64,000 nt of DNA from assembly GCF_009755225.1 (NCBI RefSeq), contig NZ_WQKZ01000004.1, positions 124,001 through 188,000 on the forward strand, given 5' to 3'. The notes beneath the pieces are model-generated. The model was not told where the DNA came from. It saw only the letters and a list, made by a program, of their open reading frames with translations, and did not search any database. Both the position numbers and the translations under genes were made by a program. Position 1 is the first letter of the stretch. Each line of letters starts with the position of its first letter. This stretch comes from Hymenobacter ginkgonis (GTDB lineage: Bacteria > Bacteroidota > Bacteroidia > Cytophagales > Hymenobacteraceae). Below, one piece after another: positions 1-64,000 of the stretch.

Positions 1-238
1 GTACAAAGGCGCACTGGCTCAGCTCAATGCCTTGCAACTCAACCTGACCGATGCCAAAGAAGTGTACCGCGTCATTAATCTCCAGTATCGCGAGGGCATC
101 AAGACTTTTCTGGAGCTGACGGTGGCCGAGGCCGACCTGCGTACGGCGCAGCTTACTTACTACAATGCTTTGTTTAACGTGCTGTCTAGCAAGCTAGATG
201 TACAGCGCGCCCTGGGCAATATTACGTTCAATCAGTGA
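1..238 (+). CDS. TolC-like outer membrane efflux protein, C-terminal end (partial)
   Basis: The gene enters from outside the window and stops with TGA at 236-238. The visible part, about 78 residues, is a heptad-rich alpha-helical segment (TVAEADLRTAQLTYYNALFN, then LDVQRALGNI), typical of the last helical hairpin of TolC/OprM-type trimeric exit ducts. In this family the protein forms the outer-membrane channel of a tripartite pump. The next gene, an RND adaptor, begins with a GTG that overlaps this stop by 4 bases, so the genes are translationally coupled. The outer-membrane role is inferred from the helix pattern and the neighbours, because the N-terminal part is missing. Confidence 0.8.
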   Translation, partial: YKGALAQLNALQLNLTDAKEVYRVINLQYREGIKTFLELTVAEADLRTAQLTYYNALFNVLSSKLDVQRALGNITFNQ

Positions 239-1416
239 GACATTTTACGTTGACAACCGTTTGCCAGGCCGCCCCAGCCCTACTGCTGGCGGGGCTGCTG
301 GCCGCCTGCGGCAAGAAAGACGCAGCCCAGCAAGCCGGGCCGCCGCCCGCCACGCCCGTGGCCATATACAAGGTGCAAGCCGAGCAAGTAGTAAGCTCTG
401 ACTCGTACCCCGCCACCGTGGTGCCGCTAAATGAAGTACAGCTGCTGGCTGAAGTAACCGGCTACCTCACTGACATTTACGTGCAAGACGGCCAGAAGGT
501 AACCAGAGGCCAGAAGCTCTACGCCATCGACCGCACGCGCTACGCCGCTGCCGCCGACCAGGCCCGTGCCCAGTTGCAAGTAACCCGCACCAACTACGTG
601 CGGGTGGCTAAAGATGCCGAGCGCTACCGCCGCTTGGCCGAGCAAGATGCCATTGCCCTTCAGCAAGTTGACATTTCGAAAGCCGATGTGGCCAATGCGC
701 AGTCGCAGATTGCGGCGGCCCAGGCTTCGCTGCGAAGCGTGAATTTGGACGTGCGCCACTCGGTTATCACGGCGCCGCTAACGGGCACTATTGGCATCGC
801 ACAGGTGAAGCTTGGGGCGCTGGTGAGCCAGGACCAAACGCTCATTAATACAGTGTCGGCCGAAGACCCGATTGCGGTGGATGTCAATATCGGCGAGCAG
901 GATATTGCCCGCTTCGCCAGGCTTCAGCAGGCCAAAGGCGTGCGGCAGGATTCTATTTTTACGCTGCAAGTACCTGGTGGCAAAACCTATAAGCTACCCG
1001 GCAAAATAGTAACCATCGACCGCGCCGTGGACCCGCAGACGGGTACCCTGCGCGTGCGGGTACAATTTCCTAACCCTCAGCGTACCCTGAAAGCGGGTAT
1101 GAACACCAGTCTGCGCGTGCTCAACCAAGATACTGGCGAGCAGCTCGTTATCCCGGCCCGCGCCGTGACCGAGCAGATGGGCGAATTCTACGTGTATGTA
1201 GTGGGCGACAGCAGCAAAGTATCGCAGCGCAAAGTACTGACTGGCACCAAAGTAAAAGACAAAATAGTGGTGCGCCAAGGCCTAAAAGCCGGTGAAACCA
1301 TCGTGAGCGACGGGGTGCAGAATCTGCACGAGGGGTCGAAGATTCAAGCCGGCGACCCGAGCAAGCCGGCGGGCGCGCAGGGTGCGGCGGCCGCACCAGC
1401 CGGAGGCGGGAAATAG
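235..1416 (+). CDS. RND efflux periplasmic adaptor (membrane fusion) lipoprotein
   Basis: A 393-residue AcrA/MexA-type adaptor that would bridge the inner-membrane pump and the outer-membrane duct. It starts at a GTG overlapping the upstream stop. Residues 1-25 form a lipoprotein signal ending in LAAC (Cys25). A biotinyl-lipoyl-like half motif follows (AEVTGYLTDIYVQDGQKV), then a helical hairpin, the second lipoyl half (APLTGTIGIAQVKLGALV), a beta-barrel domain and a membrane-proximal domain (VQNLHEGSKI). The C-terminus is rich in Ala, Pro and Gly. Length and domain order are usual for the family. A 40-bp-arm palindrome separates it from the pump gene, which probably belongs to the same transcription unit. 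Substrate unknown. Confidence 0.95.
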   Translation: MRHFTLTTVCQAAPALLLAGLLAACGKKDAAQQAGPPPATPVAIYKVQAEQVVSSDSYPATVVPLNEVQLLAEVTGYLTDIYVQDGQKVTRGQKLYAIDRTRYAAAADQARAQLQVTRTNYVRVAKDAERYRRLAEQDAIALQQVDISKADVANAQSQIAAAQASLRSVNLDVRHSVITAPLTGTIGIAQVKLGALVSQDQTLINTVSAEDPIAVDVNIGEQDIARFARLQQAKGVRQDSIFTLQVPGGKTYKLPGKIVTIDRAVDPQTGTLRVRVQFPNPQRTLKAGMNTSLRVLNQDTGEQLVIPARAVTEQMGEFYVYVVGDSSKVSQRKVLTGTKVKDKIVVRQGLKAGETIVSDGVQNLHEGSKIQAGDPSKPAGAQGAAAAPAGGGK

Positions 1417-1426
1417 CCTCAAAAAC

Positions 1427-1540
1427 GCCCGTCATGCTGAGCGCAGCGGAGCCGAAGCATCTTGGCCGCTTCGTTGCTGACGATAGGAGTTAGTTCACTA
1501 GCCAAGATGCTTCGGCTCCGCTGCGCTCAGCATGACGGGC
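1427..1540. repeat. Interspersed palindrome, copy 1 (perfect 40-bp arms)
   Basis: Bases 1427-1466 are the exact reverse complement of 1501-1540, with a 34-base loop. The arm contains the shared family core GTCATGCTGAGC followed by GAAGCATCTTGGC. It lies between the adaptor and pump genes of one operon. The RNA would form a very stable hairpin but there is no U-tract, so a role in mRNA processing or partial termination is possible but unproven. It is the most perfect copy of the family in this window. Confidence 0.95.
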
Positions 1541-1584
1541 ATTATTTAACTAACTGCTCACAAAGCATTTATTTTCTATCCTGA

Positions 1585-4500
1585 ATGATATCTGACGTTT
1601 TTATACGCAGGCCGGTCACGGCCATCGTCGTGTCGATAGTGCTGGTGCTACTGGGCGTTTTGTCGCTCAAGAGTCTACCTATCAGCCAGTATCCTGATAT
1701 TTCGCCGCCCGTGGTGCAGATATCGGGCAGCTACACCGGGGCTGACGCCCTCACGGTGGAGCAAACCGTGCTTACGCCCATCGAGACGCAGGTGAACGGC
1801 ACGCCGGGCATGGCCTACCTATCGTCGAACGCGACAAGCGACGGCCGCATCTCGTCTAACGTGACGTTTGAAATCGGCACCAATGTCGATATCGCGACGC
1901 TCGACGTGCAAAACCGCGTAAGCGTGGCCCAGCCCCAACTCCCCGATGAGGTGAAGCGCCTGGGCCTCACGGTGAAGAAACGGAACCCGACCATTCTGCT
2001 GGTAGTGGCGCTATACTCGCCCAAGAAAACACACGACGTCAAGTTCTTAGATAACTACACCAACATCTACGTACGCGATGCCTTGCTGCGGGTGAAGGGG
2101 GTAGGCGACGTGCAGAGCATTGGCCAGGACTTTTCGATGCGTGTGTGGCTCAAGCCCGACCGCCTAGCGCAACTCGGCCTGAGCTCTGACGACGTGACGC
2201 AGGCCCTACGCGAGCAAAACGTGCAGGTGGCAGCCGGCTCCATCGGCTCGGCCCCGCAGACGGGCTCGCAAGCCTTTGAGTATTCGCTCTTTGTGAATGG
2301 CCGCCTGACCACGGTGCCGGAGTTTGAGAACATCATCGTGCGCACGAAGCCCGGGAATGGCTCCGTCGTATACCTCAAGGACGTGGCCCGCGTGCAGCTC
2401 GGCAGCTTCGCGTACTCGCAGACGTCCTTTGTGAACAGCAATCCGTGCACGATTTTGCTCGTGAACCAGGTACCCGGCGGCAACGCCCTCGAAACGGCCG
2501 AAGGCGTGTATGCGGCCATGAAACAGCTACAGGCCAAGTTTCCGCCCGATATCGCCTATAGTGTGCCGTTCGAGTCCGTGACGGTGGTGCAGGTGTCCAT
2601 TCACGAGGTAGTAGAAACGCTGCTCGTGGCCCTGCTGCTCGTGACAGTGGTAGTATTCGTGTTTTTGCAAAGCTGGCGGGCCACGCTCATTCCGGTGTTG
2701 GCAGTGCCGGTGGCCATTGTGGGCACGTTCATCCTGTTCATCCCGCTGGGCTTTACCATCAACACCTTGACGCTCTTTGGCTTTGTGCTAGCCATCGGCA
2801 TTGTGGTTGATGACGCCATCGTGGTGGTAGAAGCCGTGCAGCACTACATCGACACCGAAAAAATATCGGCGCGCGAGGCCACCGAAAAGGCCATGAAGGA
2901 CATCACGGCGCCGGTTATTGCCATTGCGCTCATTTTGGCGGCGGTGTTCGTGCCGGTGGGCTTCATTCCGGGCATTGTGGGCAAGTTGTACCAGCAGTTT
3001 GCCGTTACCATCGCCATCTCGGTGGTGCTGTCGGCGTTTATCGCGCTTTCGCTCACGCCGGCGCTTACCTCGCTGATGCTGCGCCCTACCGAGCAAACAG
3101 CCGACTCAAAAGGCCTCAACAAGCTGTTTTACAAGTTCAACCAGTGGTTTGAACGCGTCACCAAATCATACGCCAACGGCGTGCGCCGGGCTTTGCGCTT
3201 CGCGCCACTCGTGGGTATTTTATTGCTAGGTGTGTACGGCGGCACGTTTGCGCTGTTCCGCACCAAGGCTTCGGGCTTTATACCTACCGAAGACGAAGGC
3301 CGGTTGTTTGTGGCCGTCGAGCTGCCGCAGGGCGCATCCGGCGTTCGCACGCAAGCGACGCTGGCGCAAATGGCGCAGATTATCAAAGCCAAGGTGCCGG
3401 CTATTCAGAACATGGTAGGCATCAGCGGCTTGAATGCCCTCAACTTCTCGTTTAAGTCGAGCAGCGCCACCATGTTCTTGCAAATGAAGCCCTGGGACGA
3501 CCGCAAGGAAGCTTCGCAGCAGCTTTTCGGTGTGATTGCCCAACTGCAAAAGGAATTTTCGGCGATCAAAGGCGCGAATATTGTGGTAGTGCCGCCGCCT
3601 GCCATTCCGGGCCTGGGCAACACGGGTGGCTTCAGCTTTATGCTGGAGCAGCGCGAGAGTTCGCCCGACATTAAGGCCTTCGAGGCTACAGTCAACAAAT
3701 TTGTGGGCGCCGCCAACCAGCGGCCCGAAATCGGGAGCGCCTACACCTTCTTCACTGCTAAAACACCTGGCTATCAGCTCACCGTAAACCGTGACCAAGC
3801 CAAGAAACTCGGCGTGCCGCTCACCAGCGTTTTCAGCGCCATGTCGACGTACCTGGGCAGTACTTACATTAACGACTTCACCAAATACGGGCGCAATTTC
3901 CGCGTCGTGGCCCAGGCCGATACCAGTTACCGCCAAGATATTACGGCGCTCAACTCGTTCTACGTGGCTAATCAGGCGGGCGGGCAGGTGCCACTCAGTT
4001 CGCTTGTTACCTACAAACTGGTGGAGAACGCGCCGCTGATTTCGCACTACAACCTGTTTCGCTCAGTCGAAATCAACGGCGACGCCAAGCCGGGCTACAG
4101 TTCGGGCCAGGCCATTGAGGCGCTGAAAGAAGTAGCCGCCCAGACCCTACCGGCCGACTACGGCTACGACTTTTCGGGTTTGAGCCGTGAGGAAATCAGC
4201 TCGGGCAACAGCACAGTTGTCATCTTCGGGTTGTCGATTTTGTTCGTTTTCCTGCTGTTGGCGGCACTTTACGAAAGCTGGTCGGTGCCATTTTCGGTGC
4301 TGTTGGCGGTGCCGCTGGGCATTTTCGGGGCCATTGTGGCCCTCACGCTGGTGCCCAAGCTTACCAATAACGTGTATGCCCAAATCGGCATGATTACCCT
4401 CATCGGCTTGGCGGCGAAAAATGCCATTCTGATTGTGGAGTTTGCCAAGGAGCGCGTGGATTGGGGTATGCCCGTGCTAGATGCCACGATGGAGGCCGTG

Positions 4501-4878
4501 ACGCTACGTTTGCGCCCCATTATTATGACGTCGTTGGCCTTTATCCTAGGTGTCCTACCCCTCGCTTTTGCGTCGGGTGCGGGAGCCGTGTCGCGCCAAA
4601 CCATCGGCTGGACCGTGACGGGCGGTATGCTGGCCGCTACCTTTTTGGCCATCTTCGCCGTGCCAGTGTTATTCTTGAATATCACCAAATTAGCTTACGG
4701 CAAAAAGAAGCTCGCCGAAATGGAAGCCAACTACAAGCCGGAGGAACACGGCCACGCGGCCCACGGCTCGCAGGAGGCAAATACGCCGCCCGAAGGGCCA
4801 TCGGAAGAGAAGAAAAACGACGAGGCAACCGAAGAGCAGAAGCGAAAAGCTGAGACGCCGCCCGAGCTAGGTACTTAG
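1585..4878 (+). CDS. RND multidrug efflux pump, inner membrane subunit (HAE1/AcrB type)
   Basis: A 1097-residue proton-driven exporter of the AcrB/MexB class. The first membrane segment (about residues 10-28) is followed by large periplasmic loops and a central membrane block. Proton-relay residues are visible: D409 and D410 in GIVVDDAIVVVEAV, and K945 in GLAAKNAILIVEFAKE. The usual FIPTEDEG and GISGLNAL regions are present. Beyond the last membrane helix there is a charged tail of about 60 residues rich in Glu and Lys, longer than in E. coli AcrB. With the two upstream genes it makes a complete tripartite pump. The substrate cannot be deduced, but the long periplasmic loops fit the hydrophobe exporter class rather than metal exporters. 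Confidence 0.97.
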   Translation: MISDVFIRRPVTAIVVSIVLVLLGVLSLKSLPISQYPDISPPVVQISGSYTGADALTVEQTVLTPIETQVNGTPGMAYLSSNATSDGRISSNVTFEIGTNVDIATLDVQNRVSVAQPQLPDEVKRLGLTVKKRNPTILLVVALYSPKKTHDVKFLDNYTNIYVRDALLRVKGVGDVQSIGQDFSMRVWLKPDRLAQLGLSSDDVTQALREQNVQVAAGSIGSAPQTGSQAFEYSLFVNGRLTTVPEFENIIVRTKPGNGSVVYLKDVARVQLGSFAYSQTSFVNSNPCTILLVNQVPGGNALETAEGVYAAMKQLQAKFPPDIAYSVPFESVTVVQVSIHEVVETLLVALLLVTVVVFVFLQSWRATLIPVLAVPVAIVGTFILFIPLGFTINTLTLFGFVLAIGIVVDDAIVVVEAVQHYIDTEKISAREATEKAMKDITAPVIAIALILAAVFVPVGFIPGIVGKLYQQFAVTIAISVVLSAFIALSLTPALTSLMLRPTEQTADSKGLNKLFYKFNQWFERVTKSYANGVRRALRFAPLVGILLLGVYGGTFALFRTKASGFIPTEDEGRLFVAVELPQGASGVRTQATLAQMAQIIKAKVPAIQNMVGISGLNALNFSFKSSSATMFLQMKPWDDRKEASQQLFGVIAQLQKEFSAIKGANIVVVPPPAIPGLGNTGGFSFMLEQRESSPDIKAFEATVNKFVGAANQRPEIGSAYTFFTAKTPGYQLTVNRDQAKKLGVPLTSVFSAMSTYLGSTYINDFTKYGRNFRVVAQADTSYRQDITALNSFYVANQAGGQVPLSSLVTYKLVENAPLISHYNLFRSVEINGDAKPGYSSGQAIEALKEVAAQTLPADYGYDFSGLSREEISSGNSTVVIFGLSILFVFLLLAALYESWSVPFSVLLAVPLGIFGAIVALTLVPKLTNNVYAQIGMITLIGLAAKNAILIVEFAKERVDWGMPVLDATMEAVTLRLRPIIMTSLAFILGVLPLAFASGAGAVSRQTIGWTVTGGMLAATFLAIFAVPVLFLNITKLAYGKKKLAEMEANYKPEEHGHAAHGSQEANTPPEGPSEEKKNDEATEEQKRKAETPPELGT

Positions 4879-4904
4879 AGGTACCCGAGGAAATAACTAC
4901 CAAT

Positions 4905-4950
4905 AAAAACGCCCGCTCTGCTTCATGCGTGAAACAGAACGGGCGTTTTT
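4905..4950. terminator. Intrinsic terminator after the efflux operon
   Basis: The arms AAAAACGCCCG and CGGGCGTTTTT form a strong GC stem with A and T tracts on either side. It could work in both directions, ending the efflux operon and the convergent DUF779 gene. Confidence 0.9.
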
Positions 4951-4980
4951 AGTGCCCTACCCCCGCTTTTAGCGCCAGGC

Positions 4981-5376
4981 TTACTGCACTTCTACCGGGT
5001 ACTCATCGCCCGCAAAAATGGGGGCCATGTCCTTGGCTTCTTCCTCCGTGAAGAGACGCGAGCGAATCAGAAACCGCACCCCGAGTGGAATTTCCAATGA
5101 AAAGCTGGCGCCCCTACCCTTCGTCACATCAATGGTGAGCTGGGTGTGCTGCCAATACTCGAACTGGCTGGTACTCATGAAGAAGTCGCAGCCATGCACG
5201 CGGCCCAGCCACACATCATTACCGCCCACTCGAAACTCGCCTTGGGTAAAGCACATCGGCGATGAACCATCGCAGCAGCCGCCGCTTTGGTGAAACATGA
5301 GCGGGCCGTGCTCGTCGCGCAGCAGGTCGATGGTAGCTTCGGCCGCTGGGGTAGAAAGGACGCGGGGGGTAGGCAT
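4981..5376 (-). CDS. DUF779 domain protein, aldehyde dehydrogenase partner
   Basis: About 131 residues. The DUF779 signature MFHQSGGCCDGSSPMC is clear, followed by WLGRVHGCDFFMS; the clustered cysteines suggest metal or redox chemistry, but the function is unknown. In actinobacteria (for example the Rv0458-Rv0459 pair) and other bacteria this family sits next to an acetaldehyde-type aldehyde dehydrogenase, as here. I chose the ATG at 5376 (MPTPRVLST): an in-frame start at 5418 exists but lies inside the interspersed palindrome, which is unlikely to be coding. It is downstream of and codirectional with the aldehyde dehydrogenase, with palindrome copy 2 between them. Confidence 0.85.
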   Translation of the reverse strand: MPTPRVLSTPAAEATIDLLRDEHGPLMFHQSGGCCDGSSPMCFTQGEFRVGGNDVWLGRVHGCDFFMSTSQFEYWQHTQLTIDVTKGRGASFSLEIPLGVRFLIRSRLFTEEEAKDMAPIFAGDEYPVEVQ

Positions 5377-5408
5377 GGAATGGCTTTTAAGAGATGGCGA
5401 CATAAGAA

Positions 5409-5507
5409 AGAGCGTCATACGGAACGAAGTGGAGCATCTCTACCGCATCGTTAAGCGATTGGTTTACACCCGGTAGAGATGCTTCGCTTTGCTCAGCATG
5501 ACGTTCT
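5409..5507. repeat. Interspersed palindrome, copy 2 (imperfect arms)
   Basis: The right arm (about 5471-5507) has the family core in reverse complement (GATGCTTCGCTTTGCTCAGC). The left arm (about 5409-5445) is diverged in its middle but shares GCATCTCTACCG with it. It sits between the aldehyde dehydrogenase and DUF779 genes. Confidence 0.85.
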
Positions 5508-5537
5508 TGTACGGATAACTAGCTCCCTACTATAAGC

Positions 5538-7067
5538 CTAGAAGAAACCCAGTTTCTGCTGGCTATAGCTGATGAGCATGTTTTTGGTCTGGCGGTAGTG
5601 GCTGAGCATCATCTTGTGGTTTTCGCGGCCAAAACCCGACGCCTTGTAGCCGCCGAAGGGCGCGCCGGCAGGGTAGTCGTGGTAGCAATTTACCCACACG
5701 CGGCCGGCCTGAATGGCGCGCGGCATCGTGTACAGCTCGTGCGCATCGCGGCTCCAGAGGCCAGCGCCGAGGCCATAAAGCGTGTCGTTCGCCAGCTCAA
5801 TGGCTTCGGCGTTGTCTTTAAAAGTGGTTACGGACAAGACCGGACCGAAGATTTCCTCCTGAAAAATCCGCATCTTGTTGTGGCCCCGGAAGATGGTAGG
5901 CTGAATGTAGTAGCCTTCGGCGAGTGCGCCGTCTTCCTGGTGGTAGGCCTCGCCGCCCACCAGCACTTCAGCGCCTTCAGCTTTGCCGATTTCGAGGTAG
6001 CTCAGGATTTTCTCAAACTGGTCGTTCGAGGCCTGGGCGCCCATCATGGTGTCGGTATCCATCGGGTTGCCGAGCTTGATGGCCTTCACGCGGGCGATGA
6101 CGCGGGCAATAAACTCGTCGTAGATGTCTTCGTGCACCAGCAGGCGCGAGGGGCAGGTGCAAATTTCACCCTGGTTGAGCGCAAACATCACGGCGCCTTC
6201 GATGCACTTATCGAGGAAGTCGTCGTCGTGGTCCATCACGCTCTTGCAGAAGATGTTGGGCGACTTGCCCCCCAGTTCCATCGTCACGGGAATGATGTTT
6301 TCGGCGGCGTATTGCAGAATAAGGCGGCCGGTAGTCGTCTCGCCCGTGAAGGATACTTTCTGCACGCGCTTGTTGCTGGCCAGCGGTTTGCCGGCTTCCA
6401 GGCCAAAACCGTTCACTACGTTGAGCACGCCAGCAGGCACCACGTCCTGAATCAACTCCATGAGCACCATGATGCTAGCTGGGGTTTGCTCGGCGGGCTT
6501 CACCACGCAGCAGCAGCCGGCGGCTAGGGCAGGCGCTATTTTCCAGGTCGCCATCAGCAGTGGGAAGTTCCAGGGAATAATCTGGCCGATAACGCCTAGC
6601 GGCTCCTGAATGACAAGCGACAAGGTACTCTCGTTCAACTCGGTAGCCGAGCCCTCTTCGGCCCGGATAACGCCGGCGAAGTAACGGAAATGGTCGATGC
6701 ACAGCGGCAAGTCGGCCGCCATGGTTTCGCGGATGGCCTTGCCGTTTTCTACCGTTTCTACGGCCGCCAGGTAGGGCAAGTTGGCCTCTATAATGTCGGC
6801 GATTTTGAGCAATACACCGCTACGGGTAGCCGCAGAAGTTTTGCTCCAACTTTTGAAAGCTTCGTGGGCCGCATCGAGCGCCAGCTCAATATCCTCCTTG
6901 CTGCTGCGGGCCACTTTACAGAACGCCTTGCCGTCGATGGGCGACGGGTTGTCGAAGTACTGGCCTTTGACCGGGGCGACCCACTTGCCACCGATAAAGT
7001 TGTCGTAGTGCGATTTAAACTGTGGGCGAGCTACTACGGTAGTCGCTTTTTCGAGGGTTTCGACCAT
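5538..7067 (-). CDS. NAD-dependent aldehyde dehydrogenase (AldB/ExaC type)
   Basis: A 509-residue aldehyde dehydrogenase, close to the length of E. coli AldB, expected to oxidise acetaldehyde or a similar short aldehyde to the acid with NAD(P). Visible landmarks are the Rossmann region [29 protein letters not shown], the general base E264 in [12 protein letters not shown] and the nucleophile C303 in GEICTCPSR; the CTCPSR version is characteristic of the AldB/ExaC branch. The start is set at [10 protein letters not shown], although an upstream in-frame codon at 7100 exists. It is divergent from an AraC-family gene that may control it, and is followed by the DUF779 gene. Confidence 0.93.
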
Positions 7068-7144
7068 GATGGGTGGGAATTTTAACTGGTTGAGGAACAA
7101 AGCAAAGTTGGCCCTGCAAATTGCCTGGCCGGTTGTGGTATTCT

Positions 7145-7176
7145 CGCAAAGAATGCGGAAATTGTCGCATCTTGCG
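7145..7176. promoter_or_regulatory. Candidate AraC-type operator in the divergent promoter region
   Basis: Between the aldehyde dehydrogenase and the AraC regulator the half-site CGCA/TGCG occurs four times in alternating orientation: CGCA 7145, TGCG 7154, CGCA 7166 and TGCG 7173, giving dyads CGCA-N5-TGCG and CGCA-N3-TGCG. The position fits control of one or both divergent genes. The call rests on symmetry alone. Confidence 0.4.
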
Positions 7177-7275
7177 TTAGTAAGCCATCACTCACTCAAA
7201 GTAGTCGAGACTGCTGAATTAGAGCTAACGCATTGCTTGTGCTTGCTTTTTTCGTGCAACTCCTTATTCTCTCCC

Positions 7276-8205
7276 ATGCCCACCCGCGTTCACCTACCTG
7301 CTGCTGTAGCACCGCTTGCTGTCGAGCGGCTGCATACGCTGGTTGAAAACCGTACGGTTTTTGCCCTAGAATCCTTTGAGTTGAATGTTTTTGAGACGCA
7401 TCAAGCGGCCCACTTGGTGCCCCTACGGTTGGGCGGCCTGGCCCTCACCACCATGCTAAGGGGTAGGAAAGTGATGCACCTGCCCGGCCGACCGGCCTTT
7501 GATTATTTACCTGGCGAGTCGGTAGTAGTAGGGCAGGATGAGCTAATGGAGATTGACTTTCCGGATGCGGCTAGCGGCCAGCCTACGCAGTGCTTGGCAG
7601 TGGCCATTGCCCCCGAAACCATTCGCCATACCCTTGATTTGCTGAACGAACGCTACCCCCGCGCCGAAGCTCACCAGCCTTGGGCACTGGCCGGCCCCGA
7701 GTACGCGCACCTTACCAATACTCCCGAGCTAACTAGCACGCTGGAGCGCCTGCTGGCTGTGTCGTGCTCGCCCAATGCGGCCAAGGAAGTACTTGCTGGC
7801 TTCACCCTGCAAGAGCTATTGGTGCGCTTGATGCAGACGCAGGCGCGGCAGCTCATCTTTCAGGACTACGCGCGGCACCTCACTAGCCACCGCTTTGCGG
7901 CGGTTGTGCAGTATATCAAGCAGCACCTCACCGAGCAGCTATCAGTTGAGAAGCTGAGCGCTGTAGCCTGCATGAGCAAAGCCACGTTTTTCCGGGTGTT
8001 CAAGCGGGAGTTTGGCCTTACGCCGGTTGAATACATCGTGCGCGAGCGACTGGCTGAGGCCAAGCGCCTGCTGCGCCACCCACTGGCCAACGTGGCTGAG
8101 GTGTGCCTGCGGGCGGGCTTTAATAACTTGTCGTATTTCCAGGCACTGTTCAAAAAGCACGAAGGCGTGACGCCGGGCGCCTACAAGAAGCTACCGGTCT
8201 GCTAA
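7276..8205 (+). CDS. AraC family transcriptional regulator
   Basis: A 309-residue protein with an N-terminal cupin-like ligand domain of the AraC_N type (about 10-190) and a C-terminal double helix-turn-helix (about 210-305). The second HTH carries the family signature in VAEVCLRAGFNNLSYFQALFKKHEGVTPGAYKK. The reading frame is open further upstream, but the extra sequence is compositionally unlike the family and crosses the divergent promoter, so I take the ATG at 7276 (MPTRVHLPA). AraC_N-type regulators often sense alcohols or aldehydes and sit beside dehydrogenases, so regulation of the adjacent aldehyde dehydrogenase and DUF779 genes is a reasonable inference. Confidence 0.9.
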   Translation: MPTRVHLPAAVAPLAVERLHTLVENRTVFALESFELNVFETHQAAHLVPLRLGGLALTTMLRGRKVMHLPGRPAFDYLPGESVVVGQDELMEIDFPDAASGQPTQCLAVAIAPETIRHTLDLLNERYPRAEAHQPWALAGPEYAHLTNTPELTSTLERLLAVSCSPNAAKEVLAGFTLQELLVRLMQTQARQLIFQDYARHLTSHRFAAVVQYIKQHLTEQLSVEKLSAVACMSKATFFRVFKREFGLTPVEYIVRERLAEAKRLLRHPLANVAEVCLRAGFNNLSYFQALFKKHEGVTPGAYKKLPVC

Positions 8206-8236
8206 GGGATTAGCTTACTGGCAACTCGCTGGTTAA

Positions 8237-8755
8237 TCAGCTATACACGATGCTTACCACTTCCACTATTTCCGCTTGCGGCCCGAGGTGAAGCGTAACT
8301 TTTTGGCCCACCCGCGCGCCAGTAATAGCCCGGGCTAAGGGCGCCACGAAGCCGACTTTGCCGGCTGCTACGCCAGCTTCATCGACGCCCACAATAGTGA
8401 AGGTGCGCACCAGTCCCACCCTACCCCCGCTCACCGTGCGCAGCGTGACGGTGGCGCCGAAGCGCACTTCGGTGGGCGGCTGCGTGCTGGGCTCCACCAC
8501 GCGGGCGCTGCCCAAGCGCTCGGTGAGCAGGGCCAGCCGGCCGTGCAGCAGCGACAAGCGGTGGGTGCGGTCGGTATCGTTGTCGCGGTTGGTTTCGGCC
8601 TGCGTTCGCTCGGCTTCGAGCTGTGCTAGCTCGGCACGCAGTTGGGCCAGGCCGCTGGGCGTTACGTAGTTGGGCGTGCCGGGGGGTAGGGCGGCTCGCG
8701 GGGGCACTATGGGCGGCGTCTGCGCGTCATCTTCCTTAACAAATCCTCGGCTCAT
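8237..8755 (-). CDS. GreA/GreB family elongation factor
   Basis: A 172-residue protein with the GreB-like beginning MSRGFVKEDDAQ, then PNYVTPSGLAQLRAELAQLE, a coiled coil of about 60 residues, and a C-terminal FKBP-like domain with the expected ITGARVGQKVTL segment. Gre factors enter the secondary channel of RNA polymerase and stimulate cleavage of backtracked RNA. The acidic coiled-coil tip is less obvious than in E. coli GreA. The start is set by the conserved N-terminus at 8755; the longer frame adds a Cys- and Arg-rich segment that looks non-coding. It is divergent from the MFS gene, with only about 77 bases between the starts. Confidence 0.85.
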   Translation of the reverse strand: MSRGFVKEDDAQTPPIVPPRAALPPGTPNYVTPSGLAQLRAELAQLEAERTQAETNRDNDTDRTHRLSLLHGRLALLTERLGSARVVEPSTQPPTEVRFGATVTLRTVSGGRVGLVRTFTIVGVDEAGVAAGKVGFVAPLARAITGARVGQKVTLHLGPQAEIVEVVSIVYS

Positions 8756-8832
8756 AGCGTGGTTGAACGCGGGCGAACAGCAGGAGTTGCGCCGCCGGCA
8801 ACCTTCGCGGGCCGTCGGTGGTTTCACTACCC

Positions 8833-10035
8833 ATGTCCGAAGTACTAACCCCTACCCCAACCGCCAGCCGGGTCGCTGCCCTACCCCGCCTCGATGCTGC
8901 GCTGGTTTGGCTGATGGCCCTCACCTGCGGGCTGGTGGTAGCCAATATTTATTATAACCAACCGCTGCTGGCCGCCATTGGCCGCACGTTTCGTGTTTCC
9001 GATAGCCACGCCAGCCTCATTGCTACCGCTACCCAGGTGGGCTACACACTGGGCATGCTGCTGGTGGTGCCGCTTGGCGACAAGCTAGAGCGCAAGCGCC
9101 TGATGCTGTGGATGCTGCTAGGCGCCGCCGGCTGCCTGGCGGCGGCTGCGCTGGCCCCCACTTTTGGGCTGCTGGCGGCAGCTAGCGTGCTCATCGGCAT
9201 TTGCTCGGCGGTGCCGCAATTGCTGCTGCCCATGGCGGCACACTTGGCCCCCGAGGCCGACCGGGGCCGCATTGTGGGGCGCGTGATGAGCGGCTTGCTC
9301 ATCGGCATTTTGCTGTCGCGCACGGTGAGCGGCTACGTGGGCGCGCACCTGGGCTGGCGCATGGTATTTGAAGGCGCGGCCGGGCTGATGATAGCCCTGG
9401 CTGCTCTGCTGGCCTGGCGCCTGCCCACCGACCAGCCGGCTTTCCAGGGCACGTATGCCTCGCTCATGCAGTCGCTGTTTACGCTTACCCGCGAGCTAGC
9501 ACCGCTACGGCGCTCGGCGCTGGTAGGGGCCAGCATTTTTGCCGCGTTCAGCGTGTTCTGGACTACCCTGGCTTTCTACTTAGAGAGCCCTGCCTACCAT
9601 TACGGCAGCGATGTAGCGGGCTTTTTTGGGCTGGTAGGCGCTGTAGGAGCCCTTGCCGCGCCGCTAGCCGGCAAAACCGCCGACACGCGGGGGCCGCGCT
9701 ACGCCATTACGCTCGGCATTATTATGGCGCTGGGAGCCTACATGGTGCTGGGGCTGAGCGGCGGTTATTTGGTGGGGCTGGTAGCGGGCGTTATCCTACT
9801 TGATGTGGGCGTGCAAGCCGCGCACATTTCCAACCAAACGCTGGTTTTCTCGCTGCGCCCTGAAGCTCGCAGCCGCCTTAATACGGTGTATATGACGGGT
9901 TATTTCACAGGCGGCTCCATTGGCTCGGTAGTCGGGGGCTTGGCTTGGATGCACTACGGTTGGCCGGGCGTGTGCACCATTGGTGGTGTATTTGTAGCCT
10001 TGGCGCTGGTGCTCCACCGCTCGTATGGGCGGTAG
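8833..10035 (+). CDS. MFS transporter
   Basis: About 400 residues with 12 predicted hydrophobic segments. The motif NIYYNQPLLAAIG in helix 1 and VPLGDKLERKRL after helix 2 (the MFS motif A region) place it in the group of bacterial MFS transporters often annotated as sugar- or drug-efflux permeases. The substrate cannot be told from sequence. The ATG at 8833 (MSEVLTPT) is preferred to an in-frame GTG at 8818. No linked catabolic genes are present; the following PUA-like gene is 48 bases downstream. Confidence 0.88.
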   Translation: MSEVLTPTPTASRVAALPRLDAALVWLMALTCGLVVANIYYNQPLLAAIGRTFRVSDSHASLIATATQVGYTLGMLLVVPLGDKLERKRLMLWMLLGAAGCLAAAALAPTFGLLAAASVLIGICSAVPQLLLPMAAHLAPEADRGRIVGRVMSGLLIGILLSRTVSGYVGAHLGWRMVFEGAAGLMIALAALLAWRLPTDQPAFQGTYASLMQSLFTLTRELAPLRRSALVGASIFAAFSVFWTTLAFYLESPAYHYGSDVAGFFGLVGAVGALAAPLAGKTADTRGPRYAITLGIIMALGAYMVLGLSGGYLVGLVAGVILLDVGVQAAHISNQTLVFSLRPEARSRLNTVYMTGYFTGGSIGSVVGGLAWMHYGWPGVCTIGGVFVALALVLHRSYGR

Positions 10036-10083
10036 TTTTATAGCTGGCCCTACCCCCTCCGTTCGTTTAGAGAGCAGCATCCT

Positions 10084-10437
10084 ATGGTTCTTGGTTTCAA
10101 CGAAGCATTTATTCCGGCTATCGTGGCGGGCCATAAAATCCACACCATTCGCGCGGGCTACCGGTGGCAGGCAGGAGACGTGGCGCAGTTCTGCGCCCGA
10201 GCCCGGCAACCCGACCAGTACGAGTTCTGGCCGCCACTGCCCATCTTAAGCATCCAAAATGTTGAGCTAACCGCTACTAGCCTGCGCGTTGACGGCCGCC
10301 TACTTGGCCCAACCGAGGTACTAGCCCTCGCGCAAGCCGATGGTTTTGCCACTACCGCCGAGTTGCTGGGGTTTTTCGCAGACCAGCCGTCGCCTTTCTT
10401 GGGGCAGCTTGTTCACTGGACTACCAAGCGGTACTAG
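10084..10437 (+). CDS. ASCH/PUA-like domain protein
   Basis: 117 residues. The N-terminal pattern MVLGFNEAFIPAIVAGHKIH followed by TIRAG and GYRWQAGD matches small ASCH/PUA-superfamily proteins of Bacteroidota and phages, in which a beta-barrel fold is predicted to bind RNA or modified nucleic acid. The end is variable. No partner is obvious. Function in this strain unknown. Confidence 0.7.
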   Translation: MVLGFNEAFIPAIVAGHKIHTIRAGYRWQAGDVAQFCARARQPDQYEFWPPLPILSIQNVELTATSLRVDGRLLGPTEVLALAQADGFATTAELLGFFADQPSPFLGQLVHWTTKRY

Positions 10438-10481
10438 CCCGCGGCCAGCTTACTACCTGGCAGTCGCGGCTGGCTGGGCAA

Positions 10482-10525
10482 CAAAAACGAAGCAGCCCCA
10501 AACTTCACATGAAATTTGGGGCTGC
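10482..10525 (-). terminator. Intrinsic terminator for the small secreted protein gene
   Basis: The arms GCAGCCCCAAA (10492-10502) and TTTGGGGCTGC (10515-10525) form a stem, and on the minus strand a T-rich stretch (TCGTTTTTGT) follows. It ends transcription of the gene at 10549-10779. Confidence 0.85.
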
Positions 10526-10548
10526 AACACTTTAAGCGCGCTGATTAT

Positions 10549-10779
10549 CTAGCGGCGGCCATACACGGGGCCGCGGTCGTGGCGGTGCTGCGCTTCCCAA
10601 CGGGCGCGCTGCTGGGCCAGTTGGCGAGCCCGTTCGCGCTCAAATCTTTCGTACCGAGCCCGCTCGCGGGGCGACATGCGGCGTAAATCACGGTCGTGGT
10701 CGAAGGAAGGAGCGGCCGAGGCAGCAGTAGTAGCGAACAGTACCAGGGCGGCGACAAACGAAAAGAGGGAAGTTTTCAT
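10549..10779 (-). CDS. Small secreted Arg-rich protein
   Basis: 76 residues with a clear signal peptide (MKTSLFSFVAALVLFATTAA, probable cleavage after ASA) and a mature part very rich in Arg, Glu and His (SPRERARYERFERERARQLA), likely one basic amphipathic helix. The ATG at 10779 is chosen because it begins the signal peptide. No family recognised. It has its own terminator. The upstream gap to 11034 is AT-rich near 10860-10930 and holds no gene. Confidence 0.7.
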   Translation of the reverse strand: MKTSLFSFVAALVLFATTAASAAPSFDHDRDLRRMSPRERARYERFERERARQLAQQRARWEAQHRHDRGPVYGRR

Positions 10780-11034
10780 GAGAAAGGGCAGGTAAGAAAA
10801 GTGAGGAAAGAAGAGCGACGCGTCTGACCTTTCCAAGGCAAGCCCTGTGCCAAGCCCAATATCATTAATTCCCAGCCTTTTAATTAACTTATTGAAAACA
10901 AGCACAATATCTAATTACTTCATCCTACAAACATCGACCAACCTGGCTAATGTGCCGCCAAAAGCCTTCGCGGCTTGCCACCAGCGCGGCCGCTTGAGCG
11001 CTGAACAGCGCTAAGGCAAGGCAGTAACAGCGCC

Positions 11035-11889
11035 CTACCCCAGCCGCGATAGGCAGGTTTGTAAGCTGGTGCGCCAGTGCGGAATGGCCACGCCCAGCTG
11101 CGTCTTGGCTTTGGTTTTGTCCATCACCGAAAAAGCCGGGCGCGTGGCTTTAGTCGGGTACTCGGCCGTGCGGATGGGGGTAGTCTTCACCGTCGTCTGG
11201 CTCAGCTCGAAGATAGCCGTGGCGAAGTCGTACCACGACGTAAGCCCCTCGTTGCTATAGTGATAGATACCGTATTGCTGGTTCTGCGTTTCGATGATGG
11301 TGAGGATACAGCCCGCCAAGTCGATGGCATAAGTGGGCGTGCCCACCTGGTCCCAGATAACGCGCAGCTCGTCGCGCTCGCGCCCCAGCTTGAGCATCGT
11401 TTTCACGAAATTGTTAGCGTATTCAGAGTACAACCAGCTGGTACGTAGCGTAAAAAACTTAGCCGTGTGCGGCGCAATCACCTGCTCGCCCTCTAGCTTG
11501 GTGAGGCCATAGATACTGATGGGCGCGGCCTCGTCGGTTTCAACCAATGGGGTGTTGCCGGTACCGGCAAACACAAAATCGGTCGAAATCTGGATGAGCG
11601 TGGTGCCGTACTCGCCGCACAGCCGGGCCAGGTTTTCGACGCCGTCGCGGTTGACTTTGCGCGCCAGCTCTACCTCGTCTTCGGCCTTATCCACGGCCGT
11701 GTAAGCAGCGCAATTGATGGCATAAGCCGGGCGGTACTGCTCAAACAGCTCTTTGAGGCCCTGTGGGTTGAGAATGTTTGCCTGCGCTTCAGGCGGGAAG
11801 ACCATATCGGCCGTATTTCTTTCCTTCGCTACGTGCGCCAAGCACTGCCCAAGCTGGCCCGAGGCCCCAAAAACGAGTATGCTACCCAT
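11035..11889 (-). CDS. rfbD: dTDP-4-dehydrorhamnose reductase
   Basis: A 284-residue short-chain dehydrogenase that catalyses the last step of dTDP-L-rhamnose synthesis, for cell-surface polysaccharide. The Rossmann motif GASGQLGQ is at the N-terminus, the catalytic YxxxK is in SIYGLTKLEGEQ, and TSWLYSEYANNFVKTML matches the substrate domain. The start is ATG 11889 (MGSILVFGASG). The usual partners rfbA, rfbB and rfbC are not in the window, so the pathway must be completed elsewhere. Confidence 0.93.
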   Translation of the reverse strand: MGSILVFGASGQLGQCLAHVAKERNTADMVFPPEAQANILNPQGLKELFEQYRPAYAINCAAYTAVDKAEDEVELARKVNRDGVENLARLCGEYGTTLIQISTDFVFAGTGNTPLVETDEAAPISIYGLTKLEGEQVIAPHTAKFFTLRTSWLYSEYANNFVKTMLKLGRERDELRVIWDQVGTPTYAIDLAGCILTIIETQNQQYGIYHYSNEGLTSWYDFATAIFELSQTTVKTTPIRTAEYPTKATRPAFSVMDKTKAKTQLGVAIPHWRTSLQTCLSRLG

Positions 11890-11935
11890 GAGAATTTTCG
11901 CGTGTTTTGGCCGCAAGTTAGTGCGCCCTACCCCC

Positions 11936-12886
11936 TTACAAGTGCTCGTTGCCTGGCCCTAAGGCTGGCAACGTGGGCCCAGCCGTGGGCGAACGCTTGT
12001 TTTTAATGGGTTCAAAGCGACGTTCGCGAGGCTGCTTTTCGCTCAAGTATTTCCAGTAGCGCTTGGGCATTTGGCGCTGGTGGAGCTTGATATTCTTGCG
12101 CTCAGGGATGTTGACGTGGTCGAAATACGCCTGCCAAAGCAGCTTAAACAGCGGTTCGCGTTCGTCGAGCACTGTGGCCGACACTTCGCCGCGGCGCGGG
12201 GCCGCGCCGGCCTCGGCAAACTCCACGATGTCGGTACGCGTGAGGTCGTAGAACAAGCCGTAACGCCGTTTCTTATCAAAAATCAGCCAGCGCTGGTCGG
12301 CATAGCGCTTGGTGAAGTGGCTGGCAATGAGCGGCAGCACATCCATATCGGGCTCGATGGTTGCGTGGAACAAGCCATCCTGCGCCTTCTCGAAGCGCAC
12401 AAAAGCTTCCATGCGGTGCTTCTCGCGAAAGAGCTGCTGCGCCAAGCGCTGCCCCCGGCGCACAGTGGCGTCGGCGTAGTTGGTCGAGATGTCGCGGCCG
12501 GCGCGCAAGGCCGCGTCTGCATAGCGAAAAATAAGCAATTCGCGCTCCGCATCCTCGCTCAAAAAAACGTGGTAGAGGCGTGCCCGCGCCTCCTCAGGCA
12601 TGAAGCGCAGCAAGCCATCCCAGGTGCGAGCAGCCAGGGCTTCGTCCGTATCAATGGCCACGGCTTGGGCAAAAAGCCCCCCCTGCGCCGCGCCTTCGGG
12701 CTGAATGCTATTGGGCGCCGAGCGGCGGTCGTAGATGCGGAATAGTACCGTAAGTAGCCCCTCAAAGCTGCCATCGTAGGTATAGTCGGCGGGTGGGTTG
12801 CGTAGCTCCGGGGCGGGCGGGCGCGGGGTAGCGGGGCCCACGGCCTGGCTGGCCTCGGGGCGGCGAAGGGGGGTAAGGCGGCTCAA
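11936..12886 (-). CDS. DUF4130 / TIGR03915 probable DNA-metabolism protein
   Basis: A 316-residue protein matching the TIGR03915 (DUF4130) family in its features: YTYDGSFEGLLTVLFRIYD near the N-terminus, FVRFEKAQDGLFHATIEPDM, PLIASHFTKRYADQRWLIFD, and MPKRYWKYLSEKQ near the C-terminus. The family is genetically tied to the radical-SAM family TIGR03916 and is sometimes fused to a UdgX-type uracil-DNA glycosylase domain. Here it stands alone, without a glycosylase domain, and the radical-SAM partner lies upstream on the same strand at 14575-15843. The biochemical activity is unknown; DNA repair or modification is inferred from the association. Confidence 0.85.
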   Translation of the reverse strand: MSRLTPLRRPEASQAVGPATPRPPAPELRNPPADYTYDGSFEGLLTVLFRIYDRRSAPNSIQPEGAAQGGLFAQAVAIDTDEALAARTWDGLLRFMPEEARARLYHVFLSEDAERELLIFRYADAALRAGRDISTNYADATVRRGQRLAQQLFREKHRMEAFVRFEKAQDGLFHATIEPDMDVLPLIASHFTKRYADQRWLIFDKKRRYGLFYDLTRTDIVEFAEAGAAPRRGEVSATVLDEREPLFKLLWQAYFDHVNIPERKNIKLHQRQMPKRYWKYLSEKQPRERRFEPIKNKRSPTAGPTLPALGPGNEHL

Positions 12887-12905
12887 GCGGGCGGGGTTGG
12901 TAGAA

Positions 12906-13781
12906 TTATGTGGTAGCGGGCGGCGACGCGGCCATGAACTTCAGCAGCAAGTCATTCACGGCTTTAGGCTCTTCTAAATGCACCCAGTGCGTAGCTTCGG
13001 GGAAGAAGTGCAGTTGGCCGTTGTCGCACTGCTGCATGCTGAGTTCGGCCATGCGCGCTTTTAGAAAAATGTCTTTTTTGCCCCAAATAACTTGCAGCGG
13101 CCCCTTGATGCGCGGCCATTGCAGGCGGCCCGAGTAGCGCAAGCCTCGGTACCAGTTTATCATGGAAGTGATGGCCCTGGGCTGCGCCCAGGCCGCCACG
13201 TAACGCTCTACCTCCTCGGGGCGGAAGGTGCCGGGGTGAGCGGTGCCGGCCAATAACCGGCGGGCCACCCACCAGTTACGCCGCTTAAACCACTGCTCGG
13301 GTAGCCACGGCAGCTGAAAAAATACCATGTACCAACTATGCAGCATCTGGGTGGGCACGCGCCACAGGTTGCGCGCCTCGGCCGCCGGGTGCGGCACGTT
13401 GATGATGGTAGTGCTGGCCAAACGCTCCGGGTATTGCGCCGCCAAATACCAACTCACAATGGCCCCCCAGTCGTGGCTGATGATGTGCGCCTGCTGGCGA
13501 CCGGCTGCATCAATAAGCTCGATAACGTCGGCTGCCAATACTGGAATGGTGTAGTTGCGAATGCCGCGGGGCTTGTCGCTGAGGTTGTAGCCGCGCTGGT
13601 CGGGTGCCCACACGCGGTAGCCAGCCGCCACCAGCGCCGGCAGCTGTTTGTGCCAGGTTTCCCAATATTCGGGAAATCCGTGCAACAGTAGTACTAGCGG
13701 GCCATCGGCCGGACCGCACTGCACCACGTGCAGCCGCAAGCCGTTGGTGCGTACATCGTGGTGTTCCAGGGTAAGGTCCAT
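12906..13781 (-). CDS. Alpha/beta hydrolase, epoxide hydrolase-like
   Basis: 291 residues with the oxyanion motif HGFPEYWETW, the nucleophile elbow SHDWGA (Asp rather than Ser) and the terminal His in THWVHLEEP. An Asp nucleophile with HGFPE is the pattern of soluble epoxide hydrolases and haloalkane dehalogenases. The cap region has tyrosines that could activate an epoxide (SMINWYRGLRYSGR). It is codirectional with the DUF4130 gene, 20 bases upstream of it, so possibly cotranscribed. The substrate cannot be decided. Confidence 0.88.
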   Translation of the reverse strand: MDLTLEHHDVRTNGLRLHVVQCGPADGPLVLLLHGFPEYWETWHKQLPALVAAGYRVWAPDQRGYNLSDKPRGIRNYTIPVLAADVIELIDAAGRQQAHIISHDWGAIVSWYLAAQYPERLASTTIINVPHPAAEARNLWRVPTQMLHSWYMVFFQLPWLPEQWFKRRNWWVARRLLAGTAHPGTFRPEEVERYVAAWAQPRAITSMINWYRGLRYSGRLQWPRIKGPLQVIWGKKDIFLKARMAELSMQQCDNGQLHFFPEATHWVHLEEPKAVNDLLLKFMAASPPATT

Positions 13782-13825
13782 GCCACGCAGTACGTAGCCG
13801 GGCGTCCCCGTTGTTACACCCTAGC

Positions 13826-14038
13826 TTAGGCGGCCACACCGGGCTTGGCCTCGGTGGCCAATTGCGCGGCGCGGGCGGCATCGTGTAGCTGGCGCACGAG
13901 GGGCAGCAGCTCGGAGAGGCGGCAGCAGCACGACAGGCGTGGTGCTTTGGTGGAGCCAGCAGCATCGAGCAGCTGCGTGAGGGGGGTAAGGAGGAGCGGG
14001 GCTGACGCGTCGGCTCCTGCGCGGTGGGTGATTTTCAT
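13826..14038 (-). CDS. Small hypothetical protein with a Cys cluster
   Basis: 70 residues beginning MKITHRAGADASAPLLLTPL and containing SCCCRLSELLPLVRQLHDAA, a plausible short helix after three cysteines. No signal peptide and no recognised family. It fills the gap between the hydrolase and a lipoprotein gene on the same strand. The case for coding is codirectionality and protein-like composition only. Confidence 0.4.
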   Translation of the reverse strand: MKITHRAGADASAPLLLTPLTQLLDAAGSTKAPRLSCCCRLSELLPLVRQLHDAARAAQLATEAKPGVAA

Positions 14039-14099
14039 GGCAAAAACAAACCAGGTTATCCCCGCCGCCAGCGCGGCGGGGCAGGCTGAGCACCAGCAG

Positions 14100-14480
14100 C
14101 TACTTCGCTACTAGCGTGTCGATTAGGTAACCAGTACTACCCACAAACCGCACATAGTACGTGCCGGCAGTGGTGGGCTGAAACGTGTAGGTCGTCTGGG
14201 CGGGCGTCACGGTTTGGGGGCAGTTGCAGCCGTCGTACTTGATATTGACGCCCACCAGGCGCGTATCCGTATTGGCCTGCTCTTGCAACCCGGCGAAGGT
14301 GCCGCAGCCATTCTGAATTTCGTAGCTCAGTGTGAACGTAGCCGGCTGATTCACAGCAATTGTTTTAGGACCCGTGGCGCTCAATACGGGGGTAAGCGCG
14401 GTAGATTGGCAGGTGTCGGGCGAAGTACTCAAGCAACTGGTAAGGCCCAGGGCGAAGGCGGCAAAAAGCAGGATGTTCAT
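14100..14480 (-). CDS. Small lipoprotein
   Basis: 126 residues. The ATG at 14480 begins a lipoprotein signal (MNILLFAAFALGLTSC, Cys16). The mature part looks like a small beta-sandwich (FTLSYEIQNGCGTFAG, TTYTFQPTTAGTYYVRFVGS) with paired cysteines. Probably anchored on the periplasmic side or cell surface. No function known. It lies between the two DNA-metabolism genes but has no evident link to them. Confidence 0.75.
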   Translation of the reverse strand: MNILLFAAFALGLTSCLSTSPDTCQSTALTPVLSATGPKTIAVNQPATFTLSYEIQNGCGTFAGLQEQANTDTRLVGVNIKYDGCNCPQTVTPAQTTYTFQPTTAGTYYVRFVGSTGYLIDTLVAK

Positions 14481-14574
14481 AGTCGAAAAAAGAAGGTATT
14501 TTCGGCAAAGGTGCTCACTTTCTGGCTCGTCCGGGGGCCCTACCCCACTACTAATCGATGACTTAGGTAATGCA

Positions 14575-15843
14575 CTAGCCCACTTGGGCAAACAAATCGA
14601 GCTGCTGCGTTACCAAGGCCGAGCGCACCGCCTTGCCACCAAATAAAATCTGGCGGCGCACGGTCTGTTCGTCAAGCTCGCCCAAAGCAGCCGGCGCCAT
14701 GCCGCGGGCCGTGAGGAAGTGCTTCGCGCGCTTCATCACCACCCCAAACTGGTGCAGGTGTTCCTTGGTGAGCGAGGTGAAGCGCCGGGCCTGAATAATG
14801 CGCTCGGCCGAGCGCGCCCCTACCCCCGGAATCCGTAAAATCAGGGCCCGGTCGGCCGTGTTCACATCAATAGGGAAGAGGTGGCGGTTGCGCAGGGCCC
14901 AGGCCAGCTTGGGGTCAATTTCAAGGTCGAGGTACGGGTGCGCGGGGTCGAGAATTTCATCGGCCTCGAAGCCGTAGAAGCGCATCAGCCAGTCGGTTTG
15001 GTAGAGGCGGTGCTCGCGCACCAGCGGCGGCTGCGTCACCTGCGGCAGGCGGGCGTCGTCGGTGATGGGCACGTAGCCCGAGTAGTACACCCGCTTAAGG
15101 CCGTAGCCTTGGTAAAGCGAATCGGAGAGCTTAATGATTTGCAAATCATTCTCATCCGAAGCCCCGATGATGAGCTGCGTGCTTTGGCCGGCGGTAGCAA
15201 ACTGGGGCACTTTCTTGAAAAGCGCCTTCTCTTCTTTATTCTGAATAATGCCGTCCCGAATCTGAGCCATCGGTGTCAGAATCTCGGCGTAATTCTTCTC
15301 GGGCGCCAGGTTTTGCAAGGCCAGCTCCGAGGGCAGCTCAATGTTCACGCTCAAGCGGTCGGCGTAGAGGCCAGCCTCGGCAATCAGCTCCTCCGACGCG
15401 CCCGGAATGGTTTTGACGTGGATGTAGCCATTGAAATTGTGCTCGGTGCGCAGCTTTTTCACGATGCGCACTAGGCGCTCCATGGTATAATCGGGCGAGC
15501 TGAAGATGCCGCTGCTCAAAAACAACCCTTCGATGTAATTGCGGCGGTAGAAGTTGATGGTGAGGTCCACGACTTCCTCCACCGTGAAGGCGGCGCGCTT
15601 CACGTCGTTCGAGCGGCGCGACACGCAGTAGGCGCAGTCAAAAATGCAGTGGTTGGTGAGCAGAATTTTCAGCAGGCTCACGCAGCGGCCGTCCTCGGTA
15701 AAGCTGTGGCAGATGCCCATGCCCTCGGCGTTGCCCAGGCCTTTCTGCTCGTTTTTGCGCTTGCCGCCGCTGCTGCTGCACGATACGTCGTACTTGGCGG
15801 CATCGGCTAAGATACTTAGCTTTTCCTGAATGCGCTCGTTCAT
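14575..15843 (-). CDS. Radical SAM protein with HhH domain (TIGR03916, putative DNA modification/repair)
   Basis: 422 residues. The radical SAM cluster motif is C66, C70, C73 in NHCIFDCAYCVSRR. Other family features are GICHSFTEDGRCVSLLKILL before it and GLFLSSGIFSSPDYTMERLV after it. The C-terminal part (about 330-385) holds a helix-hairpin-helix, ILRIPGVGARSAERII, typical of non-specific DNA binding. The family, described as a putative DNA modification/repair radical SAM protein, co-occurs with DUF4130 proteins such as the one at 11936-12886. All three cluster cysteines are intact, so it should be active. Substrate unknown. Confidence 0.9.
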   Translation of the reverse strand: MNERIQEKLSILADAAKYDVSCSSSGGKRKNEQKGLGNAEGMGICHSFTEDGRCVSLLKILLTNHCIFDCAYCVSRRSNDVKRAAFTVEEVVDLTINFYRRNYIEGLFLSSGIFSSPDYTMERLVRIVKKLRTEHNFNGYIHVKTIPGASEELIAEAGLYADRLSVNIELPSELALQNLAPEKNYAEILTPMAQIRDGIIQNKEEKALFKKVPQFATAGQSTQLIIGASDENDLQIIKLSDSLYQGYGLKRVYYSGYVPITDDARLPQVTQPPLVREHRLYQTDWLMRFYGFEADEILDPAHPYLDLEIDPKLAWALRNRHLFPIDVNTADRALILRIPGVGARSAERIIQARRFTSLTKEHLHQFGVVMKRAKHFLTARGMAPAALGELDEQTVRRQILFGGKAVRSALVTQQLDLFAQVG

Positions 15844-16035
15844 CAGCTAGGGAGTTTTGATGGGGGTAAAAGTACAGCCAGCCGTTGAAATGAGCAAGCT
15901 ATTGGTAAGCTAATTTTCTTAGGAAAAGTTCGTTCAGTCCCTACCCCTCCGCAAACACCGAAGCTGGCCCAGCTAGCGGCAGTTATTGCGTGGCCCGAAG
16001 CGCGGCGTAACTTGCACGTAGTGCCCCTGCGCCGT

Positions 16036-17985
16036 ATGCCGAGTATTATTGCCCGCCGTCTTTTTGCCTTGCTGAGCCTGCTGCTTGCCAGCGGGCTCGG
16101 GCAGGTGAGTGCGCAGAAGCTTTCGCCGCGGCTGGCCGTGCCGCCCGATTCGCTGCGGGCCGCCGAACAAACCACCGATTTGTATGCCGACTCGCTGGGC
16201 CGCCGCTTCGACGAAGACCGGGTGCGCCTGAGCTTGCAGCGCTACACGCGCCGCAAAACGCTGGCCGGGCGGGCAGTGTCGGCGTTTTTTCGCCTTACGC
16301 GGCCCCGCGAGGAAGACCACGGCCTCGATGCGGTGCTGCTCAACCGGCAGTTCGACCAGCATAATTTCAAGGTGGTGCGCCACGTTACCATCACGCCCTA
16401 CGATGCCTTTGGTTATAGCCTGAACGACTCGCTGCGGCAGCCGCGCTCGTTTTTGGAGCGCTCGGGCAATGCGCTGCACATCCGCACGGCGCGCTCGCGC
16501 ATCCGGCAGGTGCTGCTGTTTCGGCCGGGGCAGCCGCTGCTACCCCAGGCGCTGGCCGAAAGCGAACGCCTACTGCGCCAAACCGACGAAATACTGGATG
16601 CCCGCGTGCTGGTGAACGAGGCCACGGCCACCCGCGACAGCGTGGATATTTTGGTGTATACCACCGATGTGTTCAGCATCACGGCCGGCTACGAGCCGCG
16701 CACGGCCAGCGAAGGCATCATCACGGCCGGCGACCAGAATTTTTTGGGCTTGGGCCACCAGCTCAACAACCGCTACCAGTACGGCCGCGATGAGCCCCAA
16801 ACTTGGGGCTACGAGGGCAACTACCAAGTGCCGTTTCGCAACTTCGTGTACGCGCAGGGGCATTATTTCAATGAGTTTGAGTCGCACTCGGGGGGGGTAG
16901 CCGTGCAGCGCGATTTTTACTCGCCGAGCGCGCGCTGGGCGGGGGCCATTACCATGGATGCCTTCAACCTGCGCGTGGTGCTACCCCGCGATTTGCCCAC
17001 GGCCGAGGGCGTGCCGCCCAATTTTCAGATTCGCTCCTTCACCAGCCAAAGCGTGTGGGTGGGCCGGGCACTGCGCCTGCGCTCCTACGATTTGGGCTAC
17101 GAAAACCCCGGTCGGCTCATCATCGCGGGCAGCGTTCTGCACGAAAACCACACCACCAACCCCTACAATACCCCCGACGACCGCACCCGCACGCTGATGC
17201 TGGGCACGGTAGGCTACTCGGTGCGCCGCTACTACAAGGATAAGTATTTGTTTGGTTTTGGCCGCACCGAGGACGTGCCGGCGGGCCTGCTCATGAGCTT
17301 CACCACCGGCTTCGAGATGAACGCCGTGGGGCCGCGGCGGTACTTCGACGCCAAGGTGGCCGCGGCCGGCTACTCGGTGCGCCAGGGCTACCTCTATGGC
17401 GCCCTCGACTTTGGCACCTTCCAGCGCGTGAGCGACGGCGGCTGGGAGCAGGGCCTGCTCAACGGGCAGTTCCTGTATTTCACGCGGCGCTACCGGCAGG
17501 GCAACTACCAAAGCCGCCACTTGCTGAGCGCCCGCGCTACGGTAGGCTTCAATCGCTACCCCTCCGAGGTGCTGCTGGGCGGCATCACCGGCAACGCGGG
17601 TGGGGTGCGTGGCTTCCGGCCCGAAGGCCAAATACTGGCCACCAGCCGCTTTTTAGCCAACTACGAGGGCACTTTATACACGCCGCTGTCATTGCTGGGC
17701 TTCCGCATGGCGGTGCTGGCTTTTGCCGATGCGGCTTTTGTGAGTGAGCGCGTGGGTGGTGGCTCACCTTTCGGCAGCAATTTGCCCTACACGGGCTTTG
17801 GCGTCGGGCTGCGCTTTCGCAACGAGCTCACGGTGCTGCGCACCTTCCAGCTACTCATTGGCTACTACCCCCGCGGCCAGCTCACGCCTAATGGCCTGCG
17901 CCTCTTCGAAACCAACCGCGACTCGTACCAATTCAGCGATTTCAGTTTTGGCCAGCCGAGCGTGGTGCGCTTCGACACGCAATAG
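16036..17985 (+). CDS. Outer membrane protein, BamA/TamA-like (POTRA plus beta-barrel)
   Basis: About 649 residues. The signal peptide MPSIIARRLFALLSLLLASG ends near SAQ. A POTRA-like region (FRPGQPLLPQALAESERLLR, then LDARVLVNEATATRDSVDIL) precedes a long barrel with alternating strands rich in Tyr, Phe and Gly, ending in FSDFSFGQPSVVRFDTQ. The strand GGITGNAGGVRGF resembles the conserved VRGF loop of Omp85 proteins. It therefore belongs to the Omp85-like superfamily in Bacteroidota; it is probably not BamA itself, since only one POTRA-like region is evident. ATG 16036 is chosen over 16012 because it gives a standard signal peptide. Confidence 0.8.
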   Translation: MPSIIARRLFALLSLLLASGLGQVSAQKLSPRLAVPPDSLRAAEQTTDLYADSLGRRFDEDRVRLSLQRYTRRKTLAGRAVSAFFRLTRPREEDHGLDAVLLNRQFDQHNFKVVRHVTITPYDAFGYSLNDSLRQPRSFLERSGNALHIRTARSRIRQVLLFRPGQPLLPQALAESERLLRQTDEILDARVLVNEATATRDSVDILVYTTDVFSITAGYEPRTASEGIITAGDQNFLGLGHQLNNRYQYGRDEPQTWGYEGNYQVPFRNFVYAQGHYFNEFESHSGGVAVQRDFYSPSARWAGAITMDAFNLRVVLPRDLPTAEGVPPNFQIRSFTSQSVWVGRALRLRSYDLGYENPGRLIIAGSVLHENHTTNPYNTPDDRTRTLMLGTVGYSVRRYYKDKYLFGFGRTEDVPAGLLMSFTTGFEMNAVGPRRYFDAKVAAAGYSVRQGYLYGALDFGTFQRVSDGGWEQGLLNGQFLYFTRRYRQGNYQSRHLLSARATVGFNRYPSEVLLGGITGNAGGVRGFRPEGQILATSRFLANYEGTLYTPLSLLGFRMAVLAFADAAFVSERVGGGSPFGSNLPYTGFGVGLRFRNELTVLRTFQLLIGYYPRGQLTPNGLRLFETNRDSYQFSDFSFGQPSVVRFDTQ

Positions 17986-18008
17986 GGGGTAGGGCTCTAG
18001 CCCGTCTG

Positions 18009-18479
18009 TTACTCCTGAAACTCAATCGGAATGGTGCACACTACCCGCACAGTTTGGCCGCGCTGCCGGGCCGGCTGCCAAGGCGGCATCAGCCACACCA
18101 GGCGCAGGGCTTCTTCGTTGAGGCCGCTGCCGGGGCCGCGCACTACTGAGGCATCGGTTACCTGCCCGGTAGCGCTGAGCACAAAGCGCACGTACACTTT
18201 GCCCGTTAGGTGCTTGCGCAGGGCCTGCTCGGGGTAGTGCAGGTTTTTAGTCATGTAGGCCCGCATTCCGGCATCGCCACCCGTGAATTGTGGCCGCACG
18301 TCGGGATTAATAAAGATGGAGTCGGGCTTGAAGAGTGGGGCCGCCGCTGGGCTACTCCCGCCGCCGACACTGCTTGGCAACACGGCCGCCAAGCTGGGCC
18401 CTGCCGCCCGCTGGGCAGCAGCCGAACTCACTAACCCTAAAGTGGCGACTAGCAAGCCACCTATAAAGCGCGTAATCAT
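18009..18479 (-). CDS. Secreted TonB C-terminal domain protein
   Basis: 156 residues: a signal peptide (MITRFIGGLLVATLGLVSSA), a short linker, then a TonB_C domain (YPEQALRKHLTGKVYVRFVL, LNEEALRLVWLMPPWQPARQ, VRVVCTIPIEF). Classical TonB has an uncleaved membrane anchor and a Pro-rich spacer; here the anchor looks like a cleavable signal and the spacer is short, so it may not energise transport in the usual way. Such stand-alone TonB_C proteins are frequent in Bacteroidota. It is convergent with the barrel gene, with 23 bases between them. Confidence 0.82.
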   Translation of the reverse strand: MITRFIGGLLVATLGLVSSAAAQRAAGPSLAAVLPSSVGGGSSPAAAPLFKPDSIFINPDVRPQFTGGDAGMRAYMTKNLHYPEQALRKHLTGKVYVRFVLSATGQVTDASVVRGPGSGLNEEALRLVWLMPPWQPARQRGQTVRVVCTIPIEFQE

Positions 18480-18691
18480 AAAGCGTAACGTATAAAGTGA
18501 ACTGCATAAGAGACCGGTTGCTTTCCAAATTTAATACTACTTTCGTTTAAATTCTAGTATTATCCCGATAGTAGCGACGATTCTTATTAAGGTGCTAAAA
18601 ATTCCTTGTTTTAGCTTGCGTTTGCCATGGGCACCGCTACCAGCCCTACCTTCGTTTGGTTTAAACTAGGGCGCTTGCCGCCTTTCTTCCT
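18480..18691. other. Divergent intergenic region with a small dyad
   Basis: The region separates the divergent TonB-C and CvfB-like genes and is AT-rich. An 8-bp perfect dyad, TAATACTA (18532-18539) and TAGTATTA (18555-18562), has a 15-base spacer and could be an operator. No gene was found here. Confidence 0.35.
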
Positions 18692-19528
18692 ATGCGCCTT
18701 GGCGATTTTAACGACCTCGAAATAGCCCGCGAAGTCAGCATCGGCTTCTACCTGACCAGCGACGACGGCGACCTGCTGCTGCCCGAAAAATACCGCCCCG
18801 TAGGTGCGCACGTCGGCGACGTTATTCGCGTCTTTGTATACCGCGACTCGGAGGACCGCCTCATTGCCACCACTTTAGAGCCACTGGCGGTGGTCGATAG
18901 CTTCGCAGCCCTCACCGTGCGCGATGTGGGGGCGCCCGGGGCGTTTCTCGACTGGGGCCTCGAAAAAGACTTGCTCCTTCCCCACGCCAACCAGCGCCAG
19001 GCTGTGCGCGTTGGCGACCGCGTGCTAGTTTATGTGTACCTCGACGAGGCTACCGACCGACTCGTGGCGTCGGCCAAATGGCAGCAGTTTTTGAGCCCCG
19101 AGCCCTTCGAGGGCGCAGTGGGCGCCGCCGTGCAGGTACTTGTGGCCGAAGAAACTCCGCTGGGTTATTCCGTCATCATCAATGGCACGCACGCGGGCCT
19201 GCTCTACGGCAACGAAGTTTTCCGCCCCTTGCGCATTGGCGAGCTGCTACCCGGCCACGTCCGCCTGATTCGACCCGATGGCAAGCTCGATGTACGCCTG
19301 GGCCAGGCCGGCTACGACGAGGTTGAGAGCGCCGCGGGCCTCGTACTTGCCGCCCTGCGCGCCCGCCCCGATGGCCGCCTACCCCTCGGCGATAAAAGCC
19401 TCGCCGACGACGTGTACCGCCGCCTAGGCATGAGCAAAAAGGTCTTCAAGAAAGCGTTGGGCTCGCTCTATAAGCAAGGCCTAGTAGAGCTGGGCCCCGA
19501 AGAAACACGGCTGGCTGTATCGAGCTAG
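18692..19528 (+). CDS. cvfB: S1-type RNA-binding protein, CvfB/YitL family
   Basis: 278 residues. Successive S1-like beta-barrels are visible: EVSIGFYLTSDDGDLLLPEK, then VRDVGAPGAFLDWGLEKDLL and YSVIINGTHAGLLYGNEVFR, with a C-terminal winged-helix-like segment (LGMSKKVFKKALGSLYKQGL). This is the domain order of CvfB (YitL), an RNA-binding protein linked to virulence gene expression in staphylococci. The phrase LPHANQRQAVRVGDRVLVYV matches the conserved core. The length is usual. It is a single gene with no operon partner. Confidence 0.88.
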   Translation: MRLGDFNDLEIAREVSIGFYLTSDDGDLLLPEKYRPVGAHVGDVIRVFVYRDSEDRLIATTLEPLAVVDSFAALTVRDVGAPGAFLDWGLEKDLLLPHANQRQAVRVGDRVLVYVYLDEATDRLVASAKWQQFLSPEPFEGAVGAAVQVLVAEETPLGYSVIINGTHAGLLYGNEVFRPLRIGELLPGHVRLIRPDGKLDVRLGQAGYDEVESAAGLVLAALRARPDGRLPLGDKSLADDVYRRLGMSKKVFKKALGSLYKQGLVELGPEETRLAVSS

Positions 19529-19632
19529 CTACCTTGTAGGAGGCCTACCCCCACTTTGTGGGGCAAGGGTTAGTTCGGCAAGAACCGTTACACGAAGGTT
19601 GAGCCGAAGATTTTTCATCCGAAGCTTTCTGC

Positions 19633-19694
19633 TATAACGGATATTTCAGTTTATAAACTGCTTTTGCAGTTTATAAACTGAAATATCCGTTATA
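19633..19694. promoter_or_regulatory. Perfect palindromic operator upstream of the BlaI gene
   Basis: Bases 19633-19661 are the exact reverse complement of 19666-19694, with loop TTTT. The palindrome contains two copies of the self-complementary CAGTTTATAAACTG (19647-19660 and 19667-19680), so it offers two tandem dimer sites for the adjacent BlaI-type repressor. The second copy covers the -33 region of the promoter. Autoregulation is inferred from position and symmetry. Confidence 0.8.
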
Positions 19695-19700
19695 CATTTG
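19670..19700 (+). promoter_or_regulatory. Bacteroidota-type promoter of the blaI-M56 operon
   Basis: A -7 element TACATTTG (19693-19700) fits TAnnTTTG, and TTTA (19670-19673) sits 19 bases upstream as a near -33 element. The start codon at 19705 follows almost at once, so the mRNA would be leaderless or nearly so. Confidence 0.6.
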
Positions 19701-19704
19701 CAGC

Positions 19705-20088
19705 ATGGAGGAATTAACCAAAACCGAAGAGCCCATTATGCAGGTGCTCTGGAAGTTGAAGCAAGCATTTGTAAAGGATATCATCGAGCACTTGCCCGAC
19801 GACCCCAAGCCGCCCTACAACACAGTGTCGTCGGTGGTGCGGATTTTAGAGCGCAAAGGCTACCTGGGTTTCAAAGCCTATGGCAAAACCTACGAGTACT
19901 TTCCGCTCATCAGCAAGGCGCAATATCGGGCCCAAAGCCTGAAGCGCATGCTGGCCCGCTACTTCGATAATTCGCCGACTGCGCTGGTGTCGTTCATGGT
20001 TGAGGAAACCTTGAACCCCAAGGAGTTGCAGCAGCTGCGCAAGCTGCTCGACGATGACCAGGCCAAAAACACGCCTGGCTATGACTAG
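19705..20088 (+). CDS. BlaI/MecI/CopY family transcriptional repressor
   Basis: 127 residues with the family winged helix at the N-terminus (LTKTEEPIMQVLWKLKQAFV, then YNTVSSVVRILERKGYLGFK) and a C-terminal dimerisation helix region (ALVSFMVEETLNPKELQQLR). BlaI proteins bind palindromic operators as dimers and are inactivated when the partner M56 peptidase senses a signal. The partner gene overlaps its stop by 8 bases, and a perfect palindromic operator lies just upstream. No beta-lactamase gene is adjacent, so the regulated output may be something else. Confidence 0.93.
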   Translation: MEELTKTEEPIMQVLWKLKQAFVKDIIEHLPDDPKPPYNTVSSVVRILERKGYLGFKAYGKTYEYFPLISKAQYRAQSLKRMLARYFDNSPTALVSFMVEETLNPKELQQLRKLLDDDQAKNTPGYD

Positions 20089-21532
20089 CCATTGGCTTCT
20101 GTACCTGCTCGCGGCCACCGGCTGCCAAGCGGTGTTTGCGCTCTTCTACTGGTTGCTGCTGGCGCCACTTTCCACCTTTGGCTGGAACCGCACCTATTTG
20201 CTGAGCGCGCTCCTGCTGAGCGCCGCCCTACCCCTACTTGCACTGCCCACGGCCTGGGCACCGCTGGTGTGGCCCAGTAGCCCCGTTGTTCCAACTCTGG
20301 CCCTACCCCCTTGGCAACTAGCTACCTACCGTACTGCCCCTACCGAAGTGGCGACGCAAACCGGCGTGCCGTGGCTACTGCTAGCCTTGGCTACCTACTG
20401 GCTAGGGGTGGCGTACCAGGCTTGGCGCCTGGCGCGCAGCCTAGCCTGGCTCTATTTGCTAAGCCGGCAGCACCCGCGCACGCGCCTCGGGCGGGGCTGG
20501 CTGGTGCAGCTCCCCGAGCCCAGCCAGCCAGCGTTTTCGTTTGGGAAATACGTATTCTTGTCGCCGGCCCACGCCCAACTTAGCCCGGCCGAGTATGCGC
20601 AACTGGTGCAGCACGAGCAGGTGCACGGCGCGCAGCACCACTCGCTCGATTTACTGCTGGCTGAGGTAGTGGGCTGCTTTTTTTGGTTTAATGGCTTGGT
20701 GCCTTACCTGCGCCAACAACTACGCACGGTACACGAGTACCTAGCCGATGCCGCCGTGACGCGCGCCGCGGGCAGCCGCGTGGCCTACGGCCGCCTGCTA
20801 CTTAAGCTAGCTGCTGGCCCGGCGCCTACTTCGCTGGTGCATCCTTTTTCCACGCGGCAGGTTGCCCTGCGCATTCGCATGCTCACCACTCCCCCCTCTT
20901 CCCCCATGAAAAAGCTTCGTTTCCTGCTAGTTATTCCGGTGGCTGTCCTGGCTTGGATAGGTGCCGCCGCCGTAAGCCCTACCCCCTCGGTGGCAGCAGT
21001 GGGGCTAAGTACGGCAGTCCCTACCCCCTCGTCCTCCGCCCAGAGCCGCATCGGCACCATTAGCTGGCAGGGCAATAAATTCCTTTCGGCCGCGCAGCTC
21101 AACGAAGCACTGGACCTGCGCCCCGGCGACCCCTACGACTCGACGGTAGTGGAAGCCAAACTGGGTGCTTGGGCCGACAGCCGCACGATTACTTCGCGCT
21201 ATATGGACCACGGCTACCTGTTTTTCAGCATCAAGCCTGTGGCTAAGCCGCAGCCCAACGGCACCACCGACTTGCTTTTTATTCTTAACGAAGGGCCTAC
21301 TGCTCAGATAAATAACATCACGGTCAAAGGCAACCACAAAGTGCCCACCGCCACCATTCTTCAGCTGGTGCCCCTGCACCATGGCGAGCTGTTTAGCCGC
21401 GCCAAGCTGCTCGCATCGCAACGCGCACTGGCTGAAAGCGGCTTGTTTGACCCCACCAAAATCGGTATCAACCCCCAGCCTACTCCGGACACTGGCTTGG
21501 TGAATATTGAATACGTGGTAGTTGAGAAGTAG
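20081..21532 (+). CDS. M56 (BlaR1-type) membrane metallopeptidase fused to POTRA-like domains
   Basis: 483 residues from ATG 20081, overlapping the blaI stop. The N-terminal half has three hydrophobic segments and the zinc motif HEQVH (178-182), with a downstream EYLAD that can supply the third ligand, as in M56 sensors. A fourth membrane segment (about 281-300, LRFLLVIPVAVLAWIGAAA) leads to a periplasmic part with two POTRA-like units (about 324-400 and 405-480): IGTISWQGNKFLSAAQLNEA, then INNITVKGNHKVPTATILQL and ALAESGLFDPTKIGI. Bacteroidota M56 proteins often carry a TonB_C domain there, so POTRA units are an unusual replacement. Probable role: signal-triggered proteolysis of the BlaI repressor, with the POTRA part sensing or docking. 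Confidence 0.85.
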   Translation: MTSHWLLYLLAATGCQAVFALFYWLLLAPLSTFGWNRTYLLSALLLSAALPLLALPTAWAPLVWPSSPVVPTLALPPWQLATYRTAPTEVATQTGVPWLLLALATYWLGVAYQAWRLARSLAWLYLLSRQHPRTRLGRGWLVQLPEPSQPAFSFGKYVFLSPAHAQLSPAEYAQLVQHEQVHGAQHHSLDLLLAEVVGCFFWFNGLVPYLRQQLRTVHEYLADAAVTRAAGSRVAYGRLLLKLAAGPAPTSLVHPFSTRQVALRIRMLTTPPSSPMKKLRFLLVIPVAVLAWIGAAAVSPTPSVAAVGLSTAVPTPSSSAQSRIGTISWQGNKFLSAAQLNEALDLRPGDPYDSTVVEAKLGAWADSRTITSRYMDHGYLFFSIKPVAKPQPNGTTDLLFILNEGPTAQINNITVKGNHKVPTATILQLVPLHHGELFSRAKLLASQRALAESGLFDPTKIGINPQPTPDTGLVNIEYVVVEK

Positions 21533-21560
21533 CTAAGTCAGCATTTTTTCAACTCAAAAA

Positions 21561-21591
21561 TTTGCTTTTTCATAAAAGCATCGTTCCTTTG
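21561..21591 (+). promoter_or_regulatory. Promoter of the trp operon
   Basis: TTTG (21561-21564) and TTCCTTTG (21584-21591), separated by 19 bases, match the Bacteroidota -33 and -7 elements (TTTG and TAnnTTTG, with T for A at one place). Transcription would begin near 21597, about 17 bases before the leader-peptide ATG. Confidence 0.65.
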
Positions 21592-21613
21592 CTTCCGCAA
21601 ACCGACCTAAACC

Positions 21614-21673
21614 ATGTCTTTTCTCGCAACCGTTTCGCAAAGCTGGTGGCACTCAACCTTTCCAAAAGGCTGA
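21614..21673 (+). CDS. trpL: trp leader peptide with tandem Trp codons
   Basis: A 19-residue open frame reads MSFLATVSQSWWHSTFPKG and ends with TGA at 21671-21673. The tandem TGG codons (21644-21649) lie about 75 bases before an intrinsic terminator that precedes trpE. Trp is a rare residue, so two in a row in such a position are the hallmark of ribosome-mediated attenuation: scarcity of charged tRNA-Trp would stall the ribosome there. A possible pairing of TCAACC (21653-21658) with GGTTGA (21693-21698) would be blocked by a stalled ribosome. The full set of alternative RNA folds is not resolved by eye. Confidence 0.85.
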   Translation: MSFLATVSQSWWHSTFPKG

Positions 21674-21717
21674 GCATTAGGCATATATAGTTGGTTGAAC
21701 CCTTAGAGATTCTCCAA

Positions 21718-21746
21718 GCCCGCTGCTCACCGCAGCGGGCTTTTTT
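21718..21746 (+). terminator. trp attenuator terminator
   Basis: The stem GCCCGCTG (21718-21725) and CAGCGGGC (21733-21740) is followed by six T (21741-21746). It lies between the leader peptide and trpE, about 65 bases before the trpE ATG, so it is a conditional terminator of the operon. Confidence 0.88.
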
Positions 21747-21810
21747 GTTGTCCCATTTTTTACCCTGTTTTTGCGAGTGCCGCAAAGACAGCCGTTTTTC
21801 AATCCAAGCC

Positions 21811-23253
21811 ATGTCGGCCGCTACTGCTACTTCCTCCGCTACCCTAGTTCACAGCCGCCACCGCCGCTTGCTGGCCGATACCCTCACGCCGGTAAGCTTG
21901 TACCTGCGCCTGCGCGACCAGTTTGTGGGCACGCTGCTGCTCGAAAGCTCCGACTACCACGGCAATAATAATAGCTTTTCCTACCTGTGCTTCAGCCCGG
22001 TAGCGCGGTTTGAACTCGATGGGCGGCAGCTCACGAAGCAGCACCCCGGCCAGCCGGCCCACACCACTACCCTCGCCGACCCGCGCACGGCGCTAGAGCA
22101 ATTGCGCGAGTTTCGGGCGAGCTTCCAGCCGGCCGCACCGTCGGGGCTGCCCTTCATCACCAACGGGCTGTTTGGGCACATGGCTTACGAGGCAGTGCAG
22201 TATTTTGAGGATGTGGAGCTGCGCGACAAGCCCGGCGCCAGCACGGTGCCAGCCATCGTGTACCAGGCGTTTCGCTACGTTATTGCCATCAATCACTTCA
22301 AAGATGAGTTGTATTTATTTGAGCATCAATACCTAGCCGAAGGCGAAGAACCCGAAGCTGATAAGCTCGACTACATCGAAACGCTCATCCAAAACCGTAA
22401 TTTTGCTACCCACTCGTTTCACCTTACGGGCCAGGAAACGTCTAACGCAACCGATGCCGAGTACTTGGAGCTAATACGCCTGGGCCAGCACCACTGCCAG
22501 CGCGGCGACGTGTTTCAGATTGTGCTGTCGCGGCGTTTTCAGCAAAGCTTTCAGGGTGATGAGTTTAACGTATACCGGGCGCTACGCTCGCTTAATCCGT
22601 CGCCCTACCTCTTCTTTTTCGACTACGGCAGCTACAAGCTGTTTGGCTCGTCGCCCGAGTCGCAGATTGTGATTAATAAGGGCCAAGCGGTACTCTACCC
22701 CATCGCGGGCACGTTTCGCCGCACCGGCGACGACGCGGCCGACGCCCGCCTGGCCCAGCAGCTTCTCGACGACCCCAAGGAAACCGCCGAGCATGTGATG
22801 CTCGTGGACTTGGCCCGCAACGACCTCAGCCGCCGCTGCGACGTAGTGGCCGTCGAGCGGTTCAAGGAAGTGCAGTATTATTCACACGTTATCCACTTGG
22901 TTTCCAAAGTAGTGGGCCAGTTAGGACCCGATACCGAGCCGCTCGATGTGGTAGGCGAAACCTTCCCGGCCGGCACGCTGTCGGGTGCGCCTAAGTACCG
23001 CGCCGTGCAGCTCATTGACCAGTACGAAAGCACGCAGCGCGGCTTTTATGGTGGCTGCATCGGCGCGCTCGACTTTGGCGGCGACTTCAACCACGCCATT
23101 ATGATTCGGACTTTTCTCAGCAAAGACAATACGCTGTACTACCAGGCCGGCGCGGGGGTAGTGGCGAAGTCAGTGCCGGCCAGCGAATTGCAAGAAGTGC
23201 ACAACAAGCTGGGCGCCCTGCGCGCGGCCTTGCAGCAGGCGGAAAAGGTATAA
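21811..23253 (+). CDS. trpE: Anthranilate synthase component I
   Basis: 480 residues; converts chorismate and glutamine (or ammonia from TrpG) to anthranilate. The start is ATG 21811 (MSAATATSSATLVHS). The inhibitor-binding N-terminal motif LLESSD, the conserved RGDVFQIVLSRRFQQSF, the catalytic region ILSRRF to PIAGTFRRTGDDAADA, and PAGTLSGAPKYRAVQLIDQ are all present. The length is usual. First gene of the seven-gene trp operon, downstream of the leader peptide and attenuator; feedback inhibition by tryptophan is expected from the LLESS site. Confidence 0.96.
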   Translation: MSAATATSSATLVHSRHRRLLADTLTPVSLYLRLRDQFVGTLLLESSDYHGNNNSFSYLCFSPVARFELDGRQLTKQHPGQPAHTTTLADPRTALEQLREFRASFQPAAPSGLPFITNGLFGHMAYEAVQYFEDVELRDKPGASTVPAIVYQAFRYVIAINHFKDELYLFEHQYLAEGEEPEADKLDYIETLIQNRNFATHSFHLTGQETSNATDAEYLELIRLGQHHCQRGDVFQIVLSRRFQQSFQGDEFNVYRALRSLNPSPYLFFFDYGSYKLFGSSPESQIVINKGQAVLYPIAGTFRRTGDDAADARLAQQLLDDPKETAEHVMLVDLARNDLSRRCDVVAVERFKEVQYYSHVIHLVSKVVGQLGPDTEPLDVVGETFPAGTLSGAPKYRAVQLIDQYESTQRGFYGGCIGALDFGGDFNHAIMIRTFLSKDNTLYYQAGAGVVAKSVPASELQEVHNKLGALRAALQQAEKV

Positions 23254-23272
23254 TTCAACAGGTTAAAAAAAG

Positions 23273-23368
23273 CGACATGCTGAACGCTGGGAAGCAGCTC
23301 GCGGGCAGCAGTAATTTATGTATCAGCAACGATGCGAGCGAGGTGCTTCCCAGCGTTCAGCATGAGGT
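23273..23368. repeat. Interspersed palindrome, copy 3, between trpE and trpG
   Basis: The arms CATGCTGAACGCTGGGAAGC (from 23276) and GCTTCCCAGCGTTCAGCATG (ending near 23364) are exact complements; outer and inner flanks are less exact. The core CATGCTGA is shared with the other copies, but the middle differs. Confidence 0.9.
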
Positions 23369-23394
23369 TGTAAGAAATTAATTTCAGCAAGAAA

Positions 23395-23967
23395 ATGGCC
23401 ATTCTAGTTCTCGACAACTACGATTCCTTTACCTACAACCTCGTGTATATGCTGCGCGAGCTGGGGCAGGAAGTGGAGGTGTTTCGCAACGATAAAATCA
23501 GCCTCGACGAGGTGGATAAGTATTCGCACATTTTGCTGTCACCGGGGCCGGGCATTCCGAGCGAGGCCGGCATTATGCCCGAACTAATTAAGCGCTACGC
23601 GCCAACCAAACATATTTTGGGCGTGTGCCTGGGCCACCAGGCCATTGGCGAAGCCTTTGGCGGCCAGCTCGCTAACCTGGGCGAGGTGCACCATGGTGTG
23701 GCCCACACGCTGCACCAAACGCCAGAAGCCGCTCAAAACCGTCTTTTCAACGATGTGCCGAGCGATGTGCGCGTGGGCCGCTACCATTCCTGGACCATTT
23801 CGCCCGAGGCGGTGCCAGCCGAGCTGCGCATCACGGCCCTCGACGAAAACGGCCAGGTGCTGGCCCTTGCCCACCGCGACTACGACGTGCTGGGCGTGCA
23901 GTTTCACCCCGAATCGGTGCTGACGGAACACGGCAAAACCATGTTGGCTAATTGGGTAAATGGGTAG
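23395..23967 (+). CDS. trpG: Anthranilate synthase component II (glutamine amidotransferase)
   Basis: 190 residues, class I glutamine amidotransferase supplying ammonia to TrpE. Visible are the start motif LVLDNYDSFTYNLVYMLREL, the oxyanion strand LLSPGPGIPSEAG, the nucleophile Cys in GVCLGHQAIGEAFGG, and the His-Glu pair in GVQFHPESVLTEHG. It lies about 140 bases after trpE with palindrome copy 3 between them. The same subunit may also serve p-aminobenzoate synthesis in organisms lacking pabA; that cannot be decided here. Confidence 0.96.
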   Translation: MAILVLDNYDSFTYNLVYMLRELGQEVEVFRNDKISLDEVDKYSHILLSPGPGIPSEAGIMPELIKRYAPTKHILGVCLGHQAIGEAFGGQLANLGEVHHGVAHTLHQTPEAAQNRLFNDVPSDVRVGRYHSWTISPEAVPAELRITALDENGQVLALAHRDYDVLGVQFHPESVLTEHGKTMLANWVNG

Positions 23968-23983
23968 GAAATAAGGCCCCTAG

Positions 23984-24082
23984 AACGTCCTGCTGAGCTT
24001 GCCGAAGCATCGCGCTCGCGCCGTTGAACGATTGAAATTACTGCTGCACGCGCGATGCTTCGGCAAGCTCAGCAGGACGTTT
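23984..24082. repeat. Interspersed palindrome, copy 4, between trpG and trpD
   Basis: Almost perfect arms of about 32 bases. The left arm begins AACGTCCTGCTGAGCTTGCC and runs into GAAGCATCGC; the right arm (from about 24050) is its complement. This subtype has CCTGCTGAGC instead of CATGCTGAGC, as does copy 9. It ends 17 bases before the trpD start. Confidence 0.93.
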
Positions 24083-24098
24083 TTATATTAATTATAAA

Positions 24099-25094
24099 GT
24101 GAAAGACACCCTCAACCACCTGTTTGCTTACCGCACGCTGCCCCAGGAAGAAGCGCACCGTGTGGTGCTGGGCATTGCGCAGGGCCAGTATAACCCGGCC
24201 CAGATTGCAGCTTTCCTCACCGTGTACCTCATGCGCAGCGTGACGGTGGAGGAGCTGGCTGGCTTCCGCAACGCGCTGCTGGAGCTGTGCCGCCCCGTGG
24301 ACCTCGGCGGCTACGACGCCATGGACGTGTGCGGCACCGGCGGCGACGGCCGTAACACCTTCAACATCTCTACTTTATCGGCTTTTGTGGTGGCGGGCGC
24401 GGGGCAGCCGGTGGCCAAGCATGGCAACCACGGCGTGTCGAGCATCAGCGGTAGTAGCACGGTACTGGAGTACATGGGCGTGAAGTTTACGGCTGACAAT
24501 GACGCGCTCAAGCGTCAGCTCGACGAGGCGAATATCTGCTTTCTGCACGCGCCGCTGTTTCACCCGGCGCTTAAGAATGTAGCCCCGCTGCGTAAGGAAC
24601 TAGGCGTCAAGACTTTTTTCAACATGCTGGGGCCGCTGGTAAACCCCGCCCGACCGCGCTTGCAACTAGTGGGCGTGTTCAGCCTAGAGCTGGCCCGCCT
24701 CTACGCCTACCTGCACCAGCAGGAGGTGGGTAGGGAATTTCTCATCGTGCACAGCCTCGATGGCTACGACGAGGTATCGCTCACGGGCCCGGTTAAACTC
24801 ATCAGCCGGCAGGGCGAAGAACTGCTAGCGCCTAGCGACTTAGCCCTACCCCCCACTACGCCCGAAGCCCTATTTGGCGGCGACACGGTAGCCGAAGCCG
24901 CGCATATTTTCCAGAAAGTACTGCGCAACGAAGCCCCCGAAGCCCACCGCAACGCCGTATTGGCCAATGCCGCCTTGGCCCTGCGCACAGCCGGCCGCGC
25001 GGCCAACGTTGCCGAAGGTTTGGCGCAAGCCCGCGAGTCGTTGGACAGCGGCCGGGCACGGCAGGCGTTTGAGAAATTGTTAGCTTTAAGCTAG
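24099..25094 (+). CDS. trpD: Anthranilate phosphoribosyltransferase
   Basis: 331 residues; attaches phosphoribose from PRPP to anthranilate. The PRPP loop CGTGGDGRNTFNIST, the substrate region KHGNHGVSSISGSSTVLEYM and FFNMLGPLVNPARP are clear. It starts with GTG at 24099 (MKDTLNHLFAYRTL); no better ATG lies upstream because the palindrome ends at about 24082. The length is usual. Third gene of the trp operon. Confidence 0.95.
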   Translation: MKDTLNHLFAYRTLPQEEAHRVVLGIAQGQYNPAQIAAFLTVYLMRSVTVEELAGFRNALLELCRPVDLGGYDAMDVCGTGGDGRNTFNISTLSAFVVAGAGQPVAKHGNHGVSSISGSSTVLEYMGVKFTADNDALKRQLDEANICFLHAPLFHPALKNVAPLRKELGVKTFFNMLGPLVNPARPRLQLVGVFSLELARLYAYLHQQEVGREFLIVHSLDGYDEVSLTGPVKLISRQGEELLAPSDLALPPTTPEALFGGDTVAEAAHIFQKVLRNEAPEAHRNAVLANAALALRTAGRAANVAEGLAQARESLDSGRARQAFEKLLALS

Positions 25095-25110
25095 GCGAAT
25101 TAGTTAAAAA

Positions 25111-25212
25111 AGAACGTCATGCTGAGCAAAGCGAAGCATCTCGCTCGCCTTGTTGAACAACTAAGATTACCCAGCTATACCAGATGCTTCGCCTTGCTCA
25201 GCACGTTGTTCT
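25111..25212. repeat. Interspersed palindrome, copy 5, between trpD and trpC
   Basis: The left arm has GAACGTCATGCTGAGCAAAG followed by CGAAGCATCT; the right arm has AGATGCTTCGCCTTGCTCAG followed by CACGTTGTTC. A few mismatches. The loop includes TTGTTGAACAACTAAGATTA. Confidence 0.9.
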
Positions 25213-25241
25213 GGTGTTAGAAATGTTCCGTTAGAATCCCC

Positions 25242-26048
25242 ATGACCATTCTCGATAAAATCATCGCCGAAAAGCGCCAGGAAGTAGCCCGTCGCGAGGC
25301 CGAAACGCCGGCTGCGGCGCTGCAAGCCCTACCCCCCTTCACGCGCCCGGTGCGCTCGGCGCGGGCGGCGCTCACGGCGGCGGGCTCCTCGGGCATTATT
25401 GCCGAGTTCAAGCGGCGCTCGCCGTCGAAAGGGGTTATTAATGGCACAGCGGAGGCGGGCGCTACCACGGCCGGCTACGTAGCGGCGGGCGCGGCGGTGC
25501 TGTCGGTGCTGACGGATGAGCCGTTTTTTGGCGGCACTCCCGCCGATCTGTGGGCGGCCCGGGCGGCTTGCCCAGCCACGCCCATCCTGCGCAAAGATTT
25601 TATTATCAGCGAGTACCAAATAACTGAGGCGCGGGCGCTGGGGGCTGATTTAATTTTGCTCATCGCCAGTTGCCTCACGCCGGCCGAAGTGCAGCAGTTC
25701 AGCCAGTTTGCCCACTCGCTGGGCCTCGAAGTGCTGCTGGAAGTGCACGATGAAGCCGAGCTACGCAGCCACCTCGCCGAAGCCGTTGATTTGGTGGGCG
25801 TGAACAACCGCAACCTTGCCACATTTGCCACCGATGTGGCCACGTCGGCGCGGCTGGCGGCGCTCATTCCTAGTCGCTTTGTGCGGGTGGCCGAGAGCGG
25901 CTTGCAGCACGCCAGCACTATTCTGGAGCTGCGCCAAGCAGGCTATCAAGGCTTTCTTATTGGCGAAACGTTCATGAAAACTGCCGACCCGGCGGCGGCG
26001 CTGGCAGGCTTGGTGGCTGAACTTACTACCCCCGTTTCGGCTTCTTAG
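25242..26048 (+). CDS. trpC: Indole-3-glycerol phosphate synthase
   Basis: 268 residues, TIM barrel. Conserved stretches are MTILDKIIAEKRQEVARRE, IIAEFKRRSPSKGVI (catalytic Lys), VLTDEPFFGG, ILRKDFIISEYQI, GVNNRNLATF and RVAESGLQ. It forms indole-3-glycerol phosphate from the CdRP intermediate. It is monofunctional here, since trpF follows as a separate gene 6 bases later. It carries an embedded CCTACCCC motif near 25328 giving ALPPFTRPV. Confidence 0.96.
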   Translation: MTILDKIIAEKRQEVARREAETPAAALQALPPFTRPVRSARAALTAAGSSGIIAEFKRRSPSKGVINGTAEAGATTAGYVAAGAAVLSVLTDEPFFGGTPADLWAARAACPATPILRKDFIISEYQITEARALGADLILLIASCLTPAEVQQFSQFAHSLGLEVLLEVHDEAELRSHLAEAVDLVGVNNRNLATFATDVATSARLAALIPSRFVRVAESGLQHASTILELRQAGYQGFLIGETFMKTADPAAALAGLVAELTTPVSAS

Positions 26049-26054
26049 GCACTT

Positions 26055-26690
26055 ATGCTAGTCAAAATCTGCGGTATGCGCGAGGCAGCCAATTTGTGGG
26101 CCGTGGCTGACTTGAACCCCGATTTTCTGGGGTTCATCTTCTACGAGAAGTCGGCTCGCTTTGTAGGCGACTCGCTGGACCCGGAATTGCTGCGCAGCCT
26201 GCCGCCAACCTTGCGCAAAGTGGGGGTTTTTGTGGACATGCCGCTACCCGAACTGCTCGCCACTACCACCCGCTACCTGCTCGACTACGTGCAGTTGCAC
26301 GGCCACGAGTCGCCGGCCTACTGCCGCGAAGCGCAGCACCACAACCTGCGCATTATCAAGGCTTTTTCGATAGATGAAGGCTTTGATTTCAGTACGCTGG
26401 CGGCGTATTCGTCGGTTTGTGACTTGTTTTTATTTGACACCAAAGGCGCGCATCCTGGCGGCAACGGCACGGCCTTCGATTGGCAGGTGCTAGCCAAATA
26501 CCACGGCCCTACCCCCTTCTTGCTGAGTGGCGGCCTGGGGCCCAACAATGCCAGCGAGTTGCTGCACTTTCACCACCCGCAGCTAGTGGGCTACGACTTC
26601 AACAGCCAACTTGAGTTGGCCCCTGGCCTCAAAGATGTGGCCGCCACCAAGAAGCTGCTGACCCGCCTGCAAGAGCAGTCGGCTACCTGA
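26055..26690 (+). CDS. trpF: Phosphoribosylanthranilate isomerase
   Basis: 211 residues, TIM barrel. [14 protein letters not shown] carries the catalytic Cys, [12 protein letters not shown] and [12 protein letters not shown] follow, [10 protein letters not shown] is typical, and the phosphate end motif [16 protein letters not shown] is present. It starts 6 bases after trpC, so the two are tightly coupled; trpB follows after 25 bases. Confidence 0.94.
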
Positions 26691-26715
26691 TATTTCACTG
26701 TTATTTTCTACGCTT

Positions 26716-27921
26716 ATGACGACTACTGCCCCCTCACCCTACCAAGTCGATGCGGCTGGCTATTACGGCCCGTTTGGCGGCGCGTATGTGCCCGAAATGC
26801 TTTATCCCAACGTGGAGGAGCTGCGCAATAACTACCTCAAAATTATTGAGGATGCTGAATTTCAACGTGAGTTTACCCAACTGCTAACCGACTACGTGGG
26901 GCGCCCTACCCCCCTATTTCTGGCGCAGCGGCTGTCGGCCGAAATCGGCACCACCATCTACCTCAAGCGCGAGGATTTGTGCCACACCGGCGCCCACAAA
27001 ATCAACAACACCATCGGCCAGATTCTGGTGGCACAGCGGTTGGGCAAGCGCCGCATTGTGGCCGAAACTGGGGCCGGCCAGCACGGCGTGGCCACGGCCA
27101 CGGTGTGCGCCCTCATGGGCCTAGAGTGCATTGTGTATATGGGCGAGGTTGACATTGAGCGCCAGCGCCCTAACGTGGACCGCATGCGCATGCTAGGAGC
27201 CAAAGTGGTGCCCGCCAAAAGCGGCAGCCGCACCCTGAAAGACGCTACCAACGAGGCCATGCGCCACTGGATTTCAAACCCCACCGATACGCACTACATC
27301 ATTGGCTCGGTGGTGGGCCCGCACCCCTACCCCGACATGGTAGCCCGGTTTCAGTCGGTGATTTCGGCCGAGATTATTCGCCAGTTGCTGCACCAAACTG
27401 GCCGCGCTACCCCCGATTTCCTATTGGCCTGCGTGGGCGGCGGCTCCAACGCGGCGGGCGCGTTTTACCACTATTTAGATGAGCCAAGCGTGCGCCTGGT
27501 GGCCGCTGAGGCCGCCGGCCAGGGCATCGATACTGGCCACTCGGCCGCTACTACGGCGCTGGGCAAGCCGGGCATTTTGCACGGGGCCAGCACTATTCTG
27601 ATGCAAACGGCCGATGGCCAGGTAACGGAGCCTTATTCTATTTCGGCGGGGCTCGACTACCCCGGCATTGGGCCGCAGCACGCGCAGCTGTTTGCCACTG
27701 GGCGCGCTGATTTTATGTCGATTACGGATAAGCAGGCGCTGGATGCGGCTTTCCAGCTGAGCCGCTTAGAAGGCATTATTCCGGCCCTCGAAACGGCCCA
27801 CGCGCTGGCCTGCCTACCCCTCATCGGGGCCAAGAAGGACGACGTGGTGGTGGTATGCCTCTCGGGCCGCGGCGATAAGGATTTGGCCACTTATACCAAG
27901 CATTTAGAAGAATACGCTTAA
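26716..27921 (+). CDS. trpB: Tryptophan synthase beta chain
   Basis: 401 residues, PLP enzyme that joins indole and serine. [17 protein letters not shown], the PLP lysine in [35 protein letters not shown], the phosphate loop [10 protein letters not shown], and [14 protein letters not shown] are all present. The length matches TrpB1. It forms the alpha2beta2 complex with trpA, which follows after palindrome copy 6. Confidence 0.97.
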
Positions 27922-27929
27922 CCTACGCC

Positions 27930-28024
27930 TGTCATGCTCAGCTAGCGTTCGCTTGCCGAAGCATCGCTATTGCTGCCCCTAAGCCGTTCAACGGTGCAGT
28001 AGAGATGCTTCGGCATGACGGACG
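27930..28024. repeat. Interspersed palindrome, copy 6, between trpB and trpA
   Basis: The left arm GTCATGCTCAGC plus CTTGCCGAAGCATCGCTATT is longer than the right arm (AGAGATGCTTCGGCATGAC), which lacks the middle CTCAGC part, as if the copy had lost an internal segment. It ends about 17 bases before the trpA start. Confidence 0.8.
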
Positions 28025-28040
28025 GTTTTCACCTTGCCTT

Positions 28041-28826
28041 ATGAACCGCCTCACCCAACTATTTCAACGCAAAACTGCGGACGTGCTCAACGTCTATTTC
28101 ACGGCTGGCTTTCCGCAGCTTCACGACACAGTACCCGTCCTGCAAGCCTTGCAAGACGCTGGCGCCGACCTTGTCGAAATCGGGATGCCGTATTCCGACC
28201 CCGTGGCCGATGGCGAGACCATTCAGCGCAGCAACCAGCAGGCGCTGGACAATGGCATGACAGTAGCTACGCTGTTCGAGCAGCTGCACGATATTCGCCA
28301 GCAAGGCATTACAGTACCCATCCTGCTTATGGGCTACCTCAACCCAGTGGTGCAGTTTGGCATTGAGCGCTTCTGCCAGCAGTGCCAGGCGGTGGGCGTC
28401 GATGGCTTGATTTTGCCCGACTTGCCACTCGAAGTGTATGAGCGCGAGTACCGACCGCTGTTTGCGCAGTATGGCCTGCAAGTGGTATTCTTGGTGACGC
28501 CCCAGACCAGCCCCGCCCGCGTGCGCCAACTCGATGCGCTAGCCGATGGCTTCATCTACCTCGTGGCCGCTGCCGGCACCACCGGCGCCCAAACCGACAT
28601 GAACGCCGATGTGGACGCCTACCTCCGCCGTACCCAGGCATTAGGTTTGCGCAACCCTACCCTGGTAGGATTTGGCATCAGCGACGCGGCCAGCTTTGCA
28701 GCGGCTAGCCGCCACACCACCGGCGCCATTATCGGCAGCGCGTTTATTCGCTTGTTGCAGCAAGCGCCGGCTGATGGGCGGACGGCTGCCATTCAGGAAT
28801 TTGTGCGCGGGGTGCGGCCGCACTAG
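28041..28826 (+). CDS. trpA: Tryptophan synthase alpha chain
   Basis: 261 residues, TIM barrel cleaving indole-3-glycerol phosphate to indole. The start is ATG 28041 (MNRLTQLFQRKTADVLN). VYFTAGFPQL, the catalytic Glu in LVEIGMPYSDPVADGETIQR, the catalytic Asp in DGLILPDLPLEVYE, and VAAAGTTGAQTDMN are visible, together with the phosphate loop VGFGISDAASF. Last gene of the trp operon. Confidence 0.96.
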   Translation: MNRLTQLFQRKTADVLNVYFTAGFPQLHDTVPVLQALQDAGADLVEIGMPYSDPVADGETIQRSNQQALDNGMTVATLFEQLHDIRQQGITVPILLMGYLNPVVQFGIERFCQQCQAVGVDGLILPDLPLEVYEREYRPLFAQYGLQVVFLVTPQTSPARVRQLDALADGFIYLVAAAGTTGAQTDMNADVDAYLRRTQALGLRNPTLVGFGISDAASFAAASRHTTGAIIGSAFIRLLQQAPADGRTAAIQEFVRGVRPH

Positions 28827-28893
28827 TGCCGGGTTGCGGGCTGCGTTAGTGCGATTTAATGCCCTAATACCCCGACCAATGTCGATAATTTAC

Positions 28894-28969
28894 TTAGACT
28901 TTTTCTAAATAAATTTTGACCACACCCCTCGGCGGCTGTTTCTTTGTGACTTCTTTAGATTCCGTCTAA
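28894..28969. promoter_or_regulatory. Two TTAGA-N5-TCTAA dyads flanking a promoter (candidate iron boxes)
   Basis: The same dyad occurs twice: TTAGACTTTTTCTAA (28894-28908) and TTAGATTCCGTCTAA (28955-28969). Between them lies a promoter with TTTG (28915-28918), 20 bases, then TTTCTTTG (28939-28946), close to the Bacteroidota consensus. One site lies upstream of -33 and the other near the start of transcription, an arrangement expected for repression of the receptor gene that starts at 28981. Fur or a DtxR-family protein is the likely ligand, by context. Confidence 0.65.
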
Positions 28970-28980
28970 TTAAAGTTTCA

Positions 28981-31440
28981 ATGAATAACCATCGTTACCT
29001 GCTCTTGCCGCTAGTGGTTTGTGCGGTTTCTGCTACGGCTCAGGCTCAAAGCACCGGCACCATCAGCGGCCGCGTCACCAATAGCAATGGCGGGGCCGTG
29101 GAGGCCGTGAGCGTCGGCGTAGAAGGACAAGCCAAAGGTGACATCACCGACGAGCAGGGCCGGTTTCGGATTCGGCAGTTGGCCCCGGGGCAGTACACGC
29201 TAGTAGTATCGGCGGTGGGCTTAAAAACCGAGCAGCAGACCGTGACAGTAGTAAGCGGCCAAACCGCTGCCATCAACTTTACGCTGGCCGAGAGCGCCGC
29301 CGAACTGAAGGAAGTGGTGGTGAGCGGCGCCCGCACCAACAAATTTAACCGCCGCACCAGCGTGGATGTGAGCAAAATGCCCCTCCAAAACCTCGAAAAT
29401 CCGCAGGTGTACGCCACCATCGGCAAGGAGCTGCTGACCGAGCAGCTGGTGTTTTCGGTAGACGATGCAACGCGCAACGCGCCGGGCCTGCAAAAAATGT
29501 GGGAGCCCACTGGCCGCGGCGGCGACGGTGGCTCTTTCTACGCCTCGCGGGGTTTCGTGGTGTCGAGCCAGCTGCGCAACGGCGTGGCCGGCAGCGTGAC
29601 TAGCACCATTGACGCCGCAAACCTGGAAAAGCTCGAAGTCATTAAGGGGCCGTCGGCCACGCTATACGGCAGCGCCCTGACCTCGTATGGCGGCCTGCTT
29701 AACCGCGTGACCAAGAAGCCCTACGAGACGTTTGGGGGCGAAGTAGCCGTGTCGGGCGGCAGCTACGCTTTCCACCGAGTAAGCGCCGATGTCAATACGC
29801 CCCTCAATAAAGCTAAAACGCTGGCTTTTCGCCTCAACACGGCCTACCAGTACGAAGACAGCTGGCAGAACGTGGGCTACGCGGGCTTTGTAAAAAACCT
29901 GGCCATCGCGCCGAGTTTGCAGTTCCGTCCCACCGACCGCCTGACCATTAACCTGGACGCTGAGGTGTACCGCGGTACCAACGTGGGCAAGCAGCTTATT
30001 TACTTCTCCTACGGCGACCCCATTAAAAACCTGGGCTTTTCGCGGGCCGACCAAGCTCCGCTCGACTACCGCCAGTCGTACCAGGGGCCGGGCCTGACGC
30101 AGGATTCGCGCAGCACCAACCTGTTTGGGCAAGTGCGCTACCGCCTCTCGCCGAGCTTTACCTCGACCACCTACCTCACCAGCAGCCGCAGCTACTCGCA
30201 GGGCTACGGACCGTATTTCTACTTGGTGTCGAACACGGCGGCTACCGTTGGCACCGCCAACCCCATTACTACGCCCGGCCTCAACTCGCTGTCGCGCAAT
30301 GACCAATCGACGCAGGACAGCCACAGCCAGACGTTTGAAGTGCAGCAGCTCTTCAACGGCGACTTTCAGCTCGGCAGCCTGCGCAACCGCGTGGTGCTGG
30401 GTCTGGACTTCCTGCGCATCGACTCCAACCTCGACTACTTCGGCGGCTTTATCGACGCTGTAAAGTTGGGTGGGCCGGCCGACTCCTACCGCACCTTCAA
30501 TGCCAATGCCGTGAACGCGGCTTATGCGGCCAACTCGCCCTCGCACTACCTCGTGACGACCAAGGTGAATACCTACAGCGCTTTCGCCTCGGATGTACTG
30601 AACCTCACCGACCAACTGAGCGTGCTGGCTGCCGTGCGCGTCGACCGCTATGACAATAAAGGCGGGCTGTTCTACTCTCCCGTCAATGCCTACGCTCAAA
30701 CGGCTATTTCGCCCAAGTTTGGCCTGGTTTACCAGCCCGTAAAAGACCGGGTAGCGCTGTTTGCGAACTACCAAAACAGCTTCACCAACCAGAACAGCGT
30801 TTTCCTCGATGCCCAAGGCGGTTCGAACGTGACTAAGCCCGAGCGCGCCAACCAGGTTGAGGGTGGTGTGAAACTCGATGCCGCCGGCGGCCGCGTGAGC
30901 GCCACGGTAAGCTACTATGATATTCGGGTGCAAAACATCCTGCGGACTACGGGCTACAACGCCGCGGGCGTGGCGCTCGGCGTGCAGGATGGTACGCAGT
31001 GGAGCCGCGGGGCCGAACTAAACCTGACCGCCAACCCGCTGCCAGGTCTCAACATCGTGGGCGGCTTTGCCTACAACTATTCCATCTACGTGAACACCAA
31101 CGACGATGTGAACGGCTACCGGCCCGCCACGGCCTCGTCGCCCTACCTGGCCAATGCCTGGGTAAGCTACCGCCAGCCCGAAGGCCCGCTCAAAGGCTTG
31201 GGCCTGGGCTTCGGCGGCAACTACGCCAGCGACAACAAGGTGGTCAACAGCAAGTCGCTGGGTTCCTTCACCCTACCCGAATATACGGTGCTCAATGCCA
31301 GCGTGTTCTACGACCTGCAACATTACCGCTTCTCGGCCAAAGTGGACAACCTCACCGACAAGCACTACTGGATAGGCTACACCACCATGAACGCGCAGAA
31401 GCTGCGCAGCATCGTCGGGCAGGTAGCGTATAAATTCTAG
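28981..31440 (+). CDS. TonB-dependent siderophore receptor
   Basis: 819 residues. After a signal peptide (cleavage near AQAQ) comes a carboxypeptidase-D regulatory-like domain (about 27-105: GTISGRVTNSNGGAVEAVSV, GQYTLVVSAVGLKTEQQTV), then a plug domain (DDATRNAPGLQKMWEPTGRG, LEKLEVIKGPSATLYG) and a 22-strand barrel ending in the canonical aromatic residue (GQVAYKF). The plug wording, with SATLYGS and GGLLNRVTKKP, matches siderophore receptors such as FhuE or FpvA rather than SusC proteins. The two dyads upstream and the PepSY gene downstream support ferric-siderophore uptake. The ligand is unknown. Confidence 0.92.
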   Translation: MNNHRYLLLPLVVCAVSATAQAQSTGTISGRVTNSNGGAVEAVSVGVEGQAKGDITDEQGRFRIRQLAPGQYTLVVSAVGLKTEQQTVTVVSGQTAAINFTLAESAAELKEVVVSGARTNKFNRRTSVDVSKMPLQNLENPQVYATIGKELLTEQLVFSVDDATRNAPGLQKMWEPTGRGGDGGSFYASRGFVVSSQLRNGVAGSVTSTIDAANLEKLEVIKGPSATLYGSALTSYGGLLNRVTKKPYETFGGEVAVSGGSYAFHRVSADVNTPLNKAKTLAFRLNTAYQYEDSWQNVGYAGFVKNLAIAPSLQFRPTDRLTINLDAEVYRGTNVGKQLIYFSYGDPIKNLGFSRADQAPLDYRQSYQGPGLTQDSRSTNLFGQVRYRLSPSFTSTTYLTSSRSYSQGYGPYFYLVSNTAATVGTANPITTPGLNSLSRNDQSTQDSHSQTFEVQQLFNGDFQLGSLRNRVVLGLDFLRIDSNLDYFGGFIDAVKLGGPADSYRTFNANAVNAAYAANSPSHYLVTTKVNTYSAFASDVLNLTDQLSVLAAVRVDRYDNKGGLFYSPVNAYAQTAISPKFGLVYQPVKDRVALFANYQNSFTNQNSVFLDAQGGSNVTKPERANQVEGGVKLDAAGGRVSATVSYYDIRVQNILRTTGYNAAGVALGVQDGTQWSRGAELNLTANPLPGLNIVGGFAYNYSIYVNTNDDVNGYRPATASSPYLANAWVSYRQPEGPLKGLGLGFGGNYASDNKVVNSKSLGSFTLPEYTVLNASVFYDLQHYRFSAKVDNLTDKHYWIGYTTMNAQKLRSIVGQVAYKF

Positions 31441-31455
31441 AAAACCAGCCTACTG

Positions 31456-31554
31456 AAACTGTCATGCTGCCCAACGGGAAGCATCTTGGCCGGACCGTTG
31501 CGCGGTGCGAAAAAACCAGCCAAGATGCTCCTCGCTGGTTGGCATGACAGTTTT
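31456..31554. repeat. Interspersed palindrome, copy 7
   Basis: The left arm has AACTGTCATGCTGCCCAACG then GGAAGCATCTTGGC; the right arm has GCCAAGATGCTCCTCGCTGG then TTGGCATGACAGTT. The ends match exactly and the centre is imperfect. It separates the receptor and the PepSY gene. Confidence 0.9.
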
Positions 31555-31593
31555 CTGTTTGTAAGAAGTATCTTTTCCTTAGACTCTCCGCGC

Positions 31594-32721
31594 ATGACTT
31601 TCAAAAAAGCTATCGGCAAACTGCACCTGTGGCTCGGCCTCGGCTCGGGGCTGGTAGTATTCATTGTGAGCCTGACGGGAGCCATTTTCACGTTTCAGGA
31701 TGAAATTCGGGACGCTGCTCAGCCTTGGCGGCTGGTAGCCGCACCTGCCGCCGCGGTGCCCCTACCCCCCTCGCGCCTGCAAGCGGCGGTGGTAGCTAGC
31801 CACGCGGGTGCTACCCCCTCCTGGACGACCTACTACGCGCCCGACCGCTCGGCCACCGTGTACTTCTCGGATAAAGCCGGCGGCAGCTACCTGGCCTCGC
31901 TGAACCCGTATACAGGCCAGGTGCTGCACGAGCAGGATATGCGCACCGATTTTTTCACCATCGTGCAGGCTCTTCATATGTACCTGCTCATCCCTAACCC
32001 GTGGGGCGAGTGGGTGGTAGGCATTGCCGTGGCTATTTTCCTGGTAATGCTCGTGACGGGCCTCGTGCTGTGGTGGCCCAAGCGCAAGCAGGAGCGTAAG
32101 CAGCGCCTCACCATAAAATGGGGTGCCAAATGGCGCCGCCTCAACTACGACTTGCACCAGGTTTTGGGCTTCTATATTGCGGCGGGGGCGTTTATCATTG
32201 CCCTCACGGGCTTGTTCATGAGCTTCGGCTCGTGGATGCAAGCCGCCAGCCTGGTGGCCAATGCTGGCCACCACTACCCCCTCGAAGAAGCCCCACCCAA
32301 AGTGGATACCCTAGCGGCCGCAGTGGCCCCGGCTCAGCCGCTCATTGACGTGGCCTACCAACAGGTGCGCCGGCAATCGCCTACCGCCGCCATGGTGCTT
32401 GTGGGCCCGGCTACCGACCGCAAGCAGCCGCTCTACTGCCTCACTTACCAAAAGGCGTTGCACTACTACCACCGCGACGAGTATTATTTCCACCCCGTAT
32501 CGGGCCAGTTACTGCGGGCCCTACCCCACGCCACTAAGAGCAACGGCAAGAAGCTCGGCGACCTTAACTACGACCTGCACACCGGCCAGATTTTGGGGCT
32601 GGGCGGCAAAATCATAGCTTTTCTGGTAAGTCTGTTGTCGGCTAGCCTGCCTGTTACGGGCACCTTGCTGTGGTGGGGCCGCCGCCACAAGCAGCCCAAA
32701 CGCCAGTTGGTAACGAGCTAG
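31594..32721 (+). CDS. PepSY-associated transmembrane protein (probable siderophore reductase)
   Basis: 375 residues from ATG 31594 (MTFKKAIGKLHLWLGLGSGL). Four membrane helices are visible: one at the N-terminus, two around WVVGIAVAIFLVMLVTGLVL and GFYIAAGAFIIALTGLFMSF, and one at the C-terminus (IIAFLVSLLSASLPVTGTLL). A PepSY domain lies between them, and membrane-facing histidines (KLHLW, DLHQV, DLHTGQ) could bind haem. This family is found next to siderophore receptors and is thought to reduce or release iron in the periplasm. It lies about 150 bases after the receptor, with palindrome copy 7 between, so it may be cotranscribed. Confidence 0.85.
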   Translation: MTFKKAIGKLHLWLGLGSGLVVFIVSLTGAIFTFQDEIRDAAQPWRLVAAPAAAVPLPPSRLQAAVVASHAGATPSWTTYYAPDRSATVYFSDKAGGSYLASLNPYTGQVLHEQDMRTDFFTIVQALHMYLLIPNPWGEWVVGIAVAIFLVMLVTGLVLWWPKRKQERKQRLTIKWGAKWRRLNYDLHQVLGFYIAAGAFIIALTGLFMSFGSWMQAASLVANAGHHYPLEEAPPKVDTLAAAVAPAQPLIDVAYQQVRRQSPTAAMVLVGPATDRKQPLYCLTYQKALHYYHRDEYYFHPVSGQLLRALPHATKSNGKKLGDLNYDLHTGQILGLGGKIIAFLVSLLSASLPVTGTLLWWGRRHKQPKRQLVTS

Positions 32722-32765
32722 CTCCTACCCCCTCGCGCCGACGCAAGCAGCTAACCATAAGCACG

Positions 32766-33161
32766 CTAGCGCAACGGGTACTGCTTGAACGAAACGTTGC
32801 CCATCACTTCCTTCTCGTATTTGGCCAGGCAGTTGGCGTTGAACTCAGGGCTGAAATTCTGCTCGCCCGGCTGTACCTGCGTGGGCACCGGCTGGCCCTG
32901 GCGGAAGAAGTATACCTTGGTATTGCCATACTTGGTGTAGGGCATAAAATCGCCGTACTGCCGCATAGCGCGCCACAGGGTATCGGCCACTGTCACGGCG
33001 TACACGCGCACGATGGGACCAGTATTGTTTTCGTTGCGGTAGGTGGCTACCTCCTGGAAGTTACCCGGCAAATCCCCTACCCCCGGCTGGCTCAGCGAGT
33101 CGAATACGAACCAGCCCAACAGCAGCACAATAGCACCAACCACATAGTATTTTCCCTTCAT
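32766..33161 (-). CDS. Hypothetical membrane-anchored protein
   Basis: 131 residues from ATG 33161: one N-terminal membrane helix (YYVVGAIVLLLGWFVFD), then a soluble periplasmic part (GPIVRVYAVTVADTLWRAMR, YGDFMPYTKYGNTKVYFFRQ). An in-frame ATG at 33227 would add 22 residues. No family recognised. It is convergent with the PepSY gene. Confidence 0.7.
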   Translation of the reverse strand: MKGKYYVVGAIVLLLGWFVFDSLSQPGVGDLPGNFQEVATYRNENNTGPIVRVYAVTVADTLWRAMRQYGDFMPYTKYGNTKVYFFRQGQPVPTQVQPGEQNFSPEFNANCLAKYEKEVMGNVSFKQYPLR

Positions 33162-33315
33162 TGCACGCAGTATTTGCAGAATAACCTGCCCAGTAACAGG
33201 TTGTTCTGGAAGTCTCGGCTTAGTCATTGGTTAGGCCAGGCACTTACATTGCCAGGGTAGAACAAGTTGCTCTTGCACGGCCCAGCATGCAAGCAGTTGA
33301 CCGTAAGGCCGAATG

Positions 33316-33588
33316 CTAGCTAGCCGTAGTCGGGTAAGGTGGCGCAGCTGGCGGGGGCAGGTTCAACTTCCGCACCGTCAGCTCATCTACTTCCAGCGTG
33401 CGAATGCGCACCTTGGCTACCGCCAGCTTGCCAATTGCTAAGCTGCCGATAGCCAAGGCACCAATCGCAACGGCCCCAACGGCCAGCGCGCCTACGGCAA
33501 GTGCTCCCAGGGCCAAAGCGCCTTTAGCATTGGGCAAGGCCGCTGGCGCAGCTAGCAGCCTTGCTTTCTTACGTTCTCTAGTTTCCAT
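33316..33588 (-). CDS. Repetitive LAxG-type protein
   Basis: 90 residues. A basic N-terminus (METRERKKARLLAAP) is followed by a five-residue repeat (A-L/V-A-x-G) running through ALAVGALAVGAVAIGALAIG into SLAIGKLAVAKVRIRTLEVD, then a Pro-rich end. The period of five with small and aliphatic residues resembles pentapeptide-like beta-solenoids rather than a membrane helix, since Gly recurs at a fixed position. No function known. The stop is near the uvrA stop region, but it is a separate gene. Confidence 0.6.
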   Translation of the reverse strand: METRERKKARLLAAPAALPNAKGALALGALAVGALAVGAVAIGALAIGSLAIGKLAVAKVRIRTLEVDELTVRKLNLPPPAAPPYPTTAS

Positions 33589-33657
33589 AACTGTGGCAGA
33601 GCAAGAAGAATACTACCAGAGCATACGTTGCACACACACAGCAGGTTGGGTGGGTGC

Positions 33658-36501
33658 TTAACTCACCTTTTCGGCCAGGAAGCGCGCCGTGTGGTTCGTA
33701 TCCTTGAGCTTCACCAGCTGTTCGGGCGTACCCTCAAAGAGCAGGTGTCCGCCGTTGATGCCGCCCTCGGGGCCCAGGTCGATAAGCCAGTCGGCGCACT
33801 TAATGATGTCCATATTGTGCTCGATGATGAGCACCGAATTGCCCTGCTCGACCAGCGCATTGAGCGCGCCGAGTAGCTTGGCAATGTCGTGAAAGTGCAG
33901 GCCAGTGCTAGGTTCATCGAAGATGAACAAGATTTTGTCCTGCTGCAACGTCGCCCCCTTGGTGAGGAAGCTGGCCAGCTTCACGCGCTGGGCTTCGCCG
34001 CCGCTCAGCGTGTTGGCCGACTGCCCCAGGCGGATGTAGCCCAGGCCCACATCGAGCAGCGGGCGCAGGCGTTCGGCTACTTTGGGTTGGCCTTTGAAGA
34101 ACTCCACGGCGTCCTCCACCGTCAGGTCGAGCACCTCGAAGATGTTCTTGTCTTGGAATTTGATTTCCAGAATGTCCTGCTTGAACTTGTGGCCGCCGCA
34201 GCTTTCGCAGGTCAGGTAAATGTCGGCCATGAACTGCATCTCGATTTTGACCTGGCCTTCGCCCTGGCACACCTCGCAGCGCCCACCCTCCACGTTGAAC
34301 GAGAAGTGCGACGGCTTCAAGCCGCGCGCCTTGGCCAATGGCTGCTCCGAAAACAGCGTGCGAATGGTGTCGTAGGCTTTTACGTAGGTAACCGGGTTCG
34401 AGCGCGACGACTTGCCAATGGGGTTTTGGTCCACGAACTCGACGTGCGTGACTTGCCCGTTCACTCCCAGCAAGCGGTCAAACTTGCCGGTGCTTTCGCC
34501 CGCGCCACCGCCAAGCTGCTTCATTAGGGCCGGGGCCAAAATGCGCCGAATAAGCGTCGATTTACCCGACCCCGATACGCCCGTCACGACCGTCATCACG
34601 CCGAGCGGAATCTTGACGCTCACGTTCTTGAGGTTGTTTTCGCGGGCGCCGGTCAGCTCCAGCGCGTTGCGCCAGGGGCGGCGCACGGTAGGCACCGCTA
34701 CCTCCATTTTACCGCTGAGGTACTGGCCCGTGTAGGTGGCAGTATCCGCTAGCAGCTCGGGGTAAGTGCCCTGAAACATGAGGTTGCCACCGCCGCTACC
34801 AGCCTCGGGGCCGATGTCGATAATCTGGTCGGCCGCCTCCATCATCTTCTCTTCGTGCTCCACCACCACCACAGTATTACCGAGTTGCTGCAACGAGCGC
34901 AGCACGCCAATTAGCTGCTCGGCATCTTTGGGGTGCAGGCCGATGCTGGGCTCGTCGAGCACATACATTGAGCCCACCAGCGCCGAGCCGAGCGACGTAG
35001 CCAGTGAAATGCGCTGGCTTTCGCCGCCGCTCAGGGTATTGCTCAAGCGGTTGAGGGTGAGGTAGCCCAGCCCTACCCTGTCTAGGTAGCCAAGGCGATT
35101 GGTGATTTCAGCCAGCAGGCGGTCGGCCACTGCCCGGTCGTGCTCGCTCAGGTTCAGGTTCTGGAAGAAGGCTAGCGCCTCGGAGATGGGCAGCAGTACC
35201 AAATCGGTGATGCTGCGGCCGTCGATTTTTACGTACTGGGCATCCTTGCGCAGGCGCGTGCCCCGGCAGTCGGGGCACACGGTGCGGCCCCGGTAGCGGC
35301 TTTGCAACACCCGGTACTGAATTTTGTGGGTCTGCTCGCCTACCCAACGGAAGTAAGCGTCGAGGCCCTCGAAGTACTTGTTGCCCGTCCAGAGTAGGCG
35401 CTGCTCGGCGGCACTCAGGTCGTTGTAGGGACGGTGAATAGGAAAGTCGAACCGGATGCCGTTTTTGAGCAGCGGCTTCAACCATTCGCCCTGTTTTTCG
35501 GTGCGCCAGGGCGCAATGGCGCCCTCATACACCGTCATGCTTTTGTCCGGAATCACCAGGTCTTCGTCGATGCCCAGCACCGAGCCGAAGCCCTCGCAGG
35601 TATGGCAAGCGCCGTAGGAGTTGTTGAAGGAGAAGAAGTTGACGCTTGGCTCCTCAAATATTTCGCCGTCCAGCTCAAATTTATCCGAGAAGGTGCGCGT
35701 CTCGTTGTCCAGCCTCACTAGGCAAGTGCCGTGGCCCTCGAAGAAGGCCGTTTGCACCGAGTCGGAGAGCCGAAATTGCAGGTCTTCATCACCGGGCTGC
35801 ACGCTGGCGCGGTCGATGAGGATGAACACGTCGCCCTCTACTTCGGGCTTGCCCTCGCCAATCAGGTCTTCGATAAACGCATTCTCGCCGCCCTCCAGCA
35901 CCACACGGCCGTAGCCTTTTTGCAGTAGTAAGTCCAGTTCCTTGCTCATGGGCCGGTCGGGCTCGGTGCGCAGCAGCGGGGCCAGAATGGTTACGCGGCT
36001 ATCGGGGGGTAGGGAAAAAAGAAAATCGACGACATCAGCTACCGTATCCTTGCGTACCTGGTTGCCGCTAATGGGCGAAAACGTGCGGCCCACCCGCGCA
36101 AATAGCAACTTGAGGTAGTCGTAAATTTCGGTGCTGGTGCCCACCGTCGAGCGGTTATTCTTGATGCTGACCTTCTGCTCGATGGCAATGGCCGGCGAAA
36201 TTCCGCGGATGTAGTCCACGTCGGGCTTGTCCATGCGGCCCAAGAACTGGCGGGCGTAGCTGCTCAGGCTTTCCACGTACATGCGCTGGCCTTCAGCGTA
36301 TAGCGTATCGAAGGCTAGGCTCGACTTGCCCGAGCCTGAAAGGCCCGTGACCACGATAAACTTGTTGCGGGGTAGCGCCACGCTCAGGTTTTTGAGGTTG
36401 TGGACGCGGGCGTTTTTGATAACAATAAACTGGCGCGGGTCGAGGAGGTCGATTTCGTCGTGGGCCGGAGCGGCCACTTGCAGAGCGGAATTGTCAGACA
36501 T
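33658..36501 (-). CDS. uvrA: Excinuclease ABC subunit A
   Basis: 947 residues, the usual size. The first Walker A is GLSGSGKSS (K59), the first signature [20 protein letters not shown], and the second Walker [11 protein letters not shown] with signature [15 protein letters not shown]. Zinc-finger cysteines are in [27 protein letters not shown] and CESCGGHKF. UvrA with UvrB scans DNA for bulky lesions in nucleotide excision repair. It lies downstream of two membrane-protein genes on the same strand, 78 bases after the nearer one. Confidence 0.97.
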
Positions 36502-36579
36502 GAATCAGGTAACGCCTAGCGGGGGGCGGAAGGTTTCGGCGCACCGACAAAGGTCGGGCAGAATGCGCCGGCGCCGGCG

Positions 36580-37755
36580 TTAAAACTGTCCTTCGGCCCC
36601 GCCACCGCCCGAGTGGCCACCGCCAAATTCGAAACCAGCTTCGGGGGCGGCCGGGGCGTGGGCAGTTTGGGCAATTACCAGCGACTCCAGATTGAACTGC
36701 GGGGTAGCGGCCTCATCGGCCGCGGCAGTGAGGCCATGCCGGGGCGTATGCAGGTAGCGCAACGCCGCCAGCGCGCCCGCCAGCAACACCAGCCCCCCGA
36801 GGGCAGCAGCTACTTCGGGCGGCAGCAAGGTGCGGTAGTAGCGCAGCGTGTAGATAGAAAACGCCAGCGTAAGCAGCCCCATAGTGAGCAGCAGCCGGTT
36901 GTGGCGGCGCAGGCCAAGCACGATGTACGCCACCGGAATACCAGCCGTGCAGGCATAAAACAGCGGCGCCAAAGGTATTTGCCGCGATGGGCTCCCCCCC
37001 CCTAGCAGCTCGGCATTGCCCTCGCGCACTACCAAATAATTACCGGCCAAGTAGAGCACGGCCAAGCCTAGCACCCGCAGCACCAGCTCGGCGCTGTGGT
37101 AATAAAAGTAATCGGTGCGGGCCGGTAGCCGCCGCAACGCCAGCAGCAGCGCGCCGCCCGCTGCCAGTACGCCAAACGGCAGCAGCAATCTGCCTAAATT
37201 GCTCTGCAACAGCACATTTACTAACAACTCTAGGACAACTACAAAGCAACTGGCGGCCACCAGCGGGTCGGCGTAGCGTACTAGGGCGGCGAGCAAGGCC
37301 ACCAGCATCGGCAGCAGCCAGCGCCAGAGCGTGGGGCTGGCCAGCGAGCCGGAAGTAGCATTTCTGTTCACGTAGTAAACCAGAAACCCCCAGGCCAGCA
37401 ATGCTACGTAGAGCAGCGCATTATCGGCCCCCGAGCGGTAATGCGCCGAGTTTTTGATAATCATCTCTAGCGCGGCTACCGCGGCCAGCAGCACCAGCAG
37501 GCCGTAGGCTAATGGGTTCAGTTTACCGTCCGTTAGTAAAAGCATAAAGCCCAGCGCACTGGCAGCGGCTAGCAGCGTGACGCTAACCAGCAGCGCCCGT
37601 ATCCAATTGTTGGGGCGGTAGTACGTGGCGGGGTGCGCCGCCTCGATAGCGGCTTGTTGGGCGGGCGTGAGCAGCCCGCGCCGTTGCCAGCGGCGGGCGG
37701 CGGCGCGCAAGGCATCGCCTTGGGCCCACGCGAGGGGGTAGGCTTTGCTGCTCAT
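36580..37755 (-). CDS. Multi-spanning membrane protein (DUF2157-like)
   Basis: 391 residues. A cytoplasmic N-terminal helix region ([20 protein letters not shown]) resembling the DUF2157 start is followed by about ten hydrophobic segments and a C-terminal Gly-rich tail ([17 protein letters not shown]). The ATG overlaps the TGA of the upstream gene by 4 bases (ATGA at 37752-37755), so the two membrane proteins are translationally coupled. Function unknown. Confidence 0.8.
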
Positions 37756-38762
37756 GTTAGGCGAAGAACCTTTTTGATGTTAATCAGCAGCCAGGCCAAC
37801 CCTATCAAACTCAAGGGGAAATAAAGTACTGCCAGCTCAAAGAAGGCGCTCGAAACGCCCACTAACTCTCCTAAAATCACGAGGGCGCTGGTGAAGGCCA
37901 CGTAGCCATACCCCACAGCCAGCAGCAGAAACACATACGACTGCGTGCGGCGGGCATACCACACCAGCACCGTGCAAACGCCCAGCACCAGCAGCGCCAC
38001 CAGCAAAGCGCGCCCTAGCGCAGACGGCTCCGTGCCACTACCCCCATCGAAGAGCCGCACCATAGCCGCCAGCAGCGCCACGTTGCTACCCAGCAACATA
38101 TAAGTGTACCCGAAATGGGGCTTCCGGCGCAGCCGCTCCGATACTAGGCCCGCCGCCAGCAGCACTAGCCCCAGCCCCAGCCCTGCCCCACTCAGCTCGC
38201 GGGTTGGGAAGCCGGTGGTAAAGAGCGCCAAAGGTGCCACGCTTACCCCCACCCACGCGGCCAGCGCCGTAATGGCCATCGAGAGCACGCCGCGGTGGTC
38301 GAAGCGATAGGCCAGGTAAAAAAACAGCCCGGCGGGCAGCACCGTTACCAGTCCGTAGCGATTGCCAAACACGCCGTATTGCACTTGCAGGTAGCCTTCC
38401 AGCACCAGAAATAACAGGCAGCTGAGCAACAGCAAATAGTCGGCGGCGATGGACGTGCGCGGCGCCTCGCCCCAGGTGAATGCCGGCCGGTGGCGGGCCG
38501 CGTAGGCAAAGGACACCCCCATCGCCACCGTAATGGCCCCTATGATTACGCTGTGCCCAATGCTATCGATGTGCTGGTACACGAGCACCCCTACCCCACC
38601 CACCAGCAGCGTAATACCGAGGTAGAGCAGCGCCCGCAATTCGTAGTGCAGCGAGAAGGGGCGGGTGCGTTCGTCCTCGCCGATGGCCGCCGCTTGGGCG
38701 GGTGGCAGCAGGCCCTGGGCTACGAGCTCGGCCAGCAAGCGGGGGGTAGGAGAATCCGTCAT
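37752..38762 (-). CDS. DUF2157 domain membrane protein
   Basis: 336 residues from ATG 38762 (MTDSPTPRLLAELVAQGLLP). The DUF2157 pattern (ALLYLGITLLVGGVGVLVYQ) begins an array of about ten membrane helices (AITVAMGVSFAYAARHRPAF, YLLLLSCLLFLVLEGYLQVQ, ILGELVGVSSAFFELAVLYF). An in-frame ATG at 38807 would add 15 residues. First gene of a probable pair with the next protein; uvrA follows on the same strand. Function unknown. Confidence 0.85.
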   Translation of the reverse strand: MTDSPTPRLLAELVAQGLLPPAQAAAIGEDERTRPFSLHYELRALLYLGITLLVGGVGVLVYQHIDSIGHSVIIGAITVAMGVSFAYAARHRPAFTWGEAPRTSIAADYLLLLSCLLFLVLEGYLQVQYGVFGNRYGLVTVLPAGLFFYLAYRFDHRGVLSMAITALAAWVGVSVAPLALFTTGFPTRELSGAGLGLGLVLLAAGLVSERLRRKPHFGYTYMLLGSNVALLAAMVRLFDGGSGTEPSALGRALLVALLVLGVCTVLVWYARRTQSYVFLLLAVGYGYVAFTSALVILGELVGVSSAFFELAVLYFPLSLIGLAWLLINIKKVLRLT

Positions 38763-38885
38763 GGGTGGGGGCAATCCGGGTGAAAATCCTTGTAAACATA
38801 AGCTCACCGCTACCAGCCACTAAGCTCCAACGGGCCAACTGCCAGCAGTTGCTCTTCGTATGGCTACTCACCTACCTGTTTCTCT

Positions 38886-39530
38886 ATGGCCGAACTACGT
38901 ATTCAACCTAAAAAAGCGGCTCCCAGCCCGTGGCTGCTGGTGGGCCTGGCCGTGCTGCTGCTGGCAGCAGTAGCCTACTTCTACCTCCGGCCCGACCCAG
39001 CCGACGAGGCACGTGCTACCAGCACCAGTGCCCCGGCGCCCGCCCCGGCCGATAGTCTGGCGCCCGGCAGCCCCGCCGCCGAGGCGCGCGCTACCCCCCC
39101 GCCCGCCACCGACTCGGTGGGCACCCAAGCTGCGCCTACGTCGCCGGCCGGGGCGGGCAACGCCGCTGCTACCATGCTCTTGCAGCTTAGCCCTACGCTC
39201 ACGCAGCTGGCCGACCGCGCCGACCTGCGCGACGACGCGGCTATTCGGGAGCAGCGCGACAATTTTACGAGTGCTACCGCGCGCCTCGCTGAGGGCGACC
39301 CACACGCCAGCCTGCGCCCTGGTTTGGTAGCCGCCGCTAGCCTGCTGCTGGCGGTGCAGCAAAAGGCCTACCCCAACCTCGAAAGCGAAGCCAACAGCCT
39401 GGTTCAAAAGGCTGGCCTGCTTTCGGGCCGCAATGCCACGGCCGCTGAGCAAGCGCAAAACCGCGCCTACCTCGACCAGCTGGCTACGCTGCTCAACACG
39501 ATGAGCTACCCAGCCGCCGATGTACTGTAA
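38886..39530 (+). CDS. Membrane-anchored periplasmic hypothetical protein
   Basis: 214 residues: a short cytoplasmic start, one membrane helix (WLLVGLAVLLLAAVAYFYLR), an Ala-Pro-Ser-Thr-rich linker (about 45-90), and a helical C-terminal domain (LLQLSPTLTQLADRADLRDD, LRPGLVAAASLLLAVQQKAY). It precedes a PRC-barrel gene by 11 bases. Function unknown. Confidence 0.75.
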   Translation: MAELRIQPKKAAPSPWLLVGLAVLLLAAVAYFYLRPDPADEARATSTSAPAPAPADSLAPGSPAAEARATPPPATDSVGTQAAPTSPAGAGNAAATMLLQLSPTLTQLADRADLRDDAAIREQRDNFTSATARLAEGDPHASLRPGLVAAASLLLAVQQKAYPNLESEANSLVQKAGLLSGRNATAAEQAQNRAYLDQLATLLNTMSYPAADVL

Positions 39531-39541
39531 ATCTGTGCTTT

Positions 39542-39943
39542 ATGAATAGCCCCATTTTGCGCCGCCTGCGCGACCTTCCTACCTTCGAGATGGCCACCGG
39601 CGACCCCGACCCCCGCGGCTGGGCCGTGCGCGGCAGCGACGGCCAGGCCTTTGGCGTGGTGCACGAGCTGCTGGTGGACCCCGCTGCCCAGCGCGTGCTT
39701 TACCTCGATGTGCAACTCGACCCCAACCTGCCTAACGTGCCGCCCCCCGCGCCCCACACCGAAACGCGCATCTTGCTGCCCGTAGCAGCCGTGAACCTCG
39801 ATACAGAAGGCAGCAACGTGTTTGTAACGGCCCTGCGCCGCGACACTATCAGCAATTACCCGCCTTTCCTGGATTTTATGCTACCCCCCGGTTTTGAGGA
39901 AGCTATGCAGCAGGCCTTAAGCCCTTCAACAGTACAGCCATAA
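39542..39943 (+). CDS. PRC-barrel domain protein
   Basis: 133 residues. GWAVRGSDGQAFGVVHELLV followed by RVLYLDVQLD is the PRC-barrel pattern, and ETRILLPVAAVNLDTEGSNV completes the barrel. PRC-barrel proteins often act in stress or photosynthetic contexts, but no substrate can be assigned. It follows the membrane-anchored gene above, so the two are probably cotranscribed. Confidence 0.8.
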   Translation: MNSPILRRLRDLPTFEMATGDPDPRGWAVRGSDGQAFGVVHELLVDPAAQRVLYLDVQLDPNLPNVPPPAPHTETRILLPVAAVNLDTEGSNVFVTALRRDTISNYPPFLDFMLPPGFEEAMQQALSPSTVQP

Positions 39944-39957
39944 GGTAGGCCTTCATA

Positions 39958-40025
39958 CACCAAAACGCCTCACTGGCCCGCCGTTAGGTTGTACCCAACG
40001 AGCGTGCCAGCGAGGCGTTTTGGTG
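39958..40025. terminator. Long bidirectional terminator between PRC-barrel and hemH genes
   Basis: CACCAAAACGCCTC (39958-39971) is complementary to GAGGCGTTTTGGTG (40012-40025), with a further CACTGG and GTGCCAG region inside. It serves the two convergent genes. Confidence 0.85.
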
Positions 40026-40071
40026 CGCAGCCCGAAGTTGTTCGGGCCTCAGAAACCTAACCTTGTTATTG

Positions 40072-41109
40072 CTAGCTTTTGCGCAGCATGTCGGCTACGG
40101 CCGTTACCCACTGCGGCTCCGAGTTTAGCGAGGGCACTAGCTGCCAATGCTCGCCACCGTTCTCCTCGAAAAGCTCCCGAAACTCCATCCCTACTTCGAT
40201 GGTCGTTTCGAGGCAATCGGCTACGAAGGCTGGCGAAAAGGCCAGCACTTTTTTGATGCCCTTAGCGGGAAAGTCTTTGATAACCTCATCGGTATAAGGT
40301 TGCAGCCAAGGGTCGCGTAGGCGGCTTTGCAGGCGGCTCTGAAACGTGACGGTGTATTGGTCGTCGCGGAGGCCCAGGCCCTCGGCCAGCAGGCGCGACG
40401 TAGCAAAACACTGCGCCCGGTAGCAATAGCGGTTGTTTTTATTGTAGGTATTGCAGCATTTGCCAAGCTGGCAATAGCCTTTGAAACTACCCTTAAGCAC
40501 GTGCCGCTCCGGAATGCCGTGGTAGCTAAACACCACGTGGTCGTAGTCGTGCTTGGCCATTTCGGCCTGGCCCCGCGCCACGAAGCTGCTGATAAAGCCC
40601 GGCTCATCCGCAAACGAGCTGATGAAGTTGATGCTTGGCACTACCCACCACTTACTCACTATGTCCATCACTTTTTCCTGCACCGAGCCCGTGCTAGCCG
40701 CCGCATACTGCGGAAACAGCGGCAGCACTACAATGCGGTCCACGGCCGCGTCGCGCAGCTCTTCGAGCGCTTGCTCGATGCTGGGCTTTTGATAGCGCAT
40801 GCCAAAGGCCACTACGTAGCCGTCGCCCAGCTCTTGCTGCACCAGCTGCTTGAGGTCGAGGCCGTGGAAAAGCAGCGGCGAGCCGCGTTCAGCGTCCCAG
40901 AGCTGCTGGTAGATTTTGGCCGACTTCGGCGCGCGCAGCGGCACCACCAGCCCCTGAAAGAGGGGGTAGCGCACGGCGGCCGGCATGTCAATCACGCGGG
41001 CATCGGTGAGAAACTCGTTGAGGTAGCGGCGCACGTCGCCGGTCTGCGGCGAGTCGGGCGTTCCTAGGTTAACCAGCAATATGCCAATGCGGCGAGGGGG
41101 GGTAGGCAT
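40072..41109 (-). CDS. hemH: Ferrochelatase
   Basis: 345 residues; inserts iron into protoporphyrin IX (or coproporphyrin, depending on the pathway). GILLVNLGTPDSPQTGDVRRYLNEFL, FGMRYQKPSIEQALEEL and the catalytic His in VVFSYHGIPERH are clear, as is the conserved Glu region (DCLETTIEVG). A cysteine set, C-x4-CC-x9-C-x4-C (YCQLGKCCN then YCYRAQCF), is present in the middle, at a place where some ferrochelatases bind a [2Fe-2S] cluster. It is monocistronic, with its own terminator. Confidence 0.94.
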   Translation of the reverse strand: MPTPPRRIGILLVNLGTPDSPQTGDVRRYLNEFLTDARVIDMPAAVRYPLFQGLVVPLRAPKSAKIYQQLWDAERGSPLLFHGLDLKQLVQQELGDGYVVAFGMRYQKPSIEQALEELRDAAVDRIVVLPLFPQYAAASTGSVQEKVMDIVSKWWVVPSINFISSFADEPGFISSFVARGQAEMAKHDYDHVVFSYHGIPERHVLKGSFKGYCQLGKCCNTYNKNNRYCYRAQCFATSRLLAEGLGLRDDQYTVTFQSRLQSRLRDPWLQPYTDEVIKDFPAKGIKKVLAFSPAFVADCLETTIEVGMEFRELFEENGGEHWQLVPSLNSEPQWVTAVADMLRKS

Positions 41110-41289
41110 TATTTATACGGATTGAGGGTTAGGGGATAGTGGGTTCGTTTTTTAAGAAACCATGCTGCGGCCCTAGCCATCTGTTTTTGTTGACTGCACC
41201 TTAAACCAACAAGGCGACTTTTAGGCTTCAATTCTGGTGCAAAAAAAGCTACTAGCTAACGGCCAGCAGCTAACAGCTACAATAAGCCG

Positions 41290-41297
41290 TACCTTTG
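41290..41297 (+). promoter_or_regulatory. Bacteroidota -7 element of the era gene
   Basis: TACCTTTG (41290-41297) matches TAnnTTTG. The GTG start of era follows at 41324, giving a leader of about 20 bases. No good -33 TTTG is visible. Confidence 0.6.
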
Positions 41298-41323
41298 CGG
41301 CCTCATTTTCAAAACTATCCCGC

Positions 41324-42220
41324 GTGAATCCCGAACCTAAGCCTCATCGTGCCGGCTTCGTCAGCATCATCGGCAAGCCTAATGTGGGCAAGTCGACACT
41401 GATGAACGCGCTGGTAGGCGAGCGCCTGAGCATTGTCACGAGCAAAGCCCAGACTACGCGCCACCGCATCCTGGGCATTCTCAACGGCGAAGACTTTCAG
41501 CTCGTTTACTCCGATACCCCAGGTATCATCCAGCCCAAGTACGAGCTGCACAACGCCATGATGGCCTTTGTGTATTCGTCGCTGGAAGATGCCGATGTGA
41601 TATTATTCGTCACCGACATCTACGAAAAGCACGACGAAGAGCCCGTAGTCGAGCGCTTGCGCAAAACCGAAGGTACGCCCATCTACGTGCTGGTCAATAA
41701 AATAGACCAGGCCGACCAGGCTGACGTCGAGGCGAAGCTCCTCTATTGGAAAGAGCAACTGCCCAACGCCACCGAGGTGCTTCCCATCTCGGCGCTCAAT
41801 GCGTTTGGCACCGAGCGCGTGTTGCAACTGGCCCTCGAAAGCCTGCCCATTCACCCGCCCTACTACCCCAAAGACGAGCTTACCGACAAGCCCGAGCGCT
41901 TTTTCGCCGCTGAAATGGTGCGCGAAAAAATATTTAAACTCTATAAAAAGGAAGTGCCCTACAGCTCCGAAGTGGAGATTGAAGAGTTTAAGGAAGACGA
42001 CGATATCATCCGCATTCGCGGCATTATTTACGTCGAGCGCAACAGCCAGAAGGGCATCATCATTGGCGCCAAAGGCGAGGCGCTGAAGAAAGTAGGCACT
42101 TGGGCTCGCGAGGAGATGGAAAAGTTTTTCCAGAAAAAAGTGTTCCTAGAGCTTTTTGTGAAAGTGAACGAAAACTGGCGCACTGACAGCAAGGCGCTCA
42201 CCCGTTTCGGCTACCAGTAG
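41324..42220 (+). CDS. era: GTPase Era
   Basis: 298 residues. G1 is GKPNVGKST (17-25), G3 SDTPGI, G4 NKID and a C-terminal KH domain (IIGAKGEALKKVGTWAREEM). Era assists 16S rRNA maturation and 30S assembly. The frame is open further upstream to 41237, but the -7 promoter element at 41290 makes GTG 41324 (VNPEPKPHRAGFVS) the sensible start. der follows in the same direction about 135 bases later. Confidence 0.95.
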   Translation: MNPEPKPHRAGFVSIIGKPNVGKSTLMNALVGERLSIVTSKAQTTRHRILGILNGEDFQLVYSDTPGIIQPKYELHNAMMAFVYSSLEDADVILFVTDIYEKHDEEPVVERLRKTEGTPIYVLVNKIDQADQADVEAKLLYWKEQLPNATEVLPISALNAFGTERVLQLALESLPIHPPYYPKDELTDKPERFFAAEMVREKIFKLYKKEVPYSSEVEIEEFKEDDDIIRIRGIIYVERNSQKGIIIGAKGEALKKVGTWAREEMEKFFQKKVFLELFVKVNENWRTDSKALTRFGYQ

Positions 42221-42229
42221 TCTTTCAGA

Positions 42230-42260
42230 AAACGTCCTGCTTTGGCGAACTCAGCAGGGC
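42230..42260. repeat. Degenerate remnant of the interspersed palindrome
   Basis: AACGTCCTGCTTTGGCGAAC followed by TCAGCAGG keeps the CCTGCT and AGCAGG ends of the family, with a short core and no AAGCAT segment. It looks like a truncated copy between era and der. Confidence 0.55.
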
Positions 42261-42355
42261 AATGAGTACTTGAGTTAACCAATACGACCCTTTATAACCC
42301 TAATTACTCCGGGTACTGCTGCGCCAAGGTCGGGCCAGCGGCTGGAGCCAACTAC

Positions 42356-43675
42356 ATGAATACCATTGCAATAGTGGGCCGCCCCAACGTGGGCAAGTCC
42401 ACCCTGTTCAACCGCTTGGTGGGCCGCCGCCAAGCTATCATGGACAACCAAAGCGGGGTAACCCGCGACCGCCACTATGGCTACGGCGACTGGATTGGCC
42501 ACAATTTCACGGTCATCGACACGGGCGGCTACGTCCACAATTCGGAGGATATTTTCGAGAGTGAAATCAACCGCCAGGTGAAATTGGCGATTGATGAGGC
42601 CGACGTTATCCTCTTCATGGTCGATGCCGACGCTGGCTTACACGGCCTCGACGAAGAATTTGCCGAAGTACTGCGCCGCTACATTGGCAAAAAGCCTATT
42701 TATCTAGTTGCTAATAAGGCCGATACCAACTTGCGCGCGCAGGGCTCGGGTGAGTTTTATGCCCTCGGCCTCGGCGACACCGAGGTGTTTGCCATCTCTT
42801 CGCAGAATGGCTCGGGCACTGGCGAGTTGCTGGATGCCGTGGTTAGCCACTTCGATGAAGTGGGCGAAGAAGAGCCCAACGCAGGCCTACCCCGCATTGC
42901 CATCCTGGGGCGGCCCAACGTTGGTAAGTCGTCGTTTGTCAATCTGTTGCTGGGCGAAGAACGCAGCATTGTCACCGATGTAGCGGGTACTACCCGCGAT
43001 TCTATCGAAGCTAAATACAGTGCCTTTGGCCACGAGTTTATGCTCGTTGATACCGCCGGCCTGCGTCGCAAAGCCCGCGTGAACGAGGATGTGGAGTTCT
43101 ACTCCAACATGCGCACCCTGCGCGCCATGGAAGCCTCCGACGTGTGCGTGATTCTGCTCGATGCTAGCCGCAGTATCGAAGCCCAGGATGTAAGCATTAT
43201 TGGTTTGGCCGACCGCAACCGCAAAGGCATCGTTATCTTGGTGAATAAGTGGGACTTAATTGAGGGCAAGGAGACAAACACAGCCCGCGATTTTGAGGCA
43301 AAGATTATGGAGAAAATCGCGCCTATCGCCTACCCCCCCGTTTTGTTCATATCGGTGCTCAATAAGCAACGTGTGCACAAAGCCCTCGAAGTCATCATGG
43401 AAGTGTATGCCAATAAGCGGAAGAAAATTCCGACTTCGCAGCTCAACGACGTGATGCTGAAAGAAATCGAAAAATACCCGCCGCCCATTCAGAAGGGCAA
43501 GATGGTGCGCATCAAATATGCTACGCAGCTGCCGACGCACAACCCAGTGTTTGCGTTCTTCTGCAACCTGCCACAGTACATCCCCGAGTCATACGCCCGC
43601 TACCTCGAAAACCGGATGCGCGAGCACTTCGATTTCAAGGGCGTACCTATCGGTTTAGCTTTCCGGAAAAAATAA
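42356..43675 (+). CDS. der: GTPase Der (EngA)
   Basis: 439 residues with two tandem G domains: GRPNVGKST (7-15) and GRPNVGKSS (about 185-193), each with DTGG or DTAGL switch motifs and NKAD or NKWD specificity motifs, followed by a C-terminal KH-like domain (LPQYIPESYARYLENRMREH). Der is essential for 50S ribosome assembly. Full length and intact. Confidence 0.97.
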   Translation: MNTIAIVGRPNVGKSTLFNRLVGRRQAIMDNQSGVTRDRHYGYGDWIGHNFTVIDTGGYVHNSEDIFESEINRQVKLAIDEADVILFMVDADAGLHGLDEEFAEVLRRYIGKKPIYLVANKADTNLRAQGSGEFYALGLGDTEVFAISSQNGSGTGELLDAVVSHFDEVGEEEPNAGLPRIAILGRPNVGKSSFVNLLLGEERSIVTDVAGTTRDSIEAKYSAFGHEFMLVDTAGLRRKARVNEDVEFYSNMRTLRAMEASDVCVILLDASRSIEAQDVSIIGLADRNRKGIVILVNKWDLIEGKETNTARDFEAKIMEKIAPIAYPPVLFISVLNKQRVHKALEVIMEVYANKRKKIPTSQLNDVMLKEIEKYPPPIQKGKMVRIKYATQLPTHNPVFAFFCNLPQYIPESYARYLENRMREHFDFKGVPIGLAFRKK

Positions 43676-43756
43676 ATTTTTGTGGGTTACCGGGTTACCT
43701 CGTTTCCTGTGGAGTATTAAGATTCGGAAACTATCAAAACCCTTTCCTCCTTCACC

Positions 43757-43978
43757 ATGAAAAAAGTACTCTTCCTCGCCGTTGCCGCAATGTCCCTTTC
43801 GCTCGCTTCGTGCGACAGCAAAACCGAAGACAAAGCTGAAGCTACCGGCAACGCCGTGAAAGCTGAAGGCGAAGCCAAAGCTGACTCACTCGAGAACAAG
43901 GCTGATGCCGTTCGTGACTCGGCTGACAAAAAAGGCGAAGCTATCGGCGATGCTGCTGATGCCAAAGACCCTAAGTAA
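43757..43978 (+). CDS. Small Lys/Glu/Ala-rich lipoprotein
   Basis: 73 residues. The signal MKKVLFLAVAAMSLSLASC gives a lipobox with Cys19. The mature part is polar and repetitive (AEGEAKADSLENKADAVRDS), likely one amphipathic helix with A/K/E/D repeats, similar to small stress-type lipoproteins of the phylum. It has its own terminator. No function known. Confidence 0.75.
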   Translation: MKKVLFLAVAAMSLSLASCDSKTEDKAEATGNAVKAEGEAKADSLENKADAVRDSADKKGEAIGDAADAKDPK

Positions 43979-44351
43979 TTAGCTTGGTATAGCACTAAGT
44001 CAAACTAGTGTTAACCTAATAATAATAAAAAGCTCCACTTAACGGTGGAGCTTTTTTTGTGTTTACAGTCAAGCAATTGTTTAAAAAATCGTACTGATGA
44101 AATAATGTACTTAATCGCAACCAAATGTACCTTACTATTCGTAAACGGGTGCTTCATTAAAACTATTTGAAGACATTAACCACTAATAAACTTATTACAG
44201 TATAATTCACATACTCTAAGAGCGATAAATAAGCTTAGCTATTTTAACGGAATAAGCGTATAATCCAAAAATTAGTTTGTTATTTTAAACTTCTGAACCG
44301 CTTCCTACGTCTAGGGGCAATAAGCTCTTTCCACCTTTTTCTTTCTTCACC
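43979..44351. other. AT-rich gene-free region
   Basis: The first part holds the terminator at 44027-44058. From about 44060 to 44280 the sequence is strikingly AT-rich compared with its surroundings. I saw no ORF with a signal or motif, no tRNA and no clear operator. A promoter for the gene at 44352 may lie near 44270-44330 but no consensus was convincing. Confidence 0.6.
44027..44058 (+). terminator. Intrinsic terminator of the small lipoprotein gene
   Basis: AAAAAGCTCCAC and GTGGAGCTTTTTTT form a stem with loop TTAACG and a strong T tract. Confidence 0.92.
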
Positions 44352-44627
44352 ATGAAAAACCTTCTTCTCCTTGCCTTCTTGGCAGGCGCTACGGCTGTAG
44401 AAGCTGCTCCGTTGGCCCCAGTGTCTACGACCCACGTAAACCAGGACCAAACCCCCGACAAAAAAGACTTGAAGCGTCAGCGCAAACTGCGCAAGCAAAC
44501 GGGCCCGGAAGTGTACAAAGGCACGGTAGCTAACCAAAACCGCATCATCAACGACGCCCCCGGCGCAAACAAAGATGACGACGGCGACGACTCGCCCCGC
44601 AAGAGCAAACGCTCGAAGAAGCAATAG
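44352..44627 (+). CDS. Small secreted basic protein
   Basis: 91 residues: signal peptide MKNLLLLAFLAGATAVEA with probable cleavage after VEA, then a mature part with charged stretches (DKKDLKRQRKLRKQTG and DDDGDDSPRKSKRSKKQ). No family recognised. It has a terminator immediately after. Confidence 0.7.
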   Translation: MKNLLLLAFLAGATAVEAAPLAPVSTTHVNQDQTPDKKDLKRQRKLRKQTGPEVYKGTVANQNRIINDAPGANKDDDGDDSPRKSKRSKKQ

Positions 44628-44644
44628 CTTACGCTGATTACTAC

Positions 44645-44678
44645 ACAAAAAAGCCGGCCCCAAAGCCGGCTTTTTGTG
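44645..44678. terminator. Bidirectional terminator
   Basis: ACAAAAAAGCCGGC pairs with GCCGGCTTTTTGT around the loop CCCAAA. It lies between convergent genes and has A and T tracts on both sides. Confidence 0.9.
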
Positions 44679-44680
44679 GT

Positions 44681-45247
44681 TTAGCCCAAGCGGCGGCGTA
44701 GCAAGCCTTCCACCGTTTCTACCAAACGGCGAGGCTCATAGGTGCGCCAGGGCAAATCGTCGAGCTCGCCCCCAAAGTTGATATAATTGTCCAGGTTATA
44801 TTGGCTCATTTCGCGGCGCACGTGCTCTTGAAAATTGACGCCTGCAATCCAACCGTCTTCTACTTCTTCAAACCACTCCTCGTAGTAGCTATCGTCGGAC
44901 CCGTGAAAATTAAACACGTTTTCACCGATGAGAATAAAGCGCTTGATGCCTTCGTGCAACATCACATCTAAGATGTTGCGCTTCAAGCTCATAATATCGT
45001 TCTCAATGGCGTCGTTCCACTCCCCAATAAATTCGAGCACGGCCGTATGGTCGTCGTAATCAACCCACAGTATTTTTAGAAACAGCGTATCTGATTCTAA
45101 GCTATCCCATTGAGGGTGAATATAGTAGCCATAGATAGTGTTAGAGAACGTGTCTAGGCTATACTCGGCGCCAAACAGCGGCGAGCGCTCGTCCTCGGTG
45201 GCGGAATACTGGTCAATCCAATTGTAGTGGGGTTCGATGGTATGCAT
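44681..45247 (-). CDS. Conserved hypothetical acidic protein
   Basis: 188 residues from ATG 45247 (MHTIEPHYNWIDQYSATEDE). A soluble protein rich in acidic residues and aromatics (GSDDSYYEEWFEEVEDGWIA, LFLKILWVDYDDHTAVLEFI). The composition and pattern look like a Bacteroidota-restricted conserved family, but no domain is recognised. No signal peptide. It is alone on this strand; murQ lies upstream, 128 bases away. Confidence 0.75.
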   Translation of the reverse strand: MHTIEPHYNWIDQYSATEDERSPLFGAEYSLDTFSNTIYGYYIHPQWDSLESDTLFLKILWVDYDDHTAVLEFIGEWNDAIENDIMSLKRNILDVMLHEGIKRFILIGENVFNFHGSDDSYYEEWFEEVEDGWIAGVNFQEHVRREMSQYNLDNYINFGGELDDLPWRTYEPRRLVETVEGLLRRRLG

Positions 45248-45375
45248 AGCAAAAGGGCGAAATGAGGCCGGCCCCTTTGCCAAAACGCTCGTGCGGCCGA
45301 ATCGTTCGGGTTTAAGGCACCCAGCTGCAATAACCTATTGGCAGTCAATAAACTGAATTAACCTGCAGGGAGTGG

Positions 45376-46173
45376 CTATTGGCGAGCCAGCAGAGCGGCC
45401 CGCACCGAGCCATGCGCCCGGAGCAGTTCGGCTGCTTCAGCCTGCGCAATCCCCAACTCGTCCATCAGCATGCGTTGGCCGCGTTCTACCAGCTTCTCGT
45501 TGCTGAGCTGCATGTCTACCATTTTGTTGCCGCGCACACGGCCCAAGCGAATAAAAGTGGCCGTTGTGAGCATATTAAGCACCAGTTTTTGCGCCGTGCC
45601 GGCCTTGAGCCGAGTGCTACCCGTCAGAAATTCGGGCCCGGTTACTACTTCCACTGGCCACTCGCAGGCCGCCGCCACGGCCGAGCCTGCGTTGCACACT
45701 ACGCAGCCGGTAGCAAGGCCCGCGGCCCGCGCCGCTTGCAGCCCGCCTATCACGTAGGGCGTGCGGCCCGACGCGGCAATGCCGACTAGTACGTCTTTCT
45801 CGTTTGCGCTAAACTGCTGTAAGTCCAGCCAGGCCTGCGTCTCATTGTCTTCCGCGCCTTCTACTGCCTGCCGAATAGCTCCATCGCCACCAGCCATAAT
45901 GCCCACCACTAGCCCCGCTGGCACGCCAAACGTAGGCGGGCACTCCGAAGCATCAACCACCCCCAGGCGCCCGCTGGTGCCCGCCCCGATGTAGAACAGC
46001 CGCCCGCCGGCTTGCAGCCGCGTCACGGTAACTTCCACCAGCTTTTCGAGCTGGGGTAGGGCCTTCGCCACGGCTAGCGGCACCGTCTGGTCGAGCTGGT
46101 TCATGCCCGCCAAAATGGCCGCGGTGGGCAGGCTTTCGAGGTTATTATATTCGGAAGGCGTTTCGGTAGTCAC
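45376..46173 (-). CDS. murQ: N-acetylmuramic acid 6-phosphate etherase
   Basis: 265 residues, slightly shorter than E. coli MurQ (298). SIS domain: RLFYIGAGTSGRLGVVDASE, DNETQAWLDLQQFSANEKDV, VGIAASGRTPYVIGGL, LTGSTRLKAGTAQKLVLNML and the C-terminal helical part (VNMQ-type MQLSNEKLVERGQRML). MurQ splits the lactyl ether of MurNAc-6-phosphate for cell-wall recycling. Partner genes murP or anmK are not in the window. Confidence 0.94.
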   Translation of the reverse strand: MTTETPSEYNNLESLPTAAILAGMNQLDQTVPLAVAKALPQLEKLVEVTVTRLQAGGRLFYIGAGTSGRLGVVDASECPPTFGVPAGLVVGIMAGGDGAIRQAVEGAEDNETQAWLDLQQFSANEKDVLVGIAASGRTPYVIGGLQAARAAGLATGCVVCNAGSAVAAACEWPVEVVTGPEFLTGSTRLKAGTAQKLVLNMLTTATFIRLGRVRGNKMVDMQLSNEKLVERGQRMLMDELGIAQAEAAELLRAHGSVRAALLARQ

Positions 46174-46222
46174 GAGAAGGGAGTTAGTAGAAGAAGGGGG
46201 TAGGGGCCTGCGGCATAGCTAT

Positions 46223-46474
46223 TTAATTTTTCAGCAGACCAATCACGGCAAACTTATCAAACACGGTAGCCAGGTGCGGCGCATCTTCGTCTAGCTCGCG
46301 GGTGAGGTCTTGGCCGGCCCAGTGCTCGTAGTGGTTGCCGCGCTGCCACAGGCGCGAGCGAGTGACGTCGTAAATCTGGCCTTGGTAGGCCACCCATATT
46401 TCGTCGCGGTCCTGGCCATTGCGGAGCGCTAGCTGCGACCGAGTATAAAGCGGTAGTGGGTCGTTATCAATCAT
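46223..46474 (-). CDS. Cytochrome b5-like haem-binding domain protein
   Basis: 83 residues. YTRSQLALRNGQDRDEIWVA, YQGQIYDVTRS, HYEHWAGQDLTRELDEDAPH and VIGLL follow the cytochrome b5 fold, with the two likely axial histidines in GNHYEHW and DAPH. The canonical HPGG is replaced by NHYEH, as in the bacterial steroid/haem-binding subgroup. It is soluble, with no membrane anchor. It is 12 bases from the next gene upstream (the arginase-fold protein), so possibly cotranscribed. Partner unknown. Confidence 0.82.
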   Translation of the reverse strand: MIDNDPLPLYTRSQLALRNGQDRDEIWVAYQGQIYDVTRSRLWQRGNHYEHWAGQDLTRELDEDAPHLATVFDKFAVIGLLKN

Positions 46475-46486
46475 CTTGCTACCCCC

Positions 46487-47671
46487 CTAGCCAAGTAAAG
46501 CTTGCGTACGAATCCAGCGTTGGGGGAGGTCGCCTTGGGCGGCGTGCAGGTAGTCTTGGTGCGTGCAGGGCACAATGCGCTTCACTGAGTGGTCGGCCAT
46601 GCTTTCAACTTCCATCCACCACTTATCGGTATCGGAGCGGCGCGACTTATAAAAGACCAGCTCGGTGGGCGTGCCGCGGCCTGTGCCGGGTAGCACCAGC
46701 GTATAGGTGAGAAAGCGGTAGGTACCGAAACCTGTTTCGGGCCGGCGGTGGTGGTGGCCCTCAATAAAATACCAGAGCATAGTGGCCAGCGTAGAGGCGG
46801 CCAAGCCGTGTGGGTCGTGGTCGGGCCGGTAGCCGTAGAGGCCGATGGACGTCAGCTGCTCGTTGTGGCCCGCGTACCAGCATAGCTGCGCCGCATCCTC
46901 ATTGCCCAGGCCGAAAGGGCTAGCGGGGTAGTAGCCGGGCGCATCCTGCCAGCGAATTGCCGCAATGTCGATACTCAAAAAATTGGCCTGCCGCAGGACC
47001 GGCTCCGCCAAGCGGCGGTCGGTACGCAGCTCGCCCACGCTCATGGTTTCGAAGTGCAGCTTCTCGAAGGCCGTCAGCACATCGGGGGGGGTAAGATACT
47101 GCTGATGCCCCAGGTGCGCGCAGCTGAAAATGAAGTTGGGTTCGTGCACCAGCAAGCGCCGCAGGTGGCTGTCTTCGGGCGCGGTACCAGGGTGCGGCAT
47201 CGCCATGTCGGGCCGCGAGTCGATAACGGCGAAATTGATAGCGGGGGTAGGCTCGTGCTGCGGTTCGTAAGCCAGAAATTGGCCGTAGTCGAGGTCGTGG
47301 CCGCCACCCAGCAGTATGGGTATTGTATTGGCTTCCAGCAAAGCGGCTACTATTTCGCGCAGCCGCTGGTAGGTATCCTCCAGGCTGAGGCCGGGGCGCA
47401 GATTGCCCAAATCAACGAGGCGCAGCGGGCCGCTACCCCGCTGCATTTGGTAGAAGCGCTCGCGCACGCGGTTGGCGCCGTGGCAGCCGGGTGGTGGGGC
47501 CCCCGCGGCCGTGCCGCGCCACTCGTCTAGGCCAATGAGGGCGAGGTCGGCAGCGCGCCAATCGGGAAAAGTTTCGGCAAAGCGCGTAACATAAGCCGCT
47601 ACCGTGGTGGGCGCGGCCGAAGCAGCAGTCAGCTCGTCGGGTAAAGAATCAAAAAACAGGGCCAGGTTCAT
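46487..47671 (-). CDS. Arginase-fold protein with degenerate metal site (Bacteroidota formimidoylglutamase-like)
   Basis: 394 residues from ATG 47671. It follows the arginase/agmatinase/HutG fold: IPILLGGGHDLDYGQFLAYE, INFAVIDSRPDMAMPHPGTA, FLSIDIAAIRWQDAPGYYPA. In active members the metal ligands are GGDHS, DAHxD and SxDxDxxDP; here they are GGGHD, DSRPD and SIDIAAI, so most Mn ligands are missing. Members of this type, conserved in Bacteroidota, are annotated as formimidoylglutamase but are probably not ureohydrolases. No hut genes are adjacent. Confidence 0.85.
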   Translation of the reverse strand: MNLALFFDSLPDELTAASAAPTTVAAYVTRFAETFPDWRAADLALIGLDEWRGTAAGAPPPGCHGANRVRERFYQMQRGSGPLRLVDLGNLRPGLSLEDTYQRLREIVAALLEANTIPILLGGGHDLDYGQFLAYEPQHEPTPAINFAVIDSRPDMAMPHPGTAPEDSHLRRLLVHEPNFIFSCAHLGHQQYLTPPDVLTAFEKLHFETMSVGELRTDRRLAEPVLRQANFLSIDIAAIRWQDAPGYYPASPFGLGNEDAAQLCWYAGHNEQLTSIGLYGYRPDHDPHGLAASTLATMLWYFIEGHHHRRPETGFGTYRFLTYTLVLPGTGRGTPTELVFYKSRRSDTDKWWMEVESMADHSVKRIVPCTHQDYLHAAQGDLPQRWIRTQALLG

Positions 47672-47823
47672 CAGCAAGCGCGGCGGGGCGCCGTCAAATT
47701 TACGCCTTCCCCCGTCCAGATTAGCTTTTTGGCCCCGCGCATTCCGAGGCAGGGAGAGATTTTAGGGAAAAACCTGTTTCTTTAGCACCGTATTCCCACG
47801 CCGCCGCTTTTTGCCTTGTTTTT

Positions 47824-49587
47824 ATGGACGTCCGTCGCTCCTTCGATATTCTTGCCAATCAACTCGAAAAATTTCCTAAATCCGATGCCCTCGCTGCTAA
47901 AATCGACGGCCAGTATATGCCCCTCAGCACCCAGCAAGTGCAGGAGCAGACCGATTTAGTCAGCCTAGGCCTGCTTAGTCTAGGCCTAAAAAAAGACGAT
48001 AAGGTGGCCATTATCAGCATGAACCGGCCCGAGTGGCTGTTGGCTGATTTCGGGATTGCGCAAATCGGCGCTACCAGCGTGCCCATGTACCCCAGTATTA
48101 CGGTCGAGGATTATAAGTATATTTTTACTGATGCCGGAGTGCGGGCCGTGTTTGTGGCCGACGAGAAGCTGTACGAAAAGGTGAAGGAAGCCACGGCTGG
48201 CCTCGATATTCCACCGCAAAATGTATTTACGTTTGATAAAGTAGCCGGCGCGCGTCATTTTAGCGAGCTGTTAGCGCTCGGTAAGCAGGGTAAGGTTGCT
48301 GACCTGGTATCCCTCAAGGCCGCCGTGCAGCCCGACGACCTGCTCACGCTCATCTACACCAGTGGCACCACCGGCAACCCCAAGGGCGTGATGCTTAGCC
48401 ACGATAACTTGCTGAGTAACTGCCGCAGCTCATCGGCGGCAGTGCCGGTAGGCGCCAACGATAAAGCACTCAGCTTCTTACCGTTGTGCCATATTTTTGA
48501 GCGCATGGTCACGTACTTGTACATGATTCACGGGGTAAGCATTTACTACGCCGAGAGCATGGAAACCATTGCCGACAACCTGCGCGAAGTGCACCCCAGC
48601 ATTTTCACAACCGTGCCGCGCCTACTCGAGAAGGTATATGACAGAATTGTGGCCAAAGGCCACGAGCAAACTGGTATCAAACACAAGCTTTTCTTCTGGG
48701 CACTGGATTTGGGTTTGAAATATGATACCCAGAAGGACCAAGGATTTCTATACAATACCGAATTAGCATTAGCTAATAAGCTCATTTTCAATAAGTGGCG
48801 CGAGGCGCTAGGCGGCAGCCTGCGCTGCATCGTGAGCGGCGGCGGCGCGTTGCAGCCACGCTTAGCCCGTGTATTTTGGGCGGCCGGCATTCGGGTGATG
48901 GAGGGCTACGGCCTCACCGAAACCTCGCCGGTAATTGCCGTGAACGGCTACGAGGCGAAGGACAATATGATTGGCGCTGTCGGCCCGCTCATCGAAAATA
49001 TGGAGGTGAAAATCGCCGCCGACGGCGAGATTCTGACCAAATCCGCTTCCGTGATGAAGGGTTATTATAATAAACCCGAACTCACGGCCGAAGCCATCGA
49101 CCAAGACGGTTGGTTCCATACTGGCGACATTGGCGAGTTTGTCAACGGCCGTTTTCTCAAGATTACCGACCGCAAAAAGGAGATGTTCAAAACGTCGGGC
49201 GGCAAATATATTGCACCGCAAGTCATTGAAAACAAGATGAAAGAAGACCCCCTTATCGAGCAGATGATGGTGGTCGGCGCCGACCAGAAGTTTCCTGGCG
49301 CGCTCATCATTCCGGCCTTCGATGAGCTAAAAAAGTGGGCCACTAAGCACGGCGTAACCGCCACGACGAACGAGGAATTGGTGAAAGACGAGAAGGTATT
49401 GCACCTCTACCACGACCTCACGCTGCAATACAACAAAAGCTTCGCGCAGTGGGAACAGGTGAAAAAAATCGTGCTTTTACCCGAGCAGTGGACCGTAGAA
49501 ACCGGCGAGATGACACCGACCATGAAAGTGAAGCGAAAAATCATCACCGAAAACAACAAGGCAGTAATTGAGGGGCTATATAAATAG
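47824..49587 (+). CDS. Long-chain fatty acid-CoA ligase (AMP-forming)
   Basis: 587 residues. AMP-binding P-loop LIYTSGTTGNPKGVMLSH, A5 motif EGYGLTETSPVI, A7 GWFHTGDIGEFVNG and A8 FLKITDRKKEMFKTSGGKYI, all intact. FadD15-type size. It activates long-chain acids for beta-oxidation or lipid synthesis. It heads a cluster that continues with a MarR regulator and the beta-oxidation genes, though palindrome copy 9 lies between. Substrate range cannot be told. Confidence 0.93.
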   Translation: MDVRRSFDILANQLEKFPKSDALAAKIDGQYMPLSTQQVQEQTDLVSLGLLSLGLKKDDKVAIISMNRPEWLLADFGIAQIGATSVPMYPSITVEDYKYIFTDAGVRAVFVADEKLYEKVKEATAGLDIPPQNVFTFDKVAGARHFSELLALGKQGKVADLVSLKAAVQPDDLLTLIYTSGTTGNPKGVMLSHDNLLSNCRSSSAAVPVGANDKALSFLPLCHIFERMVTYLYMIHGVSIYYAESMETIADNLREVHPSIFTTVPRLLEKVYDRIVAKGHEQTGIKHKLFFWALDLGLKYDTQKDQGFLYNTELALANKLIFNKWREALGGSLRCIVSGGGALQPRLARVFWAAGIRVMEGYGLTETSPVIAVNGYEAKDNMIGAVGPLIENMEVKIAADGEILTKSASVMKGYYNKPELTAEAIDQDGWFHTGDIGEFVNGRFLKITDRKKEMFKTSGGKYIAPQVIENKMKEDPLIEQMMVVGADQKFPGALIIPAFDELKKWATKHGVTATTNEELVKDEKVLHLYHDLTLQYNKSFAQWEQVKKIVLLPEQWTVETGEMTPTMKVKRKIITENNKAVIEGLYK

Positions 49588-49604
49588 CCAGCACACACAA
49601 ATTC

Positions 49605-49692
49605 AGAACGTCCTGCTGAGCTTGCCCAAGCACCGCTACTGCTTTATCTAACGAGGCGAGCGAAGTGTTTGAGCAAGCTCAGTAGGACGTTC
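49605..49692. repeat. Interspersed palindrome, copy 9
   Basis: The left arm AGAACGTCCTGCTGAGCTTG and the right arm CAAGCTCAGTAGGACGTTCT differ by one base; the inner part diverges. The CCTGCTGAGC subtype is shared with copy 4. It lies between the ligase gene and the MarR gene. Confidence 0.9.
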
Positions 49693-49723
49693 TTTCATTT
49701 TTTAAATGCGGCCCAACTAGTAT

Positions 49724-49735
49724 GCAAGCCTAACA
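49724..49735. promoter_or_regulatory. Candidate MarR-type operator, GCAAGCCTAACA, at the marR promoter
   Basis: The same 12-mer recurs exactly at 54229-54240 and with one change at 54161-54172, upstream of the acyl-CoA dehydrogenase. Here it sits 10 bases before TATGTTTA (49746-49753), a near -7 element. This makes it a candidate binding site for the adjacent MarR protein and a shared operator for the fatty-acid regulon. Confidence 0.5.
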
Positions 49736-49771
49736 AAATTCTTCGTATGTTTACCGCACTTTCGCTGCGAT

Positions 49772-50248
49772 ATGAAACCCGAAGAAACCGTTGATTACAA
49801 CATTAAAGTAGCCTGGCACGCCATTTCGCGCATGTACAATACGCAGGCGGCCCGCTACGACATCACCACGAGCATCGGCTTCGTGCTGCTGAACATCGAC
49901 CAGGAGCTGGGCACACCTGCCACCAAAATCGCGCCGCTGCTAGGCCTCGAAACCCGCTCGCTGACGCGCATTTTGCGCAGCATGGAGGAAAAAGGCCTGA
50001 TTTACAAGCAAGCCGATACCCAGGATAAACGCTCGGTGCGCATTTTCCTGACCGAGCTAGGCTTGGAGAAAAAAGAAATCTCGCGCCAAACGGTACGGCA
50101 TTTCAACCTCAAGGTGCGCGAAAAAATCCCGCAGAACCAGTTGGATAGCTTCTTCAAGGTAGCCAGCCAGATTACGAGCATGATTGAGGGTAAGACGCTC
50201 TTTGATGACTTTGAGTTGAAGCCGCTACGCAAGGAAACGCCGGCTTAG
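49772..50248 (+). CDS. MarR family transcriptional regulator
   Basis: 158 residues with the winged-helix MarR core: DITTSIGFVLLNIDQELGTP, TKIAPLLGLETRSLTRILRS, MEEKGLIYKQADTQDKRSVR and ELGLEKKEISRQTVRHFNLK. The wing contains the typical DxRSxR (DKRSVR). It lies between the acyl-CoA synthetase and the beta-oxidation genes, so acyl-CoA or fatty-acid sensing is the likely role, by context. Confidence 0.9.
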   Translation: MKPEETVDYNIKVAWHAISRMYNTQAARYDITTSIGFVLLNIDQELGTPATKIAPLLGLETRSLTRILRSMEEKGLIYKQADTQDKRSVRIFLTELGLEKKEISRQTVRHFNLKVREKIPQNQLDSFFKVASQITSMIEGKTLFDDFELKPLRKETPA

Positions 50249-50319
50249 CACTCCATTAATTTATTGAGAATTAGCTTATTCCCACCCAACGCGGTCTGCA
50301 AAGCCCGCGCTATTTCCAT

Positions 50320-52728
50320 ATGAAACGAATCATCAAGAAAGTTGCCGTGCTGGGCTCGGGCGTGATGGGCTCGCGCATTGCCTGCCACTTCGCTAACATC
50401 GGTGTGCAAGTGCTTTTGCTCGACATTGCGCCGAAGGAGTTGACGCCAGACGAGGAAAAAAAGGGTCTGAAGCTAGATGCGCCCGCCGTGCGCAACCGCA
50501 TCGTGAACAGTGCGTTGCAGGCTGCGGTGGTGGCCAACCCGTCGCCGCTCTACCGCAAGAGCGAAGCCAGCCGCATCAAAACCGGCAATTTTGACGACAA
50601 CCTGAAGGATATTGCCTCGTGCGACTGGGTAATTGAAGTAGTAGTAGAGCGGCTCGACATCAAGAAGAGCATTTACGAGCGCGTAGAGCAGTTCCGCAAG
50701 AAAGGCACGCTCATCACGAGCAATACCAGCGGCATTCCAATTCACTTGCTGGCCGAGGGCCGCTCCGAAGATTTTACGCAGCACTTCTGCGGCACGCACT
50801 TCTTCAACCCGCCGCGGTATTTGAAGCTGCTCGAAATCATCCCTACCCCCGCTACCAAGCCCGAGGTCATTGATTTCTTGCTGCACTACGGCGACTTGTA
50901 CCTGGGTAAAACGGTAGTACTGGCCAAGGACACGCCGGGCTTCATCGCCAACCGCGTGGGCGTGTTTGCCCTGCTCGACGCCATGCAGACCATGCAGAAG
51001 CTGGGCCTGACGGTGGAAGAAACCGACAAGCTAACCGGCCCGGTTATCGGCCACGCCAAGTCCGCTACGCTGCGCACGTCCGACGTGGTCGGCCTTGATA
51101 CGACTATTAATGTGGCCAACGGCCTGGCCCAAGGCCTGCCCGACGACGAGGCGAAAGACGTATTCGTGCTGCCCGATTTCGTGCAGAAAATGGGCGAGAA
51201 TAAGTGGCTGGGCGACAAGACCGGCCAAGGCTTTTATAAGAAAGTAAAAGGCGAGGGTGGCAAGTCGGAAATCCACGCGCTCGACCTCAATACGCTGGAA
51301 TACAAGCCGAGCCAGAAGGTAAAATTTGCCACGCTGGAGCTGACTAAGACCATCGATAAGCTCGCCGACCGCTTCAAAGTTTTGGTGGGGGGTAAGGACA
51401 AAGCCGGCGAGTTTTATCGCCTGAGCTTCGGCAGCCTGTTTGCCTACGTGAGCAACCGCGTGCCCGAAATTGCGGACCAGCTTTACAAGATTGACGACGC
51501 GCTACGTGCCGGCTTCGGCTGGGAACTGGGCCCTTTTGAAACCTGGGATGCCTTGGGCGTAGAAGTGGGGGTAGGGCTGGCGCAAGCCGCCGGCCGCACC
51601 GTGGCGCCGTGGGTAGAAGAAATGCTAGCGGCGGGCAACCAGACCTTTTATAAGTTGAATGCCAGCGGCGTGCGCGAATTCTACGACAAGGAAAGCAAGC
51701 AGTACCAGCCGGTGTCGGGGGTAGCGAATTTTATCATTCTCGACAACCTGCGGGCCAGCGGCAAAGTGCTGTGGAAGAACGCCGGCGCTTCGGTCATCGA
51801 CCTCGGCGATGGTATTCTGAATGTGGAGTTCCACTCAAAGATGAACTCGCTGGGCACCGATGTTATCCAGGGTCTTTTGAAGGGCGTAGAGCTAGCCGAA
51901 AACGGTTACCGCGGCCTTGTAGTGGGCAACGACGCGCCGAATTTCTCGGCCGGCGCCAACCTAGGCCTCGTGTACATGCAGGCGCTGGAGCAGGAGTTTG
52001 ACGAGCTGAATATGATGATTCAGCAGTTTCAGCAGGCCATGATGCGGATGCGCTACAGCAGCATTCCGGTGGTGGGTACGCCGCACGGCCTCACGCTGGG
52101 CGGCGGCTGCGAGCTCAACCTGCACTGCGACCGCGTGGTAGCGTCGGCCGAGTCGTATATCGGCCTCGTCGAATTTGGCGTGGGCCTGATACCCGGCGGC
52201 GGCGGCACTAAGGAAATGACCCTGCGCACGGCCCTCAAGCACGAGGAAGGGGAGCCAGAATTCAACTTACTGCGCAACACGTACATGACCATCAGCACGG
52301 CTAAGGTTTCGACTTCGGCGGCTGAAGCTTTTGACCTGGGCTTCCTGCGCCGGGGCGACGAAATTGTGGTAAACCCCAACCGCGTAATCGCCCAGGCCAA
52401 GGCCGCCGCCATCGAGCTAGCCGACGCTGGTTACTCGCAGCCCACCCAGAAAACCAACATCAAGGTGCACGGCAAGGGCGCGCTGGCAATGTTCCGCACC
52501 GGCGTGTACGCCATGCAGCAAGGCCAGTATATTTCAAAGCACGACGAACTGATTGCCAACAAGCTAGCTTACGTCATGTGCGGCGGCGACCTCTCCTCCC
52601 CTACCGAGGTGAGCGAGCAATACCTACTCGATTTGGAGCGCGAGGCGTTCCTCAGCCTCTGCGGCGAGCGCAAGACATTGGAGCGAATTCAGTCGATTCT
52701 GACTACTGGAAAGCCGCTACGCAATTAA
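50320..52728 (+). CDS. fadN: 3-hydroxyacyl-CoA dehydrogenase/enoyl-CoA hydratase (FadN-like)
   Basis: 802 residues. The N-terminal dehydrogenase has VAVLGSGVMGSRIACHFANI (NAD binding), GTHFFNPPRYLKLLEIIPTP and the second dehydrogenase domain (FGWELGPFETWDALG). The C-terminal hydratase (about 510-800) has NDAPNFSAGANLGLVYM, GGGCELNLHCDRVVASAESY and VEFGVGLIPGGGGTKE. This order, dehydrogenase first and hydratase last, is that of B. subtilis FadN and opposite to FadB/FadJ. It does the second and third steps of beta-oxidation. Thiolase and acyl-CoA dehydrogenase follow. Confidence 0.95.
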   Translation: MKRIIKKVAVLGSGVMGSRIACHFANIGVQVLLLDIAPKELTPDEEKKGLKLDAPAVRNRIVNSALQAAVVANPSPLYRKSEASRIKTGNFDDNLKDIASCDWVIEVVVERLDIKKSIYERVEQFRKKGTLITSNTSGIPIHLLAEGRSEDFTQHFCGTHFFNPPRYLKLLEIIPTPATKPEVIDFLLHYGDLYLGKTVVLAKDTPGFIANRVGVFALLDAMQTMQKLGLTVEETDKLTGPVIGHAKSATLRTSDVVGLDTTINVANGLAQGLPDDEAKDVFVLPDFVQKMGENKWLGDKTGQGFYKKVKGEGGKSEIHALDLNTLEYKPSQKVKFATLELTKTIDKLADRFKVLVGGKDKAGEFYRLSFGSLFAYVSNRVPEIADQLYKIDDALRAGFGWELGPFETWDALGVEVGVGLAQAAGRTVAPWVEEMLAAGNQTFYKLNASGVREFYDKESKQYQPVSGVANFIILDNLRASGKVLWKNAGASVIDLGDGILNVEFHSKMNSLGTDVIQGLLKGVELAENGYRGLVVGNDAPNFSAGANLGLVYMQALEQEFDELNMMIQQFQQAMMRMRYSSIPVVGTPHGLTLGGGCELNLHCDRVVASAESYIGLVEFGVGLIPGGGGTKEMTLRTALKHEEGEPEFNLLRNTYMTISTAKVSTSAAEAFDLGFLRRGDEIVVNPNRVIAQAKAAAIELADAGYSQPTQKTNIKVHGKGALAMFRTGVYAMQQGQYISKHDELIANKLAYVMCGGDLSSPTEVSEQYLLDLEREAFLSLCGERKTLERIQSILTTGKPLRN

Positions 52729-52838
52729 TTAGTTAGCACCGAATGGAAGGGGGTAGCAGGCGTGTTTCACTGTGAAAACGCTGCGCGCAACGCCTGCTAC
52801 CCTTTCACCTCGGCGCAAAAAAATCCCACCCTAGTATC

Positions 52839-54023
52839 ATGGCTAATACCGCATATATCGTGGCCGGCTACCGCACGGCCGTTGGAAAAGCGCCGCGTGG
52901 CGTCTTCCGCTTTACCCGCCCCGACGACCTGGCCGCCGAGGTTATCAAGCACCTCGTGAAGTCGGTGCCGGCGCTTGACCCCAGCCGCGTTGACGACGTG
53001 ATAGTGGGCAACGCCGTGCCCGAGGCCGAGCAGGGCCTGCAAATGGGCCGCCTCATCTCGCTGCTGGCCCTACCCATCAACGTACCCGGCCTTATTGTGA
53101 ATCGCTACTGCGGCTCGGGGGTCGAAACCATCGCCATGGCAGTGGGCAAAATCACGGCGGGCATGGCCGATTGCATCATTGCGGGCGGCACCGAAAGCAT
53201 GAGTATGGTGCCCACCGTGGGCTGGAAAACCGTGCCTAACTATAAGCTCGCCAACGAGCACCCCGACTATTACATGGGCATGGGCCTAACGGCCGAAGCC
53301 GTAGCCCAAGACTATAAAATTAGCCGCCAAGACCAGGACGAATTTTCGTATAACTCGCACCAAAAGGCTATTAAAGCCATCGCGGCCGGCAAGTTTGCCA
53401 AGAGCATCGTACCCATCACGGTGGAGGAAACCTACCTCGACCAAGCCACTGGCAAGAAGAAAAACCGCTCCTACGTAGTCGATACCGATGAAGGCCCGCG
53501 CGCCGATACGTCCATCGAAGCGCTGGCCCGCCTGCGCCCCGTATTCGCCGCCAATGGCAGCGTTACGGCCGGCAACTCGTCGCAAACTTCCGACGGCGCA
53601 GCCTTCGTGTTGGTGATGAGCGAGCGCATGGTAAAGGAACTCAATCTGGAGCCCATCGCGCGCATGGTTACCTACGCCACCGAGGGGGTAGACCCCCGCA
53701 TCATGGGCATGGGCCCAATTAAAGCCGTGCCGAAAGCCCTCAAGCAAGCTGGTATGAAGCTGGAAGACATCGACTTATTTGAACTGAATGAGGCCTTCGC
53801 GTCGCAGTCGCTGGCCGTGGTGCGCGAGCTAGGCATCGACACCGACAAGCTGAACGTGAATGGCGGTGCCATTGCCTTGGGCCACCCGCTGGGCTGCTCG
53901 GGTGCCAAGCTCTCCATTCAGCTTTTTGATGAGTTGCGCGACCGCGGCCAGAAATACGGCATTGTCACCGCTTGTGTGGGCGGCGGCCAAGGCGTGGCGG
54001 GCATTTACGAGTTGCTGAAATAG
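52839..54023 (+). CDS. fadA: Acetyl-CoA acyltransferase (thiolase)
   Basis: 394 residues. The nucleophile Cys is in [16 protein letters not shown], the His in [16 protein letters not shown] and the second Cys in [13 protein letters not shown]; all are present. VQVNGG-like start [20 protein letters not shown] is typical of FadA/FadI. It cleaves 3-ketoacyl-CoA to acetyl-CoA. Same direction as fadN, 110 bases after it. Confidence 0.94.
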
Positions 54024-54032
54024 GTTTATTAT

Positions 54033-54138
54033 TCGTCTGTCCGGCTGAACAAAGCGAAGCATCTTAGTTGGTAACGCGGGGGTAGTATCCCAGCTAACCC
54101 GAATAAGATATTGACCTATGCTCCGCAGGACAGACGGA
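54033..54138. repeat. Interspersed palindrome, copy 10 (variant ends)
   Basis: CGTCTGTCC (left) pairs with GGACAGACG (right); inside, CTGAACAAAGCGAAGCATCT has the family AAGCAT core, while the right arm TATGCTCCGCAGG is diverged. The ends differ from the common GTCATGCTGAGC type. Confidence 0.75.
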
Positions 54139-54154
54139 TTTTTTTATTTCAAAG

Positions 54155-54240
54155 TACTCGGCACGCCTAACATTTTTTACTTATCTTGCAACACTAATTC
54201 GGGCAACTCCGTGTTGCCCAATTACTCGGCAAGCCTAACA
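54155..54240. promoter_or_regulatory. Two 18-bp direct repeats in the acyl-CoA dehydrogenase promoter
   Basis: TACTCGGCACGCCTAACA (54155-54172) and TACTCGGCAAGCCTAACA (54223-54240) differ at one base. The first lies 9 bases before TATCTTGC (54182-54189), a near -7 element, the same spacing as in the marR promoter. They are candidate MarR operators controlling the beta-oxidation gene. Confidence 0.5.
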
Positions 54241-54272
54241 GTTTCAACTCCCACTCAACCTTAATTACCATC

Positions 54273-56060
54273 ATGGAAGTATCGAACAAAACCGCTCCGA
54301 AGGGCGGCGAATTCATCATCAAGCCGACTGAGGCCCAAGACGTTTTCACGCCCGCCGACTTCACGGAGGAGCAGAACATGATGCACCAGACCTGCCTGGA
54401 CTTCGTGAACACCGAAGTGATGCCGCTGCTCGACCGCCTCGACAACCACGAGGAAGGCCTGATGCGCGGCCTGATGGAGAAAGCTGGCCAACTCGGCCTA
54501 TTTGGCGTGAGCGTGCCCGAGCAGTTTGGCGGGTTGGATATGGACTTCGCCACGGCCTTGCGCGTGACGGAGGGGGTAGGCGGCGGCCACTCGTTTCCGG
54601 TAGCATTTGCGGCCCACACGGGCATCGCGCTGCTACCCATCCTGTATTTCGGCACCGACGAGCAGAAGAAAAAATACATTCCCGGCCTCACCGATGGCAC
54701 CCTGATGGGCGCCTACTGCCTCACCGAGCCCGGCTCGGGCTCCGACGCGCTAGGCGCCAAGACCAAAGCCGTGCTGAACGCCGAAGGCACGCACTACGTG
54801 CTGAACGGCCAGAAAATGTGGATTACTAACGCCGGTTTTGCCGACGTGTTTATTGTATTCGCTAAGATTGACGGGGAGCAGTTTACGGGCTTCATTGTGG
54901 AGAAAAACACGCCCGGCCTGAGCCTCGGCAACGAGGAGCACAAGATGGGCATCCGGGGTTCTTCCACGCGCCAGGTATTCCTGAGCGACGCGCAAGTGCC
55001 TAAGGAAAACGTGCTAGGCGAGATTGGCAAAGGCCACCTCATCGCCTTCAACGTGCTCAACATTGGCCGCATTAAGCTGGCTGCCGCCTGCCTGGGCGGT
55101 GCCAAAGCCGCTGCTACCCAGAGCGTAAAATATGCCAACGAGCGGGTGCAGTTCAAGCTGCCCATCAGCAAGTTTGGCGCAATTCGTTATAAAATTGCCG
55201 AGCAGGCTATCCGCCTCTACGCCGCTGAGTCGGCCATCTACCGCGCCGGCGACGACATCTACCGCAAAGAGCAGGAACTGCTGGCTGGTGGTGCGGGCGC
55301 CAATGAAGCGCTGCTGGGCGCCGCCCGCGAGTTTGCCGTGGAGTGCGCTATCCTGAAAGTGGAAGGCTCGGAAGTACTTGATTACGTGGTGGATGAAGGC
55401 GTGCAGATTTTTGGTGGCTACGGCTTCTCGGCCGATTACCCCATGGACCGCGCCTACCGCGACTCGCGCATCAACCGGATTTTTGAGGGCACCAACGAAA
55501 TCAACCGGATGCTGGCCGTCGATATGATTCTGAAAAAGGGTTTGAAAGGCGAGCTCGACCTCATGGGCCCGGCGCAAGCCGTGCAGCAGGAATTGATGAG
55601 CATTCCGAGCCTAGGCGAAAGCGACGATTCGCCCTTCGCCACCGAGAAAAAGACCATCGCCAACCTCAAGAAGGCGATTTTGATGATTGCCGGCACGGCC
55701 GTGCAGAAGTACATGAACTCGCTCGCTAAGGAGCAGGAAGTACTGATGAATATCGCCGACATGGCCATCAAAACTTACACCGCCGAAAGCGTGCTGCTGC
55801 GCGTAGAGAAGGAAATCGCCGCTAAAGGCGAGGAGGCCCTAAGCCGCCAGCTCGACATCGCTCGCGTGTATCTATCCGATACGGTGAACACCGTAGAAAA
55901 GGCTGGTAAAGAAGCTATTGCTAGCATGACCGAAGGCGACGAGCAGCGCCTGCTGGCCATGGGCCTCAAGCGCTTCACCAAAGCCGAGCTTTTTAACGTG
56001 AAGGATGCTCGTCGCCGCATCGCGGCCGGCGTGATTGAAGCCAACGAGTACTGCTACTAG
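54273..56060 (+). CDS. fadE: Acyl-CoA dehydrogenase (FadE-type)
   Basis: 595 residues, longer than the standard 380 because of a C-terminal helical extension (about 440-595), as in FadE-type homologues. FAD and substrate motifs are AYCLTEPGSGSDALGAKTKA and KMWITNAGFADVFIVFAKID; the catalytic Glu is in IFEGTNEINRM, with GYGFSADYPMDRAYRDSRI upstream. It does the first oxidation of beta-oxidation. It has its own promoter region and a strong terminator. Confidence 0.93.
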   Translation: MEVSNKTAPKGGEFIIKPTEAQDVFTPADFTEEQNMMHQTCLDFVNTEVMPLLDRLDNHEEGLMRGLMEKAGQLGLFGVSVPEQFGGLDMDFATALRVTEGVGGGHSFPVAFAAHTGIALLPILYFGTDEQKKKYIPGLTDGTLMGAYCLTEPGSGSDALGAKTKAVLNAEGTHYVLNGQKMWITNAGFADVFIVFAKIDGEQFTGFIVEKNTPGLSLGNEEHKMGIRGSSTRQVFLSDAQVPKENVLGEIGKGHLIAFNVLNIGRIKLAAACLGGAKAAATQSVKYANERVQFKLPISKFGAIRYKIAEQAIRLYAAESAIYRAGDDIYRKEQELLAGGAGANEALLGAAREFAVECAILKVEGSEVLDYVVDEGVQIFGGYGFSADYPMDRAYRDSRINRIFEGTNEINRMLAVDMILKKGLKGELDLMGPAQAVQQELMSIPSLGESDDSPFATEKKTIANLKKAILMIAGTAVQKYMNSLAKEQEVLMNIADMAIKTYTAESVLLRVEKEIAAKGEEALSRQLDIARVYLSDTVNTVEKAGKEAIASMTEGDEQRLLAMGLKRFTKAELFNVKDARRRIAAGVIEANEYCY

Positions 56061-56096
56061 AACTCTGGCTCTCAGCGGCTTTTGTCGTTGGGTACT

Positions 56097-56150
56097 CCCT
56101 ACTACTAAAAAGGCCGCTCCTTGCTAGGAGCGGCCTTTTTAGTAGTAGGG
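56097..56150. terminator. Perfect 24-bp-arm bidirectional terminator
   Basis: Bases 56097-56120 are the exact complement of 56127-56150, with a 6-base loop; the A and T runs are at the outer third of the stem. It serves the convergent acyl-CoA dehydrogenase and hypothetical genes. Confidence 0.93.
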
Positions 56151-56166
56151 AGCATAAGGGGGGAAG

Positions 56167-57633
56167 CTATTTCAACTTTACTTCATTAAGTTGGAGTGCA
56201 GCCGATTTTTTAGTAGGGCGACTGATACCGATGATAGTTTTGGGGCCGAGCCAGGTGGTGAAATCTTTCACATAGGCGAGCTGCTGGTCGTTGGCTACGT
56301 TGAGCTTGAGGCGCTGCGGGGCACCGAGCACACCCGTGGGCGTTTGGAGATGGCGCAGATAAAGGTCCGATTTACCGTTCAGCGTTTCTAAAGTTAGCAG
56401 CTGCACTTCATCGCCGAAAGCGGCGGCCCGCACGCCGATACCCGTATAGCTGTCGATGGCAGGGGCTACTTGGTCTTTAGGGACCACAAGGTGCCAGCTT
56501 GGCGCCACAAAGGCATTATAGCCAAATAGATACAGCTCGCGCGCGTGCACAGGCAATTCGGGGCCACCCTCTTCAAAATGACGCTCGGCAACCACCACCA
56601 AGTTTTTGCTTTCGGTCAGTAGCATATCGGCTAGGTACACATCGGCCAAGCGTTTCACTTCCGTACCCGTGGCTTTGGTTACTTCAGCCAGAAAAGGAGC
56701 CGCAAAAGGCAGTTCATCGCCCAGCTTGATGCGATTGGTTTCAAAATCGAAACGCATGACCTTCAGACTAGTTAGCTCACCCGTGCCGTAGTTGGCGCAC
56801 AAAGCGGCGGCGTAGAGCTGGCCATCGGGCAGCAGGCTAAACTTGGCATCGCGGATGGTAATTGGCTGGCCACCGAACACCCCACCTACCGGCACGCCCA
56901 GCACCGGAATGGGCGTTGCTACCCCCACCCGATCGGCGGAGGGGGGGTAGCGACGCACGGTCAGTTTCTTCATGCCATCGCCGAGTAGCGTCACGTATTG
57001 CGTGCCATCATTAGCGAGCAGAATATTAGGTGAAAAGAAATCGCCTTGGTCCCGAAAATCATAGGTGCGGTCCAGCACTTTGGTTAGCTTCTGGTCATAG
57101 AGGGTACCCACTAGGCTGCGCACTTGCTCATCGCGGGTAGCGTAGCGAAAGGCAAGCAGGCGGCTACCGTCGGGTGAGAGCCGCACGCTGGGGCGGCGCT
57201 CGCTGGCGGCGGCAGTCACCAGTACCACCGGCGCTCCCTTTTGACCACCCGCCAATGCAACGGGTTGCACCGTCAAGTTTTGGCCGCTTTCATCGGCGTG
57301 GTGCAGCACTACCCAGGCTTGCTCGGCGCTACGCCCAAAGGCCTCAACGGTTTCGCCGGGTGCGACGGGCAAGGTGGTGCTCCACTGCTTTTTAAGGTTG
57401 GCGTCGTACCGTTCTACTGCGTAGGCGCTGCCGCTTTGATGGGCCAGAATCACGAAACCACTACCATCGGCCAAGGCCAGGGTTTTCTGCGGTACGCGCT
57501 GGTTATAACGGTCTTCCCCCTGCTCGGGTAGGTAGCTAAAAGGTACTGATTTGATTTTTTGAGCCTTAGTGGGGTAGGCCACTCCTAGTACGCCACTCAA
57601 TATTAAAGTAGCTAAACTGAAACGAAAATGCAT
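56167..57633 (-). CDS. Secreted hypothetical protein
   Basis: 488 residues with a signal peptide (MHFRFSLATLILSGVLGVAY, cleavage near TKAQ). The mature part looks like a repeated beta-strand protein (VRLSPDGSRLLAFRYATRDE, ILLANDGTQYVTLLGDGMKK, FSLLPDGQLYAAALCANYGT), which fits a beta-propeller, though no blade motif is certain. No catalytic motif found. A Bacteroidota-type secreted protein of unknown role. Confidence 0.75.
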   Translation of the reverse strand: MHFRFSLATLILSGVLGVAYPTKAQKIKSVPFSYLPEQGEDRYNQRVPQKTLALADGSGFVILAHQSGSAYAVERYDANLKKQWSTTLPVAPGETVEAFGRSAEQAWVVLHHADESGQNLTVQPVALAGGQKGAPVVLVTAAASERRPSVRLSPDGSRLLAFRYATRDEQVRSLVGTLYDQKLTKVLDRTYDFRDQGDFFSPNILLANDGTQYVTLLGDGMKKLTVRRYPPSADRVGVATPIPVLGVPVGGVFGGQPITIRDAKFSLLPDGQLYAAALCANYGTGELTSLKVMRFDFETNRIKLGDELPFAAPFLAEVTKATGTEVKRLADVYLADMLLTESKNLVVVAERHFEEGGPELPVHARELYLFGYNAFVAPSWHLVVPKDQVAPAIDSYTGIGVRAAAFGDEVQLLTLETLNGKSDLYLRHLQTPTGVLGAPQRLKLNVANDQQLAYVKDFTTWLGPKTIIGISRPTKKSAALQLNEVKLK

Positions 57634-57963
57634 AGAATATAATCGATAAGCTCGGCCTTAACGAGGGCCCGGCACTCCAAAAGTACCATTACGCTAACAC
57701 ACGTGCTTGCTGTCAAGTTATTTAATAACAGTAGGCTTCTAATAGCCAATCGTATATTTGCCCCGGTGGCAACTAAAAAAAACGATTAAAGCGCAACTAT
57801 GTCACCATTTAATCGTTCAAGGGGCGCGCGCTATATGCAAGCAGTTTCCCTAGGAAATATATTCTTACCTACTCCCACCCATTTCTTATTTTCTTCTTAT
57901 TCAGCTAAAAAGCTTACTAACTGGCACCAATCTTGAGGTAGAACGTGCCGCTACCCATATCTT
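57634..57963. other. Gene-free region with a plus-strand promoter-like site and a hairpin
   Basis: TATATTTG (57753-57760) matches TAnnTTTG. Twenty bases on, AACGATTAAA (57781-57790) pairs perfectly with TTTAATCGTT (57808-57817) over a 17-base loop. The next plus-strand gene starts at 57964, leaving a long leader. A leader RNA or small RNA is possible; no coding gene is supported. Confidence 0.4.
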
Positions 57964-58182
57964 ATGAAATCCCTACTTAAAATCAGTTTACTTTTTGCCC
58001 TGATTATCGCCGGCCGCTACATGCAACTGACTACGCCAGCGGCTGTTGCTGGTTTGACTAAGTCGCCGGTAGTGCTCTTTTCGCCAGCTAGCACCATGAC
58101 GCTGACGCACTACATGGGCATGCAGAAAGCTCCTGTTGAGGCTGCCCGTCAACGAAAGCAGGTAGCTGCTACCTGGTATTAA
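57964..58182 (+). CDS. Small secreted or membrane hypothetical protein
   Basis: 72 residues beginning MKSLLKISLLFALIIAGRYM, a signal peptide or membrane anchor, then a short mature part (LTKSPVVLFSPASTMTLTHY, then AARQRKQVAATWY). A clear terminator follows at once, which supports a real gene. No family recognised. Confidence 0.6.
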   Translation: MKSLLKISLLFALIIAGRYMQLTTPAAVAGLTKSPVVLFSPASTMTLTHYMGMQKAPVEAARQRKQVAATWY

Positions 58183-58187
58183 ATTAT

Positions 58188-58222
58188 AAAAAAAGCGACT
58201 TCTTTTCGAAGTCGCTTTTTTT
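58188..58222. terminator. Bidirectional terminator between the small gene and recG
   Basis: AAAAAAAGCGACTTC (58188-58202) pairs with GAAGTCGCTTTTTTT (58208-58222) around a 5-base loop. Confidence 0.93.
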
Positions 58223-58236
58223 ATGCTCGTTGCTTC

Positions 58237-60333
58237 CTAGCTGATACGGCTCCAGTTTACGGCTGTGGCCGGCAGGCTCTCGATGTGACGGCGCAAATTA
58301 CCATTTTCAGGCTTGGCCAGTTCCGGGTCTTCGTTGAGAATAGTTTGGGCGGCGGCTCGGCTTTCGGTGAGGATGCGGCCATCCTTGGCCAAGTCGGCAA
58401 TGAGCAGGTCGAGCACACCGCTCTGCTGCGTACCCATCAGGTCGCCGGGCCCGCGCAGTTTCAGGTCAATGTCGGCGATTTCGAAGCCATTGTTAGTCCG
58501 CACCATCGTTTCGAGACGAGTGCGGCTGTCTTTGCTCAGCTTGTAGCCCGTCATCAAGATGCAATAGCTTTGGTCGGCGCCGCGCCCTACCCTCCCCCGC
58601 AGCTGGTGGAGCTGCGAAAGGCCGAAGCGCTCGGCGCTTTCAATTACCATTACGGAAGCATTGGGCACGTTCACGCCCACTTCGATAACGGTAGTGGCCA
58701 CCATTACCTGGGTTTCTTTATTCACAAAACGCGCCATCTCGAAGTCCTTTTCCTCGGCTTTCATGCGGCCATGCACGATGCTGATTTGCATTTCAGGAAA
58801 AGCCCGGCTCACGCTTTCGTAGCCATCGGTTAGGTCTTTGTAATCCATCGTCTCGCTTTCCTCAATGAGCGGATATACGATGTATACCTGCCGCCCCAAC
58901 GCCACTTGGTCGCGGATGAATTGAAACACTTTCAACCGGTTAGCATCGTAGCGGTGTACCGTCACGATGGGTTTGCGGCCGGCGGGCAACTCGTCAATCA
59001 CGCTCACGTCGAGGTCACCATAGAGCGTCATGGCCAGCGTGCGCGGGATGGGGGTAGCCGTCATCACGAGCACGTGCGGGATAACGTATGGGTTTTTTTG
59101 CCAGAGCTTCGAGCGCTGCGCCACACCAAAGCGGTGCTGCTCGTCCATAATAGTCAGGCCCAGATTGCGGAATTGCACCACGTCTTCGAGCAGCGCGTGG
59201 GTGCCCACCAGCATCTGCATAGTGCCCTCGCGCAACTGCTCGTGCAAGATGCGCCGCTGCGAGGTGCGCGTGCTACCCGTGAGTTTGCCTAAGTTGATGC
59301 CTAGTTGGTCGGCATATACTTTTAACCCTTGGTAGTGCTGGTCGGCCAGAATTTCGGTGGGCGCCATCAGGCAGCTTTGGGCACCGTTGTCGGCGGCCAT
59401 CAGCATCGAGATGAAGGCCACAATGGTTTTGCCGGAGCCCACGTCGCCCTGAAGTAGCCGGTTCATCTGCTTGCCTGCGCAGAAGTCCTTGTAAATCTCG
59501 TGAATAACTCGTTTTTGCGCCCCAGTCAGGTCAAAGGGCATAATGTTTTTATAGAAGTGCACCAGTGTTGGCACTTCGCTAAAAATCTGGCCCGATAGCG
59601 TTACCTTCCGCTGGTCTTTCTGGCGCAATAGCTTAAGCTGCACGTAAAATAGCTCTTCAAACTTGAGCCGAAACCGCGCTTTCTCCAGCATATCCGGCGA
59701 CTGCGGAAAGTGAATTTGCTGCAAGGCGCTTGCCTTGCTCATCAGCCCATAGTGCTGAATAAGGGCCGGCGAGAGCGTTTCCGTTACTTGGGGTAGGGCT
59801 ATCTTTAACAAGTCGCCCACCATGCGCATAATAGCCTTGCTATCAATGCGGTGATAATTTTTCAGCTTCTCGCTGGTATTGTATACCGGCTGCAAAAAGC
59901 TCTGGCCGGGCTTCTGCTCGCTTACTTCCTCCAAGTCAGGGTGGGCCATTTGAGGGCGGCCGTTGAACATCGTTGGCTTGCCGAATACGATGTACTCCTG
60001 GTGGTTTTTAATGACCTTTTCGAGGTAGTTCACTCCTTTAAACCACACTAACTCCAGTTCACCGCTGGCGTCGCCCACTTTCGCTACCATGCGTTTTTTA
60101 GGGCCTTCGCCAATTATTTCGCGCCCGCGCAGAATGCCCTTTACCTGCACAAATGGCAAGTCATCATGCAGGTCTACAATATTATAAAATTGCGTACGGT
60201 CGAGGTAACGAAAAGGGTAACGCTGAATAAGGTCGCCGTAGGTGAATAAGCCCAGTTCCTTCCCCAGCAGTTGAGCCCGTTGCAGCCCTACCCCCCGCAA
60301 ATATTCGAGCTTGGTATTGAAAAAATTACTCAT
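58237..60333 (-). CDS. recG: ATP-dependent DNA helicase RecG
   Basis: 698 residues. Wedge domain with OB fold at the N-terminus (VQVKGILRGREIIGEGPKKR), then the helicase core: Walker A GDVGSGKTIVAFISMLMAAD, LMAPTEILADQHY, the Walker B variant IMDEQHRFGVAQRSKLW, VLVMTATPIPRTLAMTLYGD, and motif VI VIESAERFGLSQLHQLRGRV. RecG remodels stalled forks and Holliday junctions. Complete and intact. Confidence 0.97.
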   Translation of the reverse strand: MSNFFNTKLEYLRGVGLQRAQLLGKELGLFTYGDLIQRYPFRYLDRTQFYNIVDLHDDLPFVQVKGILRGREIIGEGPKKRMVAKVGDASGELELVWFKGVNYLEKVIKNHQEYIVFGKPTMFNGRPQMAHPDLEEVSEQKPGQSFLQPVYNTSEKLKNYHRIDSKAIMRMVGDLLKIALPQVTETLSPALIQHYGLMSKASALQQIHFPQSPDMLEKARFRLKFEELFYVQLKLLRQKDQRKVTLSGQIFSEVPTLVHFYKNIMPFDLTGAQKRVIHEIYKDFCAGKQMNRLLQGDVGSGKTIVAFISMLMAADNGAQSCLMAPTEILADQHYQGLKVYADQLGINLGKLTGSTRTSQRRILHEQLREGTMQMLVGTHALLEDVVQFRNLGLTIMDEQHRFGVAQRSKLWQKNPYVIPHVLVMTATPIPRTLAMTLYGDLDVSVIDELPAGRKPIVTVHRYDANRLKVFQFIRDQVALGRQVYIVYPLIEESETMDYKDLTDGYESVSRAFPEMQISIVHGRMKAEEKDFEMARFVNKETQVMVATTVIEVGVNVPNASVMVIESAERFGLSQLHQLRGRVGRGADQSYCILMTGYKLSKDSRTRLETMVRTNNGFEIADIDLKLRGPGDLMGTQQSGVLDLLIADLAKDGRILTESRAAAQTILNEDPELAKPENGNLRRHIESLPATAVNWSRIS

Positions 60334-60368
60334 CTCTCAGGTAGCAATGAGAAAATTAAACGCTTAAA

Positions 60369-60456
60369 AGAACGTCATGCTGAGCTAGCCGCAGCAATCC
60401 GCTCGCACCGTCGAGGATGCATGCGAGATGCCGCGGCCAACTCAGCATGACGTTTT
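60369..60456. repeat. Interspersed palindrome, copy 11
   Basis: The left arm AGAACGTCATGCTGAGCTAG and the right arm CAACTCAGCATGACGTTTT match at the ends, with GCAATCCGCTCG versus CGAGATGCCGCGG diverged in the middle. It lies between recG and gldD. Confidence 0.85.
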
Positions 60457-60466
60457 ATTTTATAGC

Positions 60467-61063
60467 TTATTTATATTTTAACGTGTTCAGCAGCTGAATC
60501 ATATCATACTTTACGTACTCAATCACCGGGGCCAGCGAGTCGTTGGCAGTAGCAGTCCGAAAGTATAATGCTGCTCGAAAAAAATGCTTGGTGCTGTCAG
60601 TAGTATAAAACTGAAACTGGCTTGGCACTTCGCCTTCCAGCTCAAACACAGAGGCCCGCATGCCATTGGGCGTGCGCAATATCTTTTCCTCAATTGAAGT
60701 CGCCTTTATTTGATGCTTGCCGGTGAGTTTGCGCGCATCCTCCATCATCTTATTATAGAGTTGGCGGTTGCGCACCACGTTGGTATAGGTAATCTGCACA
60801 TTGGCGTGCAGCGCAGGGTAATATACATTTAGCCAGTCGGGCTGCGCCAGGTACGAAGAATCGCGCAACACCTTCGCAGACTGCGAGTACTCGAACGTAT
60901 ACGGGTGGCCAGACGCCAACGTCCGGTAGCGATGGGGGGGTAGGTCGATGCGGTTGTAGCCCTTCGGCTTGGGTGTAAAATCGGGGGCCGACGAACAAGA
61001 CGCCAGTAGACTAGCTACCCCCGCCGCTAGGAGCGACCCTCCCCAAAAACGTACAACACTCAT
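60467..61063 (-). CDS. gldD: Gliding motility lipoprotein GldD
   Basis: 198 residues. The signal and lipobox are MSVVRFWGGSLLAAGVASLL then ASC (Cys23). FTPKPKGYNRIDLPPHRY is the GldD N-terminal motif, then WLNVYYPALHANVQITYTNV and FQFYTTDSTKHFFRAALYFR. GldD is a lipoprotein required for gliding in Flavobacterium. In many Bacteroidota gldE sits between ssb and gldD; here ssb follows directly, with only a terminator in the gap, and gldE is absent. Hymenobacter often lacks visible gliding, so the gene may serve secretion or surface functions. Confidence 0.9.
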   Translation of the reverse strand: MSVVRFWGGSLLAAGVASLLASCSSAPDFTPKPKGYNRIDLPPHRYRTLASGHPYTFEYSQSAKVLRDSSYLAQPDWLNVYYPALHANVQITYTNVVRNRQLYNKMMEDARKLTGKHQIKATSIEEKILRTPNGMRASVFELEGEVPSQFQFYTTDSTKHFFRAALYFRTATANDSLAPVIEYVKYDMIQLLNTLKYK

Positions 61064-61183
61064 ATACTAGGTAGAAGCCAAAAGAAACTCAAAGATAGAC
61101 CACGGATTAGTGGGGCCTTAAGCGGATTTCGCGGATTGTATAGCCGGCGCACCTTCCATCAGCGTTGTCTCGATAGGTAAACA

Positions 61184-61217
61184 ACACAAAGGCCGCTCAT
61201 AAGAGCGGCCTTTGTGT
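61184..61217 (-). terminator. Intrinsic terminator after ssb
   Basis: ACACAAAGGCCGCTC pairs with GAGCGGCCTTTGTGT around a 4-base loop. It lies downstream of ssb on the minus strand, so gldD is probably transcribed separately from ssb. Confidence 0.88.
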
Positions 61218-61261
61218 TTGCCAAAGTGTGGCAGAGATGCGCCAATTACACAATCTGTGGT

Positions 61262-61684
61262 CTAGAAGGGTAGTTGGTCGAGTTCGGGCTCTTGGCGGAG
61301 GCTCACATTTTCTTCAGCGCCTACGGCGACTGGTGCGGCACTGCCACCCCCGGGGCGGCCACCGAGCAGCGTGATTTCGTCGGCGATAATCTCGGTAATG
61401 TAGCGCGTCTGCTGGTCTTTATCCTGATACTGGCGAGTGCGCAATTTACCTTCAACGTACACCTGGCTGCCTTTTTTGAGGTATTTCTCAGCTAGTTCGG
61501 CCAAGCCGCGCCACGCCGAAATGTTGTGCCATTCGGTGCGCTCCACGCGCGTGCCTTGCTTATCCTTATAGTATTCGTTGGTGGCGAGCGTGAAGTGCGC
61601 CACGCTGTTACCACCTTCCAAATGGCGTACCTCAGGGTCTTTACCCAGGTTGCCTACCAAAATTACTTTGTTGATTCCGGCCAT
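61262..61684 (-). CDS. ssb: Single-stranded DNA-binding protein
   Basis: 140 residues. The OB fold begins [20 protein letters not shown] and continues with [60 protein letters not shown] and [11 protein letters not shown]. The C-terminal tip is LDQLPF, equivalent to the DDDIPF partner-binding end. It protects single-stranded DNA in replication and repair. Full length. Confidence 0.96.
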
Positions 61685-61859
61685 GATGTTAGCTGGTTGA
61701 GAGTTAAGGGAAAACCTACTAGCAGCGCGGGGCTTTTAGTAGATTAAAATTACGCATTTCACTTCGCTTTTGCAAATAAAATTGGCATTTTTTACCAATA
61801 TGAATAGCAAATAAAAGTTGCCACTAATCATCTCTTACCCCCTCTCATATACTACTATT

Positions 61860-62966
61860 TTATAACGCTTTAGCTAAGTAGTTATTTATAAGAGCCGATT
61901 TAGGCAATGCCTCAATTTCGGCGGCTGAGTAGGCCCGTAAGCCCGTGTCGCGCTGCGTAGTTTCGGGCAAGGCAGCCGCAAGCTCTAAAGCGTGGAAACG
62001 CGCTTCTATCTTTTGATGGCTCAGTATATGGCGCAGCGCTGGCGCTGGCCTTCCTTCAGTTACTTTACTAGTAGTAAGCACGCTGCCTAGTGCTTTTACA
62101 TGGCGCAGCACCTCAGCGGCCGGCATATCGGCGGCATCGGTTTCGGCTAGCGCAAAGTCATAAAGGCCCTGCCAAATATCACCGCTCAAACGCTCCTTTA
62201 AGTAAAGTTGCTCGCCGTGGCGCAGCACAAAGTAATGGAAGTAGCGTGTGCGTGCTGCTTTAGCCTTGCTCTTGATGGGAAGCAGCGCCACTTGCCCATG
62301 CTGAAATGCCCAGCACTCACTTTGCAGAGGGCAAAACAAACAGTCGGGCTTGGCCGGCGTGCACTGTAGCGCTCCAAACTCCATAATAGCTTGGTTGAAG
62401 TCGGCCGCATGGGCCGGTGGCAGGTGTTGGTCGGCCACTGCTTGGAATTCTTTGCGCGAAGCAGGCGCGGCGATGTCGGAATGCAAGCCGAAAATGCGGG
62501 CTAAAACCCGAAAAACGTTGCCATCGAGCACCGCCACTGCCTCGTCGAACGCAAAAGATGCAATAGCTGCTGCCGTGTAGGGCCCTACCCCTTTCAGCTG
62601 CCGCAAGCCCGCGTAAGTGGCCGGAAATTGGCCACCAAACTCGCTTACCACCTGCTGAGCGGTGTGGTGCATATTGCGGGCTCGGGAGTAGTAACCCAGG
62701 CCTTGCCAGTGCCGCAAAACCTCCTGTTCAGGTGCGGCTGCTAAATCATGGACGGTGGGGTAAGACGTCAGAAAATCAAGGTAATACGGTGAACCCTGAG
62801 CCACGCGCGTCTGTTGTAAAATAACTTCTGAAAGCCAGATGGCGTAAGGGTCGCGGGTATGCCGCCAAGGCAGGTCGCGACGGTGGCGCGGATACCAAGC
62901 CAAAAGGGCTTGTGCCAGAAACGAAGGGCGATGCGTTGAAGCAGTTGAATGAGTCAAAGAGAGCAA
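61860..62966 (-). CDS. mutY: A/G-specific adenine DNA glycosylase
   Basis: 368 residues. The catalytic Glu is in WLSEVILQQTRVAQG, the HhH in LRQLKGVGPYTAAAIASFAF with the catalytic Asp in VLDGNVFRVLARIF, and the [4Fe-4S] cysteines in CTPAKPDCLFCPLQSEC. The C-terminal part is a MutT-like domain recognising 8-oxoG (FHYFVLRHGEQLYLKERLSG). It removes adenine opposite 8-oxoguanine. Divergent from the HU gene. Confidence 0.96.
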   Translation of the reverse strand: MLSLTHSTASTHRPSFLAQALLAWYPRHRRDLPWRHTRDPYAIWLSEVILQQTRVAQGSPYYLDFLTSYPTVHDLAAAPEQEVLRHWQGLGYYSRARNMHHTAQQVVSEFGGQFPATYAGLRQLKGVGPYTAAAIASFAFDEAVAVLDGNVFRVLARIFGLHSDIAAPASRKEFQAVADQHLPPAHAADFNQAIMEFGALQCTPAKPDCLFCPLQSECWAFQHGQVALLPIKSKAKAARTRYFHYFVLRHGEQLYLKERLSGDIWQGLYDFALAETDAADMPAAEVLRHVKALGSVLTTSKVTEGRPAPALRHILSHQKIEARFHALELAAALPETTQRDTGLRAYSAAEIEALPKSALINNYLAKAL

Positions 62967-63015
62967 AATAATGAGATAGAATACCTTGGCTAAAGGAGAA
63001 ACTTGAAGTTTTCCA

Positions 63016-63046
63016 TTGGCCGAACAACAATTAAGGAGTACCTTTG
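63016..63046 (+). promoter_or_regulatory. Promoter of the HU-family gene
   Basis: TTG (63016-63018), 20 bases, then TACCTTTG (63039-63046), a good TAnnTTTG -7 element. The start codon is at 63155, leaving a leader of about 100 bases that contains a T-rich run near 63120. Confidence 0.7.
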
Positions 63047-63154
63047 CGCTCCGTTTCAGATGGCGAACCTCCTACCGGGCAAGGGATTACGCTGAAAACG
63101 GGAAGCTTATCCGCCTGATATTTTTTTTTTCACTTCCAGTACCCCCTTACCAAC

Positions 63155-63502
63155 GTGACCAAAGCTGAGGTAATTTCCGAAATTTCGCAGAAAACCGGCA
63201 TCGAGAAAGCCGATGTCCTGACGACCGTCGAAGCCTTCTTCAAAGTAGTGAAGGATTCGATGACTGAAGGTCATAACATTTACGTTCGTGGCTTCGGCTC
63301 ATTCGTGAACAAGAAACGTGCTCGTAAAGTAGCCCGTAACATCTCGAAAAATACGTCGCTCATTATTGATGAGCACTTCATTCCAAGCTTCAAGCCGAGC
63401 AAAACTTTTGTTGCCAAAATTAAAGGCAGCAAAAAAATCACCGGCGAAACTTCGGACAAAGCCCCTAAGGCCGCTAAAGGCCCTAAAAAAGCTAAAGCTT
63501 AG
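63155..63502 (+). CDS. HU/IHF family DNA-binding protein
   Basis: 115 residues from GTG 63155. HU fold: TKAEVISEISQKTGIEKADV, VEAFFKVVKDSMTEGHNIYV, RGFGSFVNKKRARKVARNIS with the DNA-binding arm, and FIPSFKPSKTFVAKIKG. A Lys- and Ala-rich tail of about 20 residues (KAPKAAKGPKKAKA) follows, longer than in E. coli HU and typical of Bacteroidota. A chromosome-shaping protein. Opposite to mutY, as in the conserved cluster of the phylum. Confidence 0.94.
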   Translation: MTKAEVISEISQKTGIEKADVLTTVEAFFKVVKDSMTEGHNIYVRGFGSFVNKKRARKVARNISKNTSLIIDEHFIPSFKPSKTFVAKIKGSKKITGETSDKAPKAAKGPKKAKA

Positions 63503-63525
63503 TTCTAGTTGTGTTTGTTGAAGTG

Positions 63526-63597
63526 ATGGGGTGATGAGGGCGCCTACCCCCACCTACGGGTGGGCTGGTAGTTTCGCCACTCATCACCCCATTATTT
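63526..63597 (+). terminator. Long hairpin after the HU gene
   Basis: ATGGGGTGATGA (63526-63537) pairs with TCATCACCCCAT (63581-63592), with an inner CCCACC...GGTGGG stem. A T-rich tract ATTATTTTA follows. Likely terminator. Confidence 0.75.
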
Positions 63598-63620
63598 TAC
63601 TGCTCTACCCCTCCTCCGGC

Positions 63621-64000
63621 ATGGCCTCTGTTTCTCGAACCGGTACACACCAGCTGCTGCTGCTGGCCGGCGCTATTGCGCTGGCGGGCGGCCTTTATGC
63701 ATTGCCCAAGGGCATTGTGAAGCCTAAAGCTGGCAAAGCTGAGTTGAACCAGGACGCAGCACAGACCGCTACCCGCGATGGCGGCGGCATGGCAACCAAT
63801 GGGTCGAAGGCCGATGATTCGTCGGGTCCACGCCCTGCTGAAACAGGCACGGTGGGCGGTGAAGGCGGTGCTACAGCGGCCGCACCACACACCCAGGCTA
63901 CCCCCGCTCAGCGGCAGGAGCTAAATACGCTACTGGCTCAGTATAAGGCAGGTGCCAATGCCGCTACCCGCCGCCCGGTAGCCATTACGCTGGCTGAACG
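63621..64000 (+). CDS. Hypothetical protein following HU (partial, possible TPR protein)
   Basis: The frame is open from ATG 63621 to the edge: about 126 residues, with an N-terminal membrane helix (HQLLLLAGAIALAGGLYALP) and an Ala-Gly-Thr-rich linker. In many Bacteroidota the gene after HU is a tetratricopeptide-repeat protein followed by ribonuclease G. The visible part is too short to prove it. Confidence 0.65.
   Translation, partial: MASVSRTGTHQLLLLAGAIALAGGLYALPKGIVKPKAGKAELNQDAAQTATRDGGGMATNGSKADDSSGPRPAETGTVGGEGGATAAAPHTQATPAQRQELNTLLAQYKAGANAATRRPVAITLAE

Follow-up and report, generated by a model that had tools for sequence, protein, structure and literature searches.

The leader ahead of trpE in Hymenobacter ginkgonis—examined within a window of 64,000 nucleotides, the whole stretch of DNA that was analysed—is very probably, as judged from its sequence, a ribosome-mediated attenuator of the classical type that makes transcription depend on tryptophan, standing before trpEGDCFBA. 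This is in agreement with the first-pass annotation, whose Trp attenuator remains the best interpretation, the leader peptide, terminator and antiterminator being found in order and conserved in relatives; the positions it had given for the promoter, the ORF, the WW codons, the stem with six T and trpE are all borne out by the sequence. The features of the leader are as follows:

21562-21591, forward strand: predicted Bacteroidota-type promoter (sequence, box scan)
21562-21564, forward strand: TTG, the -33 region (sequence)
21584-21591, forward strand: TTCCTTTG, the -7 box with one mismatch to TAnnTTTG (sequence)
21614-21673, forward strand: leader ORF of 19 codons from ATG to TGA, encoding MSFLATVSQSWWHSTFPKG and presumably translated (sequence, subclade conservation)
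21644-21649, forward strand: tandem Trp codons TGG TGG, aligning with the TGG runs of relatives (sequence)
21652-21674, forward strand: hairpin 1:2, CTCA and CCTTT (21652-21661) with AAAGG and TGAG (21665-21674) (lowest-energy and centroid folds, pair count)
21668-21731, forward strand: antiterminator 2:3 of 15 bp, 21668-21694 with 21714-21731 (duplex energy, shuffles, partner swap)
21716-21746, forward strand: intrinsic terminator 3:4 with an 11-bp stem, the loop TCACC and six T (sequence, fold, compensatory changes)

Concerning the promoter, TTG (21562-21564) and TTCCTTTG (21584-21591) are separated by 19 bases. In Flavobacterium psychrophilum, the box is located at -12 to -5 (PMC9723704), and the same spacing would place the RNA start at about 21596, i.e. 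~18 nt before the leader ATG at 21614. The leader ORF, with its stop codon TGA at 21671-21673, is not preceded by a Shine-Dalgarno motif; among the 99 leaders compared, a Shine-Dalgarno-like 4-mer precedes the ATG in only one, and a TTTG box is present ahead of it in 90 of the 99 units. The two adjacent Trp codons within this 19-codon ORF correspond to W runs in the relatives; in both, the short ORF repeats the codon of the amino acid that the operon produces.

The hairpin 1:2 starts directly after the Trp codons, spans the leader stop codon and overlaps the end of the ORF; three of its pairs are changed on both sides among the relatives, and it would sequester segment 2 whenever translation is absent or has been completed. 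The terminator, situated before the first gene of the operon, is formed by the arms AAGCCCGCTGC (21716-21726) and GCAGCGGGCTT (21732-21742) with six T at 21741-21746, its fold amounting to -21.6 kcal/mol. As far as the antiterminator is concerned, it was previously described as not obvious, with only TTGG and CCAA seen to pair; these are indeed the last four pairs of 2:3, but the complete pairing—GG/CC, TGAGCA/TGCTCA, GGC/GCC and TTGG/CCAA—covers 15 bp with a duplex energy of -15.7 kcal/mol, begins 18 nt past the last Trp codon and excludes the terminator. The other pairing pointed out earlier, TCAACC with GGTTGA, is present as written, but its relevance was not upheld: it is lost in the relatives G248, MAG 341R and Larkinella, and was rejected as a part of the switch, being kept only in near-identical copies within the window's own subclade. 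When the 169-nt leader RNA was folded, as the first-pass annotation had suggested, both the lowest-energy and the centroid structures contained 1:2 together with 3:4, the z-score being -2.5 with 4 of 200 shuffled sequences equally stable.

With the parts, their order and their alternative pairings established, we infer the following course of events. RNA polymerase would start near 21596, and a ribosome would begin the leader ORF despite the lack of a Shine-Dalgarno motif. With ample charged tRNA-Trp, the ribosome reaching the stop codon would mask much of segment 2, so that segments 3 and 4 could pair and transcription would stop at the T run. If charged tRNA-Trp were scarce, the ribosome stalled on the Trp codons would mask segment 1 (21652-21661), leaving segment 2 to pair with segment 3 and transcription to proceed into trpEGDCFBA. 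When no ribosome is translating, 1:2 would form and the terminator would be favoured.

This scheme was explored by a folding model restricted to the RNA downstream of the assumed ribosome footprint: the folded segment began 13 nt beyond the first base of the A-site codon and ended with the terminator loop. For the window, the antiterminator pairs predicted are 14.3 and 15.5 when the A site is on the two Trp codons, 9.1 when it is on the stop codon and 4.9 without a ribosome; since 9.1 pairs remain, the release of the antiterminator at the stop codon is incomplete in the model. The high values are not confined to the Trp codons, 12.8-15.6 pairs being obtained for every codon from TCG 21635 to TTT 21659, with 8.7-9.1 from CCA 21662 onward. 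The means for 99 distinct units are 12.9 pairs at the last Trp codon, 3.4 at the stop codon and 4.5 without a ribosome, and 97 of the 99 lose at least three antiterminator pairs between the last Trp codon and the stop codon, a loss partly built into the model. Since the stop position removes segment 2 by construction, the comparison with shuffled spacers is the more telling one: it gave 15.5 versus 7.6 pairs for the window (1 of 200 shuffles as high) and 12.5 versus 8.1 for 22 representatives, of which 14 were equalled by no more than 10 of their 200 shuffles. Three leaders—L031, L037 and L109—fall under their own shuffled mean.

In order to see how widely the arrangement is kept, the loci of the relatives were sought via TrpE, not via the leader, and scanned by a script for WW or W-x-W in a short ORF followed by a hairpin that runs into a T-rich stretch; in the close-relative and named sets, the W could be separated by as many as two residues, the hairpin score was looser in the phylum and family draws, and some genomes are present in more than one set. 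Among the close relatives, TrpE was found in 34 of 39 genomes; 30 of these loci were examined initially, the other four (L183-L186) standing outside that count, and 28 of the 30 carry a W-rich leader ORF plus terminator before trpE, including all 25 loci from the same genus (the window's among them). The two misses are L013, with the terminator only, and L019, without either. In the named genomes, both elements were identified in 77 of 80 loci—the best 80 of at least 594 confirmed relatives—and are missing at L063, L112 and L117. The phylum draw yielded TrpE in 138 of 158 genomes, with leader and terminator in 29 of 29 newly obtained loci (one from the genus, four from the order and 24 from the class) and in 23 of 40 regions chosen by hand, most of them from distant taxa (class 5/5, outer phylum 16/31, order 2/4). 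In the family draw, TrpE was present in 195 of 200 genomes and the hand-picked regions had both elements in 59 of 60, the exception L225 having the terminator only. It should be pointed out that the trpE loci without a leader—L013, L019, L063, L112, L117 and L225, plus 17 of the 40 hand-picked regions—count against the attenuator reading. A lack of conservation of the WW peptide or of the terminator among relatives, named by the first-pass annotation as the outcome that would speak against its reading, was nevertheless not encountered, a W-rich ORF and a terminator being kept in 28/30, 77/80, 29/29 and 59/60 loci and in 23/40 of the distant set.

These comparisons also bear on the possibility that the hairpin merely terminates the upstream gene and that the WW ORF arose by chance. 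That gene does lie on the same strand and ends at 21532, 184 bases 5' of the hairpin; yet L010 and L011, which belong to the window's subclade, have another gene in the upstream position and still keep leader and terminator, and the W-rich ORF is seen again in other genera. Furthermore, a scan for a WW-coding ATG ORF of 8-40 codons with a strong terminator-like hairpin within 80 nt found the layout once on both strands of the 64 kb and in none of 20 first-order Markov random sequences, making this explanation extremely improbable. When nine other doubled residues were scanned for in the window, there were two matches for RR, one for LL, three for SS and none for the remaining six, and therefore such an arrangement can occasionally occur with common residues.

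Concerning Rfam, the model RF00513 (Trp_leader) aligns over its full length with 21638-21748 at 34 bits (E-value 1.2e-4 in a search of 2 kb and 2.1e-5 in one of 351 bases), which is below its curated cut-off of 41 bits; the leader has therefore been filed as a functional analogue of RF00513, not as a member of that model. It is the top match of 15 in the genome, the next having an E-value of 0.017 and the lower ones being weak. A pattern search for a second Trp leader in the same genome returned only the window's and L253, and the latter was discarded as it lies inside an otherwise-read open frame.

A further alternative is that another Trp sensor—a TRAP-like protein, a T-box or an RNA binding Trp directly—controls the leader, the ORF being incidental, since a terminator by itself does not reveal what senses tryptophan. 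The genome, however, gave no matches to TrpR, TRAP or T-box (E-value thresholds of 0.01, 0.01 and 0.1, respectively); the control genomes were matched, the T-box and TrpR models also weakly matching a few unexpected genomes. Moreover, the TGG run is kept while the rest of the leader varies, and the antiterminator begins one footprint's length downstream of it. Control by such a sensor is thus considered very unlikely, and sensing by the translating ribosome is the reading retained here.

The specificity of the antiterminator was addressed by swapping partners, for which 60 units with less than 70% likeness were selected from 209 distinct ones. Segments 2 and 3 of the same leader pair with a mean of -15.0 kcal/mol, versus -11.1 kcal/mol with the segments 3 of other leaders and -11.2 kcal/mol (sd 0.37) for permuted partners; none of 20,000 permutations reached the own-partner mean, the lowest being -12.9 kcal/mol, and none did so for a set of 22 dissimilar units. 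For 99 redundant units, the corresponding values are -14.9 and -12.5 kcal/mol, and many of these units are not best paired with their own partner. The 2:3 core differs by taxon: the window has TGAGCA/TGCTCA, Larkinella TGAACAG/CTGTTCA, unit 1 of Rufibacter GGTGAA/TTCACC and Dyadobacter GATGGACG/TGTTCATC, which includes G-U. The antiterminator of the 60 units begins at a median of 17 nt past the Trp codons. In L083, the segment string chosen pairs at just six of eight positions.

Since the alignment with Spirosoma is out of register in segment 2, the pairs themselves were counted on 12 closer rows, among which Larkinella is still one base off, and the partner swap was applied to the broad set. 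The covariation check called for in the first-pass annotation had a divided outcome. For 1:2 and 3:4, six pairs are changed on both sides, with a covariation score reached in none of 500 shuffles; for 2:3, with Larkinella out of register, little covariation was seen, a single pair being changed on both sides and 54 of 500 shuffles scoring as high. In the 12 close rows, 81% of the 2:3 cells pair in register, compared with 29-48% when slid.

In addition to attenuation in cis, a role in trans may be considered for the leader RNA or peptide once released, as reported for peTrpL of Sinorhizobium (PMC7298713), and the window's subclade does keep most of the leader peptide. On the other hand, the residues ahead of the Trp codons vary among relatives, and the codons conserved after them in other Hymenobacter fall on the segments by which the RNA pairs, so an additional role of this kind appears unlikely.

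The genes following the leader, identified as ORFs by NCBIfam models except where indicated, are:

21811-23253, forward strand: trpE (matching anthranilate synthase component I models with an E-value of 5e-121, below their cut-offs)
23395-23967, forward strand: trpG
24099-25094, forward strand: trpD
25242-26048, forward strand: trpC
26055-26690, forward strand: trpF
26716-27921, forward strand: trpB
28005-28826, forward strand: trpA

Their order and common strand suggest that trpEGDCFBA is carried on one transcript. A longer frame starting with TTG at 21691 was rejected as the trpE start; it crosses the terminator and represents a chance extension. On the upstream side, the protein encoded by 20054-21532 matches weakly, by its residues 332-492, the BamA/YaeT-type models (57 bits, below the cut-off), its N-terminal part, judged by eye, presumably being a BlaR1/M56 sensor; a BlaI/CopY-like gene (19705-20088) adjoins it. 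In L010, L011 and L012, all three from the subclade, long inverted-repeat-like stretches were noticed by eye, on the unturned strand, between trpE and trpG.

Among the matches listed, the window TrpE is 89-94% identical to those of its own subclade and 60-64% identical to those of other Hymenobacter. In the TrpE tree of 41 rows, the subclade (six rows, 100/100) groups with Larkinella, Spirosoma and Fibrella (99/95), all of them within a group that also contains Dyadobacter, Telluribacter and Rhabdobacter (96/93), whereas the other Hymenobacter join Rufibacter (99/97). For TrpD and TrpC, Larkinella, Fibrella and Spirosoma likewise score higher than other Hymenobacter; TrpG is without a clear ranking, and for TrpE the score of Xanthocytophaga equals that of Spirosoma. 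The leader MSTRAFASQLWWWHSPLLQG of the subclade member L244 resembles the Spirosoma leader MNNTVNNNIWWWHSSQQG. It thus appears that the trp operon of the subclade (21811-26048 in the window; L039-L046, L092 and L244), together with its attenuator, was acquired from a Spirosomataceae-like donor, most of the subclade having probably lost one of three leader Trp codons later.

Some relatives exhibit variants of the leader. In the genus Rufibacter (16 genomes searched, TrpE in 15), two complete Trp leader units occur in series in all 15 loci, the first with a peptide like MNKTQFxHNAWWHTRQN and the second with CWWH, YWWH or WWWH; none of the 15 has an exact TAnnTTTG box in the stretch leading from the unit 1 terminator to the unit 2 Trp codons. 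The strength of the unit 1 terminator is uncertain because its T tract is interrupted (TTTGGTGTTTT). Tandem units were observed at L193-L207, at L093, L098 and L107, and at L078, the last being a separate pair in Fulvivirga marina; another Fulvivirga (L089) has a single unit. An exact TAnnTTTG box is found only 4-10 nt before the leader ATG in 13 of 71 box-bearing units, L076 and L097 being excluded since the spacing there is accounted for by an in-frame ATG farther upstream. Loci with a promoter box 4-8 nt before the ATG, and hence a putative near-leaderless RNA, are L038, L083, L084, L088, L089, L109, L114, L118 and those of the Rufibacter genus. In all 15 Rufibacter loci this gap measures 4 nt, so that the RNA there would start at the leader ATG itself, provided that the box occupies -12 to -5.

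A tRNA scan of 20 loci revealed an intact tRNA-Pro(CGG) upstream in six; in L037, a tRNA-Met is separated from the leader by 27 nt. In four Larkinella and Fibrella, only 15-24 nt lie between the end of the tRNA-Pro and the leader ATG; Spirosoma endophyticum has a decayed tRNA-Pro copy between tRNA and leader, and remnants are seen in S. arboris (24 nt) and S. luteum (16 nt, 15 of them identical), the linked or remnant loci being L047-L050, L052, L056, L051 and L058. No tRNA-Pro remnants were found in the window leader. The adjoining tRNA-Pro suggests that the leader of Larkinella and Fibrella may be expressed from the tRNA promoter. As for the surroundings, the trp operon of Larkinella (L047-L050) lies just 3' of an rRNA operon—the 23S end and 5S in L050, 5S in L048—and that of Dyadobacter L060 and L067 just 3' of 5S; transcription of the Larkinella operon as part of the rRNA transcript was rejected, a terminator-like hairpin and a promoter box standing between rRNA and tRNA-Pro in all four.

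Compared with the trp leader of Escherichia coli (RF00513), the window shares the short ORF with adjacent Trp codons, 1:2 over the ORF end, the competing 2:3 and a GC-rich terminator with a T run followed by trpE, the Rfam model aligning over its full length; it differs in having a Bacteroidota promoter, no Shine-Dalgarno motif, 34 of the 41 bits, an antiterminator broken by an internal loop and a bulge, and no TrpR found beside it. Within the phylum, strong clues to leader-peptide attenuation, with short ORFs upstream of amino acid operons, were described for F. psychrophilum (PMC9723704), and short ORFs in 5' regions reminiscent of it for Bacteroides thetaiotaomicron (PMC7366714). The phylum and the short 5' ORFs are the same; in the portions of the two reports available no trp leader or structure is named, whereas here three pairings and their conservation are described. 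According to PMC2965389, leader-peptide attenuation was not known outside Proteobacteria and Actinobacteria. The premise of the first-pass annotation that Trp attenuation is unusual for this group does not hold, because most of the Bacteroidota loci examined carry the leader and attenuation had been suggested before in the flavobacterium. Vitreschak et al. in 2004 reportedly mention Bacteroidetes.

The tandem units of Rufibacter and F. marina—not the window—recall the Salmonella mgtCBR leader, where two short ORFs in one leader form tandem attenuators for the signals ATP and proline (PMC3641672); both Rufibacter ORFs, in contrast, have Trp codons, each with its own terminator-like hairpin. The open-licence literature, outside which most subscription journals lie, contained no description that we found of Trp attenuators in Cytophagales or of two leader-peptide attenuators for the same signal in series, nor, in a narrower search, of a tRNA-linked trp leader. 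The mechanism is the textbook one, and hints from two Bacteroidota have been published; the tandem, near-leaderless and tRNA-linked variants were less to be expected, as were the signs of a Spirosomataceae origin.

Based on the above results, we lean slightly towards the view that trpE was ancestrally, and is still almost universally, controlled by ribosome-mediated Trp attenuation in the class Bacteroidia, operating without Shine-Dalgarno initiation, in some lineages on leaderless RNA, and doubled at least twice—in the genus Rufibacter and in F. marina—into series that would sharpen the response. For the genome studied here, in which no TrpR, TRAP or T-box was detected, the attenuator is the likely answer to how the trp genes are controlled. 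The tandem, near-leaderless and tRNA-linked forms represent natural experiments on the evolution of such a switch. Since the mechanism requires a ribosome trailing RNA polymerase closely, a conserved attenuator with matched antiterminator partners would, if the reading is true, offer a genetic test of ribosome-polymerase coupling, making close coupling directly testable in a phylum that does not rely on Shine-Dalgarno motifs.
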